A DNA stretch of 64,000 bases from Liolophura sinensis. Its lineage: Eukaryota > Mollusca > Polyplacophora > Chitonida > Chitonidae. Below the pieces are notes generated by a model, which did not search any database, was not told the origin of the DNA, and was given only the letters and a program-made list of their open reading frames with translations. Position numbers and translations under genes: made by a program. Below, in pieces: positions 1-64,000 of this stretch. The stretch's first letter is position 1. Each line of letters begins with the position of its first letter. The stretch is taken from NCBI RefSeq assembly GCF_032854445.1, contig NC_088302.1:51120046-51184045 (forward strand), in the 5' to 3' direction.

Positions 1-53
1 AAAATATCACAACTATAAAACAACTAAAAAATAAAAATAAATAACATAGCTAC

Positions 54-123
54 CTGATGTGGAAGGCGATGATGTTGTGGATCCCTCTTTGGTTGACGGT
101 CTACTGACTGGTGTGGATGGGAT
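54..123 (-). CDS. FIP1L1: FIP1L1 exon 8
   Basis: A 70-bp exon rich in Ser, Thr and Pro ([11 protein letters not shown]...), between an AG acceptor and a GTAGCT donor, ending in phase 1. It is the last exon inside the window; the transcript continues to the left. Confidence 0.75.
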
Positions 124-3100
124 CTGAAATTTCAAGGGAGATAAATCTGTACACATCGTCCCTCCCTGATTTAATTTCTCAATCTGGCAATTTAAATTTC
201 TAATTCATACCAAATTCCTTTATTAACAGTATTTAGGCAAAGGCCCGTATACATGCAATTCTGGAATTTCTAATACTCATCCTTATTCCTCTCAATTTTG
301 TTTATTCTAGGAACCATTTCTGATACCCAACGCAAACCTTTCCAGCTTAATGCACTATTTTGTTGTGTCAGAAATAAAAAAAAAGATTCTTTTGGATGCT
401 TTTTACTATTTCTGTATTAAGCAACCCAATCACAAATGATCACAAGCATTACTTAACACTATCAAATATTCAATAAACCTTTACACTTCAGCTAATTATA
501 TTAGAAAAAAAGAGCACTCACAAATCCCTTTCTATCTCCCAACTCCATCCTCAACCTCCGCTGTTTCTCACAGTACTGCCTCCAAGTGTCCTCATTAAAC
601 CCATAGTTGAAGTAATCTGTGATGTCAGCACCTTAAAACAAAACCACAAAATCATAAGGCCAGGGTTTCACATGCTTTTGTATTTGTTTTGTTGTCATAA
701 CAGTTATTTCAGTTTCTTGGCAGTGTGCAGTTAGGTTAACTGTAATGGTTGTGAAATATTTATAAAAACTTTTTAAATTCAATCCTCAGCTACATGTTCA
801 AGCATTAGGTTTCAACACATCATGCCACGCCTAGACAAGAGATGACTCCATTTACCTGGAGTCATACATTTATTAATTTATCTGCTATTTGATTGGTTTT
901 TAACACATAGGATTAATAACAATCAGACCTACAGTTCTGTGTCAAAAAAATGGAGCAATGGATGCCTAATTCAAGGTTCACTAAAGGAGTATAATTTAAC
1001 TGAAAAAACACTTATGATCAGCGACCACAGAAATTTGTTTGGAGCTGAACATGTGGTCTAACCTGTTTCTGCCATATATGTATTGCTGTAGGTATGAAAA
1101 ACACAAAGTTTCCCTCAAATACAACCTAGAATAAATAATATCAATAGATTTGCTACTAAACAGTGATTGACCAAGGAAAAGATGAACAGCAGTTGTAGAT
1201 CACTGTTTTAATAAACAGACACAGTCTTGCAGATTTATGGTGATTTAACAAATTTAGGAGTATAGTGCTGCCTCACTTGAACAGAATTGTGAAGACAACA
1301 GGTAATGAGCCATGAAGATCCATCCAGTCAGTGCTTTCTAATGGACTCCTGAGACTCCACGTCTACACCTCCACCTTCTTACCTGGTTTTCTCCATGGCT
1401 TGTCATCAGCTTGCAGACTGTCCAGGTCAAACTCATAGACAGGTGTACCGTTGATGGACCCTTGAGACTCAAGGTCTAAACCTTTAGACGGAGCTTTCTG
1501 TGTAGATGCTGCAATAACAAAAGAGGCATTAGCTAAGTTTATTCACAAAAATCCTCAGATGTCTACTTAACTTCAATGCTACATGTGACAAATGAAGTCA
1601 GAACAAAAGTTTTTGGTCCGAGAATGTTTTTAGTCACAAAAAGTATCATATCCAAATGTTTACAAGAAAAGTTGTTTACCACCCAAGACAGCCTCTTATC
1701 CCTGACATTTAGAGGACTACTAATCTAACCTATTCATCTCAAATGCTGTCATGCCCTAGCCACTGCCATTTAAGTCCAAATTATAATGATTACCTGCTGG
1801 TTTTTGGTATGTCCCAGAGCTCTTGAAAAGATTCCTTGGGGCCCTGTGAGTTGAAAAATTTAAATTGAAGGTCAGTTTCAATACAAATATGAATAAAAGC
1901 AGACGAGAGACAACTGTTTCTTATACAAGCAGAACCAACTGAAATCTTCTTGGAAAGCATGTCTATTTATTGGATATTTGGGTTTTGTGATCATTTGCCA
2001 CAGACACCACAAAGCAACTCAGTCAGCATGCAATCATAACATGGAGCATAATTCAGGTACTGGCATTAGGGGAAAGGTTACTAGACACTTACTCATAGAC
2101 AGCAGGTCCAGTCTTGATTTCTCCAATAGTAACCTGTACATCATCATCGTCGTCATCGTCATCATCTGACCCCTCTACAGCATCCCCGCCATTCTCAGCT
2201 TCATCCCCTTCAGGCTTTTCTGTCTGGCCATTCTTATCAGCCTGCTCTTCCTCGCCACTCTGAAAACATGAATAACTATTATGACAGGTACATCATCTAC
2301 TTAACAACAGAAAAACAAGACAACAATCAGAAAAGGTGAACAAAGAGAGTAAAAAATCACAACAGTATAAATATATCAAGTCATCATCACTGTTACATCA
2401 TCTACAACAAAAACATTAGACAAAAAAAGATGACAGTAAGAAAATGTATCACTGCCCTTAACTCCTTTAAGTACTAAAGTCTTTCAAAGATAGAAAGACG
2501 TATTTCTGAAATTATACACGTATATTCGAATCTTAGTTATTTTCTACATCATCAAAGTAGGTTCCTTTCTCAAGAGTCTGACAGCGTTCTTTTCACATGT
2601 AATGGTCCCATATATGACAACAGAAATGGCCCACAGTACAACAAAGAATGCCTCATCTATTCCTGTGTGAACAGGTACTACTTTAAAAAGTATTAGTCTA
2701 AGACACTTTGATTTCTCTTGGGGCTGGAATACCTCTTTAAGTCAATACAATTATATCGTCATATAAATCAGATTTGAACTTAAAATGAAAATTAGAAAGC
2801 CACTAGCCCAACAACTTTCAGGTTATGACATACTGCTAATAAATGCTTTACAAATATTTGAAATTTTAGTTAATATCCAATGGGATATCAGCATATGCTT
2901 TTAATAGCCAATCTTAGCCCTTGTCCAATTCACTCAATGCACCTGGCCTATCAGCATGCAGACTGAGCATGCAGACTGACACAGATGTAAAAGTCACTCA
3001 CTCCGTCTCCACTCACCAGCTCACCAGCCTCTTTGTCGGCAGGCCCCTTAACCCCAGATTCGCGGCGACCAGGCACCCTATAACAAGCAGTTAAACATGT

Positions 3101-4731
3101 AATCACAAACATAACAATAGTGAAAATGTACTTTCTTTCACCACCAGAAGTTTTTAACATTGGGATGGGGTTGGGACAGTCTCACAGTACAAAGTCAAGG
3201 GTCAAGAGTCAAGGGTCTGCCTATGCCCCAAAAGGTTTTGAAAATGCATTCTGTGATTTTCAGGAAGTACAGAGTGAAATTATAACAATGTACATTAAGC
3301 CTGTAATAACAGTACATGTAAATATCAGCATATATTCAAACACAATCAAATGCTTACACTGATTAAGTATCAACATACCCTTTAGCAATTTCCGGCTTTT
3401 CATCCTTTTCTTCTGAGTCTTGTAATAGAAAATAATATACAAGTATGACTTGGAACAGAGGAAAAGAGATCATGTTATCAGTGTCACAGTTCTTATGCTC
3501 TTGGTCTTACAGGGATATATTCTAAGGTGGCTGTAATTTTGAGTTAACCATTGGTTGGTGTTTCTGGAGATTTATTTATTTGACTGGTGTTTTATGACGT
3601 ACTCAAGAACATTTCACTTATACGACGATGGCAGCTAGCATTATGGTGGGAGGAAACCGGGCAGAGCCCGGAGGTAATCATCTGCAGGTTGCTAGCAGAC
3701 TGTGTTCCTGAATAGACACTGTCAACATAACATTCTGCATAGAACTGCCCTACTAACCTACTGCCTAGCGACTTGAATTGTTCAAGTCAAGAGTGCTGAG
3801 CATCTAAAAATGTTGCTGAGCTAAATGTCGAGATTATATTTACAGTGCCTACACCGTCAAAGGGTTTGTTATGGATTTTCACAAAGTAGGCTTTGTAGTA
3901 CCGGTAAGCCTGCCGTTTTATCCATGGGAAACAAAGTGAGACTCCTTCCTTCATCCCTATTTTAGTTTTTGGGAAGTCCTACAGGAATATGTTGTTTAAT
4001 AGCTGCAATTTTGAAAGTCTACAAAATACCAATATACCATGGAATATATAAACCAAATTTTACCAAATTGATCACCATTAGCACAAGAACACTTAATTCG
4101 GCATATTTTATCAATCTCTAGTCTCCAGTTAAATTCACTTGGTAATGTCATTTAGAGCCATATTTCTGTCAAACACGTCTTTAGTGGAACCTGGCCCCTG
4201 ATACCATTTGTAAATGCATGACACTGTTATCAGATCTAGCCAAGCTCAAGTTAAGGTTAGTGCGGCAATTCTACCTGGCAGCAGGTCTGCTAGGACCTAC
4301 TAATTTCCAGAAGGCTATAACGAGTGGTTAATGGCACTTTCAGGCGGAGCTCTCAACTACGCCACATATACTTGGATGCTGGATCAGAACCTTTTGATCA
4401 GAATAAAGTCTGCTTCAAATAACGTGTTCATGGAGCCTGGCATGGAGGTGACAATGATCAATCACAAGCAAAGACAGAAATGACAAATGGTCTCTCAGGC
4501 TTCAGCCGCTACAAAATATTGTTGACTGTTGTTGTTGTAACCGGCGCCAGAAGTGCTACTTTTTTCTCCTGCATTTCCGATCATCGTGAGTTAGCGACCT
4601 CACCTACTAGCCGTTTGATGCACATTTGTTGGTGGCCTGATTAACTGATTTCTAGCTCTAACATGAAATCTTTGATTACCTCCATACAGCCATGCTTCGT
4701 CGTCTTCGACAACGCTTTCTGGTGCCGCCAT
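54..4731 (-). CDS. FIP1L1: FIP1L1, pre-mRNA 3'-end processing factor (5' part, 8 exons)
   Basis: FIP1 is a subunit of the nuclear CPSF complex; it bridges poly(A) polymerase, CPSF and U-rich RNA during mRNA 3'-end formation. Coding exons in transcript order are 4731-4680, 3418-3379, 3077-3017, 2259-2093, 1843-1794, 1508-1383, 631-522 and 123-54, and every junction keeps frame with GT-AG borders. The N terminus is a MAAPES start followed by the EAWLYGD motif; then come an acidic stretch with nine Asp, [11 protein letters not shown], and the Fip1 core ([35 protein letters not shown]), the diagnostic family signature. The 3' half, with the Pro- and Arg-rich C terminus, lies beyond the left edge. 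The start codon sits in a GCCGCCAT context without an upstream in-frame ATG nearby. Identification is by recognition of the Fip1 motif. Confidence 0.95.
522..631 (-). CDS. FIP1L1: FIP1L1 exon 7, Fip1 motif second half
   Basis: Codes [20 protein letters not shown] followed by [10 protein letters not shown]: the most conserved part of the family. The [11 protein letters not shown] signature is intact. Donor GTGAGT. Confidence 0.96.
1383..1508 (-). CDS. FIP1L1: FIP1L1 exon 6, Fip1 motif first half
   Basis: Codes [20 protein letters not shown] and, further on, DDKPWRKP: the conserved first half of the Fip1 core that contacts CPSF30. Donor GTAAGA. Confidence 0.95.
1794..1843 (-). CDS. FIP1L1: FIP1L1 exon 5
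   Basis: A 50-bp exon coding [16 protein letters not shown]; it corresponds to the variable stretch before the Fip1 core. Donor GTAATC; phases 1/1 fit its neighbours. Confidence 0.85.
2093..2259 (-). CDS. FIP1L1: FIP1L1 exon 4, acidic segment
   Basis: A 167-bp exon: Glu-rich start, nine consecutive Asp codons, then [15 protein letters not shown], aligned to the conserved vertebrate DVHVTIGDIKTGAP segment. Donor GTAAGTG. Confidence 0.92.
3017..3077 (-). CDS. FIP1L1: FIP1L1 exon 3 (two in-frame donors)
   Basis: Codes [20 protein letters not shown]. It ends at a GTGAGTGG donor (exon to 3017) or, 15 bp further on, at GTGAGTGA (exon to 3002), which would add VSGDG. Both keep phase 0 with exon 4. 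Confidence 0.75.
3379..3418 (-). CDS. FIP1L1: FIP1L1 exon 2
   Basis: A 40-bp exon coding [14 protein letters not shown], between an AG acceptor and a GTATGT donor. Phases match exons 1 and 3. Confidence 0.8.
3564..3712 (-). mobile_element. SINE fragment (3' tail and core), intron of FIP1L1
   Basis: Reverse complement of the common SINE of this window: the (A/T)-rich tail, the 'ggtgttttat..gtactcaagaa.atttcacttata' block and the 'gcattatggtgggaggaaacc' core. The tRNA-like head is missing. Confidence 0.85.
4680..4731 (-). CDS. FIP1L1: FIP1L1 exon 1 (start codon)
   Basis: Begins at ATG (4731-4729) in CTGAAAATGGCGG and ends ..WLYG plus one base before a GTAATC donor. WLYG is the conserved N-terminal motif of FIP1. 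The reverse complement of the start region (gccgccattttc) resembles a YY1-type promoter element. Confidence 0.9.
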
Positions 4732-5232
4732 TTTCAGCTTATTTCGTGTTCTCTGAACCCTTACAAAACTGCAAATACTTAAAAATATGAAAAAGGGCTG
4801 CCAGCATTTACAGACGCTGAAGCATTAAAACAATTATTAGATAATCTAAACGTTAACGATGTAAAACAAAGTTTTTAATGTGATAGATACTGAGCCCATG
4901 AAAAATATTAAAATAATTGCTATACTTCCGTTTTCGAGTTTAACATAACTTCCGAAATTGAAATGATCGTTTCAGAAACCTTGAGTCCTTGTGCAAAGCT
5001 TGAGAGAAAAAGAAGCAGACGACAGGTTTTGCAATGCTAGCTTAAAAGCAATCTTCTGTATTTGGAAGTATGTTAACATTGTGGTAACTTTATTGTTTGA
5101 AAAATTCTTGCCCATTTAAATGTCTAAACTCATCAGGTAGATATACATCAGATCTGGCAAACATGACAGTTTTATAGCTTAATAAGCTGAGTTTATGTCG
5201 ATTTAACTTAAAAAAAATCAGCTTCAGTTATT

Positions 5233-5457
5233 TCAGAAGAGGGGCCCACACAGACCAAAACGAGCGTAGGGATTTTTTATCACATGCTTCATAACTTCAT
5301 AAATCTCCTTTTCATCTGAAATTCTTACGAGGCCATGGAATATGCCATTTGAGAGAAACCCTAAACACGATGTCATCCGTACCCTACACTCTTGAGTATT
5401 AGAGGCAAGATACTCATTTGTCGGGCGAAGCACGATCCCCTTTATGACTTCAACCAT
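5233..5457 (-). CDS. Possible small protein, 74 aa, unrecognised
   Basis: ATG at 5457, stop at 5233. The product has MVEVIKGIVLRPTNEYLASN near its start and KEIYEVMKHVIKNP near its end; it has five Cys and no signal peptide or membrane segment. For: balanced composition unlike AT-rich noise, an AATAAA signal on this strand at about 5095-5090 some 140 bp past the stop, and a region upstream that faces the MTIF3 start head-to-head (5560-5690). Against: I recognise no family, and the frame is short. It could also be the last exon of a gene whose upstream exons I did not find. Confidence 0.35.
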   Translation of the reverse strand: MVEVIKGIVLRPTNEYLASNTQECRVRMTSCLGFLSNGIFHGLVRISDEKEIYEVMKHVIKNPYARFGLCGPLF

Positions 5458-5559
5458 GTGGCCTCCTGGTCTTGAGGATTAATGCCAGATGTATTCCACT
5501 AACACTTTCTCGTTGAAAATGGCTTTAAGGTATTACAGAATTTCCTCATAACCAGATGG

Positions 5560-5700
5560 AAAACAGCTGATTTAACAGTACTACTTCTACATGGCAAAAT
5601 GGTGAACTAGGAACGGGTGATGTCACAGCGGAACAGGTGCCTTCTTGGATGGTAGAAATATCTCGCCTTTGATTGGTTAAAACTGTGAGCATGGCGGCCG
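5560..5700. promoter_or_regulatory. Candidate bidirectional promoter region
   Basis: Lies between the small minus-strand frame at 5457 and the probable MTIF3 5' exon. It holds a GAGCATGGCGGCCGG block (5688-5702) similar to the YY1-type ATGGCGGC element often placed just downstream of metazoan housekeeping start sites. No TATA box is evident. Inference only. Confidence 0.3.
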
Positions 5701-5952
5701 GTTCGGTTTTCTCTAAGTGGGCGTTTTTGCTTACTTTGAACTGTGATATTTAAATGTGACTTTATCGATACATATGTATGTTTGGTATAGTGTTGTCATT
5801 TCTTTTAAATTTAGTTATACAGTGTAATACTGCAATTCTAGAGCCAATTCCTTTATACTATTATATTGTGGGGCTTTACTCCTACCCCATCCTTCAGTAT
5901 GACAAAGTTTGCATTGAAAGGCTTGCACCAAACCATGAAAAGCTGAACCAAA
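5692..5952 (+). other. MTIF3: Probable MTIF3 5' UTR exon with short uORF
   Basis: Starts near ATGGCGGCCGG and ends at a good donor (CCAAA|GTGAGTAC, 5952/5953). The first ATG (5692) opens a frame of only 20 codons (MAAGSVFSKWAFLLTLNCDI), so this would be a non-coding leader carrying a uORF. The next acceptor (TTTTGCAG at 7212-7219) leads into the MTIF3 start exon. Exact transcription start unknown. Confidence 0.4.
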
Positions 5953-6011
5953 GTGAGTACAGTGTTTCAAGTCTTTTTTTATAGAGAGTATTTATATAAG
6001 AACGATCATTA

Positions 6012-6366
6012 GCTGCTTTGTTGGCCTAATTGTTAGAGCATCCGCCTCAAAGTCAGGAGACCCAGACCCTGGGTCAGGTCATATCAAAGACTATAAGAGT
6101 CCTTGCTTGGCAGTCAGCACTGAGAGGTTAGAACAAGGAAAAAAGACTGGTTGACCAGGTGTCAGAAAATTATAACTGAGTCAGGTATCATGTCTGGTGT
6201 CTTTGGCATGATACTTCAGTGGCAGCAGCACTTTGGCCGCACAGACTATTCCTGCCACAAGAAGACACAGTATATGTACACACAACTAATGACTCCTCGT
6301 CATCATATGACTGAAAAATTGTTAAGTAGGACATTATACCCCAAGCATACATACATACATGTAAGA
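6012..6366 (+). mobile_element. Near full-length tRNA-derived SINE, second family
   Basis: tRNA-like head (ggcctaattgttagagcatc, then ccctgggtcaggtc as box B), a body with 'gactggttgaccaggtgtcag' and 'catgtctggtgtctttggcatgatacttcagt', then 'atgactgaaaaattgttaagtaggac' and a (CATA)n tail at 6347-6366. About 355 bp, in the MTIF3 leader intron. It differs from the main SINE of the window. Confidence 0.8.
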
Positions 6367-7219
6367 ACACTCAGAAACTCATTTTAGTGCATCAGTGCAA
6401 GTGATTGAAGGCAAACTCTTTTTCCGTCATGCTGAAGGATAAAAAGTGTGTGCTGCTAAGTGGTAGAGTAGAGGCTCTAATGTTAATTCATGTTTGATCA
6501 GTTACATACACATGTGACCTTAGGGTCACTTCCTTTGAACATATGATTCCTGAAAGGATGACGTATAGGCCTGCAGAGTTATTGCTACACTGCTATGGTA
6601 CAAGTGCATTTCTTGTAGTGCTTGCATGAGTTAGTCTTACATTTGGACTCAAATTTGGCACCACCACCCCCCACCCCCACCTCCCAGCTTGCAGTTAGGT
6701 CATTAATCTTTGAGTGAATTAGTCACATTTTAAGTGCCTCTAGTCCCAAGGGTGACAAGGGTAACCGAGTCATTATGTACTGTCTATGTAAAGGACAATG
6801 TCAGAAGTCAAGTTTTAGCGATATTAGAAATGAAGCATTTCTCTATTAGTTTTAAATCATTTATACTTCGTGGTGTCATGCGAGTTTGTCAGAATTATCC
6901 ACAATGTGAACAGAATTAGAAATTTATCTGGATTGACTGACACAGCGCTGTCCTCTGTCTATTCTATCCCATAACAGGTGACTACTCTATGACATTTGTG
7001 TTGTCTCTGGCTATCATAGACTGCGGAAATCATGTGATATTATGACGACTTATTGAAAGCAGTCATGTCATTTGGTTATTTAAGTGGATGCACATTTTGG
7101 CCACACAACTTTAAAGGGGAGATAACTACATATATAAGCATAATAATAGTCTCTGCATAATAGTCACATATATGTTTGTGCTTGATTTTCATTGATTTAT
7201 GATATTATATGTTTTGCAG

Positions 7220-7798
7220 GTGCACCAATTGTTATTAGCTAAGATGTGGGTGAAGTTATTGAGGCCATGGTTGAGGCTGTACAGAGGGGCACTGGTGGAG
7301 GACAGCAGAATGCCTCAGTGTTTGCTTATTTACAAATCTTTTACAAATAATAGCATATCTTCACCAGTTTCTGTCAATTATACTTCTGTAAGAACGTTGA
7401 TGAAGAAGTCGCCAAATACATCAGAAGTTAATGCTGTGCTGGACAAGCAAGACAACCCCAAAATCCAACTATTTGGTTTGGAGAATGAACTGATGGCTGT
7501 GCTTACGAAGCATCAAGCTAAAGCTCAAGCTGAGAAACGTGGCCTTAAGCTGGTGGAGGTTGATGGAACAGCCAAACCTTACCCGGTCTATCAGCTGATG
7601 ACTGGCAAAGATTTGCATAAACAACAAATGGAACAACGACAAAATAAGAAAGGAAAACTCACAGAGAAGTCCTTCAGACTGGCCACTAAGATATCACAGC
7701 ATGATTTAGACATAAAACTGAAGCAGATGGAGCAAAACCTGATGAAAGGAAACCGTGTGAAGCTCATTGTAAACACAACAAAGTTTTCTTCTCCTCAG
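7220..7798 (+). CDS. MTIF3: MTIF3 exon 2 (start codon, IF3-N and start of IF3-C)
   Basis: Acceptor TTTTGCAG ends at 7219; 24 bases of leader precede ATG at 7244; donor CAG|GTATGG follows 7798. It carries the presequence, the IF3-N domain and most of the linker. Coding part is 555 bp, phase 0. Confidence 0.88.
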
Positions 7799-9023
7799 GT
7801 ATGGGTGTTGCTCATATGTTTCACGGGCAGTGTATGGGATTATATATTGGTTGATGCATTACTGCATGTATGTACAGTGATTCAGAGACACATATATGTA
7901 CACGCCAGCAATCATAATCATCGTGGGGCCTCTGTGCACGAGGTGGTTAGCACGCCAGCCCGGCACAATGACCCAGAGCCTCTCACCAATGCATTCTGTG
8001 CGAGATCAAGTCCAGCTCATGCTGGCTTTCTCTCCGGTGATACATCTGTCGGGTTCTGCCATGTTTCCTCCCATCATAATGCTGGCTGCCATTCTTTACG
8101 TGAAACAGTCTTGAGTATGGTATTAAACACCAATAAAATAAATAAACAAATAATCATTGTTGATGTAAACTGAGCAAACTCTTGTAGAAACTGTCTTCGT
8201 TTCGTATTTTCCGACATACTTTCTAACGTTGACAGGTTGACAAGAACTGAATTGAAACAACCTCTTAAGTGGCTTCGCAACTCTTGGTTTCCCCTGACTT
8301 TGCCTGGTGTCCTCCACTCTGAGTTCTGTCATAGAAATGAACCATTCTTGAGTATGGTGTTACATCACTATATATCAAATAAATATAAATAAATAAAAGT
8401 CTGAAATCAGTTAGATTTTCCGCCTTTAATTGTAGATTGTTTTGTCGAAAATGTAAAATGGAGGCAAACTTGCAAGTTTTAAATTGGAGCGGGGTGTGGC
8501 TGAGTGGTTATAAAAAGTGCCTGCCTTTTACTCCCTAATGCAGATGACTGCTGTTCAAACCGGCTCTTAGACAGGAAATATGTAGATTCCCTGGCCCTCT
8601 CTGTTTGTAAGAAGTTGATAACAACAAGTGGTTGATGAAGGTCATGTTGTCTGTGCAGTCGTACCTTTATTAATTAGAGTGATCGGAAATGATGGCAAAT
8701 AAAGTGCTGAAATATACAGTTGCACTGTATTGATTTCTACTAATCATTGGAGCACAAGGTTACTATTCACGCTCATTTATAGCTGTTGGTGCTGTCAGCG
8801 TAAATGTGTGGTGGTAAATAACGATCAAAACGTAAATAAATACTGTTATATGTTGATGTTCATGCAGGAAGGCGGTGAGGAACGCAGTAAGATGTTGAAG
8901 ATTGTAACAGGCCATCTGAAGGAGTTTGCCATAGTGAGTAAGGCCAGTGATACAGGCAAAGATTTGATGGTAGTGTTCAAACCTCTGCAGTCTGAAACCA
9001 CAGAAGAGAGCAACGATTGCTGA
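7244..9023 (+). CDS. MTIF3: MTIF3, mitochondrial translation initiation factor IF-3
   Basis: IF-3 binds the mitochondrial small ribosomal subunit, keeps the subunits apart and helps place initiator tRNA on the start codon. Two coding exons (7244-7798 and 8868-9023) join in phase 0 to give 236 residues. The N terminus (MWVKLLRPWLRLYRG) is basic with no acidic residues, as in a mitochondrial presequence. The IF3-N region covers about residues 60-120 (IQLFGLENELMAVL, AEKRGLKLVEVDGTAKPYPV), followed by the Lys-rich linker. IF3-C includes KISQHDLDIKLKQMEQNLMK and GNRVKLIV, and finishes in exon 3 with KMLKIVTGHLKE and KDLMVVFKPL. Length is a little under the vertebrate protein. Earlier in-frame codons lie inside the intron, so the start is taken at 7244. 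Confidence 0.9.
7925..8151 (+). mobile_element. SINE, near full length with internal deletions, in MTIF3 intron
   Basis: Shows head (gggGcctctgtgcacgaggtggttagcac), 'caagtccagctcatgctggc', the 'ataatgctggctgcc' core and the 'cttgagtatggtattaaacaccaat' tail plus an A/T-rich end. The main SINE family of the window. Confidence 0.85.
8330..8398 (+). mobile_element. SINE tail fragment
   Basis: Matches only the last block of the main SINE (ccattcttgagtatggtgttacatca) and its (AAAT)n tail. Confidence 0.65.
8488..8590 (+). mobile_element. tRNA-like SINE head, third family
   Basis: gtggctgagtggttataaaaagtgcctgcc (box A-like) and ctgttcaaaccggctc (box B-like) at tRNA spacing, but with no foldable acceptor stem. 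A tRNA-derived SINE in the MTIF3 intron, not a functional tRNA gene. Confidence 0.5.
8868..9023 (+). CDS. MTIF3: MTIF3 last coding exon (IF3-C)
   Basis: Acceptor CATGCAG ends at 8867. The exon codes EGGEERSKMLKIVTGHLKEF through MVVFKPLQ to a TGA stop, the end of the IF3-C fold. No clear AATAAA lies close downstream. Confidence 0.87.
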   Translation, partial: EGGEERSKMLKIVTGHLKEFAIVSKASDTGKDLMVVFKPLQSETTEESNDC

Positions 9024-9781
9024 CCAGCATGACCAGTGAGATCTTGTACAATCCAGGGACAAGCATTGTACTGGTACAGGGTGTTTGAGGTGTGACAGAA
9101 ACAGTTTCTCAGTGTTAATAAGGATGGTTGTGACACTACATCCACTGTGGTCTTACTCAAACAAAACTTTTAAAATATCAACAAGTCTCGAAGTATTGTT
9201 ACCTAGACTGGATATCAAAGGAAAATCCATGTGACAGCCCCCATTCCCATTCCCCAGAACTGTGTTGAATTATAACTCATCAGTTATATGCGAGCATCTC
9301 AAGAGACTCGTCTCACAGTAGACACCTTGTGACATGTGACTGCATTTCTATTGTGACTATTTGCTGGAAGGCAACACGACCAGCCTTTGACCAATGTTTG
9401 AATCTAGAGTCCACTGGATGGGTAACAGCTTTAGGCGTATTACACCTGATTCCTTGTTTCCCATTACTGCCCATATCAGAACACATTAATTCATTTTTAG
9501 CTCACCTGTACTTTAGCTTATATCGTAGCTTATACCCTGGGCATTGGTTTTGGTGTCCAAATTAAAAGGGAAAGCAGTGTTGAACAAAATGTTGGGGTGG
9601 TGTCCCAAAAAGTACTGAGCTGAGGTCTCACATACAGGTAAAGCACAATAACATGAGAGCAAGGATTCGTCGTTGATACGCTGTGTGCATATTAAATACC
9701 GCAGATTACAACATTCACAACTGTTGTTTATTACACTCAGTGTTAAGGTAAATGTTACGAGTGGTATCTCTTGTAGTACAA

Positions 9782-9973
9782 GGGGTCTCTGCGGCTCAGT
9801 TTGTTAGCACGCTTGCACAGTGTAATGACCCAGGAGCCTTTAACCATTGCGGCCGCTGTGAGTTTATGCTGACTTTCTCTTTGGCTGTAAGTGGGAAGGT
9901 CTGCCAGCAGCCTGCAGATGGAGTGGGTTTCCCTTGGGCAGAGTCTGGTTTCGTCCCACCATAATGCTGGGCA
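9782..9973 (+). mobile_element. SINE, 3'-truncated
   Basis: tRNA-like head ('gggtctctgcggctcagtttgttagcac') through the body 'gggaaggtctgccagcagcctgcagatgg' to 'ccaccataatgctggg'; the tail is lost. Confidence 0.85.
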
Positions 9974-10369
9974 CTGTCTGCATGTATTGCACTGAAGTTT
10001 TACATGCACACAGAGAACAATGACACAAGCGGGGTATCTTCCATTGGTGATTAATATTAATCACCTCAAAATACCAGTTCAGACTGTCAGTATGTTATGT
10101 ATTGAGCTGAAATTTTGCATTCACGTCTCCTGGCAAGCTCTTTGGTAGCCTTGCTACCAAATCTAAGTTTTGCTAGAAACTCTCAGAAAGGGTGGCATAA
10201 TCACAAAATAATCATGAAAAATGAAAACAGTTCCAACACCTGCTGTAATTTTTTAACATACTGTGACAGGGAAACAAGGAATTAAGTGCCGTTATCCTTA
10301 CCCTTGGATGTTTATTTGGCACCTGGGCATGTTTGAGTCTAGCCCCCACTGGATTGGTTACAGCTTTAC

Positions 10370-10730
10370 CTTGGGGACTTTCCTTGATACGTGGGTTATT
10401 TTCCAGTTCCCTTTGTGTCATTGCACTTTATATGCATGGAAAACTACTGGTCAATACATGCTGTACTTTTCGATATACATTTTGTTTAAGTTTGATTCTA
10501 ATACAAATATTCAGGTCAGGAATTTGGTAATATGCACACATCGTAATGATGGAATATCCCCCTGGTGTTACTGCGCTCTACATGTTTGCAAACCCCTAAC
10601 ATTTTGTTTAACATTGATTCTAACACACAATACACTACACGTATGTCAGGAATTCAGTAGTTTACAGTATTAAGTATGTACATGCTGAATCAACGATGGA
10701 ATATCCCCAACATACTCAACTTTATGTTCA
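10370..10730 (+). repeat. Satellite-like repeat, about 130-bp period
   Basis: Two clear and one diverged unit, with 'gatggaatatcccc', 'gttactgcgctctacatgtttgcaaacccct' and 'tttgtttaa..ttgattctaa' recurring about 132 bp apart (tttgttta at 10481 and 10613). A related copy lies at 37606-37810 in a PDE2A intron, so this is an interspersed family. Confidence 0.6.
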
Positions 10731-11810
10731 TTTCCTATCTTAGTTACCTATCAAGGTTCCTTACAGTAATTAAGCAAACTATATTTCAGTTACACATGTC
10801 AAAAGGGTCAGTCACAAACTCAAAAAGGATTTGTACATGTCAGTATTCTTTTTAGAATTTCATGTGAATTGTAGTTTTAAGTTGGCCCCATATGGGTAAC
10901 TTTCACTGGAGTCCACGTTGAATCTGCAACACAAAAAGTTGCACACACTGCACACAGGCCACACTCCAGGAAAGACCACGAAATTCTTTTGTTCATGATT
11001 CCACGTGGCCGTAAGTGGAAGTTACCTATACATATTCAGCTAAGGTAATTATGCATGACCTTCATAATCAGATATATACCATGAATTTTCATGTGTATTT
11101 GCTTAGTTGTCTTGCTGAGGACTGCTGATGTAAATGACATCAGTGCACTTGATGACATCTTTTTGAAGTCTTGAGCATAATCTGCCTGGGTTTGCAGGTA
11201 AAAATTTGGTCTGTATTCTAGAACACTATAGACTACAGGGTCTCAAGACGATTTTGCTTGATGTTTGAAAAGGAACATTTTTTCACAAAAATGATGTATA
11301 CGTGCATTATATCAGCATAGTTCTGCTGTCATAGATTCTCATTAAATGACTTTGAAGAACCACCCGAATGAACCAAAACAAATCCAGATTTTCAAAGGCC
11401 TTGAATTTTCTGAATTGTATTTAAAAGAAAAGAACACATTTATGCCTGCACATGCTTAGCTTTAGCTCTTTAGGGCATGGCATTCCAGACACATTTTGGC
11501 AACCTACAGCCACACGTTGTAAAGTATAAGGATTATGTGTCACTTCGATCTTGTATGTTTTATCTGTAACGGTACTGTGGCTGTTATAGCTGCACGACGT
11601 TTGGTGCATGCCTCGCTATGTTTGTAAACAAAACAAACGCTTGGTGCGTTGTTTGTTGTCAGTTCTGTAAATACCACTCGCTCTTGAGTTGCATGGCCTA
11701 AAGTCGAACAGTGATGTCTACATCCAGAATTAGTTTGCAGTAAGAGCTGAACTGTTTTTGATAGATGGCGTCTGGGTGATGGATTGTTATTACGTGTATC
11801 TAAAACATTG

Positions 11811-12250
11811 TGTGATTTGTTTTAGTGGCTAGGAGGTAAGATTGGCCGCACCCAGAACATTCCAAAATTCCTGTCATAGCAGACAGGATAGATTATATAT
11901 ATAAGCTGGGGAGTCCCAAAGAAAGTGGTGGACTACAAGGCACGGCTTAGAACACGAAAGTGAATGTGTTCATGTAGGAGAAAGAAGTACGCTTTAATAT
12001 GTAGTTGAAAGCGTCTTTTCGGCCTGGCCGGCCATTTACTCCCGGCAGAGGCTTGCATGTACATTGAGAGTTCCTGGTGCGAACCAACAGCCAGCCATCA
12101 ATAAAGGAACCATTGATGGAAATCTCAGCATCCGTTCATCCTTCTCACCTTCGCACGTGACAGGGATAAACCCCTGCTAATCACGCCGGGTCGGACCTGT
12201 ACATCAGTTCTGTAGATGCAACAACCCGCTCTCGGTTGGCGCCATAACAC
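11811..12250 (+). mobile_element. Possible solo LTR
   Basis: Contains, in order, a TATA-like block (tatatatataagctgggg, about 11894), a polyadenylation signal (aataaagg, about 12101) and 'ttggcgccataacacc' (about 12235), which resembles a retroelement primer binding site. The base composition is more GC-rich than its surroundings. No coding remnant follows and the ends were not fixed, so this stays tentative. Confidence 0.35.
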
Positions 12251-12299
12251 CAACAAGACCAGTGCACAAGCCCGCTGGCCTCATCTGAGATAAAAAGTT

Positions 12300-15150
12300 T
12301 ACTGCATGTAAGCATGATGTGGCCCTCCAGCAAATCCCAAGCTCTTCCTTTCTAGAGTAGGCTTTCACAGACCTCAAAATTCACGATTATCATGATATAC
12401 GTATGCATTTGGGCGAGACTGGAAATGCACGTTAATCATATAGTAGGAGTAAAACCTTAAGCACAGTGACATCACAATGAATATTCAGGAGGAGGAAAGG
12501 AGGCTTTTCATTGGACAAGGCTAAAACATGGCGGGACTTTCGATGTATCAGTGGATAGTGTAGAAAATGATGATTTTTTAAATGGATTTTTAACTCTTCT
12601 GAAAACTTGCCTGAAACACACAATAGCTATGTGCTTACATATACGATGCTACTCCAAGATGTCAGTGGAGAACATTGTGTATCTGCTGGAAAACAGCATA
12701 AATCACACTTGAACTGCAGTCCTAACCGAGATCTTTTATAGTCTTATGTTTCACGTTGTGAAAATCTGAAGAACCAAGAAACATGCATAACGCAGAAATA
12801 ATTGAACAACTGCAGCATTATATTAAGAGAAAACACAAAAATCACTTTTGATAACATTGATGAAATTTACTTCATGGAAAAAGGCAAACTAGTTTTAATG
12901 CAGACTAACCAACAAAGGCAGTCTATACACCTGGATGAACATCCTTCCTGCTGTCTTAGTGTAGTACTGTTCCTGTGATGACAGGTACTAGTGCTCCAAA
13001 CTCAACCCTCTTCCCATCTTACTATCTCAAATGGTCTGTGCATAGAGTACACCTACAAAATAAACTATCCTCCATTACTGCAACTTGTTACAAGTGCATC
13101 TGCGTTAATAACAACACTGAGATGATGAAGACAAGTAAAATATAATATGTCTGAAAAACATCGTTATTTAGGTGTGAAACGTCAAGGAAGATGTCTAGGT
13201 CCTAGTCTATTGCAAGGAACATACAGGAACATCGGTTTAACAGAGTTCACATGAATCCTATCATTTAACCAGGGGCTGGAATATCATCACTGTGAGCAAA
13301 TAGAATATTCACATCTACTTTATAACCAACATATACAAAGAAAAATTAAACAATGAAGTAAAATTAGCACTCATTTAGTCATGTAAAAGTAAATAAATTG
13401 CAAAATTTTCAAGACCCCTGCATTGCGTGAGGTATGATACATGTACATGTAGTTGAGACCAAACTTATCAAACTAAAAACATACGGTATCCAAATTAAAA
13501 TGATCATAACAGAAGAAAACAGGATTGCACGATTTGCGAATACAGAGGTCATTGTCATCATGCTGCAGTACAAATTAACATCATAAAGCTTAATTAAACA
13601 TAAAGTATTTAAATATTGTCAAATGAATCACTTAGCAATTACCAAAGTTATCAGGTAGATTGTTACAAATCAATCATGAAAATTTAGCCACACAAGGTAT
13701 ACATACATGAAGAGATTGTGAAGTATTGCAAACTGGAAGGATATAGAATCCACCTTCACACAGTATCTACTGAACAAATCCTTAGCACATAACAGTTTTT
13801 GTCTCTTTTTTTTTTCTCTGTTGTATTATAAACAGTGTGAGTGTTACAACTGTCTTCAACTCTGTTAAATAGCATAAAATGTATTCAAGTTTGTGTTATG
13901 TAGAGAAACTTGTAACTTACGCAGACATATTGTAATGATTATCAGTAACCTAAGTCTACATGTACAAATATCTTTTCTTTTGTGACAAAAACTTCATTTG
14001 AAACTGCAGTATTGATAAACTTATATGAGGCCATGGCTAGAAGTGTTACTTATACTCAAGGTAAAAGCACATGCCAGTTAGGGTCACATTCATCCAACTT
14101 GGAGGTTCCTCACAGAGCAGTGGTTTACTTCGGTCTCCTTCCACCATAAACCTGATTTCCATTGTATTAGCAATAAATTCTTCAGTATGCCAGCAACAAA
14201 GAAATTGTTCCCCATAACCATAATGATACAGCCCATAAAATGGCATCACAATGTAGAACAACATACATTATTTGTGGCTTAGGTGTGTGATTGAAATTTT
14301 ATCATCAACACCTGCTGCCATATCACTAGCTGGATATTATAGTTTGGCTAATCTCACTACATGAGTGTAGAAGGTTTTTTTTTTTTGTGGTTTTTTTTGA
14401 AGTAAAGCAGCATATAGCGCATACTGAACATAACATAAACAAGAATGGGACTGTGGCAAACCTGTACATGATGGGTGAGATATCATGTAGGTCATACAGA
14501 TGTCTCTCGTCCACAGGCATATAAGCATGTTTTACGTGCCTGACCACTTCAAATTTATGTTTGCAAGGGAAGAGAGGCACAGTACATATACTATTGTAGC
14601 TGTTCATAGAAAATCCTTGAAGACATTCTGGGAATATAACCTGGCCACATTTAAACATAATCTTGTACCTGCATTAATACACTGTTGTGCACTGGGCCAT
14701 CAGTATGACACAGTTCTCTTTATTTATGAATTTGCGCTGCAACGAGCTTTTGAACAGCCGTTGTCATTAGACGTGGGGAAACAGCCTTTGAGCACATTGT
14801 TAAGGGAGTCAAAGTAGCATCAACTGTACATTTGGAATACAAACACACACATACACATGTACATAATGGTACTAGAAGAGTGAAATTCTGAAACATACAA
14901 TGAAAATGATGAAAAATGTAACAAAAAAAATAATACATGCCACGAATCTTATCTTCCCTGTTAACTGGATCATAGAATTAATGGCAAAAACAACTGGTTG
15001 ATAATAATAATAACTATGGATGCTGTACACAAAGTGTTTTCTACTCGGACAAGGCTTAAACCTCCATGTGGTGTCAGTAGGCCAAAGTGTGGTCAATATC
15101 AAATCCACTGAAGACATTGAACAAATAATATCAGTTTGCATAACCTGTTG
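12300..15150. other. Intergenic, no supported gene
   Basis: AT-rich DNA with only short frames lacking splice context. A run of T near 14380-14400 and a short (TA)n at 15378-15391 are the only simple repeats of note. Confidence 0.55.
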
Positions 15151-15174
15151 AATGACAACTTAAATCTGGAGGCG

Positions 15175-16223
15175 CTTTATTATCATTCCAAAACACAAGC
15201 CTTTAGACTCTTCTGGTCTGTTCTCTATACTATATAACTTCAAATATATCACATGTTAAACTGTATGTAAACTGCATTCATAAAACATTATGCTGGTTGA
15301 GTGCATCATTTACACTATAAAATCTCATATTTAAAGCTTTTCAAGAGATAAATACAAGTACGTATTATGTGTGTGTATATATATATATATGTATATATCA
15401 TCAGCCTGTGACAGCATGAGTGGACTACCAAATGCTCTTTCTGACAAGAGACCTGGTTCATCACTGACATTCACAGATGATAACTGGTATTGCCAGCTCT
15501 GTAAATACACCTTCAATTCATGACACATCTGGACGCTTAAGAAAGATTTGATGGTACAGCTTGGTTTGAGATATAGATAGCTGCTATCAACCCTGGTGCA
15601 ACCATTAAAATACCATTACACACTGTTGACGCAAACATGGTGTAAAAACAGACCAGATGAAATTTAAAAGCTCAGCCAGTTCTGGAACCGACTGTTGGGC
15701 TTCTCTGATACATGTAGTAGACTAGGCCTGTCTGGCTCTGCTATCACACACACACACTCTCCACATAGCAATACATTAAACCCACTCATCAGAATGGCCC
15801 CTTGAGCACCCCTGAATACTCTACAACCAACCCTTCAGCCCAGCACAGGCTTCTGGATCATCAATGGACAGATTTTTGTATTTAAAAGCAATGTACAATG
15901 ATTACCATTAGGTCACTACTAAGGGCACATTTAATGTGGTCATTCGAGCAGCAGGCCTACTCAGTAAGAAACAGGTTTCAGCATTGTAGCCTTCATCACT
16001 TTAGTTTGATGGCATACACCACCCTGACACTTCTGCAATAACATATGACAGCCATGATGACGACGATGGAAAAAAAAGCAGCATTCCAAGCAATGATATT
16101 GCAGCAGCTGAGTCCTCATCAAGTGACCTACAGCAAGAGGAATTTTACACACTTTCTGCAGATTACTTCTAATCATGCCAAGCTGTACATTTAGTCTATA
16201 GATCATTTGTGTGTGGCACATGT
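15175..16223 (-). other. PDE2A: Probable PDE2A 3' UTR
   Basis: Follows the PDE2A stop codon. On this strand ATTAAA occurs near 15934-15929 and AATAAA at about 15180-15175, so the transcript may end at either. No coding feature seen. Confidence 0.4.
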
Positions 16224-16437
16224 TTATGTCTTGATGCCATTCACGCTGTTCTGTTTGGCCACATCAGGATTGTTTTTCAATTCCACCTCATCCACGTCAA
16301 TCTCCAGCATCTGCTCCGCTGTAAGTGGTACGTCCTGTTGTTGTTTGACAAATTCGCTGATTTTTTCCCAGTGTCGCTTATTATCCTCCACTGTCTCGAG
16401 GACTGGCTTGGCTTTGGGAAACAAGTCTGCAATGATC
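16224..16437 (-). CDS. PDE2A: PDE2A last exon (C terminus)
   Basis: Codes IIADLFPKA through ..NSVNGIKT and a TAA stop at 16226-16224. DLFPKA is the conserved final catalytic helix; the tail after it is rich in Asp, Glu and Val and is not conserved with vertebrates. Confidence 0.95.
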
Positions 16438-19400
16438 CTAGATGAAAATAAATGAAACAACAGAATGTAAACTAAGAATGAATCACTGTATGTCTCTGCT
16501 AACACTGACACAAATCAGCGCATTGAAATCTGAAAATAATGCACTTCCAATCAATAACCTTATCATAACTGGTAAAAGATATTATATATTGTATATCGAT
16601 AACTGGTAATTGTAAGTCTACTCAACAGATATACACATAGAATAAGACCACTAATCTTTCTGATATTACCCTAATTCCTCAACCTTTTCGCATATGAAAG
16701 AGCAACTTTCTGTCCATTTATACATGTTTTTAATTTGATTTTGGAGACAAAACTACATTGGTTAGATTGGGCAATTTCAGTGCTTCACAAAAGGTCTAAT
16801 TTGATTAATCTTCACAGAATCTGTTTGAATAAACAAACTGCAAACATGCCAAAAAGTTGAAAAAGAATAACAGTGCAATGCTCTCTATTTCTTTGCCAGA
16901 TTTCAAAAGCTGCTGAATACATGTACCTGTTTACTGAACTACCCAGGAGAGAACGAATCAGTTTTGTACATTTTAAATGATAGGATCAACCTGAATACTG
17001 CAGATTGTGACAAGATGGAGATAGTAAAGCTGACATACTTGTACACAGGCAGAGCAATGTGGTTCAAGAAGCTGATCTGAAGATCAGGGATTCGGGCTCG
17101 TTCTCTGTCCATCATCTCTATAGGGTTCTTCCCCAGGTTCTTCTCCATGTCCCCTTGGGAAAAGAACTCCTGGTATATCAACGCCTGCCATAAAGTAAAG
17201 CAAATTCCCCGTCAGTTAACTGATTTATACACATGTACTTAATTCTAGGTACATACGAAAATCAATCTTCAGTTTCTGATGCTAAACTTTCCCAGCATAT
17301 TCTTCTTTATATTGTATGGTGAAATTTGACTCCAAAAGAAGTCTGACAGTGTCACATTGAATTTTTGTCTGCTTACATGTATAAAGGACTTATCAGTAAA
17401 CTCGCTGATAAAACATGGAAAGAAATGCTAAACCTAAGGCAGAAAAACTGATGCCAAGTTCAAAAAAGTAAAAATATATATTACCAAAAACATTTCCAGT
17501 TGTCTGATGAAGATAATGTTATAATATACTAACGGCAATCTTTCTGGTATTCTTCCAGTTTTTGGTTTGGTCTGACAAGTCACAGGCTGTCATAAGTATA
17601 CACAGCAGAAGGTTATGGTGTTTCTTGTTTTTCACATCGTATCCATCTGCACAGAAATAACCCATAAACTGCATGTACATGTACCAACTGAAACAGTTTA
17701 TTTTTTCAAGAGGACATAGGACATGACATATGCACATGTAAGAACAGAAAGCCACTTTATATACACTGACAGACAAAATGAAACTGGAATCAAGTTCTTC
17801 TCAAAAGCACAGATTAAATCTACACAAAATCCTGCCATGTACAAAGTCTGTCAAAAAGAACAGAAATCTGAATCGGCCAGATGTCCCTGTATCATTGTGG
17901 CTTACCACACAGAATCTCATGGAACTGACATATGTAAGAAAAATTTCTATCAAATATCACATACAAATGTACCTTTCGCCATCTGCTCCAGGTTTTTCAG
18001 TATTTTAAGATGATGAGCCAAGTCTGTGGCTAAGATAATGTCCCTTACTAAGTCCAGGGCTTGCTGGTAATCCTGTGGAACAAAAGCAAACCATGGTTAC
18101 AACTAGTAGCAATATTCAAGGGTGGCAATACTGTAAATCCATTAAAACCTCTGAAACACTTCTTTCAGTGAAATTTATACATACAATTATTATAGAAATG
18201 ACCCTGAAATATTTTATTTGTGTCACTAAAGATGCAAGTTTCATACAACTATGCAAATTGTTTCCTGTGTACTCAATGATTCTCTTAAAATATCAGTTGC
18301 AGAGGAGGCTGAAGAATTAGGGTAGCAGTTATCATTTTTGGGATGCCATCCACACTTGTGGTGAATGTCGCTTGTCACACTGCAGGGAGTGTGCAGTTAT
18401 CATTTTTGGGATGCCATCCACACTAGTGGTGAATGTCGCTTGTCACACTGCAGGGAGTGTGCAGTTATCATTTTTAGGGTGCCATCCACACTAGTGGTGA
18501 ATGTCGCTTGTCACACTGCAGGGAGTGTGCAGTTATCATTTTTGGGGTGCCATCCACACTAGTGGTGAATGTCGCTTGTCACACTGCAGGGAGTGTGCAG
18601 TTATCATTTTTGGGGTGCCATCCACACTAGTGGTGAATGTCGCTTGTCCCACTGCAGGGAGTGTGCAGTTATCATTTTTGGGATGCCATCCACACTAGTG
18701 GTGAATGTCGCTTGTCACACTGCAGGGAGTGTGCAGTTATCATTTTTGGGATGCCATCCACACGAGTGGTGAATGTCGCTTGTCACACTGCAGGGAGTGT
18801 GCAGTTATCATTTTTGGGGTGCCATCCACACGAGTGGTGAATGTCGCTTGTCACACTGCAGGGAGTGTGCAGTTATCATTTTTGGGATGCCATCCACACT
18901 AGTGGTGAATGTCACTTGTCACACTGCAGGGAGTGTGCAGTTATCATTTTTAGGGTGCCATCCACACTAGTGGTGAATGTCGCTTGTCACACTGCAGGGA
19001 GTGTGCAGTTATCATTTTTAGGGTGCCATCCACACTAGTGGTGAATGTCGCTTGTCACACTGCAGGGAGTGTGCAGTTATCATTTTTAGGGTGCCATCCA
19101 CACTAGTGGTGAATGTCGCTTGTCACACTGCAGGGGGTGTGCAGTTATCATTTTTGGGGTGCCATCCACACTAGTGGTGAATGTCGCTTGTCCCACTGCA
19201 GGGAGTGTGCAGTTATCATTTTTGGGATGCCATCCACACTAGTGGTGAATGTCGCTTGTCACACTGCAGGGAGTGTGCAGTTATCATTTTTGGGGTGCCA
19301 TCCACACTTGTGGTGAATGTCGCTTGTCACACTGCAGGGAGTGTGCAGTTATCATTTTTGGGGTGCCATCCACACTAGTGGTGAATGTCGCTTGTCACAC

Positions 19401-22400
19401 TGCAGGGAGTGTGCAGTTATCATTTTTGGGATGCCATCCACACTAGTGGTGAATGTCGCTTGTCACACTGCAGGGAGTGTGCAGTTATCATTTTTGGGGT
19501 GCCATCCACACTAGTGGTGAATGTCGCTTGTCCCACTGCAGGGAGTGTGCAGTTATCATTTTTGGGATGCCATCCACACTATTGGTGAATGTCGCTTGTC
19601 ACACTGCAGGGAGTGTGCAGTTATCATTTTTGGGGTGCCATCCACACGAGTGGTGAATGTCGCTTGTCACGCTGCAGGGAGTGTTGTATACCACACACAA
19701 GAAGATTTATATATAGCAGTTAGATTTATGAATCTACATGTGTGAGGTATTAAGCACGCACAAGGCCTGTCTAGCAAGCTAGTAGTATGTACATGTAACA
19801 CATACATCCACAATGTTTGTTCTAACACAGTCAATGCATCTGAATGAAGATGCTACAAATTAGTTTTACGGATTCCGCAAGTTCTTCTTGTGCCAATCTT
19901 AATATAAATCAATATTCTACAAATACCCTTGACTGTCTGGGCAGTGTTTTCCTTTAATGACACTTTGGCTTACCCTCCTTGATAAATTCTCAAAGATATT
20001 ACACCCATCAGTGTTAACTATACACATGGCCTGAGCAAAATGATGTCTCTGAAAAAGGAAAAAAAACAGATAGTGATATTAAAACGTTCATGTGAAACAT
20101 GCTATGCTTCTTTGTTTAATCAGTACAAATAGAGTGGAAAGAATTTTCCTCATCCAAAGATACTTTGCTTGAATTAACTGTATCACATAAAGCCTGTATG
20201 CTAAATCTCACCTCTAATTACCATGTACCATATCACAATAACATTTCTCACAAGTGTTTAGTTTATATACACACCTCCATTACAGATCCTTCAGAACTAT
20301 ACAGCGCTGCCAACACTGTGGACTGTCAAGTAAAAGACGCATTGGAATTACGTGCAGTTCCAAAATATGTTAGTCATCATATACTTTACAAAGTGTAAAT
20401 CTATGTTTTATTTATTTGATTGTTGTTTAAAGCCATTTGCTGTCTCCGTCAATCTTAAATGTTAAAAAAAATATATCTATGTTGGAATATTTTGACAACA
20501 CTGTTCTGTCCCAAATGAAAAAAATTATTCTCAAATTTTTAAAGCTCTTTCTATACTATATGTGTATGATCTTGAAACATCACATGCCCCTAATTTATTC
20601 TGATATAATTCCATACAACATACATGGGACAAAATTGGTCCACCTAGTTTTACATTATGGTTCAATATAGTTTTCAAAGCTGCCTCTCATCTGACAAATA
20701 GAAACATGATTCACTAAATGAATCTAAGTGAACTAAATCAAGACTGCAGTGTAGCCTGTACATCAGATGCTATCCCTTCTGTGTACAGGCCGAAAAGATC
20801 ACACCAGTCCGAACCTCTGACATGACCATGTGTAAACCAGACTGCATGATGACCCTTTCTTTTGAACTCAGAACTTATAGATATGGTCTGAGAATTAAAG
20901 ATAATTTTTCACGTCTAACCTGACAGAACAGTCTAGCTGGTAATATGTGTGATTAACTTACAGAAGCAACCTGGAACGAATTGTTGGTCCCTCTGTGGTC
21001 AATATCATGACAAAGACAGGATACAAACAAGGCAAACACCTCAATCTCGCTGAAATAAAAACACAAGGAATGATTTGTAATCTTTGGATGTAAAGGAGCA
21101 TAAATCAATCCTGAATGTCAAAGTGTACGTTAAGAGGGGAAAACTGTTTTGGCCGTGAGACAGTCTACTACGTAAGATGAACGAACAATATAGGACAGTT
21201 CAGTTTCAGCTTTCCATGTTGCTAAGGCCTGATTACTTACTCTAGGTAGTCTTGTAGTTGCAAGTTCTTTATAAGAAGGTAACAGAAGTGAGCCACAGAG
21301 TAAGCATGCATCCAGTTGTGGTAAGGCGGATTTCTGTAGCCTTTCCTAACCATCAGTAAAAACCTAATAAAAGACACAAACACAATTTATCAATTCACTA
21401 TACATTTGTAATGATATATACATGTACAAGGACATGGACGTGTATAGCATAAAAACTGGTACTGTAATAATGGACTAAAGTGGTAAAACTATTTGTTCTT
21501 AAGCAAGGTAAGGTATTATTCATTGTATTGAATGCATAAATACTTTCACTAATATACTGAATCTGATCACCATAAATAAAACAATAACTCAAACATGTGA
21601 CAAATTTAACGACCACATGAATGGTTTATCTGCCTCTTTCTCCTCAATACAATCACTCAAGTCAGAAAAGAAGATATAGACTGCTAAATTTTAAATCTTG
21701 TTAAAAAACAAGCTATATTATTTCAAGCAAAACATATGGATGCAAGTTCACTGCTACCTTGTTTGTCACTATAGACCACTGCAGAACCTGATGTTTTAGT
21801 ATGAAAACACTTTAATAGCAAAGAAAACACTAAAAATAAAGTATATTTCAGATGACAGACCATTAAAGACAAAGAAAACACTACAGGGAAACTGAGAACT
21901 CCACTATCTTCATACATGAAACAAAGGTAATAAATCCTGATTACCTAGCTAGAGTGTCCTTCTTAATCCTCCAGCGACAAATTATATTCAAGTCGTCCAT
22001 CATGCTCATCACGGCCTGAAAATACAGGAAGTTTGGGAAGTACAATATAAACAATCTACTTGTCTAATCCTACTGCTGACTTACACATACATATTAGTGA
22101 CTCATGCGACTGTTAACTAATAGACGTACTCTTCAAGACATTTCACTTATAACAAGGAAAACTGTATTAAGTTTAGCAATTCAGACCACTGAATCAGTGA
22201 GTTCTTGAAAATTATTTATTTACTTATTTGAATGGTGTTTTATACCGTACTGAAGAATATTTCACTTATATGGTTGCAGCCAGCATTGTAATGGGAGGAA
22301 ATTGGGCAGAGCCGAGGAAACCCACGACCATCAACAGGTTGCTGGAAGACCTTCCCGTATGTGATTATTTCTTTCTTGTTCACAGCGATGATATATACAA

Positions 22401-25400
22401 TTTTGGAGTTATCCCCCCTTAATCATACTCAGCGCTTCAATTGGGGAATCTTGGTACAGTCACATTTTGCACTCTATTGTGCGACACATCACACTTTTAA
22501 CTCTTGAACCCATGTGACACATTGACACTGAGGCTTTGTGTCTGAACTGTAAAGGACACTCAAGAGGCCTACCATGGTTGTTTTGTTCTCCTCTAGTAGC
22601 CTTGGAGAATAAAGAAAGAGGTCAAACTCTGGATGGATTTGCCGAGGGGTCTGGATTTCCTGCTGAAACAGGTTGTTCACATCTGCTGTGGACACCTGGG
22701 GAACATGAGACACATGAACTGCTATTACACAGTTCTTAATTAGAATAACAACACAGACAGCCTGTCATTTGCAATATACACAAATAATTTTACCCTAGAT
22801 TTCAGTTCAATCTTTGAGGTATAGGAATTGCTATCATAAAATGACTTTGAACTACTGTATTAGTTTATTTATATCAAATTAAATTTAGATCAGTCTGTTT
22901 TTCATTACTGCTGTAATCCCGCCACGTTCCATTCCGTGACAGTTTATTAGGCATGACCAATACAGGAGTTTAGAGTTCGAACTCTTATTTGTTGAAGGTA
23001 AAAATAGTCCTCCTGTATCAATTAGAAAATGTTAGGCAACCTTAGATAACATTAATTTACTGATCACTTGTCTCACTGAGGCACAAATGGAACCCTTTTC
23101 CTTTTATCGAAAATTCTCGTCCTATATATTTTTAACATATTCTGTAACATTTTTGACATGTAATATGATACTTTTTTTTTTTACCTTTTTTCTTACCGAT
23201 AAAAGAGTTTGAACAGGAAACTCCCCTATTGTCTTTGCTAGTTTCATACAATCACAAGGACGTAATTGGAGTGATCTAGGCAGTTGTAACTTTTTGTCAT
23301 AGCCTAACATTATTTTCTACACACACACAATTTGTGATTACTACATTCAGAAATGTCAGTGAGGCGTAAAACAGGTCATCCTGACAGCCCATCCTGCACA
23401 CCCAAGCAGGTACACAGGTAAATAGTAGAGTTATGTCAAACACCATACAGTACAGACACACCACTCATGCAATTTACATACTATGTATACATACAACAAA
23501 TAAGTGCACAGCTTTACACGAATGGTAGTAAATGAGTCGAAGAAGGATTTTGTGTTCAAAGAAGCTATAGATGGAAGATGAGAACTAAGATAAGTGCAAA
23601 AGTTGACAGTTTATTAAAACAAAATAGATGTAAATAAAGATTCAAAAGTACATACAAAAAAGGGAGTTAAGGGCAGCTTGTCTGATCGCCAGTCTAACAA
23701 TGCATAATCACATGCAATTACAAAACGCAACACCTCTCCACTAGGTGCCTCAGAGATACCGATGCAAAATGACATCCATCTTGAAATCCTGTGAGGTTTT
23801 TATTCGTACTTCACCTTACACATATCATAACTTAAATGTATCTATAGTTTTAAATGGCATGAGATTGTTATGTTACATGTATGTCCACCGAAGATACTTA
23901 AAGATAACAAATCTGCACTTGTCAATGTGTTCTTTATACAGATCAAATATATTTGAACATTGTAAAAATCACAATGTTTGTTTGTATCTTCACATTCATT
24001 TCACAGGTATGTAATTTAATAATAAGTATCATTTCTTCAACATGGTTTACCATCTACTGTGACGTGTGAAGAAGTTCAGCCACTACAGTGATACATATAC
24101 ACTTTTAATACTTGAGCTTTTTTAAGTGTAACTGTGGAAACAGGTTTGAACATTAGCTTGACTAATATAGTATATGACAGAGATATCCCATGTTGATCAG
24201 CAGCCATACTAAAAGGTGCAGATTCTCATGTTCAATTTCAGTACCGGTACCATAATAGAGCTACATGTATACTTTCTGGAAGACACATGCACTAACCTTC
24301 ATGTGGTAGATCATGAGTTCTATTGACAATTTATTGCGATTGTGAGCATCCTGCAATTTCTTGTACATCAGACTCTGTAAGAGAAACGACTACATTGCTA
24401 AAGACAACAATAACAACACAGATTTACCAGTCAGGAGAGTGGAGATTATCTACTGTGCAGCATGCTAGCCTTAAGCACCAGCTTACAGTCACGTGACCCC
24501 TGTCTCACTCACTCGCACAGGCCTTAACCACAACGGTCACAATGTACACTAGGGATGATTTCAAATTCTTGTGTCTAAAGTGATTTCGTCACTCACAGGA
24601 GTGAGTGAGTCTGAAGAAAGATTAGTTGGTAAAAACACCAGTTTGCTTACTCCAGATTTCTAACCATAAAAATGCTGTATACCAGGATAGACAGAAAAGC
24701 CTGGTTTCATCTCCATAGTCATAACAATGCTGACTTCGTACTTCCACTTCCACTAACAAAAAGGACTGGAGTAGCTGAGTCCCATCAGGCAGATATTAAG
24801 GTTAAGAGATAGACCCACACTTGACAGTTTCAGATTCTGTGTTAGGAAGCAGTCTATTTCTGCAAGGTGTAGAGGGTGAGTGAGACAGAGTGCAGAGGGT
24901 CCTGTAGGAGGTGACAGACGTGAGAGTCTCCAGCGTAGACAATACCTTCATATGATACATCATAAGTTCATTAGCCAAACTGTTTCTATGCTGAGCATCT
25001 ATCACCTTCTTGTACATGAGTGACTGCAAAAACAAACACACTCCTCCTTGATTTTTTTAAAAGACAATCATAAATTATCACATAATAACAAATGTTACTA
25101 TTGTTTTATAGTCATCAATGTCCAAGATATAGTGTTGTATTTCATTTTACCTATCACATCAACTGTGAAAATTAAAGACATACCAATGCTGTTTGTGCTG
25201 AAATAGAAAGTCAACTTTGTTGCTTATACATGTACAAGAATACAATTACACCATGACAAAAATAGTTCATTGCATACTGACTAAAAATATCAGTATGCCT
25301 TTATTCTTAAGGTAAGTACATACTGCTTTTGTGGCTGGAACGAATTTTATGGTAGATTAACTGTTGACAATATCAAACATTTTGTTTTACTAAGCCTCAC

Positions 25401-28400
25401 AATGTGCTAAGTAGACGTTCCTAAAGGTGAAAGTTATAAAAGCCCTCCAGTGTGTCTTTTTTACAGCCTTTTCATAATGTGCCTTTGCACTGTAATAACT
25501 TAATGCAGTTTAGAAAATTTATCAAAGGCTATATGTATAACCATCTTATAACCATCCTCAGACCATTGAATGCTAGTGACTTACATGGATAATGCTGATA
25601 CAACAGTAGACAGAGAAGGCTGATGCTATCTCCTCATCAAACTGGGTAAAACTAGGGCCAGTCTTCTTGTTACATAATTGTGCCACTCCTATAACCCTAC
25701 CTGTGGCAAGATAAGAGTATGTTATTAGTACAACATAAACGATCAGTAATTGATAAATGTGTCATAAGCGTAACTGAAGCTATAACCAAGTCCAAATCAG
25801 CTATATTGTGTCAAGTAAAAAGTGAAAGTTTCATGTCTATCAGTATTCAAACTTTGAAATGCACTTTCAGGAAAGTCTAAAAAAAATCCCAATCCCAGGA
25901 TTTTTTTCTCGACTTGAACTGACAGCAACCGCACTAGTGAGAGGTTCCAAGGTCATCGCGCCACATTGGCGTCCTAGACACCTCTGCCATGGAGTCCCCC
26001 AGAAACCGAATCACCACTGTTCTCTTTTGATACATGTTTGCTCACAAAGCTTGATCACAACTGCAGAAATGAACAATAAGTCTATAAATATATATCTATA
26101 TGCACATACACAGTTTGAGTTCAAATTACTTCAGACAGGAAAGGTTTTCCACTGAAGTACAGTATAAATTGCGTTCTTATAAAAGACATCATGATTTTCA
26201 GTTGTGCTTTGTGTCCAGTGAAAATTAGCCTTAACTGACAAAATCGTAATCTATGACACAATGTTGGTACTCTTTTTTCCAATGTTCAAACATTACAAAT
26301 ATATAAAAGCAAAGCAAGCTTACTGTTCTCATCCTTGATTGGGAAACATAATATATTCCTGTTTACAAAAAAAAAAAAAGAAAGAAAGAAAGAAATAAAG
26401 GCCATTATTTCTGGAACTGTACTAAACTCTTTACATAAAGAAAACCAATATACTGTTCTTTATAATGAAAGCTTCAGAACAAAGTCATCACCACAACAGA
26501 GCTCTAAATGTATGGTTTATCTTATGAAATGAATATTTAAAACTCATGTGGTAAAACAAACGTGAGAATGACTAGAGAATCTATATATGTAATACTCCTC
26601 AAATACAGAGAAATTACCATTACAGAGAATCGTTATGTAAGCTTGTATGTATTATGCAACTTTGTACCTTGTTCTGAATCCTGTGGACTCGTCAATTCCT
26701 CTGTAAAACAGTGGATGTGAGTACGCATCTCGGATGTTCAGTAGTTCACCTGAAACCATAAAGTATTGAGGCATACAACGTACATGGTGACTTAATCTTC
26801 AGAGACGGTTTCATAAAGCAGTCATATAACACATCATCTGTACTACATTCATAACAACACATAATGAGGCTACAGGTCATCCTTAAAAATGTGCTTGATG
26901 TAGTGTTGCAATGTACTTCTATGTGCTGCCCTTCACTGGGTACCTAACAAACCTCCTGACCTAAGTAGCAGTTAAACCAGGACAAACCGGTGGATCAACA
27001 CTGGTGCAAATGTATACACCTGTGAAAAAACATAGACAATTCAAACGTTAGATCTACCAATCCAACTAGTAGCTTTGTAAATGGAAATATAAATACAATC
27101 AATCCAAGACGACCTTTTTTTAGCCTAGTAATTCAATGCTAGTGTAACCATGTCCCCATAGTCATAGCAGAGAAAATGATAGCTGGATTTGAACACACAA
27201 TCTCATTGGTCAAGGGCCTGAGCGTCTGAAAGCAGATTTAACCACATGAGCCAGAAAGGGTCTGAGTCTGCTGGACATGTAAGCATATAGTTGCTTTGAA
27301 AAATGATGTTTCTACAATTAAAACACAAATATAATAATACAGTATGTCAGAACCAAAATGTCTGAGAGTTTCCTTGAAAAGCATGGCAGTGAATAGAAAT
27401 GTTAGTTATACTTATAACAGTGTTGATTGCTTTAGAGAACAGCTTTACATTAGTTACACGTGTTTATTTCTCTAGTAGCTCCTAGCATTACAAATCGACA
27501 TGATGATTATGTATCACCTGCAACAGATTTATCATATACATGTAGGGTCGCACTCTAATGTTGTTACCACATGACCTGCAATACACTACTCACTCAGGTG
27601 CTATATTCCCTATGCAGTACTTGTAAGAGCATGAATCTGTTGTTGTTGTTACCAAATGATCTTCTCTAGCTCCTTTTTTCACCTTCATTACCTCATGACC
27701 GGTACAATCTATGTTATTAGCATATATTTACCTTTCATAGCCACCTATACCTTTGTACACAATCACCTGTTGTTGCCAGTTGCCCTGCTATACCCTGTTT
27801 TAGTTTCTTTGTTGCCCCATGGTCAGGTACAGCCTGTGTTATAAATATACACTTACGTATCATAGCCACATATACCTTTGTATGCACTCACCTCTCATAC
27901 TACTTGCCCTGCTATACCCTGATTTAGTTTCTTTGTTGCCACATGACCAGGTACAACCTGTGTCATAAGTATACACTTACCTATCATAACAATATATAAC
28001 TTTGTATGCACTCACCTGTCGTTGCCACATGACCTGCTATACCCTGGGTTATTGGTATACGAATCTCTTTCTGTACCTGAAACATGAACAGTTTTATTCA
28101 TCACATCATTTGATTGGTATCTTAATGGTGTACGAAACAATATATCACTGAAACAATTCTGATAAGTTTTATGGGTGGAATGAATTGATCATTGCCGGGG
28201 AGGAAGACCAGTGGGTGACATTCTCTAGAGATGGAAACCTCAGCTCACTGAGCCTGCCAGTGGCCTATTACACACCAAAGCAAAGGTAATAAACAGCAAT
28301 TCCATGTCACATTCATCATCATTTTATGCCACTGCCAGGAGATGTAGGAGCAATTTGTGTTGTAATCCAGACATCTGTATTAGTCCCACGATGACCCATA

Positions 28401-31400
28401 TTACTACCAGGGGACATCACTGATTACTTTAGTCTCGTAAATTAGGTAACGTTCATCATCAAATGAAGAAGATACATCAGTTCCATAGTGACCTACATTA
28501 ATCTTGATAAAATTATGTCACATTTACCTTTAAATGAACAACACTCTGTAAATATACATTTCTTGGTTTCGTTGGGTGGATCATTGAAAAATGCATTTAA
28601 ATCTAATGTTATTACATGCATAATGTTATAATGTTATTATGCATGTATACAACACTTTGTTGTTATCTATATTACTCAAAATCTGACATCACTGATCAGC
28701 TTGGTTAACTGATGTCACATATACCTTTAAATGAACAATTATCTGTAAAGACACATTCCTTGGTTTCGTTGGGCGGAACACTGGATAAACCTAATGTTCA
28801 AAACCTTTCATTCTGCATTTAAACCATACTCCGTTGTTATCTATAGAACTGACATCACTGATGGACTCAACCTGGTTAACTTGTCACACTTACCACTGAA
28901 TGAACAACTGTCTGTATATATACTTTCCTTGGTTTCATAGGGTGGGACATAAAAAACATACAGCTAAATCTTAGGCTTAAAAACTCCATAACTGTACTTC
29001 ATGTAAACCATTATTCTCCTGTAATATTTGAGTCCTACGCTGCCAGTTTGCTCCTCAGTATAAGGAATCCAGAAGTGAACAACAGACGATATACATGTAC
29101 ACAGTTCACAACTTAGCTTGGCTAACTTATGTCACATATCACATGTATATATAAACCGTACTTCGTTGTTGTCTTTGGTAACACCATCGAAAACCATGGC
29201 CACCAGTTCCTCTTCATGATCATCAATGAGAAAAACAGAGCACCTGTCCAACAAACGACATCACATTCCATTGTTACATACAAAAACTGCAATTTATATT
29301 TAATACATTAAAATTCAGTTATGCCACTTTCATATAAACAGACATTAAATGTTTGTTGAATTGGCCAATATGCTGTGGGCATAAAACCAGGAACAGTTGA
29401 AAATGGAACATTTGCCAAATTTACAACAATCATGTCAATACTGTACTAAACTGTCCATACCTTTCAGCTTTTGTTAAATTTCTTGCCTCCTGCATTATCT
29501 CACGGAGAAGGGTTGTTAAGTCATCTAAAAGCAGAGGAAAGGACAACTCAGATCTCAAATCTTCTTAAATCATGTAAATACAGATAGCATTCAAGAACAG
29601 ATTTCCAAAACTGTTAAAAGAGAAGAAATTTACTCTTGAAATACTTGTCTCTAGAGCATGATCAACTGGCTATACCTAGAACTGCCCACTGCAATGCTAA
29701 TAACCAATAATCTGCTATTTCAATATTGTTAAGCTTTCAGAAGATTTCCACAGACCTTTAATTTGCATGCTTTAATCATGTTGTTATCATTGTGTACATA
29801 GTTGTTTCTTTGTACATATATGTATATTTATGTATATAATTATACCTGAATACTAAAGTTTGTGTGAACTTGGAAAGCACAGAAGCTCAATTCAACATCG
29901 TCTAACAAAATAACATGTGAATTGAAAAAAAAAAAAATCAAACAGGAACCAAAAACATTTCTAAAATAATACGAAATAAATATAAACTCAAAAACTGAAA
30001 TACAAAGTTATCATGTTCACTTGAAAAGCAACAAAAATCAATACATGTACACTAGCTGGGAAAAAACCCCAAAAGAGTAACAGCAAAACCGGGAAATGCC
30101 ACACTGGGAACAAGTACACCTACTTGACCAATTCTCTTTACAATGGGACTGTGAGGTAGGTGCTGCTAACAAACTAAGCAGATTACAGGATGTCTGTGTG
30201 CCACAGTGTGCCATCAGGCGGGTGTCAGAGGCATGGGTCTCTGTGGAGGTGGATATCATGTGTGATGTGTGTGAATCCACATCTTCCACAGAGATAACGC
30301 AGGAGGATGACTGGCTACGAAGAGCACCACACTGCTCAGTTTCCATGTCACCCAGCTCATTCAGGGCTCCGTAACTCCCAGAAAGACATAGCTTGGACTG
30401 TCGGCCATACAACATAAAGGCTTTGTTAAGAGCTTCCTGGCTCCCAGCGGTGAGTCCCATAGAGTCATGGAGGGCAAGCTCGCTGGCATAGTCCTCTACA
30501 CAGATGGGCAGACTCAGCGATATTCTAGGCCCCAGGGTAACGTCATAAGGGTCCTCCTCCAGCATCTGTTCTAATGCTACACCCGATGACTTGTCTGGAC
30601 AAGACTGGGCAACCCTCCCTTGGGTCCCCTTTGAAACAGAGCTGTCTGATAAGCTTGTGGTAGGAACAAGTGGAGTTTCAGGTAGTACAGGTACTTCTGA
30701 AAATGGGTTTGCTTGTAGGCAGGACTCTTGCAGTTCTCCTTGATCATCACTGTATGCTGGTTTAAACATGGATGAGCCATCTGGAATCACATTGGCGATG
30801 TCCACTTCAGCCGCACGCCCAACCACATCAGGTAACTGACAGCTGCTTTGACAAATGGGCCCACCCATATTGCCTACATTCTCAGGTAGCCCTTCCTCCA
30901 AGACAGCCATGAAGTCATAGTCATTTGGGTTGATCTTAATCTGGGACAAAGTCGCTAAAGTCGGCACAGGTTGTTCTGGCACTTCATTCTCCACTTGATT
31001 TGCCCTGCTACATTTCCTCTCCCTTGGGCCATAAGGACTCTTGACTGTTTTGGTCCTCTCTCGACCAGTCTGCTTCTCTGGGGACTTGATTTTAGGGTGG
31101 ACCCTGTGCCCAGGCCTAAGGACTTCATGAGAGCTGTGATCAGCCTGGCAGCTAGTCAGAGCGTTTGCTAAGTTTGACTGCTGACAGAGTTGTTGATGTA
31201 CTTCTACTGAGCTATCTGTTTTCATTTTCTTTGATGAGTTCACTTCCTCTGGCAAGTGTGCCCCTGTAAATTTACGCCTACGTGTGTTCTGGCACCCGTT
31301 CATGTACTTGTTTCTCTGCCTAAGTGTTCTAGATAGTATGCTAAATAAGGGAGGGGGAAGGGGACGCAGTAAGTCAGACCTATAGCCCACCTGGTCATAC

Positions 31401-34400
31401 TGAGCTTTGCTAGGTAAAACACGCAGTGACAGAGATAAACACTCACCCAGGTGGGTAAACAGATTTCTGGCAACCTGCAGTAATGTCTGAAAAATGGAAA
31501 ATAATGGCAGAAAATCACTATTTGCTCATGATAAAGACTGCTACCATATGTTTGACATAAACATGGTAATAATAATAAAATAATCCAAGGTCATTAAAAT
31601 AGTACTTCTTTCAAGAATTTCAACCAGGGTCATAGAGTAATGTGATGAAAATAACACTTAGCTTTAAAAAGCAATATTTTTACCTCTAACAAGTTATAAT
31701 ATATAGCATGAAAGTTTGTGCGATATTTGACAGGGAAAAAAGAAAAGAGCATAACTGATCAAAAGCCTTAACTGGATCCTTATAACCAGTATCTGGTAAA
31801 AGAAGAGATATCCTAGTGTACGGAATTGTTAACAGACTACTTTCATCAAGACTGCTTGTTGTACAAGTCAGATGGTCAATTCACAAGCTAAAGCCTCACT
31901 TGTGTTTCATTCTTTAACCTCCTTTCATTCTGGACTGCTAAGGTACTTGTTAGCACAGTTGAGGTGTATTTAAAACAATGTTGTACTGCCTGGATGTCAT
32001 CATCAGTAAACCTGAACAAAAATAAATACTTTCTTTAATTACAACATTGGCACTTATTTTCAGAAAACGTTATTGAAACAACATACTGTTATATGGATGT
32101 CACTCTACTCTCTCATTCTGCCTTTCACATGTTTTCAAGCTGTTTACTTTTGAATGAATAAATGAATTTCTGTTAAACCCACACTGGCACTGTGTCAGCC
32201 ATATCATGATAAAAACATGTGAGAACAAGGAAATAGCTGTCTTTTGATTTGAGAATGACATCATCCGAAATCAGAACAAATGATAAACAGATGCTTTTAA
32301 ACCCACCTAAAACAAGCAAAACTGAAATGTAAAAATCATATAAAATGTAGTTCTCAAACATGTACAATATCCATATGTGTTTCAAATATCTTTGAAATAC
32401 TTAACTACACCATCAACAGCAACACCCTTGAATAACTGAAATAATGAGTCAAGTGGTGTACAGAACTAGCCCATTTGGGGCCACAAGCAAGAACTCTGGG
32501 TTATAGTCTCTTCTTACTCTATAAAGCTTGCCTAGAGGGCAGAGGGTGTATTTTTTTCACCCTGAGACCTCACGGGTATGGTTTATTTTTATTTGTTTAT
32601 TTAACTAGTGTTTTATGCTGTATTCAAGAATATTTCACTTAATATACAACAGTGGTCAGCATTATGGTGGGAGGAAACCGGGGCAGAGCCCCGGGAGTAC
32701 CCATGAAGATCCACGGCTTGCTGCCAGACCTTCCCAAGTATGGCCAGAGAGGAAGCCAGCATAAGTTGGACTTGAACTCACAGCGACCGCATTGGTGGGA
32801 GGCTCCTGGGTCATTGCTCCGTGCTGGCACGCTAATCCTCCTCTGCCAAGTAGGTGACGTTTACTATTATATATACATGTATGTACAGAAAGGTACATGT
32901 CAACATAAAAGAGCGTACTATTATCTACCCTTCGAGTGTACACGTATACCCCAGGCAACAGAAAACACTGAAAACTACTCCATACCCTGTGTCCTTTGCA
33001 CTAATACTGACAATCCTTGTCCATCTTACAACCATATATTCTGTGCTGAAATTGGACTTTCCAGAAAGATTGAGAGAACAAGGTAAAATGTATCTGACTG
33101 ATCCAAAGGTTGTAGTTAAGCAGCAATTGAGACAGCCCTTAAGCTACGCCAGCAAAACTTGTTAACTAAATGGAGGAAGCCCTAGAATACCACAGACATC
33201 TTCAGCCACCTAACGCACACTTTGGCCAGCGCAGGAGACACTCTCACCAAAAGCTCAAGGCCCACAACCTTTCAAACAGGATCTGAGAGCTGCTGTTGAG
33301 CCCATATTGTGTATATCAGGGACACAGACAGCAAAGGCTTTCAGCTCAACTATTCAACCTATCACCTAGTACACAAGACATCCTCCACCAACACATACGC
33401 AGCCACCTGGGCTACAGTTTAAGAATATTTATGATGATTTTCCAGGCGTTTTGGTCAGCATGGTGTAATCCCCAGACTGTGGAAATGTGGTAGCAATATC
33501 TTTATGACTTTTTACCAGAATAAAAGACACAGATTCACTGAGAACAGGTCAAACTGATGGTAGCTAAACCAATAGGGGCTGAGCTAATCTCAAACATCCT
33601 CCCACCATAATGCTGGCCGATTTCGTATACGTGAAATATTCTTGAGAATGGCGTAAAACACCAATCAAATAAATAAATGTAAAACAAACAAGAACATCTG
33701 TGAGCTTTCAAGCGCAATAGACTTAAAAGTATTTTTTGACTCCACAAATGTACACTATCATGCCGATTATATTATACTGCACCCATTAGATTTTGAACCT
33801 CTTGTACAAAAGACCCTTCACAGAAATTTTCAGCAAAATAATGTATGTATATATGGATGTAAGAAAAAAGACACTGTATTTACACACTACATGCACATTT
33901 AGTATATTACACCAAAATTTTCTTGTGATGTAACATCAGTTTGTGCGAACTAAAATTCCTCCATTCCCCAGCTGATCATCAACCTGTCTCCAAATAACAA
34001 GGACTGCATACCTTTTAGCACAGAGTACTGGAGAAGCTCACTGTGTTAACAAGTGAGAAAAAAATCCAAAGAGCCATAAATGATATTATGACACAAATAC
34101 ATGTATTATTTGTCTACTGACTGGCGCTTTATTGCATTCATAAACATTTCAGTGATATGCATATGATTAAGGTAAAGTTCAGAGGTGCACCAAACAGAGC
34201 AGAGCACCTCCTGACCTAGATGTGCTGCCAAATCAACAGAACTAGATTCAATCCTTTGACCTTGAGTGTCAATGGCTTATGATTTGGAGCAGAGATAGAT
34301 AGAACATCAATATAGCCAGAGTAGACCTACAGCCCATTTGGCAAAATGTTGAAAGGTCAAGGAAATCGGTTAGTCATTCTGAATAACCTAATTCTTCAAA

Positions 34401-37400
34401 TTTGACATAAACTGCTTTTCCAGACACTGACTGACATGGGTGAGTGTTTGATCAGAAACTCTGTTAACCTACCTTGCTGAGTTGAGCTTATTCACCAGGC
34501 ACATGAGGGCGATCAACTCTCCACTACTCCTACTGGGTACGGGCACGCATAACAAGGAGTTGATTCCAAACCCTATCAGTTTCTCCACCTCCTCTTTACC
34601 TTCCTGAAATGGAAATCCTATTAAATGAAACACTGGTGATATAAACAGTGGGCATTTGCTATGAAACTAAGTAAGTTTACAGTTGGCTTGCAATCAGTTT
34701 GGGGAAATGGCTTTTTATATTAAATGAAACTACATCTTTGAATTTAAAGAGCAATAAAAACATTGTGTAACCTTCAACCATAAGCTCAGGAGCAAGAGAT
34801 AATGTGTTTACAAGGTAATGGAAACACTGGCCCAACAACTTTGGAAAAAATAGGTCAAGGCCAATGAAAAACAACAGTGTTTCTCCACATGAGTAAGTGC
34901 ATGTGTGACACCAGGTATCAAGTCTGTCATAAAATGTAACCTAAACAGCCCCAATATCCCTGAAAAATTAGTAACCCTTAAGTCTTCAAAAAAGTGTGTA
35001 CAACGTAATGGAGACAGAGGCCAAATGATGCTATATTAACTGAGACATGAAATACAATAGGGTCCATGAAACTTACTGAAGAGTTCAAGAAATATTATTT
35101 TTACAAAAGCCTGTTGCAAAATACACCTTGAATGAACCAAATGGTTTTGCAAAAATGGTCAAAGAACAGGATTCTTTCCATGTATACATGTGCCAAACCT
35201 GAGATCGAACTTGCAAGGTTATGGGTGGAAAGAACCCAGGGGCCTCCGTGGCTCAGTCGGTTAGCGCGCTAGCGCAGCGTAGTGACCCAGAAGCCTCTCA
35301 CCAATGCGGTCGCTGTGAGTTCAAGACCAGCTCATGCTGGCTTCCTCTCCGGCCGTAAGTGGGAAGGTCTGCCAGCAACCTGCGGATGGTCGTGGGTTTC
35401 CGCCGGGCTGTGCCCGGTTTCCACCCACCATAATGCTGGCCGCCGTCGTATAAGTGAAATATTCTTGAGTACGGCGTAAAACACCAATCAAAAAAAAAAA
35501 AAAAAAAAAAAAAGAACCCAACTGCTTCAACAATACCCCTCCAATTTTGGTCAATGAGTATAAAGGGCTAATATTACATGTAAATGATGAACACTAATTT
35601 CTGTCAAAAAGTAACACAGACAAAGTCTAGTTTGGAAATTATATACAGGTAACACTTGAAGAATGTATATCAGAGACAGTACAAAATATTGACAATTCAC
35701 ATGACTGCTGACAATATATGACTTAATTGAATTCCGTCTGTGCACTTACATGGTTTTGTGCATTACAGCATTACCCAAAAGTCACATCCTTGAAAGAACC
35801 TATAAACATGATTGTTCAACATAAACATGATTGTTCAATTAAGACACATTAAACTTTATAGGACTTCAATCCTCATCAGTAGCCACCAGTGACACTTACG
35901 CACCTTATTCATCTGTTCCAGTGTTAAAGACTGTTTGGAATCCATTGCCAGGGCAAAACTGCTTGTTTCAACCTGAAAACAACAATGAGGAGACATGAAG
36001 TCAGACAACCAAGGGTATTGCATATTCCAGATATAAATGTTAAGACTGAACAGGCAAATGCCTTGCATAAAAATACTTGACTATCAAGACTGTTCACCAT
36101 TAGTACAAGGACGTTAATGTAATGTTCCATATGTTTTGCCCAAAAATGCTGTTTGAAATGCTTTCCAGTATATTTAAAATTAGTTCAGCATAGTTGATTT
36201 TCAGGTCATATTACATGCCTAGTAAGAATTCCTTTTCCTTGATATCTCCATGTACACATGAAGGAATCTTGTTTATGAGTAAAACGATGAACTCAGCTAG
36301 AACTTTCTGTTCATTTTTAATAGGCAGATAGATCAAGTGTCACAGCATTGATTACAATGGGTTCTGCAGCACTGGAAACGAACTGTTGCATCAGGCAATG
36401 AATATGGCACTGCAGTGCTCTCACCATTCTGATTCCATCATAAATATTTTTTGCCTTAGGTAAAATTTTTGTTTATAGAATTAAAAAATGTGATAAATTT
36501 GTAATATACATTTTCAATATACATGTACCTTACACAATAAGTGTTCAAATGACTTCCACTCCTGATTTAAAATAAAGAAATATGCTATGGAATCGGTTAA
36601 TTGTCAGCATATACATGTACAAATGTTTCCTACATATGGATCAATCAATATTCTATACCTTCCTGTTATTAAACAATGCAATGTAAGCCTGATTGTGTGC
36701 AGAACGGTTAAGCAACAACATGGCAATAACGGATCTTTCAAACCTGACATTAAAAGTGCTACACATGTGTACAGATATATACAGATCAACTTCAAACAAA
36801 ACAGAAACACTTTAATATCCCAAATCCCATTTCTTGGTTTTCATCACTGATTTGACCAATTTACATAAAGCTGAAAAAGAGACATCATAAGAGGCATTTA
36901 CACATAGTTTAGCAGTTCACTGGACCACAATGGTAGCCATTTCAACAAAGCCGTCAATTAGTGCTAAAGGTAATTAGAGACACAGACAAGTCTTCCCCCA
37001 TCTTGTCTGGCCTCTTGTACGCAATATAGCAATTCACTTGTAGCTCTCTAATGAAGGGATAGGTCTTCTCTACTTGCATCGCACTCCTAATTATATTTCA
37101 GCATGAGAGCATTGTTCTGAACATGTACAGCCGGAGGTGGTGAGGACTGTATATGTACTCTTTCAATGACATTGTGTATCTTGTACAAATAACTAAACCT
37201 TTACATCTTGTCAGGCAAGATCTTGTCAGATGTCATGAAAGAGTCAGTCTGGATTAGGCCATCAAATATTTCCAGTTCAACAATGTCAATCTTTACTACA
37301 TTCATAGAGTGATCGCATGGTGCTACAGATTTGTAATATGGACAAAGCCTTCCATGGTTACATTTTGTTTATGAACATTTAGGTAAAGGAAATAGGAAAG

Positions 37401-40400
37401 GCTGTTCGGCAATTATATGAACAGTTTGAAATTCCACCCTAGAAATATCAAAAATACCTAAACCTACCTCAATAACTCACTTTAAATGTTTCTACAGGAC
37501 ATTTTATGGTTTTCAATTAATAAATTTCTAGAAAACAGACTTACGATCCATCTGGCCACATGTAACCAGAATAAAAACAGCCAATATGTGAAGCCTAACT
37601 TTGACATTTGTTAAACATTGATCCCAATACACAATACACTATGTCAGTAATTTACAGTATTTAAAATGTACACACTCAATCAACGATGGAATATCCTCCT
37701 CATGTTACTGTGGTCTACAAGTGTGCAAACCCTGATCTCAACACATGCAGTACTTTTTGAGATACCACCCCTAAGATTTCGTTTAACATTGCTTTCCGTG
37801 TTACTGGACTCTGCACTCAGGGTACGACATAAGCAACGCCTGGGCCAAAAATGTATCCCACTATCAAGAACATGAAGAGAACAATCCGCAAAAACAGGAA
37901 CAACAACAACTCTATCCTCCCATACAGCTGAGCACAACTAACACATTGCTAATCATATAATACTCACTGGAAAGCGGATTTCTTCTGCTAAAACTTTATC
38001 CCGATGACCTGCACACAAAATAATTTAAATAAACTGAAACACTTTTTTTGCATAACAAGTAAAACTTTTCAAAAAATATAGACATTAAATGGGAAATTGT
38101 TAGTGCAACATAATTCTGGTAAACTTACCAGCATACCAACAAGCAATGAACTGAAAGTGTGGGAACATGTACCTTTCTTACATGATAGTTTCCAGTAACA
38201 TGACAATAATTTTTCTATCCATGCAAGGCTCACTTTTAATTTTCACTGCCGTGACAACACTTACAAATGTGGTATTCAGAGGTATACAGTACATGGCTAA
38301 AACAGATACATGTTCAATGTATATGGCGACTACTAACCTGACAAAACAGTTCCTTGCATTCTGCCACCACCAGCAGGACAAATCCACATTGGGCCTGTGT
38401 CTGCTGCTGTAGCTGTAATAAAAAGAACAGATAAATGTTCAGTACACAAAATATCCTGGTTCAAAAATGAGTATCTAAATATCAAAGGCACGCCTTGAAT
38501 CACATGTACCTTGAAAGACCTAAAATTTTGTCCATAAGTTGGCAATTTTTCCAGATTCTGGGAGTTTTACTGATTTTAGAAAGGTGTTTTGAGAGATGTT
38601 TGGAAGGTGTTTGCGAAACACTTACATGGTATTGGCATGTTTCGACAATTGTATCATAACACGCTGTGAACAACCTATTTATTTCCTCATATTCATACAA
38701 TCACCTTTTTTTTTAGAAATAACAAAACAAACTGGAATATTGTCTTCCCCTACACCCTAGTTATGCACTGTATGTGGGAAGGACTCCCAGTAACCTCATG
38801 ATGGCAGTGGTTTTGCCCCGGTTTCTGCTCGGTTTACTCCCACCATATTTATGCTGGTTGCCGATGTATAGGTGAAACATTCTTGTGTTTCTTGTACAAC
38901 ATACGTCAAGAAAATAAATAAATAAATTATTAATACTTTGTCCGACTTAATGGTCGAAGAGGAGGCTTCACTGGCTGTCAAGCAGATATTTGTATATTTC
39001 TGTTGCATATACTATTCACCACCTTCACTTCAATTTAAAACACTCGCTTGTGTCCAGAGAAGGTTTGAATGAAGGTATAAAAGTTGACCTGAAGCCAGAT
39101 CTATCATGTCTACTGGCCAGCTATAAGCTGGTTCTCCGTGTCAGAAATTCTCTGTCCAAGGCATAGATTGAACTGACACCTTATGTGCACCTTGTCAGGC
39201 AAATGTACTTGATAATAAATCTCCCTGCACATGGCAGGCTTTACCAAGACAGAGCCAATTTCTCGCCAGTCAGCTTCATTTCTCAAGTACCGATGGGTTG
39301 TCCGGAGATCCCAGTATTGTGGTTTACAAAGCAAAATAACCAGCCTAGAGGAAACATGGATTTTATATGTAACAAAATGGAACAGATAATGAAAATAGAA
39401 ATTACACTTTATACTTAAGAAAAAACAAAGAAGTCTTTGGAGTTTGAGAAAGAAATGTTAGTTAATTTCATCAAAAAATTTACACATGGGGACCACTTAA
39501 CAAAACAACTGAATCTTCATCAATCCCACATTGTTATTTCTGCCCAAAAATGTCTAATGAAGCTTATTGACATTCAAAGAAAATTTCCTGCATTTACCTG
39601 AAATTTCACTGAATGCTATGAAACTTGGCTTTATTCCTGTGACTGGCATTATATAGACTACTCTGTATTTGCAAATTCAATTACTCTTTTTACATCAGTG
39701 TATGTAATAACTTACATATTTAATGACTTTGATCTGTAACGAGGCAGCATCCTGGTCATACAGCTCCGCTGTAAGAGAACAAGCAAATTATTTTTATACT
39801 GTTCACATTAATTGGTAAAACTTTGTTGCCATACTTAAATAACAGGCCTTAATTTGAACTGAACAGAAATTGGGCATTACATGGCATATCAGTCGCCTGT
39901 TAAACGGCTAGCAGCAGCTCTGCTATGAATTACTCCTCCAAAATCTTTTAGGAGAGCTATCCCTCACAATGAGCAAGCACTTTGTTACAATCAAGACACT
40001 AATTTGTAAAATAAAGAAAGCTCTGAAGAAGCATTTATGTTTTCTTTACGGTTTTCATTTCGATAATCAACAATCACAAGCATAATCCTTCATCAGACTG
40101 TTTGTTGGGCAGCAGTTGTCCCTGCTGCCATTTCCATTTCCCAAAAGTGAAGAGCAAATATTCGAAGCAACTCAATGTGGAAAGAAAGAGAATTTTTCAG
40201 CAAGAATAAAGGATTATTTTATTAAAGATTTGGTAGATCAGTCTTCAAGTCTGATCTTGAGTCCGCAAGCGAGAGCCATTATTGCAAAGCCTGTTTACAG
40301 CAAACCAGAAAACAAAACGGCGTCAACCTATATTTCAATGTTGTTTAACGCTGTATTTGAAGAATTTTCCTCTTTTATGAGTCAGTCCAACCCCACCCAC

Positions 40401-43400
40401 CCCACCCATAAGATAATAAAAAACAACTGAACTTGGGAGTTGTTGTCAAACTTGACCATGTGTCAATGCATCTGCAGGACATATACTGTACTGGTGGATG
40501 ACCAGTGGTGTTGAACAATTGCTGGCCTGCACCATACCAGTGCTGTCAACAGCTTGTTCTCTCATGAACAATGACAGCAGGTGCAACTAGAAATTCAATG
40601 TCCCTTGGCCAAGATTCAACCTTCTGTCTTCTGTCTTTGAGACTGCATCTTAACCACTGGACCATGATCCGCTCCACCCTATGTTCTGAAGATCCCATTT
40701 GTAGTAACAAGGCTATCAAGTCATTGGATGACCATGAATAACACATAATGTATACCAAAACTGCTGGATATCTCTTTATGTTTATAAACATATCGTAGCC
40801 AGCACGGCACAGTCCCATTTATACCAGCCATATATCAGTCTCATGCCCGCATAAATGTAAGGATAGATGTATTTTATTTACACTAAAGATCACTGGAAGG
40901 GGTTCTGATAAAGCCGTCCTAGTACAGACTTTTCCTACGACTGCTTTCATGATTTACAGTGCAAGATATATTAGCTAGAGCTAAAGAATGTTAACTACGT
41001 CTGCATGGAAGGACAGGCAAGTGCTTTGATAACGCTCCCTGCTCTGGCTGTGAGACCTATAATGACAGGGCTTAAGACACATGCATCTCTATGCCCGGAG
41101 CGGGATATCAATCAATAATGGCAATAATTTGATCAATATAGCCTGTGTTTAGCTTACAGGAAGTATCGATCTCTTTAACTCGCTGCTTTTTGGCATGTTA
41201 AATATAACCTTGTTCGATTCAAAACAGGAACCTGAACATCAGTGGGTGGGCTCTTGGGTAAAGTTGTTTTTATGTTGTAACACAGTGTACACGTATAGGT
41301 TTACACTCCAGCAGGTTTTCTACATGCTACGGTGCTGTGTGCATCGTGTTACAAGACTTCAAACAGAATAACACAATAGATACATAAATCCAGGTTGTTC
41401 CTCTGTGGATTGTACATAGACTCTGCCTCTGATAACAGGAAGCAAGAAGTCCATAGGTAACCTAAGCAATGGCCTTATAGCTACCACCCAGGATAGTCAA
41501 CTCACAATGTAACCACCAGTTCTCAGAATTCACCAGTCAACAACTAAGTACTGTAAATCTTCGGCCATTTCAACCTTGAAAGCCTTTTTTTTCTTCTGTG
41601 GAATTTATACATACAATTATCATGAAAGTGAGGCTTAAATGAATTGTTTTTCTGAAAATGCAAGCTTCCTAAAACTGTGCATAGTATTTCTCTACACTCA
41701 ATAGTTCTTCAATATTGGTTGCACAGGTGGTTGAAAAGGTTGAAGGCTTAGGCTATGTTTACTAATTAATTTAGGCAGCATCTACCAGATGTTAGAACAC
41801 AAGTAGTTCATGTTAGGCTACATGGATTTCATGATGTGCATCCTGCTGAGGAGATCATATCTGAAGAGCTGCCTACCCAGTCAACAATCAGGAGAGTAGC
41901 TCTTGTGCTAGCACTATGGTCATCATCCCCTGGGACAATACAAACATGGTCACAAAAAGCAAAAAATTGTCATAGCTGCTTCAAAGAGGCCGTATACAAA
42001 GTACCTTACATGCTATTTTGATCAGAGAACTCATTGCGCATTGATAGTACTGTACATACTGTCCGCTTCATAGCACTCCAGCATAGCCATACATTGGCTC
42101 AAAGGAGTCAGCTAGGGTGCACGTGCTCCTAAGACTTTAAAATTGGCAATCATCATGATTATAAAGCATTTCTTAAACTGTCTCTTGACATATAATAAAT
42201 TATCATGTATATATTGATAAATCCCATTCCCAGTGGTGGCATATATGCAGCTGTACATGTATATCATGTTACATGCACTTGATTTCTTTCATCTGGCATC
42301 ACACATCTGACACAGCACTATAAACAGTTGTCTGTACTGGAACTGCTCCTATACCAGAAGATACTGTCATATAGATAAAACAGTGCTGAGAAGAATACCA
42401 AACCGCTCAAAGAGAAATAGATGTTCATGTACATGGTTGGCCAGCTTCACTTGGTGACTTTGTCAGAAGGTTATCGGGTACACAGAGATAAATGGCTGTT
42501 TCCTCTTTGAGTCATGCCCTTTTTCTTCCTTCCATGCAGACATAGTACATAATACATGTATATGTAGAAATGGTAGCCATCATGCCAGAGAAATATTTTT
42601 AGAAGTGACCTAAAACATCTATAGAACCAACAATACTGAAGCGGTGCTGCCTGACTTGTAGACCCCAAAATGATTCCAAAACCATGCAGGCTCACACTGT
42701 GCTAGCCTGCATTCAGACTAGATGCCCTTTTTGCTCAGCATCCAAGAAACATCACACTAGCCTGGGTTTTCTTCTTATTAGGCATGCACTCACGAAACTT
42801 TTACCCCCGACTGTAAGGGACTGTCCTCATAAACCTTGGCTTCTGGTTCGGCTAAAACAAATGAAACGAAATAGCACTCAAACAATGGCTGCAGAGTATG
42901 CTCGTGTTTTTTTTTTTCCTTGAAGCCGATTATTAGAAACAGCCATAGAGAGAGCAGGTCTTGCGAAAGTAGTCCCACTAGCACAGCAGGGAATGTCGAC
43001 CACGAAAACTGCACACTTCACTGATCAGAACTGACAGGATATGGCCCAGCTGAATCTTCCCAAGGAAGATCAGACTAGTAGGGGTTTTTTTTTACCAGGT
43101 ATACACTCCCAAAACTTTTACCCCTGATTGTAAAAGACCGCCTCCATAATTTGTTGGCTTCGAGTTCAGTTGAAACAAACGAAACAAACGAATACTCAAA
43201 TGACCTTCATTTTTTTTCCTTGCAGCAGATTATTAGAAACAGCCATAGAGAGAGCAGGTCTGAGGAAAGTAGTCCCGCTAGCACAGCAGGGAATGTCGAC
43301 CACGACAAATGCACGCTTCACTGATCAGAACTGCTGTGTTTATCTTTCCTACATGACGCGTTTACAGTACAGTAAATTAAATACCAAATCTGTCACAAGT

Positions 43401-45874
43401 CACAAATCTGTTTTTATTTTAGCTTTCTCACTTTTTGGTTACTTGGTTCAAAGAAATGTAATGTATCGAATGAGGTGATTGTTATGTGGCATGATTACAC
43501 GGAACACATGGAATTTACCGGAGGACTGCCTATTCATCACTTACTAACTTTCCCTTACATGTGAATAAAGCTTGCGAATCATGTCCGTGAGGGTAAAACA
43601 ATTGTACCCCAATTATTTAACTTTCAAAAATATATTACAAAATAAATAGATTAAGTTAAGAATGACAGTTTCTTATTTATTTATTCCTGGGAGCATTTGA
43701 AGGCATATGAAGAATAGCATTCACCCAGTGTCCACTTTTATCATAATGGCATCAAAGCCCAATGCCATCATAATGCTGGCCGCCGTTGGATAAGTGAAAT
43801 ATTCTTGAGTACAGTGTAAACCACCAATCAAATAAACAAATACATAAATCGAAGTCCACTGTTATCATATTATGTTGGAAGAATTCCAATCTCTGAGTAT
43901 GTTGTTGAAAGTGCCGAGAAAGGCTATTTGCTATTTGATAGAAAGCATGAACACAAAGTCTGCTCAGTTAACAACAAAGTTTGAGCAGTTCGACCTAACC
44001 GAAAAGATCCTGATGTCTAGATTTCCACCAGAACTTTCTTGGAAATTGTAGAGGGAAAGTGTGAGTATACATATCGAAGGACCTATCTATCATCTGTCAC
44101 ACACAAACCACATACATTTCATATGGCACCCCACAGCTCTGGGACAGGTCAGGTTCTGAAATTACCAACATGTAATCCATAATGCAGTATACATTAATTA
44201 TATTAAATGTATACTCGAAGATACGAATAATGCACTAATGTATAACAAATTCCAGTGAACATGTTACCTACACTCAAATCCCTTGGAAGCCTCGCTGAAT
44301 TATTTCAGACTTGGACTGAACTGAAGATACTTTTCACTTGGACGAGAGTGACACAAACTATACAACGTGTATGGATTCAAAAATCAGACTGCACAACAAC
44401 TACCATATATGTATTTTAAAAATTATTAACAGATAACAAACACTCAACAAAACTCATGATTATCCCAGACTTTACACAAAAGCTGATAGTTGATAGCTTC
44501 TATGTATCCTGCAGAGATTTTTAAGCAGCTTTCAGTAATCATCTCTACGCACGCTGATATGCCTACTTCTACATATTTTGTTTCACCAAGACCTGGTGTG
44601 AGTAGATGTTGACTTCTGGTTATAATCTTATATATTTAATTTAATTCTTTATTTATATAACGAGGATTTCTCACAGCCTAATGGCTACTATGGAGATCTC
44701 CTCAAAGCAACAATTAACAACATAATAACTAAAGAAGTACATACATATAAATATGGGAATACATATTTCAGATGTAAGTTGAAATAAATTAATTATTATT
44801 TACAATGTTAACATCGTTATTAGCATTACCATGGTCATAAAACCTTTCTGTATCATTGATAAATTTATGCACACATTGAAAAACAAGTTTATTATCTCCG
44901 TAATTTAGATCTTTAGAGCCAAACAAAAGTATATTACATATATATCGTGAACATTGTGGAATAAAAACAACATAATTTACACCGGGTGAAATACTTTGTT
45001 TGAGAGTATGTAGCATGTGCTTCCTATGGGTGGCAAATTGACAGCAACTAAAAAATAATGAAAGGTATCTTCACAAATATCATTACAGTAATGGCAAGTG
45101 GTATCTACGATAATATTATACTTAAAAAATTAATATATGCCAACGAAAACTTTAAATCATCGAGAAGCAGGGCTCATCAGCAGGAGTCCTCAACACTTGC
45201 ACGACAGGCTGGGCCACATCCCAAGTCACAAGACTAGACATAACATTTCACATTAAATGACAAATATTGTTTATTAGATCTCAAGCTAAGATTTGCCCAA
45301 GTCTGCACGAATGTCCATTGCACAGTATAGTAGTCAGCACTTGACATCGACTTTTACAAAACCTCCAGTGTTATCTGCAGGTCCTAGCATGACTGGACAA
45401 ACATGCAGGCCTGCATGTGTTTTTGACATAGGCAGGCCTACATACAGTATGTCCGACCAAAATATATAGGCCTATATACTTGGTATCAGTGGACTGGGGA
45501 ATATCATCAAAATATGTAGGTGTAAAAAAGTGGAACCATTGTTGTTGTTGTTTCTTCGGATTTGTTATCTATTGTAGAATCTCACTAATAGCTGCTTTAC
45601 CGATCGCCGGTTTACACAACCATGTTTAAACGTATGTGGCAGACTGATACAGGGATTCGTTTGGTTTCTTTAAATCGTTTAAATCGACTGGGCAATTGAA
45701 GGGTGTAGTTTGGACTCAGTTTTTTGGAGAAAAAAAAATAAACGAATGCAAATGGTTTATGGGGACGGTCCCTAACAGTGTTCATGAAATGCTGACTTAC
45801 CACAGAGCTGTAGGATGGAGTCTGTCCTTGACTTGAGAAGATTACTGGAGGGAACACAACTTTGCCTCATCCGT
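16224..45874 (-). CDS. PDE2A: PDE2A, cGMP-stimulated cyclic nucleotide phosphodiesterase
   Basis: Hydrolyses cAMP and cGMP; cGMP binding to GAF-B activates the catalytic domain. Exons in transcript order: 45874-45801, 39768-39716, 38412-38338, 38008-37968, 35972-35904, 34603-34473, 32011-31900, 31486-31447, 29524-29461, 29243-29162, 28076-28016, 26749-26668, 26358-26324, 25700-25585, one of 25023-24946 or 24374-24297, 22695-22573, 22015-21945, 21363-21241, 21049-20962, 20322-20275, 20048-19974, 18072-17973, 17646-17534, 17184-17039, 16437-16224. This gives about 737 residues, matching mammalian PDE2A from the segment before GAF-A to the C terminus. GAF-B has the NKxnFDEE motif (NKK..FTQFDEE). 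The metal site has [17 protein letters not shown] and [11 protein letters not shown]. The invariant purine-clamp Gln is in [10 protein letters not shown]. All junctions keep frame except the one into 37968-38008 (apparent 1-bp deletion). The 5' end is incomplete. Confidence 0.96.
16669..16875 (-). mobile_element. MITE-like element, copy 1
   Basis: About 205 bp, near-matching ends ('ccctaattcctcaacctttt' and the inverse of 'aaaagttgaaaaagaataacag') after a TA. Its reverse complement matches 46155-46363 along its length, e.g. 'ttagattttggagacaaaactgcatt'. In a PDE2A intron. Confidence 0.7.
17039..17184 (-). CDS. PDE2A: PDE2A exon, purine-clamp glutamine
   Basis: [38 protein letters not shown] and IALPVY. 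It carries the Gln (LQISF) that positions the purine of cAMP or cGMP. Donor GTATGT. Confidence 0.96.
17534..17646 (-). CDS. PDE2A: PDE2A exon, catalytic domain
   Basis: [20 protein letters not shown] followed by [17 protein letters not shown]. The ACDLSD segment contains the second metal-site Asp of the HD fold. Donor GTTAGT. Confidence 0.96.
17973..18072 (-). CDS. PDE2A: PDE2A exon, catalytic domain
   Basis: [20 protein letters not shown] then [24 protein letters not shown] is a near-invariant PDE motif. Donor GTACAT is weak. Phases 0/1. Confidence 0.95.
18131..18322 (+). mobile_element. MITE-like element, copy 2
   Basis: Begins 'ta|ctgtaaatcc' and ends 'gaattaggg|ta', with 'tttatacatacaattatt' inside; shares that and flanking blocks with 41551-41753. 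It abuts the 68-bp minisatellite. Confidence 0.65.
18326..19690. repeat. 68-bp minisatellite, about 20 units, in a PDE2A intron
   Basis: Unit: 'ttatcatttttgggrtgcca', 'tccacactagtggtgaatgt', then 'cgcttgtcacactgcaggga' and 'gtgtgcag'. Units differ by a few recurring substitutions (g/a in gggRtgcc, a/g/t in cacaNNagtgg, cac/ccc before tgcag). Each unit has two small palindromes: cacact..agtgtg and cactagtg. All reading frames across it are period artefacts, since 68 is not a multiple of 3. It lies between catalytic exons 17973-18072 and 19974-20048. Confidence 0.97.
19974..20048 (-). CDS. PDE2A: PDE2A exon, catalytic domain
   Basis: [20 protein letters not shown] then NLSRR, equal to the vertebrate [25 protein letters not shown] segment. 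Donor GTAAGC. Confidence 0.95.
20275..20322 (-). CDS. PDE2A: PDE2A exon, catalytic domain
   Basis: A 48-bp exon coding [16 protein letters not shown], an exact fit for the segment between the CHD motif exon and RHHFAQ. Donor GTGTGT. Confidence 0.94.
20962..21049 (-). CDS. PDE2A: PDE2A exon, HD metal motif
   Basis: [20 protein letters not shown] then [20 protein letters not shown] supplies His and Asp ligands of the Zn/Mg site. Donor GTAAGT. Confidence 0.97.
21241..21363 (-). CDS. PDE2A: PDE2A exon, catalytic His
   Basis: [33 protein letters not shown] and LQLQDYL. YHNWMHA contains the general-acid His and the first metal ligand. Donor GTAAGT. Confidence 0.97.
21945..22015 (-). CDS. PDE2A: PDE2A exon, start of catalytic core
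   Basis: [20 protein letters not shown] then TLA, preceding RFLLMV of the next exon as in vertebrate PDE2A (TLARFCLMV). Donor GTAATC. Confidence 0.93.
22216..22360 (-). mobile_element. SINE fragment in PDE2A intron
   Basis: Reverse complement of tail and core ('ggtgttttataccgtactgaagaa', 'gtaatgggaggaaattgggcagagcc', 'caacaggttgctggaagaccttccc'). Another tail scrap lies at 22120-22150. Confidence 0.85.
22573..22695 (-). CDS. PDE2A: PDE2A exon, linker to catalytic domain
   Basis: [40 protein letters not shown] and M. It matches the vertebrate linker ending FTYTPRSLPEDDTSM. Phase 0 at both ends, so it accepts either alternative exon upstream. Confidence 0.93.
24297..24374 (-). CDS. PDE2A: PDE2A alternative exon J1 (GAF-B exit helix)
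   Basis: A 78-bp exon coding [20 protein letters not shown] then MIYHMK. Acceptor TTACAG, donor GTTAGT, phase 0 at both ends. It is 18/26 identical to the exon at 24946-25023 and fits the same place between ..CCISIIH and VSTADV... The departures from the vertebrate sequence suggest this is the derived copy. Confidence 0.9.
24946..25023 (-). CDS. PDE2A: PDE2A alternative exon J2 (GAF-B exit helix)
   Basis: A 78-bp exon coding [20 protein letters not shown] then MMYHMK. Acceptor TTGCAG, donor GTATTG. It is closer than J1 to the vertebrate [20 protein letters not shown] form. Confidence 0.92.
25585..25700 (-). CDS. PDE2A: PDE2A exon, GAF-B NKFDE motif
   Basis: [38 protein letters not shown]. 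The NKK..FDEE set is the motif of cyclic-nucleotide-binding GAF domains. Donor GTAAGT. Confidence 0.95.
25908..26002 (-). mobile_element. SINE head fragment in PDE2A intron
   Basis: Reverse complement of the tRNA-like head: 'gacttgaactgacagcaaccgcactagtgagaggttcc', then 'cacctctgccatggagtcccc'. Core and tail are absent. Confidence 0.75.
26324..26358 (-). CDS. PDE2A: PDE2A small exon, GAF-B
   Basis: A 35-bp exon coding [21 protein letters not shown] is identical to vertebrate PDE2A. Acceptor AACAG, donor GTAAGC; phases 2/1 fit both neighbours. Confidence 0.93.
26668..26749 (-). CDS. PDE2A: PDE2A exon, GAF-B
   Basis: [20 protein letters not shown] then STGFRT. It corresponds to the vertebrate [25 protein letters not shown] segment of the cGMP pocket. 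Donor GTACAA. Confidence 0.95.
27190..27266 (-). mobile_element. tRNA-like SINE head in PDE2A intron
   Basis: On the minus strand, ctggctcatgtggttaaatc (box A-like) and gtgttcaaatccagc (box B-like) lie at tRNA spacing. The rest of the element was not delimited. Confidence 0.45.
27645..28045. repeat. 124-bp tandem array with partial copies of a PDE2A exon
   Basis: 'ctgctataccctg' starts at 27785, 27909 and 28033, exactly 124 bp apart. The rightmost unit is the real exon 28016-28076; the other two copy its 3' half, its donor and the next intron bases. A further diverged unit may start near 27645. Confidence 0.9.
28016..28076 (-). CDS. PDE2A: PDE2A exon, GAF-B
   Basis: [20 protein letters not shown] plus one base, matching vertebrate [18 protein letters not shown]. 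Donor GTGAGT. It is the functional end of the 124-bp array. Confidence 0.95.
28525..29150. repeat. Diverged tandem repeats next to a PDE2A exon
   Basis: A block 'aatgaacaac..ctgtaaatatacatttcttggtttcgttgggtgg' recurs near 28535, 28730 and 28898. A flanking 'cttggttaactgatgtcaca' block recurs near 28700 and 28870 and again (gcttggctaacttatgtcacatatc) at 29117, just left of the exon 29162-29243. The intron-exon edge seems to have been copied several times. Confidence 0.65.
29162..29243 (-). CDS. PDE2A: PDE2A exon, GAF-B start
   Basis: [20 protein letters not shown] then VTKDNNE, matching vertebrate CSVFLLDQNELVAKVFDG. Donor GTACGG. Confidence 0.95.
29461..29524 (-). CDS. PDE2A: PDE2A exon, linker helix into GAF-B
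   Basis: [22 protein letters not shown], equal to vertebrate [21 protein letters not shown]. Donor GTATGG. Confidence 0.94.
30038..31446 (-). CDS. Long in-frame extension of the PDE2A GAF-A end (469 codons), alternative product
   Basis: Reading through the donor after 31447 stays open from the split GGT codon to TGA at 30038, in the frame of exon 31447-31486. Predicted tail: basic segments near its start ([37 protein letters not shown]), then a long Ser-, Glu- and Pro-rich, probably disordered region ([37 protein letters not shown]), ending in a Cys-rich patch (CTCSQCG). A frame this long is very unlikely by chance in AT-rich intron. It would give a protein with GAF-A but no GAF-B or catalytic domain. 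I recognise no family. The first ATG in frame is several dozen codons in, so a separate protein is possible. On this strand only ATTAAA (about 29778 and 29762) was seen as a polyadenylation signal. Confidence 0.6.
31447..31486 (-). CDS. PDE2A: PDE2A exon, GAF-A to GAF-B connecting helix
   Basis: A 40-bp exon coding [13 protein letters not shown] plus G, equal to vertebrate ALLQVAKNLFTHL. The canonical donor GTGAGTG joins it to 29524; read-through gives the 469-codon extension. Confidence 0.94.
31900..32011 (-). CDS. PDE2A: PDE2A exon, end of GAF-A
   Basis: [21 protein letters not shown] then [17 protein letters not shown], equal to vertebrate [23 protein letters not shown]. Donor GTGAGG. Confidence 0.96.
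32583..32856 (-). mobile_element. SINE, near full length, in PDE2A intron
   Basis: Tail at 32583 ('tttatttttatttgtttatt'), core ('gcattatggtgggaggaaacc'), 'gcttgctgccagaccttccc' and tRNA-like head ('gacttgaactcacagcgaccgcattggtgggaggctcctgggtcattg'). Confidence 0.9.
33597..33678 (+). mobile_element. SINE tail fragment
   Basis: 'ctcccaccataatgctggccga' to 'aaacaccaatcaaataaataaatg': last third of the main SINE. Confidence 0.85.
34473..34603 (-). CDS. PDE2A: PDE2A exon, GAF-A
   Basis: [43 protein letters not shown]. It corresponds to the vertebrate ELQAMLCVPV..NKLEGDLF segment; NKL followed by FTDDD in the next exon is the GAF-A form of the NK..D motif. Donor GTAGGT. Confidence 0.93.
35239..35510 (+). 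mobile_element. Full-length young SINE with target-site duplication
   Basis: Best copy of the main family: head 'ggggcctccgtggctcagtc' with 'ggttagcgcgctagcgcagc', body, core and a tail ending in about 24 A. It is flanked by the perfect 10-bp duplication aaagaaccca (35229-35238 and 35511-35520). It serves as the reference for the other copies. Confidence 0.95.
35904..35972 (-). CDS. PDE2A: PDE2A exon, GAF-A
   Basis: [20 protein letters not shown] then MNK, phase 0/0, donor GTGCGT with a second GT(AAGT) 4 bp on. Similarity is weaker than elsewhere. Between this exon and FP of 37968-38008 the vertebrate protein has about eight more residues (LTGCLGQ region); a microexon may be missing from my model. 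Confidence 0.75.
37606..37810 (+). repeat. Copy of the 10.4-kb satellite-like repeat
   Basis: Shares 'aatacactatgtcagtaatttacagtatt', 'caacgatggaatatcc' and 'gttactgtggtctacaagtgtgcaaaccc' with 10370-10730. Lies in a PDE2A intron. Confidence 0.55.
37968..38008 (-). CDS. PDE2A: PDE2A exon, GAF-A, with apparent 1-bp deletion
   Basis: The exon should read [14 protein letters not shown]. Its sequence is GTCATCGGGATAAAG, where GTCATCGGGGATAAAG is needed: one G of a run is missing. As written it is 41 bp and shifts frame; with the base it would be 42 bp, phase 0/0, fitting both neighbours. Most likely a homopolymer sequencing or assembly error; a real null allele is the alternative. Confidence 0.85.
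38338..38412 (-). CDS. PDE2A: PDE2A exon, GAF-A start
   Basis: [20 protein letters not shown] then ELFCQ, aligned to vertebrate [25 protein letters not shown]. Phase 0/0, donor GTTAGT. A second frame across this exon is also open but fits its upstream neighbour poorly. Confidence 0.88.
38771..38926 (+). mobile_element. SINE, 5'-truncated, in PDE2A intron
   Basis: 'gtgggaaggactcccagtaacct' to a (AAAT)n tail; diverged copy of the main family. Confidence 0.75.
39716..39768 (-). CDS. PDE2A: PDE2A exon, helix before GAF-A
   Basis: [18 protein letters not shown], equal to vertebrate GELYDLDASSLQLKVLQY. Donor GTAAGT. Confidence 0.96.
40595..40680 (-). mobile_element. tRNA-like SINE head
   Basis: On the minus strand, 'atggtccagtggttaagatgc' and 'aaggttgaatcttggcc' mimic boxes A and B. 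No tRNA fold supported. Confidence 0.45.
41551..41753 (+). mobile_element. MITE-like element, copy 3
   Basis: 'ta|ctgtaaatcttcggcc..caacctt' to 'ggttgaaggcttaggc|ta', with 'gaatttatacatacaattatcat' inside. Imperfect terminal inverted repeats of about 25 bp. Confidence 0.65.
42776..43333 (+). repeat. Tandem duplication of about 250 bp
   Basis: Unit 1 (42776-43030) and unit 2 (43083-43333) share 'cactc..aaacttttacccc', a T run, then 'gattattagaaacagccata', 'gagagagcaggtct' and 'gcacagcagggaatgtcgac'. A reverse-complement relative ('ggtttatggggacggtccct') occurs at 45753-45772, so this is a dispersed family of unknown type. Confidence 0.75.
43766..43849 (+). mobile_element. SINE tail fragment
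   Basis: 'catcataatgctggccgccgttggataagtgaaatattcttgagtac' to the A/T-rich tail. Confidence 0.85.
45801..45874 (-). CDS. PDE2A: PDE2A exon upstream of GAF-A
   Basis: [21 protein letters not shown] then QLC plus G. DSILQLC-AELYD across the junction equals vertebrate RKILQLCGELYD. Acceptor TCACAG, donor GTAAGT. The internal ATG could start a short isoform. Confidence 0.9.
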
Positions 45875-45950
45875 CTGTGACAAGACGACAACTACAAAAC
45901 ACACACAGAAACAACTTATTAGAAAACAAATCTATGGAAATAATTCATTC

Positions 45951-46075
45951 ATCTATTTAAAAATTGTTTAACGCCATATTCAAGAGTGCTTCTCTTGCAC
46001 AACGGCAGTCAGTTTCTTGGGTGGAGGAAACATGAGTAACCAGGCTCATCCACCAACCTTTGGCAAGCCACTGAC
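45951..46075 (-). mobile_element. SINE fragment, diverged
   Basis: Reverse complement of tail and core ('gtttaacgccatattcaaga', 'ggtggaggaaac', 'aacctttggcaagcc'). Confidence 0.6.
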
Positions 46076-46154
46076 AAACCTTAATTCCCTTGAATCACAC
46101 AATTACGCACGCCATATTGGTGTAAACAAGTGGTCTTTGACAAACGCTAAAGTA

Positions 46155-46363
46155 CTGTAATTCTTCAAAATTTTCGCATGTTTGTAACATGTTTATTCAA
46201 ATATATTCCAAAGGCATTATTGAGTGTAGACTGATAAAATAATACTTTTTGTGAAAGCGGCCAATCCTATCAATGCAGTTTTGTCTCCAAAATCTAATTA
46301 TAAATGTGCATAAAGTGCACTAAAAGTTGCTCTTTCAAATGCCAAAAGGTTGAGAAATTAAGG
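46155..46363 (+). mobile_element. MITE-like element, copy 4
   Basis: 'ta|ctgtaattcttcaaaattttcgcat' to 'atgccaaaaggttgagaaattaagg|ta': terminal inverted repeats of about 25 bp with TA on both sides. Confidence 0.72.
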
Positions 46364-46399
46364 TATATCACATGAATGTTACTGACCAGTTACTGTCAC

Positions 46400-49300
46400 C
46401 AAGATCCCAACAAAACAGTGAAAACCAGGGAAATACACCTACAGTAACATGTATGGATACAATATGCCACATAACCTGGCTGTATGCAGACATATGGCAG
46501 TTTTACACCACTGTGAGTGTTTCTTCTACACAGTATATCAGATCAAAAAGTGATTATAGGTGAATGCATGTAACCTAAGTAAGAGCAAAGAACAAAATCC
46601 CCAGTAATCCCATCGATTGTGGTAAAATATCACGCTAGTAATCAGAGCATGGTGTGCACAATGCATACAAATCAATATGTCATAAAGAATAACAAAAAAC
46701 TGCTGCCATAGATGAAACTGTTTGAACAGCCACGATGACATACTTTTTCCGCAAAACAAAAGTCTGAAGAGCCAATATTTCGGCATAAATTCTGTGATAA
46801 AGTAAACAGTCTGTCAAACCGCCAATCATGGTTTAACTGCATGAGGCAATGCTGACAGATACCACATACTGAATCAAAATGGATGGCAAAAATCCCTAGA
46901 GGGCCTACTAAATAGGGTGCAAAATACTTGAACAAATAAATGAATGAATGAATGAATTGAAGGTTTGGCATGTTTCAGCCATATCAGAGGCGATTACTGA
47001 GATGAGAAACAAGGACAACTGTGTGTGCAACGAATTAGGTATGTTCGTTTGATCTCGCACAACCTACGAACATCTTGACGTCACACATGATACCTGTCAA
47101 GTATCAGATGTTCACTAACAGATCTGCACTCAGGAATTGTCTGCAGAATTAACTGCCAGCATAGCAATCAAAACCATTCATTAATATAATTAGCTGTGGT
47201 AGCATACGTTTCTTTAGCCTAGGTGAATGTCTTCTGCCTTCCTCGCCATCATCAATTTCATGATTTACCTATGCCAATTATCTGTGATTGTTTTTTTATG
47301 AGTATAAAAAAACACATAATCATGATGCATGTTTAGCTAAGCAATATAAGATTTGTCAGTTCTCGCCATGATATGACTGCAATATTGTAGAAGCAGCCTC
47401 CAGAATTTTTAGCAAAAAAATACTCATATTGCAGGCTGCAAGCTCAATAATTATCTGTATGATACATAAATATTTCAGTTTTAATTAAAGGGTTAAAGAA
47501 TAAATCCCTGAACAAAAACTGTGTTTTTTCCATCTTATTCACCAAACCAAACAACAAAAGGGAAAGATGTAGAGAATCAGGTAACATAACATGGTACCAG
47601 GTGGTAGCTACCTGAGTAACCATATTTTTGCATCTGCTGTATTGTGGCAATTAAGACTCATGGCTACACAGAGTTGTGCTACCTTTGTAATATTGACATG
47701 AAATGAGGCACTGCTCTGCGCAGTTTACGGGACATTTGTGGGACAGTACAGAACTGTTCAGATCAATTCAGATTTGAGAGGTCACAGCTTTGCCGTAAAA
47801 AGCTACGTTATGTAACTTTGGAATTAACAAGTACAGACTGAAATATCAATTCAATAATGCTCAATGTCAAATTATCACAGTAAACACTGTTATTTAGTCT
47901 CATCTTGGGCTTTTCTTATCCTAGAACTTGGGCCACAAAATTGTCTGTATTTTGATCCTGACCATAAATACAAAGAGTATATAAACTTCATGTATATGTA
48001 CACATGACAATATTGTTGCACTTGTAGACGAGCATATCAGATCTTATCCTACATTTGTGTGAAAAAACAGGATGATACTATCAAAATCACAGAATCCTAC
48101 TGCAGGGTATTACAGAAATATATATAACAAGATCTTAAGTATATGTATAATTAAGTTTATTCATATAATAGATAGGCAGATGTGATCTATGATAGATAAA
48201 AATAAATGTGAAGGTATAGTTAGTTTTTACCTACTAATGCAAAAACAGGCTTATTATTACAATATGTGTAACTTACTTAGCAAACAAAAAAGGGATTAAA
48301 ATTTTTATGGAGCAGAATTTTAATTGGGCAATTCACCAAACTATTTGCTAAGGCTGACTAACCTACCATATTTCACACATTTATCATAAATTTAATTCTA
48401 CATGTACATATCAAACAGAGACAGCTTTAAAGCTACCCTTCAGCGCCACCACTTGTTTTCAGGAATGTCAACCAGGTACTTCATTCACGCAGTAATTTCT
48501 CACTGTGCTTGACTAATCTTTAATCTATTTATATAGGCTGTGATCAATAGCCTTGGATGATCTGTAATGGTTTGTCGCCCCTATAGGATGGCTCGGCCAA
48601 TCTACTTACGCTTTGGATTACAACTGCTCGTCGGCCTGTCAGGGAATTATGTGTTCTATCAAGACTAATTGTTCTTAGGGAAAGAATCATTGATTGCTTC
48701 ATTGATTTAACCAGTCAGTTCTAATAACACTGTTCACTACCATGTTATTTTTTTACACTTTTGATTGTATCCTGGCAGAATGTGCTGAAACATGATGGAT
48801 AAAAAAATTGACGGAATTCATATCCTAGGTGGTTGAGAGAAGTACAGGAATTCTTGTCAAAAGCATTTAGCAGGATGTTGACACGTTTGATCACTTCAGA
48901 TTCACTAGATTCATGGTATATCACCAGAGATACTTCTCCTATCATTCAGAATCAAGCCAGCTAGAGAGTGCTTCACGAAGGTAAATTTACAAATTTAAAG
49001 TAAAACTAAGAACTTCTCTTCTGAGTCAAAAGCCAGGTACAATGTGTACAACTGTTTGTTTATTTGATTGGAATTTTATGCCGTACTCAAGAATATTTCA
49101 CTTATATGACGATGACCAGCATTATGGTGGGAGGATACCAGGAACGGCCTGCAGATGAAATTGTGTACAACATAATCATGTGGCTAGAATGTGGGAGTGA
49201 TCAGTCAAATAAACTTGTCATCACATGAGAAATTGTAAAGTACTTCATAAAAACCCAAGCACTTATAAATAACCATGGTGAATGTACACAGCTTGGTCCT

Positions 49301-50600
49301 GCAGCCCTGGATCAAAACTGTTTTCAAAGGGAAAGTTTTCACATTTCCAGCACCAATTTGACATACTAAAATCTTCTCCATTTATTATTACAGAGACGCA
49401 TGTAAGATAAAGTACCTAGAGACTAAGTGAACAATCTGTTCTACTGAAAGATTTCAATCCTTGGTTAAAAACCTGTGGAGAATGAAGGGTTGATATGATC
49501 AGGGGAACTCATCAATGTAGCCTACAAGTAACCAATAAAGTCAACTCCATTCTGATTGTGACTACCACCAATTTGCCATTGTCTAGCAGTCAAGAACATC
49601 TGAATTAGGGATCACAACCTGGAATACGTTCAGACGCCTACAGAGCTCTTACAATCACACGAGACAGGCATTCTAAATTCATGAAATTCTACACAGCAAT
49701 GGCAAAAAACAAACCCCAGACAAGTCATGGAATTCCAAGCCCAATTTTGTTATACATTTAGTGTATCATAAATACAGACACTATACAAAGGTTATGCAAA
49801 TTTCTGAAAGCTTGTCTGCTCTGAGATCAGACTGACGACACAAGGGCACCTGGAACTAATTCACTGATTGGCATCGAATACAAGAACCTTCATACAGGAC
49901 ATTGTTACAAAACACACTGTATGGCTGAGTAAAGCTAGGGCTTCAATATTTATTACCAAAATTTAATATAAGAGATGAAATTGCTACAATGTTGAATGAT
50001 AATATTACAAATGTATGTACATTCAATGTATGTATTTACAAGGCAGTTTACTTTTCATGTACATATTATTTGACACATCAAATATCACCAGATGACTGAA
50101 AATAAAAGAAGCTGCATTTCACACAAGTAAGTCACATTGATTTAATTGATGCCATTTTCGAATTCTACAAATCATATTTGAATAGTCAAATTCGTCAATA
50201 TCACAACTTTCATCATGTGAATGCATCTTTAAGAACATCATAGATATTCAACCGAGCCTAAGATACATGAGTGAGCTGCCTATACTAGAGTTCTGTTCAA
50301 GACCAAGACATTATAACCTAGCTGTGGGCATTAGGTGGAAGACTCCGGGTAACAGCTATGGAAACATGGAACTTATTTTGGTAGTGTCAATATCTCAATA
50401 CTAAGGTTTCTAGGAGGCACTATTATTGAATTTAAGTGGGATTATGAGGTGTTTAGCTGAGCTGAGTGCTGGAGGATCTACTCTCTAACAGATCCCATTG
50501 CCAAGGCACGGACAGGAGGCAATGGAGTCACAGAGATAGGGGACATTTAATAGTGGCTTGCTTATACAACATTAAGGAGCTGATCGCAGTCTGATTGCAG
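46400..50600. other. No supported gene (5' PDE2A intron or intergenic)
   Basis: AT-rich, short frames without splice context or recognisable protein. Contains one SINE piece at 49056-49160. Confidence 0.5.
49056..49160 (-). mobile_element. SINE tail and core fragment
   Basis: 'tttgtttatttgattggaattttatgccgtactcaagaatatttcactta' then 'gcattatggtgggagg', minus orientation. Confidence 0.85.
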
Positions 50601-50703
50601 TGCAGATCAGCAAGTCCATCCTGGTTAACTATAGGTGAAACATCTTTGGGGAAACAGCTGGGCGAGGTTTAATTAAAAACAAATGAAGTGAGCACCTTTT
50701 GGC

Positions 50704-50801
50704 TAACCCACTCCCCCAGTCTTCTGCTGAGTCAACAGACAGCGCTCTGGCGTTCTGAGGAGCAGGATGATAGTCGTCCCCAGAGTCAGACACAAGACTT
50801 C
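50704..50801 (-). CDS. Possible upstream PDE2A exon
   Basis: Open segment coding KRSLVSDSGDDYHPAPQNAR then ALSVDSAEDWGSGLAK plus AG. It has normal protein composition and ends AAAAG|GTGCTC. Its 2-base overhang pairs with the single first base of exon 45801-45874 to give GLAK-R-RMRQSC, in frame. The donor is weak and the acceptor (TCAAG) poor, so this is tentative. Confidence 0.35.
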
Positions 50802-50899
50802 GCTTTCTTGACGTCAATAGTGTGCACGCAGAACAAAATCAATACCCCTAACTGGATCAGATATTCCATGGGGTTTTAATATGGGCAATGCTTTCCTTA

Positions 50900-52180
50900 C
50901 AGAAGGACTCTTTGCTCAGCTATTCACAAGATCGGGTCCCATTAGGTACACATTGTGACGCATTGTTTTTCCCCTCACTGCATTTATATGTACATGCCAT
51001 AATAAATGACAATGTTTCGCTTGCACCATGGCAGCTATGTAGTCAAGGACACCCTGTAGGCATATTGCCACTGGAGCTACTGAACCATTTTACATGTTCA
51101 CAAGCTATAGACACGAACAGTGGGTTCTGTGTACACATGGCCACAAAACCAACACAAACACGTTATCCGGCTTTAAAATTGCGTGCACAATTGTGAAGCT
51201 GCTGTTAACGGATGTAATTACAGACTGGGCAAGGCTTTCTGTGCATGTTGCAAGCACCGTCTCGTCTTCTAGCAGACAGTGAAACATTCTGGTCAAGGGA
51301 AAGAGGAATATGGTACCATGAATTATTCATTCATGTGAATATGGAACAATTTGAGGGGGGCAGCAATGGACAGCTGTCTACCCCAGGATGTAGTTATACA
51401 TTTTATGATGCTATTACTACAGTTTGGCTTGACACATTGACAAAAACTCTTGAATTTCTGAATGTCCATCATTACTTTACAGGGTATGTGATCATGTAGA
51501 CAGCAGTCAGAATGTCTCATTGCAAGCTTTACAGACCTACATTCTTCACCTAAGGGTTAAATGAAAACTGTACACTACACATCCATGTCAATTTGCACAA
51601 CTAATTCCTCAATGTAACACAATTATCAATGCACAGTTTCATGTGCACACAAATTAGACCTATAGGGGTTTCAGTGAAAACTGGATCACAGGCAGTCACC
51701 AAATAGCCTTAAAGGCATCTCACAATAAATCATTACTTCACACAGGAAGTCAGAAAATCCCTGAAATCAGGATTTTTGAATCAAAATGTTTCCCTTCGGC
51801 TGGACAGACCATTACAATTATCACAATGAGATTTCTCTTTGTACCACTATGGACTGGAGGGAACATTCTACGTGCATTATTATCTCTGGGCAAATGGCCT
51901 CGCTTGTCAGAGTATATCTGGATCATTACCTTTATACAGGATGGAATCTGAATCCTGGCAAATAACAGATGCAATCTGAGAATTCTTGAGTGAATGGCAC
52001 AACTGCTGAACAGCCCAAACTTCAAATTGCATGTATCCAATGCTGTAAACTGGGAAGCTAATTCCTGATATAAAAAGAGTGAACACAATCCTGTGTCATT
52101 GCAACTACCATTCAACTTCTCAAAGCTTTCACCGAAGTTTCAACCATTGCAGAAAACATTTACAATACATGTCAAAACTA
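50900..52180. other. No supported gene
   Basis: Several overlapping short frames (for example 50888-51196) without motifs, splice signals or a plausible start context. Confidence 0.5.
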
Positions 52181-52189
52181 TCACAGGTT

Positions 52190-52715
52190 CCAGTTTCATA
52201 TCAGCAACCTTTCTTGGCATCCAGTTAACAACCTTAATAAGAATCCTATCAGCAACCTTTACAAGCACACCTTATTAGCAGCCTTTCTGAACACCCTATC
52301 AGCAAATTTTACCAGCACAAAATAAGCAACCTTTAAGAGCACACCATCAGCAACCTTTCTGAACACCCTATCAGCAAATTTTTTTGAGCACACCATCAGC
52401 AAATTTTCTTGAGCACACCATCAGCAACCTTTAAAAGCACACCATCAGCAACCTTTATGAACATCCTATCAGCAAATTTTATGAGCACACCATCAGCATC
52501 CTTTAAAAGCACACCATCAGCAACCTTTATGAACATCCTACCAGCAAACCTTTATAAGCACCCTATCAGCAAACTTTGTAAGAACACCACAAGCAACTTT
52601 CATGAGTGTGTCATAAACAACCTTCAAGAACACTCAATCAAAAACTGTATGAGCCTACCATCAGCAGCCTTTATGAACACCCTGTCAATAACCTTTAAGA
52701 ACACCTATCACCAAA
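52190..52715 (+). repeat. 24-bp minisatellite, about 20 diverged units
   Basis: Unit 'cagcaacctttaaaagcacaccat', alternating with variants ('tatgaacatcctat', 'aattttatgagcacaccat'). Since 24 bp is 8 codons, part of it is open (52409-52735) as a Ser-Thr-Pro-Ala-rich octapeptide repeat (STPSATFK type). No exon evidence around it. Confidence 0.9.
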
Positions 52716-52739
52716 CTTCGTATCAACCCTTCTGAAAAC

Positions 52740-54709
52740 CATATGATGTCACATTGGTAGAACCCGTAAGAACCTATGCAACTACAGAACCATATCATCC
52801 GTAAGTAGCCCATGACCCTCAGAAAAAATCATTGTGACTATCTAGAGATAGCTGTGTCCCCAAGAACTGGTTTTGATATCACAAGTTTTGATGAACTTAC
52901 TGCTCAAGTAACAGCGGATGAACTGGGATCACAAGACCTAAAGCCAGGGATATATTAGGTGGATTTTTTTTCGCTTTTGTTCGCTGGCAAAATATGCTGA
53001 CGTATTTTCGCAGCAATTTTACTTCTGCCGTGGATCATGGTAAATATGACGTAGTAATTCATGTGACACAAAAACAAAATGTCACAGATCAACACAATTC
53101 TATGTTGTATGATTGGTCAGCTTGAAATTCACAGGATTAGACACACTAAATAGACAGAATAAAATCACTGGCAAATTTCTTTGCTGGTATCTGACATATT
53201 TGATACTAACAAATTTCGATGCGGTCAAGATCCCCTGTGATATATGCCACTGCGGGCACTGACACAATAGAGAAATTTTTAGAAATTCACAAAATTCATT
53301 TAATTCCTCTGAGCTTGTGTCACTAATACTAATAGTGGAAATAAAATTATAGTAAAACATGTACATTTCTTTTGCTGAAATCAGAACTTTTGCCTTAAGT
53401 TTTTATGTTTTTAACATATTTAATTGGAGTATGCAGCTCTATGCAAGAGAAAAATAAAATGTCACGTTTTCTTTTTAATTTTTAAGTCCCTGGGCACGTA
53501 ATGCACTGATTGGTGATTTAGCCACAGAACATAAAACCTGGTAATTCCTGTCAAAGGACAGGTTGATAAATTATGGTTTTACATCATAATGCACAGTACG
53601 TAATTAGCTGGATCAAGGTATGCTCAACAAGGTCACTAGAAGTTCTGGTAAACAATTTCACTAAAGAGCAAACTGCTGATCAATCATCTTTTACATGTGA
53701 AACTACATGCAACTTTATACTCCAGAGTGTAGAATGTCTGATTATGAACATGCTATTTGTTTTTGAATTCTTGTGGAAACACTGAACTCAAGTGTTGTTC
53801 CACTAGTTACATATTTACATGTATATAGTATTTTTGGGGTGGTATCCATGTAAACTACTGACTGTTAGGAAGGCCAACCTGCATGCTGCTTAGGTCGACC
53901 AAAACCCATGACTGGCCCCATATGCACCATCAACCACTTATTGTCACAAAAAGCCCATCAATTACATTTGAGAGTGGGAAATCTTGAAATTTGCTGTCAA
54001 AAGCCAGGTTCTGAAGCTTGTGTGCCGCCAGACAATGGCAGTTGCAAGGGTACAATATGCAAGAGGTTGCGTATGATAACAACAAGTGAGCAAAGTAATT
54101 CAACCTACTATGCTACAATATCATCTGGGCCGGTGGAACAATTAACACACACATTCTGTAGTAAAGTATATTTAATAGTCTTACCAGAATTCTATACAAA
54201 ACAATCACATGAAAATATTGAAATACTGGTATTTTATCTTACAAAAAACATTTAAATTAAATTTTTTCCTTAAATCAGCTTGAAACTATAAAATCATGTA
54301 CTTTTACATATACATACAACCAGTATCAAATGGTGAACACAATTTGACCAATGAGAGTGTTACTGATCCCATATACACATACATTGTACTTCTGTTTCTT
54401 GACACTCAGTATGAAAAAAAAATTGCATGTATAGAATGCGTCTTAAAAAAGCAGGAATGTTTAACAGTAATTTTTCTCCACATCCAGGAGCATCACAATA
54501 CTGAGCAGGAATCTTATCTGGGAACTATCATGTCATATTACTACAGACTGTTTTGCAAACAAACCTGTGTGACCTTGTGATTGTAATCTCATTGTTGCCC
54601 CACATAGTAACTGTTATATCATGATCTTGTCCCTCCTGCTGAGTCATCAGCAGCAGGATGCACAGATATATGCATTAAAAGCTTTGCGTCTCACCATTTT
54701 AGCTCAGTG

Positions 54710-54757
<48 letters not shown>

Positions 54758-57700
54758 TCAGCCCTCAAAATGTTATTCAGCAAAAAAAAAAAAAAAGTAA
54801 GCACTTGGCACTTGGATTGAATGAAAGCTTTCTCCAGCCCATTGAGGTTTAATTAAAAGTGTGCAGGTTTGTATCCTACTGGGAATACACGGAATCATGG
54901 TATTTAGCCCATGATTTTTGGCTGAGCCAGAAAGACGTGTTGCATTACAAACAAATACCAACTCCGCATGGATATGTATGGCTGTTGTGACAACCACACC
55001 CATAATAAACACTGACATTAAGTAAATTGGAATTGATTCCTCATGCAGCAAAGAAAAGGTCAGTAAGCTTAAAGTACGTATATCTATATTATCAACTTAT
55101 CTGCTGAAGCATGAATTAACTTCCGGCTCATTCAACATGTTAAAGCAGTTTAAGGTTTTCTAACAACAAAACACACACACACACACAAAAAAACAAAAAC
55201 AATGCTCTGGTAAGACTCTTGGGGACCAATTAATTATTTAATGTGAGCCACCAAAGAAATAGGCTCCAAGAGCATCAGAGCAGATTATGGGAAGATGTAC
55301 AAAGGGATTTAAGAGAAATGCAGATATCACAGTATGTTGTTACCCAAGTCATGACAACGGGCAGTATTTTATGACTTGGAACATGCATATATATAAGTTG
55401 TGTATTATATCAAATGATAGCAAAAACTGATAACAAGAGGACTTGGGTTGAACAGTTGGTATGATTGGAATTAAGCTCATCCCTCACAGTGCATTAGTAT
55501 ACAATACATATGTAAGTGTATCCAGATAATCTCATACAGGTTCCTTTACACATGGCCTTCAGCATTACATGTGATCAAAGAATCGCTTTGCCCACCAATA
55601 TGCAAGGCCCACATCACCTACACCCTGTTGTTTAGAGGATAATGTCAGTTGTCAGTCATCTAATGCCATATGGCTCATTAAAGTGGCCACAAGCCAGTTC
55701 TGAGCTTATGTTGCAGTACACTACAACTGGGATGAAAGTGTATAACTGCCCCTTCAAGGCCATGCTAATTTAAATTGCATCTGGGAGGGTGGGATTCTGA
55801 GGGAGGTGGAAGTTTACTTGCTATAAAAAGTGTGCTAAAGGTCTTAAAATGTCGAGGAAATTGATGTAGGTGGGTATCTGTCTTCCAATAAAAAATTGCT
55901 CAGGTTTGTGTAAACCAATACAGGAGAAAATGGCATCGTTCATGTCAATCTTAACATATACACATATGGAAGGTTTGTTGAAGTTATTACCTCCATTGGA
56001 TGCTTCCAAATGTACATGTAGCCAGTTGAGGAGGAATTGGAGCCACGGAGTTGAGACATGAGTTATAGCCATGTAATGATAAGCTGTCTGGCAGTAGCCA
56101 TGAACTCGCATCACCCAAGGCTATGGTGGCCAGTGTAAGAGCAGTCTGACGTTATGAAGCCAAACGGTCATTTGCGGTAAATCTGCCCTAGGCTCCACCG
56201 AACTACTTGATCTACAACTCACATAAACGTCTGTTTCCTGGAATGCTTCAAGTAAACTGAGCCAGTGTTAATGAAAATCGGATGTCCAAATACAATGTGA
56301 CAAGGGTAGAAAGCCAGGAGCCTTGCATAGCAAAACTGCCTGCCATATCACCCATGGATCATGTTTTTCTGCCACCTGATGTACATGACATATGCTAGAT
56401 TGGAAAGTTTCTAACATACACATGCTGAAACATGCTTTTTTATGATTAAAGAAGCACGTTTAAAGACATCATAATTATGTCTAAGAACCAGATTTTATAC
56501 ATACATGTAAGTACACACTTCACTGCACGTGCATGATAGCCAGTGCAAATGGAAAAAACATGTAAAACAAGATTAGAGGGTTCTCAAAAAATTTTAAAAA
56601 ACTGTCCTTGGCCAAACAGGATGCAGATGAGAGGAAAGCATAGGTTAAATCTTCCTGTTACAAATGTATTTGATTTGATTGGTGTTTTATGCCATCCTCA
56701 AAAATATTTCACTTATACAACAAGGGCAAGCATTATGGTGGGAGGAAACTGGGTAGAACTTTGTTCTGTTACATGTACAAAGACAGAGAGACAAGCTTGC
56801 CAGAAACTTCGGAGTAACTGTATGTGGTATAACATTTGCAAAAAATTCGAAACAGAGTGATCAGATTCTGAATGACAGAAGACGACACGACATGTGACAC
56901 GATATGTGTGACATACATGTATGCTGTCATCGTGGTGGATGTGATCTGCAGTGAACAGTGTATGTTTTAACCCCGTGAAGTGGTGTGAAGCAGGACCTCA
57001 AGCCATGGTTAAATCAAGATTGTAGTGTAACGTCTACACCGTAACAATTCATCAGTTTCTATTGTAATGTCGTACTGTCTTTAATGTGAAGTCATCATGT
57101 TGAGCTGGGAAACAAAAATTTGACGTCAGTAAAATGACATCCAGCCCCTGCTGCTGGTCACAGTGTCAAGTGCTTAACGCCACCAAGGCCACAACAGCAA
57201 AGGATAACAGTGGAAACAATGACAATTTCCTGTCCAAGAAGATTACTGAACCCATGTACTATGTGACCTAGCAACTGAAAGGCAAACATGTCAACCACTC
57301 GGCCACCACGCATACACAAGCCCTCTCTCAGAATATAGATACAAGTAAAACACACACTTAACTCCACAAGGCCATCAACCACTTGAAGGTGAAAACGATA
57401 AGCAATCACTGCAATCTAGACAATTCTTTGTTCATCAATCAGAGCAAAGGTATATGTGTAGGTCAAATGCTGGTTTGGGTGTCTTGGCAATTGGCAATCC
57501 AGTGACATTAGTGCGATCAACGCGGCAACATTGGGTTTGTAGTCCTGGTGAGACAGATGTCACTTGTCGCATGCAAACACAATGTACATGCAAATGGATG
57601 CAAACGTAACAAACCTGCTGTATTAAAACATACATACATGTACAGCTGCATGACCACTTTAAGGTATACAATTTACATGTGAATGTCAATGCACTACATA

Positions 57701-58500
57701 ATGCCTGAACCAAAACACAAATAATAAGAAGCTGCATATGTAGCTCACTGCAGCTCAATAACTTACTTATCGCCACATTAGAAAGTTTTTATGGTCTATC
57801 AAATTCTTTCTGTTCAGGCTATGTGACCTCCTGGGCAAGAGCATATAAAGAGTTATATGTTGTACAGTGTAGCTTTGCTATCAGGCGCCTCGATATAGCG
57901 CAAAATCAGATATAACGCGCCCTAAATCTTGTCCCCCCAAAATCGGTGGTGTACTTTCATGGGAAAAAGATTACATTTTGATTGACAACAGCTAAAACAG
58001 CAAACGAACAAGGATTTTCACCAAGAAATATATGTAAATAGCACTAAATATCATTTACTTTATTGCCTACTGTTGGTGTGTGATCCAGGAGTACTTTCAG
58101 TATTTTAGGTTAAAGATTTTGAATATCACATCAGGATAAGCAAAAAGAAAAGGATTTTTCTGTGAATAATGGAAGAGGTTACATTTCCTGGCAAGCGAGT
58201 CTGATTCCAAATGCATGTTGCGTTGTTGTTGCAAAATTACTTCCGCATGAGCGTGGCTTCATCAGCAACACAGAACACATTTTGTTCACTGTGACACACA
58301 TACCTCACGTGACACATGACAATTAAGGCATGTGACACACACACATGCGCATTCATCCATTACCATGTTCATATGTCTTAAAGCCATCTAAAAACCATGT
58401 TCTAGCACATCAACTCCAGTGGTGTACTGGTATAAGCACCGGCAAAGGACCTGACATGCTGTCCTATGGAAGTCTGAATCCAGAGTATTCCACAATAAGT
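52740..58500. other. No supported gene
   Basis: AT-rich DNA with simple repeats: (TA)n at about 54711-54750 followed by T, an A run at 54782-54795, (CA)n at about 55170-55187. A SINE piece is at 56668-56770. No recognisable exon. Confidence 0.5.
56668..56770 (-). mobile_element. SINE tail and core fragment
   Basis: 'tttgattggtgttttatgccatcctcaaaaatatttcacttata' and 'gcattatggtgggaggaaact'. Confidence 0.85.
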
Positions 58501-58582
58501 TAAGTAAATCCTTCCAACAAAGTATGAATCGCGAATTATCCTGTGCAACAATTAAGAAATAATGTTCGCATCAGGGTAGTCT

Positions 58583-58802
58583 AATGGCGTTTTTGTCATA
58601 ATTACGAAAACATTTTGCTGCTACCAAGGTAATAGAATAGAAATAATGTTCGCTTCAGGGTAGTCTAACAGTAGTTTTACATCAAATCAATGTGGAAGAG
58701 TTTATATTCTGGGTCGAAGGCGAACCCTGAAGCGAACATTATTTCTACTCTACTACCTTGGTAGCAGCAAAATGTTTTCGTAATTTTAACAAAAATGCCA
58801 TT
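58583..58802. repeat. 79-bp inverted repeat with 62-bp loop
   Basis: Arms 58583-58661 and 58724-58802 are reverse complements with 5 mismatches by eye. They share 'acgaaaacattttgctgctaccaaggta' and 'aaataatgttcgcttcagggt'. The motif 'aaataatgttcgcatcagggtagtctaa' also stands directly to the left (58558-58584), so part of the arm is present three times. Confidence 0.95.
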
Positions 58803-59927
58803 GCTGTACAGATTAAAACAAAAAAACTTTCCCTGACACGTTGTTTTCGTCCATCCGAACGTTCTAAAGATGCGTGACCTAATTCTGGAAGAAACCTTGA
58901 TGTGTTTTACAGGGGGTGTAAAATGCGATGCTAAATGTTACGGACGCGCTTCACAACTAGGATAGAATAATATAAAAAATACATTTGTTTCTCGAAAACA
59001 ATTCCGACTATAAAATATAGCACTATAAAACAACACATCTGCAGGGTGGCTTTCACATTTCAGCTAAGATGCTGTTATCAGGATAGGCTTCGGTGAGAAA
59101 GGCACGGTGTTAAATAGCGACCACACTGATAGTGAGCCGATCAAATGTTTTCCCAAACTCTGTCTGACAAGCTAATGGAGCTGGAAACCTCTGACATCAG
59201 CAAAACGACAACAAAAGTGGGGAGCTCAACTGTTTAAACGTAACTGAAGTCTGAATTACCTACCCAAAAAAAAATTATTGAAACACACAAAATTAGGTCA
59301 ACAATAGTTTGATACTGAATTTTATTTGGTTTACTTGTGTAAATGCTTAGCGGTTGTGTTGTATTCTTTATCAAACTCATAAACACTGGTTAATGAATGT
59401 TGAAATAAAGGAACACTTCAGTTCACATTTTCAATTCAATATTAATTTCTCAACATATGTTGATATATAACAAAACAATAACAATATCATAGATATGTGT
59501 TTATGCTTATTATAAGTAAGCAAATAAATATATTATAATTTATATGTTGAAAGTATCGTGAACATAAATATGATTTGCATTTATTGTATTGTGAAATACA
59601 ATGGATGGATCATAATTTAAATTTGTAATGATGCAATCTGTACAAAGTTATAGCACATTAAACCAGCCCCGTGCACGTTTCACTCAGTGTGCCGTACCAG
59701 TTACGTAAAATATACACGTCACACTCGTGCATAAAGGTCACATGATGTACCAAATTTGAAGATCTGGGTCAACGGCAATATTTTGGCGGCAGTCAGACAA
59801 TATCGTTTGCGGAGAGAAAACATGAGTAAACGGACTGAACATTGTGGGGGAAAAAAAACCAATAGTTTAACTCGGATAAACATCAAACAAGGATTGGGAG
59901 TTGAAAAGAGCGATCTGCAGCCAGTCG

Positions 59928-60360
59928 CTATCCAGAGGATGTGAAGTTGATGTGAACTCTGCTGTTATTTATTGTTGCAATGTTGAACAGCCCTCCAAAA
60001 CTTTGAGGCGTGACTGAAAACTGGGATTTTGCCATTTGGATGGTATTGCTACTGTTACATGTAACATTACAGTCGATAGCGTCAGGCATTTGCACTGGGA
60101 GTGGCGTGACTGACATGGGAGTATTTTCACTCAACGGCATTTTCACTTTCAGCATTTTCTGATAACACACTCGAAGCATGCAGGATAATGCTGATTTCAC
60201 AGCGTTTTGAAACGGACCGTTTGGTGACATAACTCCGTACACTAAATTCATTGCGGTGGCCTGTCACAGACATAACGTCCATAATAGAAACCCTGGCATC
60301 AGCAAGAACTGTGGCAGTCATAACCCAGACGCAGTGATTCATGTACCCGCGGCTAAGTTT
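59928..60360 (-). pseudogene. Crypton-like tyrosine recombinase remnant (C-terminal part)
   Basis: Minus-strand frame 60342-60127 has NHCVWVMTATVLADARVSIM and VMSVTGHRNEFSVRSYV: the spacing of the C-terminal tyrosine recombinase block, with GH-R and the Tyr in SVRSYV. In this family of KIAA1958-like/Crypton proteins an Arg normally follows NHC; here it is not present. The frame is broken, and the tail resumes in another frame (60251-59928: FSVTPQSFGGLF, INNSRVHINF). An old, inactive copy; no N-terminal part seen. Confidence 0.6.
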
Positions 60361-60430
60361 TGCATCGCGGGAAATATATCAGACATTATGGATCCGATCT
60401 TTTTTAGACCCATTGGTTGATCCCCATACC

Positions 60431-60499
60431 ATGGTTTGTGGTCAACTGGGAAGTTCAGGAGAGGCCGCTGAAAGAAAGACTCGCAGGAAGAATTATCAG
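60431..60499 (+). CDS. Possible first coding exon of a rightward gene, variant a
   Basis: ATG in ATACCATGG, 23 codons (MVCGQLGSSGEAAERKTRRK then NYQ), ending CAG|GTACGT, phase 0. Locally higher CG content upstream (60345-60380). No downstream exon identified and no family recognised. Confidence 0.3.
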
Positions 60500-61352
60500 G
60501 TACGTATGTAAAAAAAAAAATTTTCTTGAAACCATTATTATTGCTTATTGTGTAGCATTCAAACGTCCCTATGGGCTTTAAATTATCTGTAACCTGATAC
60601 TTTTCTTCTTTAAAATAAATGTTCGCTCCGACAGAAAAATAGCCATTTTGTTTCTTTGTTTATATTTGTCGTCTGCTTTATTCAATGTAAACAACAACCT
60701 CTATCCACCCATAGAACTACAACAGACCCGTCCAGAAGTCAAACGCTTCTGTCTCGTGATGGGGGGTATCTAACGACCTAGATAATGTGCAATTGGCATA
60801 GAGCCAAGCAGTGCATTGTATGTAATAAAAAGGAATTGAAGGGTAATATAATGTCAAATAAATGATAGTGACATGTGACAGAATATAGAATGATAAATGA
60901 CTTATTTACGATATGTTTTCTTGTATACAAATTGAACATCTCCCTATTCAATTTTAACCAATGCAAAATCAGTAGAAGCATGTGACTGGAAAAAATATGA
61001 CATCAGAATGCATGTGGAAATCAACACGTAAATATAATCCTAGTCCTTACAACTCTCAATGTCGATATACTTTCAGTAAATGCTGATAACTTTAATCAGA
61101 TTACTAAATGGCTATAAAGCGGGGTGTGAAACTACAGGGGTGACTTAGCAGCATGTTGACAGGTTGGGCTTGAGATGAACTCACCCAATGTTTGAGAATG
61201 TCTTCTTTGCTCTTCTTTCACTGATTTATCAATAGATAAATTAAAGCGGTGAACATTATTTTTTTCTTTGTTCAGTACCTACATGTACACTGTACATGCG
61301 AGTCCGCCATTTTGAATCTGAGGCGTTTTAAATTCCAAGAGTTACTTCTGAT

Positions 61353-61382
61353 ATGAGCACACATAGACGAAGCGGATACCAG
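61353..61382 (+). CDS. Possible first coding exon of a rightward gene, variant b
   Basis: ATG at 61353, ten codons MSTHRRSGYQ ending CAG|GTATGA, phase 0. It is preceded by GTCCGCCATTTTGAA (about 61303), a YY1-type element often near start sites. Like the candidate at 60431 it ends in Tyr-Gln at the splice site, so the two may be alternative first exons. Confidence 0.28.
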
Positions 61383-61399
61383 GTATGAATATAGTGGAC

Positions 61400-64000
61400 G
61401 AACCTACATTACGTCATTTCATTCTCTGAATGGTTTCAACATACACTGAGTTTAGTAGATCACCTCAGGCCCATGCTTAAGCAATACCAGTCTAGCTTCA
61501 CAGGATATGAGCAGGTCAGTGCCAAGATGCTAGTGTTCCGTATACAAAACCTTGTCTATCGTAGAACCCTATGATTGGATCGTTAGGTAACACAACTCTC
61601 ATGCGTTTATAGTAAACTAATAATGAAAAAGCCTTTGACACAGTTTGCATCAATGAAACTTAGTTCAATGTCAACATCATGTAGGCCTATATAATGGATC
61701 CCAAGGTCATTTGGTTACAGTGCGATGTAGCTTATAAGGTGCTCAAAAAGTTCTCCTCATAATGGCACGCTATAGCGAGGCTACACTGTATCTGTATATA
61801 CATACAAAGACAGCCATGGTGGCGATAACATGTGTTACGGACATCTGTCAAAACCAGTACCATCCATCCTGTCATTTATGTCATGCTTTCAAAGATAAAA
61901 GGCCATTGGTATAAATGTTCTTTCATCATTGCCTGGAAAAAGTCTGACCCCTACATGAACCAGTTCAACAAAAGATAATATGGCAGGTTATTTGGCAGGG
62001 AATTAAAGACCAGAAATATTGGGCAGGAAATACCATCAAAACTGAAATCCTAAATGAAAAAAAACCTTAACCAATATATAACTTTGGCACTAATGAATTG
62101 GAAAGCACTTGGTGAAACTGTAATGATATTGAATTTATGTCATTGTGTTTTAAACAGAAAATTTTTTCTAAGCGTCACTCCAGATGGATAAACACTATTT
62201 TACAATTAAAACTAATCAGTTGCCATGACATAACCCTATTAATTTTGTACTACATTAAGTAGGCAAGGAAAGGCAAAATTGCCACAAGGAAATCATGCGG
62301 CCATTTCAAGCTTCGATGTGCAAAGACCACATTACTCCAAACCAGCAATGACTACTATTGGCCATCCAGTTCTTGTTCTGTATAACTGTCTCACTTTGAA
62401 ACTCTGGCCGTTAATGGAGTTGCTGGTAAGTAGACCTTCAGTGGTGAAGTGGCAACGTTTATGCTTAGTACAAGCCATATTGATTTGCAATCAATAACTG
62501 TCAGTTGATATCAGGTGTATATTGGATACCGATTACTCTTGTTCACAGAGCCATGTTCCAAATTGCTAGTCTGCATATGCTTGTCTGTCATCCAATGAGA
62601 TCAAGGCTATTTTGTCTGTAACTGTAATATAATCTGAGATGACGATAGTGGCCAATGCATTATAAGACAGGTATAATATATTTTACCTGAACCATATGTA
62701 AACACACCTGGGGACACCCTGACCATCTTGGTGTTTTATACTGAAAGGTACACAAATGGCTCGATTCTGACGTACACTGTATGTGTACAAACAGTACTTG
62801 TCAAGAGAACATTATACAATACCACACCACAGAGTGAAATTCAAAATCATTTTAGCCGAACTTAATTGCTATGAGATATTTACTAAGATTAATAATGAAA
62901 GCCATTTGAAGCAAAATAAAAATATACAGAGCTTGTCGAAGAAATGCCCTCAATTTAAACACTTAAGCCTGTTGACTTCATCAAATTTTTACATGCACGT
63001 GTGTAAATATGCACATGCAAACACAGAAATTGAAGTCACCTCAAAAATGTTTGTACACCAATCACTAGTTCTTCCACAGAAAAAGTACACGCAAGAAAAT
63101 TATAACATGAATATTATTTTATGTACCAATTTTAACACTCTTAACATTTCAGATTTAAATGCTACACTTCACTTGTTTGCCTCATTGTTAAAGCAGCTAA
63201 ATTACACATGCAGCTTTATAGGCAGTCAAGTGCATACATTCAAAACCACTTTTTTAACTTTTTACGTGTACATTTCAATTAAAGTCCAAAGAATGACTTG
63301 GGTTGACATGATAAAAATCAAACTGCACCAAAACAGATCTTCAGGCTGTCTGAAACAGTAAGATGGCCACGTTTTATTGTTGATGAAATAGCTATCTTAA
63401 TAATATATATTACACAATCTGAACAAGCATAGTGAATGCAAACTAAATCTGTTTGGAGTTCCAGTGACATGTACCAATTATATTTTAATACACACATTTG
63501 TATACAGCAGATTCCTCAATTAGTTCAACAACATCCTTGACTTCTTCATTAAAAGATATCTACGTGCATGGCCATAATGAATGCACATATTCATGTGCAT
63601 ATAAAATATGGCTTGTGTCAGTTGAAAAAAAGTCTTAAAGAAATTATGATGACTTGAAGTCAAAACAATGAGACTAAAAAACTGACATGGCAGAGTGTGT
63701 TGGGCAAAATATCTTTTCAATCACACAACAGTTCCGTCATGATTTAGACGGGAGCTGCAGTTTATGCTCTAAATCACAAAATCAATACAAGCTAGAGAAG
63801 CTGAAAGTGCTAATACCTATCCCAGTTCAGCTGGTGCTCTAATACATGTTCATCTGCTGGAATGTCTGGGGTGTAAAATGAAAGGTGTATTGGATCTGTA
63901 CACAAATCTGTCAGGGAGAAACAGACAAACCGTGCAATGCCGGGGAATTAAATCCTCTTTTACTAAAACTCTTTTAAACAATAACTGTCTGGTTGTAGGC
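61400..64000. other. No supported gene
   Basis: AT-rich. The long frame at 62783-63361 has no motif or coding-like composition. Could be the first intron of a rightward gene. Confidence 0.45.

Follow-up and report, generated by a model that had tools for sequence, protein, structure and literature searches.

Among the closest described systems is that of OGDH, in which the mutually exclusive exons 4a and 4b decide the Ca2+ sensitivity of the enzyme (PMC7969005). As at the chiton locus presented here, two tandem duplicated exons offer alternative versions of a short regulatory stretch within an enzyme. In OGDH, exclusion is brought about by branch points whose distance to the 5' splice site is 25-41 nt (PMC7969005), whereas the intron separating the two chiton exons measures 571 nt. 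The catalogues of human tandem duplicated and mutually exclusive exons (PMC9741552, PMC5740500) contain further cases that are likewise neighbouring, homologous, in frame and of similar length; the terms PDE and phosphodiesterase are absent from the main texts of both. With regard to PDE2A, a 2025 review names three splice variants (PMC13095499). Mammalian PDE2A1, A2 and A3 are the same enzyme as the chiton PDE2A, with GAF-A, GAF-B and a catalytic domain, but the mammalian variants have N-termini that direct localisation (PMC13095499), whereas in the chiton the linker between GAF-B and the catalytic domain would vary. According to the same review, cGMP at GAF-B is hypothesised to act by a conformational change that the α-helix conveys to the catalytic domain and its H-loop, a route that awaits confirmation (PMC13095499).

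A preliminary description of this DNA had proposed that no PDE2A exon pair of this kind has been described, which fits both the open-licence papers listed in our searches and the three N-terminal variants of the 2025 review (PMC13095499). Among the matches listed for that literature, searched by titles and starts of abstracts, none described such a pair, and the matches listed for the PDE2A linker helix were just reviews and papers on neighbouring topics. We regard the chiton pair as a real and selected new example of a known splicing module, at a functionally pointed place.

The PDE2A gene and its exon pair

The window, that is, the whole stretch of 64,000 nucleotides analysed here, lies at C8:51120046-51184045 of the chiton genome. 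The assembly was built from 14x HiFi reads with a heterozygosity of 1.24%, and public RNA-seq reads of this chiton, from digestive gland, foot, gill, gonad and heart, are deposited as SAMN35319765-69 (PMC11068029); our genome searches covered 609,464,459 bases in 632 contigs. On the minus strand of the window, a gene model of 24 exons, including the two discussed below (A and B), starts at 39768 with part of GAF-A and reaches the stop codon at 16224, and all of its internal boundaries carry AG and GT; the N-terminus and one piece of GAF-A, neither of which was located, fall outside the model. The assignment of the locus to PDE2A, an enzyme with two GAF domains in tandem ahead of a PDE catalytic domain, is supported by the order of the exons and by a 162-residue stretch across exon A, which matches PDE2A at 3.2e-59 (3ibj) and 5.4e-59 (9lrn), the first match outside PDE2A being PDE5 at 3.5e-19.

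Two other features were observed within the gene. A 68-bp minisatellite of about 20 units occupies a PDE2A intron (window positions ~18325-19700). Exon E-f ends at 31447, and an open frame of 495 residues (30038-31525, minus strand) runs in frame from this exon through its donor into the intron; at E values of up to 1 it matches no Pfam family, and a genome search places it once. It may perhaps represent an extended alternative exon that has an end of its own, or else a nested gene.

Exons A and B lie between two constant exons, all on the minus strand. The upstream one (25585-25700, 116 nt) encodes part of GAF-B, matches PDE2A and finishes in phase 0, and the downstream one (22573-22695, 123 nt) starts in phase 0. 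Exon A (24946-25023) and exon B (24297-24374) are 78 nt each, both in phase 0/0, open and bounded by AG and GT, and the intron between them (24375-24945) has 571 nt. With identities of 18/26 in protein and 54/78 in DNA, they form a tandem pair in the usual sense: adjoining homologous exons of equal phase and length with common flanking exons. Either exon by itself links CCISIIH to VSTADV at the mammalian spacing, and the two agree at both ends of the helix, SLMYKK and YHMK. Both map to residues 551-576 of 9lrn_A (PDE2A, 941 aa), between the GAF-B and catalytic matches. The gene identity, the coordinates, lengths, phases, splice sites, translations and 18/26 identity of the pair, the end of the preceding exon at 25585 and the start of the following one at 22695, and the location in the helix leading from GAF-B to the catalytic domain had all been put forward in the preliminary description, and each was reproduced or, for the gene identity and the location, supported in our analysis.

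The resemblance of B to A is specific. When 127,846 stretches of 26 residues, taken from all six frames, are compared with exon A, the best are A itself (26 identities) and B (18), followed by a stretch with 8. Downstream of A, as far as the following constant exon, nine stretches of 78 nt are bounded by AG and GT; of these, B shares 18 residues with A and the runner-up shares 3. For 18 other exons of the gene (E-d to E-u, A and B left out), the best open, AG/GT-bounded intron candidate of equal length reaches an identity of 0.23, over 13 residues, and the introns flanking several of these exons are devoid of any candidate of equal length. When both exons are searched together as a 761-base query, a single genomic place is returned, the query's own, in a search that skips very common words.

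Divergence, selection and changed positions

The DNA differences between A and B are distributed over codon positions 1, 2 and 3 as 6, 4 and 14. Nei-Gojobori estimates give pS 0.79, with synonymous sites that look saturated, and pN 0.215. In a neutral simulation with an equal number of changes, none of the 20,000 runs retained 18 identities together with an open frame. Outside the exons, the 300-nt flanks, compared after removal of the 20 nt nearest to each exon on its upstream side and the 6 nt nearest on its downstream side, resemble each other no more than mononucleotide shuffles do: the alignment score was reached by a fraction of 0.52 of the shuffles upstream and 0.94 downstream (300 shuffles), versus 0/300 for the exons themselves. 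The 20 nt directly preceding each exon, inside the pyrimidine tract, are 50% identical. Similarity of the flanks thus appears to have been lost beyond detection over the 300 nt compared. Given the codon-position bias, the saturated pS and the flanks that score no better than shuffles, the pair is old and has been held by selection, and there is good support for regarding both A and B as coding exons under selection.

Comparison with mammals orders the two forms. Exon A is the mammal-like one, with 19/26 residues identical to the mammalian ones, against 14/26 for B. At five positions A agrees with mammals and B differs, and at none is the reverse found, so that B is the derived form; A and B agree with each other and differ from mammals at four positions, and all differ at three. 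The eight positions changed between A and B (557, 558, 561, 562, 565, 567, 568 and 572) cluster on one face of an ideal helix, with a permutation P of 0.034 over the 26 positions and 0.013 within 557-572, a modest clustering whose P values are uncorrected for the choice of test; 557, 561, 565, 568 and 572 make up the altered face. Position 568 is Ile in B, Asn in A and in mammals, and Leu in PDE5 (..MVTLEVLSYH..). In its context, B aligns to the PDE5 exit helix (9lss/3bjc) at E 0.21, non-significant alone, whereas A in its context fails to reach PDE5 at E values of up to 10; we take the PDE5 likeness of exon B as a hint only.

Use of the two exons

We consider it probable that A and B descend from an ancient tandem duplication of the exon which, in PDE2A, encodes the helix leaving GAF-B, that a transcript takes either one or the other, and that the swap tunes coupling to cGMP. 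Most likely, each transcript would carry A or B, yielding two enzymes with common GAF-A, GAF-B and catalytic domains that differ at 8/26 helix positions. Such an exchange would alter the coupling element while leaving the sensor and the active site untouched, and would probably set the strength with which activity is switched on, or the cGMP level at which this happens. As both exons look selected, the chiton can probably make two enzyme forms with different cGMP coupling; and, as cGMP binding at GAF-B is proposed to reach the catalytic domain through this helix, tuning of activation is the probable effect of the swap. Alternative use, mutual exclusion and an effect on coupling are what we infer from the sequence, with mutually exclusive use as the best reading; the preliminary description had proposed such exclusion as probable and a tuning of activation as possible.

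Nature would in this way have provided a selected pair of sequences for exactly the helix between GAF-B and the catalytic domain, with all else unchanged, which amounts to a ready-made experiment. Two enzymes separated by eight substitutions would bear on the hypothesised route from GAF-B to the active site (PMC13095499). If the pair is common to other mollusc lineages, cross-talk between cGMP and cAMP would be shown to be regulable in animals by splicing of the allosteric linker, beyond N-terminal targeting.

It is unlikely, in our view, that B serves as an optional cassette added after A, lengthening the helix by 26 residues in some transcripts. The spacing, splice class and frame of the exons would permit A to be joined to B, and use of both keeps the frame, as had been noted beforehand, since 78 is divisible by 3. 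Yet B retains both exon ends as a replacement would, and neither exon needs the other to bridge CCISIIH and VSTADV at the mammalian distance. Moreover, because 26 equals 3x7+5 and is not a number of whole heptads, a paired helix would lose its register if doubled, and this shift makes mutually exclusive use of A and B the most likely mode.

Somewhat less probable still is that B is an unused relic of the exon duplication. Its derived state, with five positions at which A alone agrees with mammals and none of the opposite kind, is in line with a relic. However, when A was simulated under selection and B as neutral, P peaked at 0.033 among 14 settings (kappa 4, 0.3 changes per site and branch), a value that takes no account of the intact splice sites and the absence of indels in B, which come on top. 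A neutral B is thus disfavoured by the codon counts alone, and B has in addition kept a strong donor and acceptor without any indel; taken together, a neutral, unused B appears unlikely.

Unselected copies in this genome look different. A decayed tandem array of ~124 bp (27701-28051, minus strand) comprises the 3' part of exon E-i and its intron; its two partial E-i copies (27701-27927) fall short of the complete exon, and one is interrupted by a stop in the corresponding frame. A gene at C1:37.24 Mb, PDE5-like by its best match (PDE5 9lss, 1.9e-16), carries, at the corresponding exit-helix exon, a 69-bp tandem array (L007 1400-2100) whose units repeat the end of the exon, several including the splice donor and one containing a stop; one pair of stretches from it gives pS 0.10 and pN 0.09, a near-neutral divergence. 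The A/B pair looks unlike both arrays, which serve as contrasts for unselected copies.

We find it very improbable that A and B are both constitutive, which would give the chiton PDE2A a doubled exit helix. The model that includes both exons is open across the junctions, but an insertion of 26 residues that shifts the register would then sit permanently in an allosteric linker, and two full-length copies fitting the same flanks are what substitution of one by the other would predict. Finally, an assembly duplication, which the preliminary description had named as a possible refutation, or an uncollapsed haplotype is ruled out by the 31% difference in DNA with its codon-position bias, by the unrelated flanks and by the single genomic place. 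A PDE2A retrocopy, which would have recorded the spliced form, was not seen among the 45 matches of a 399-residue query across the exons, of which the best candidates were scored, given that those in the window were single exons and those outside it had at most 55% identity.

Splicing signals

The splice-site scores of both exons fall inside the range of the gene. The donor of B is strong (9.5, second of 23 in the gene) and its acceptor ranks seventh of 24, while the donor of A is weak (4.6, 18th of 23). The AG-free zones before the exons are short, 15 nt for A and 13 nt for B.

Several known ways of enforcing exclusion were considered and rejected. Steric exclusion follows a rule of introns under 50 nt (PMC5740500, PMC7969005) and accounts for 9% of human clusters, U2/U12 incompatibility for 0.79% and frame-based exclusion for up to 60%, this last being the share of mutually exclusive clusters with exons not divisible by three (PMC5740500). 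At the chiton locus, the 571-nt intron, the ordinary GT-AG sites at both exons and the short AG-free zones, none of them long before B, speak against steric or U2/U12 exclusion. Frame-based exclusion is rejected too: the 78 nt of each exon are divisible by 3, the frame is kept, and double inclusion or skipping would therefore escape nonsense-mediated decay. None of these devices is a prerequisite of mutually exclusive splicing, and the same holds for competing RNA structures.

No clear docking-selector structure was found by a crude test of three intron pairs and of single-intron folding. The best duplexes between introns lie within ~1.1 SD of 30 shuffles (-182.8 against -184.3; -257.3 against -246.6, SD 9.4; -203.8 against -209.9). 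Single introns, with 40 shuffles each, give folding z values of -1.95 for the intron between A and B, a weak excess, 0.26 for the one upstream of A, and -0.08 for the first 600 nt downstream of B.

The simplest model would be a regulated competition, in which a trans-acting factor raises or blocks the use of B. A TGCATG element, which we take to be an Rbfox-type motif with Rbfox as its presumed reader, is located at 24286-24291 (minus strand), at +6 to +11 of the exon B donor. Besides B, just one of the 24 exons, E-b, has this element within 150 nt downstream (at +113). So near a donor, TGCATG could act either way.

Exon pairs at other phosphodiesterase loci

As a control, we scanned each of the 12 other phosphodiesterase loci for such pairs, in stretches that do not necessarily comprise whole genes; the best matches, at most 10 per locus, were retained and the PDE-like pairs among them chosen by eye. 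In the same scan, the matches listed for the PDE2A locus were dominated by the 68-bp array, and A/B was not among these. At least three of these loci, one PDE10A-like and two PDE9A-like, seem to carry tandem exon pairs, a count that is a lower bound because the pairs were picked by eye from so few matches per locus. Their presence speaks in favour of the reading given above for A and B.

The PDE10A-like gene, on C7, has PDE10A as its best solved relatives (1.3e-14) and holds three pairs bounded by AG and GT, with lengths set by eye. One, of 134/143 nt, falls in a GAF segment (L002 366-499 and 1022-1164). The other two are consecutive in the catalytic domain: a 112/112-nt pair (L003 1401-1512 and 2311-2422; pS 0.81, pN 0.41) and an 81/81-nt pair (L003 3155-3235 and 4435-4515; pS 0.70, pN 0.41). 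In the first PDE9A-like gene, on C9, a 105/105-nt pair over DISNE.RP (L004 3463-3567 and 4685-4789; pS 0.67, pN 0.19) falls on the part of the PDE catalytic model that the 112-nt pair in the PDE10A-like gene also covers. The second, at C1:69.44 Mb, contains a pair of ~117/114 nt, delimited by eye, over LILATDMARH (L013 5103-5219 and 4333-4446, minus strand). A weaker candidate is found in a further PDE gene on C6 (L010 352-450 and 655-753, minus strand; pS 0.70, pN 0.30). Its segments, QMFADLWPGLKPLYDG and QMFSVVSENLKPLYDG, lie near the C-terminal end and are possible alternative last exons. At the other eight loci, no such pair was recognised among the matches listed, which were mostly repeats and short, weak ones.

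These pairs raise the possibility, which we put forward only tentatively and hold to be somewhat short of an even chance, of a family-wide exon-swap system in chiton cyclic nucleotide phosphodiesterases, through which coupling, affinity and substrate handling would be set by splicing. If this were the case, PDE2A would swap the helix from sensor to catalyst, the PDE10A-like gene a GAF segment and two consecutive catalytic exons, the latter amounting to four catalytic combinations, and the two PDE9A-like genes would exchange exons of the catalytic domain.

The window also includes, on its plus strand, an open frame (7196-8173) with matches to domains of translation initiation factor IF-3 (PF05198 at 2.5e-09; PF00707 below its cut-off), which continues into a stretch (VSTPARHND..) resembling one near another PDE locus.
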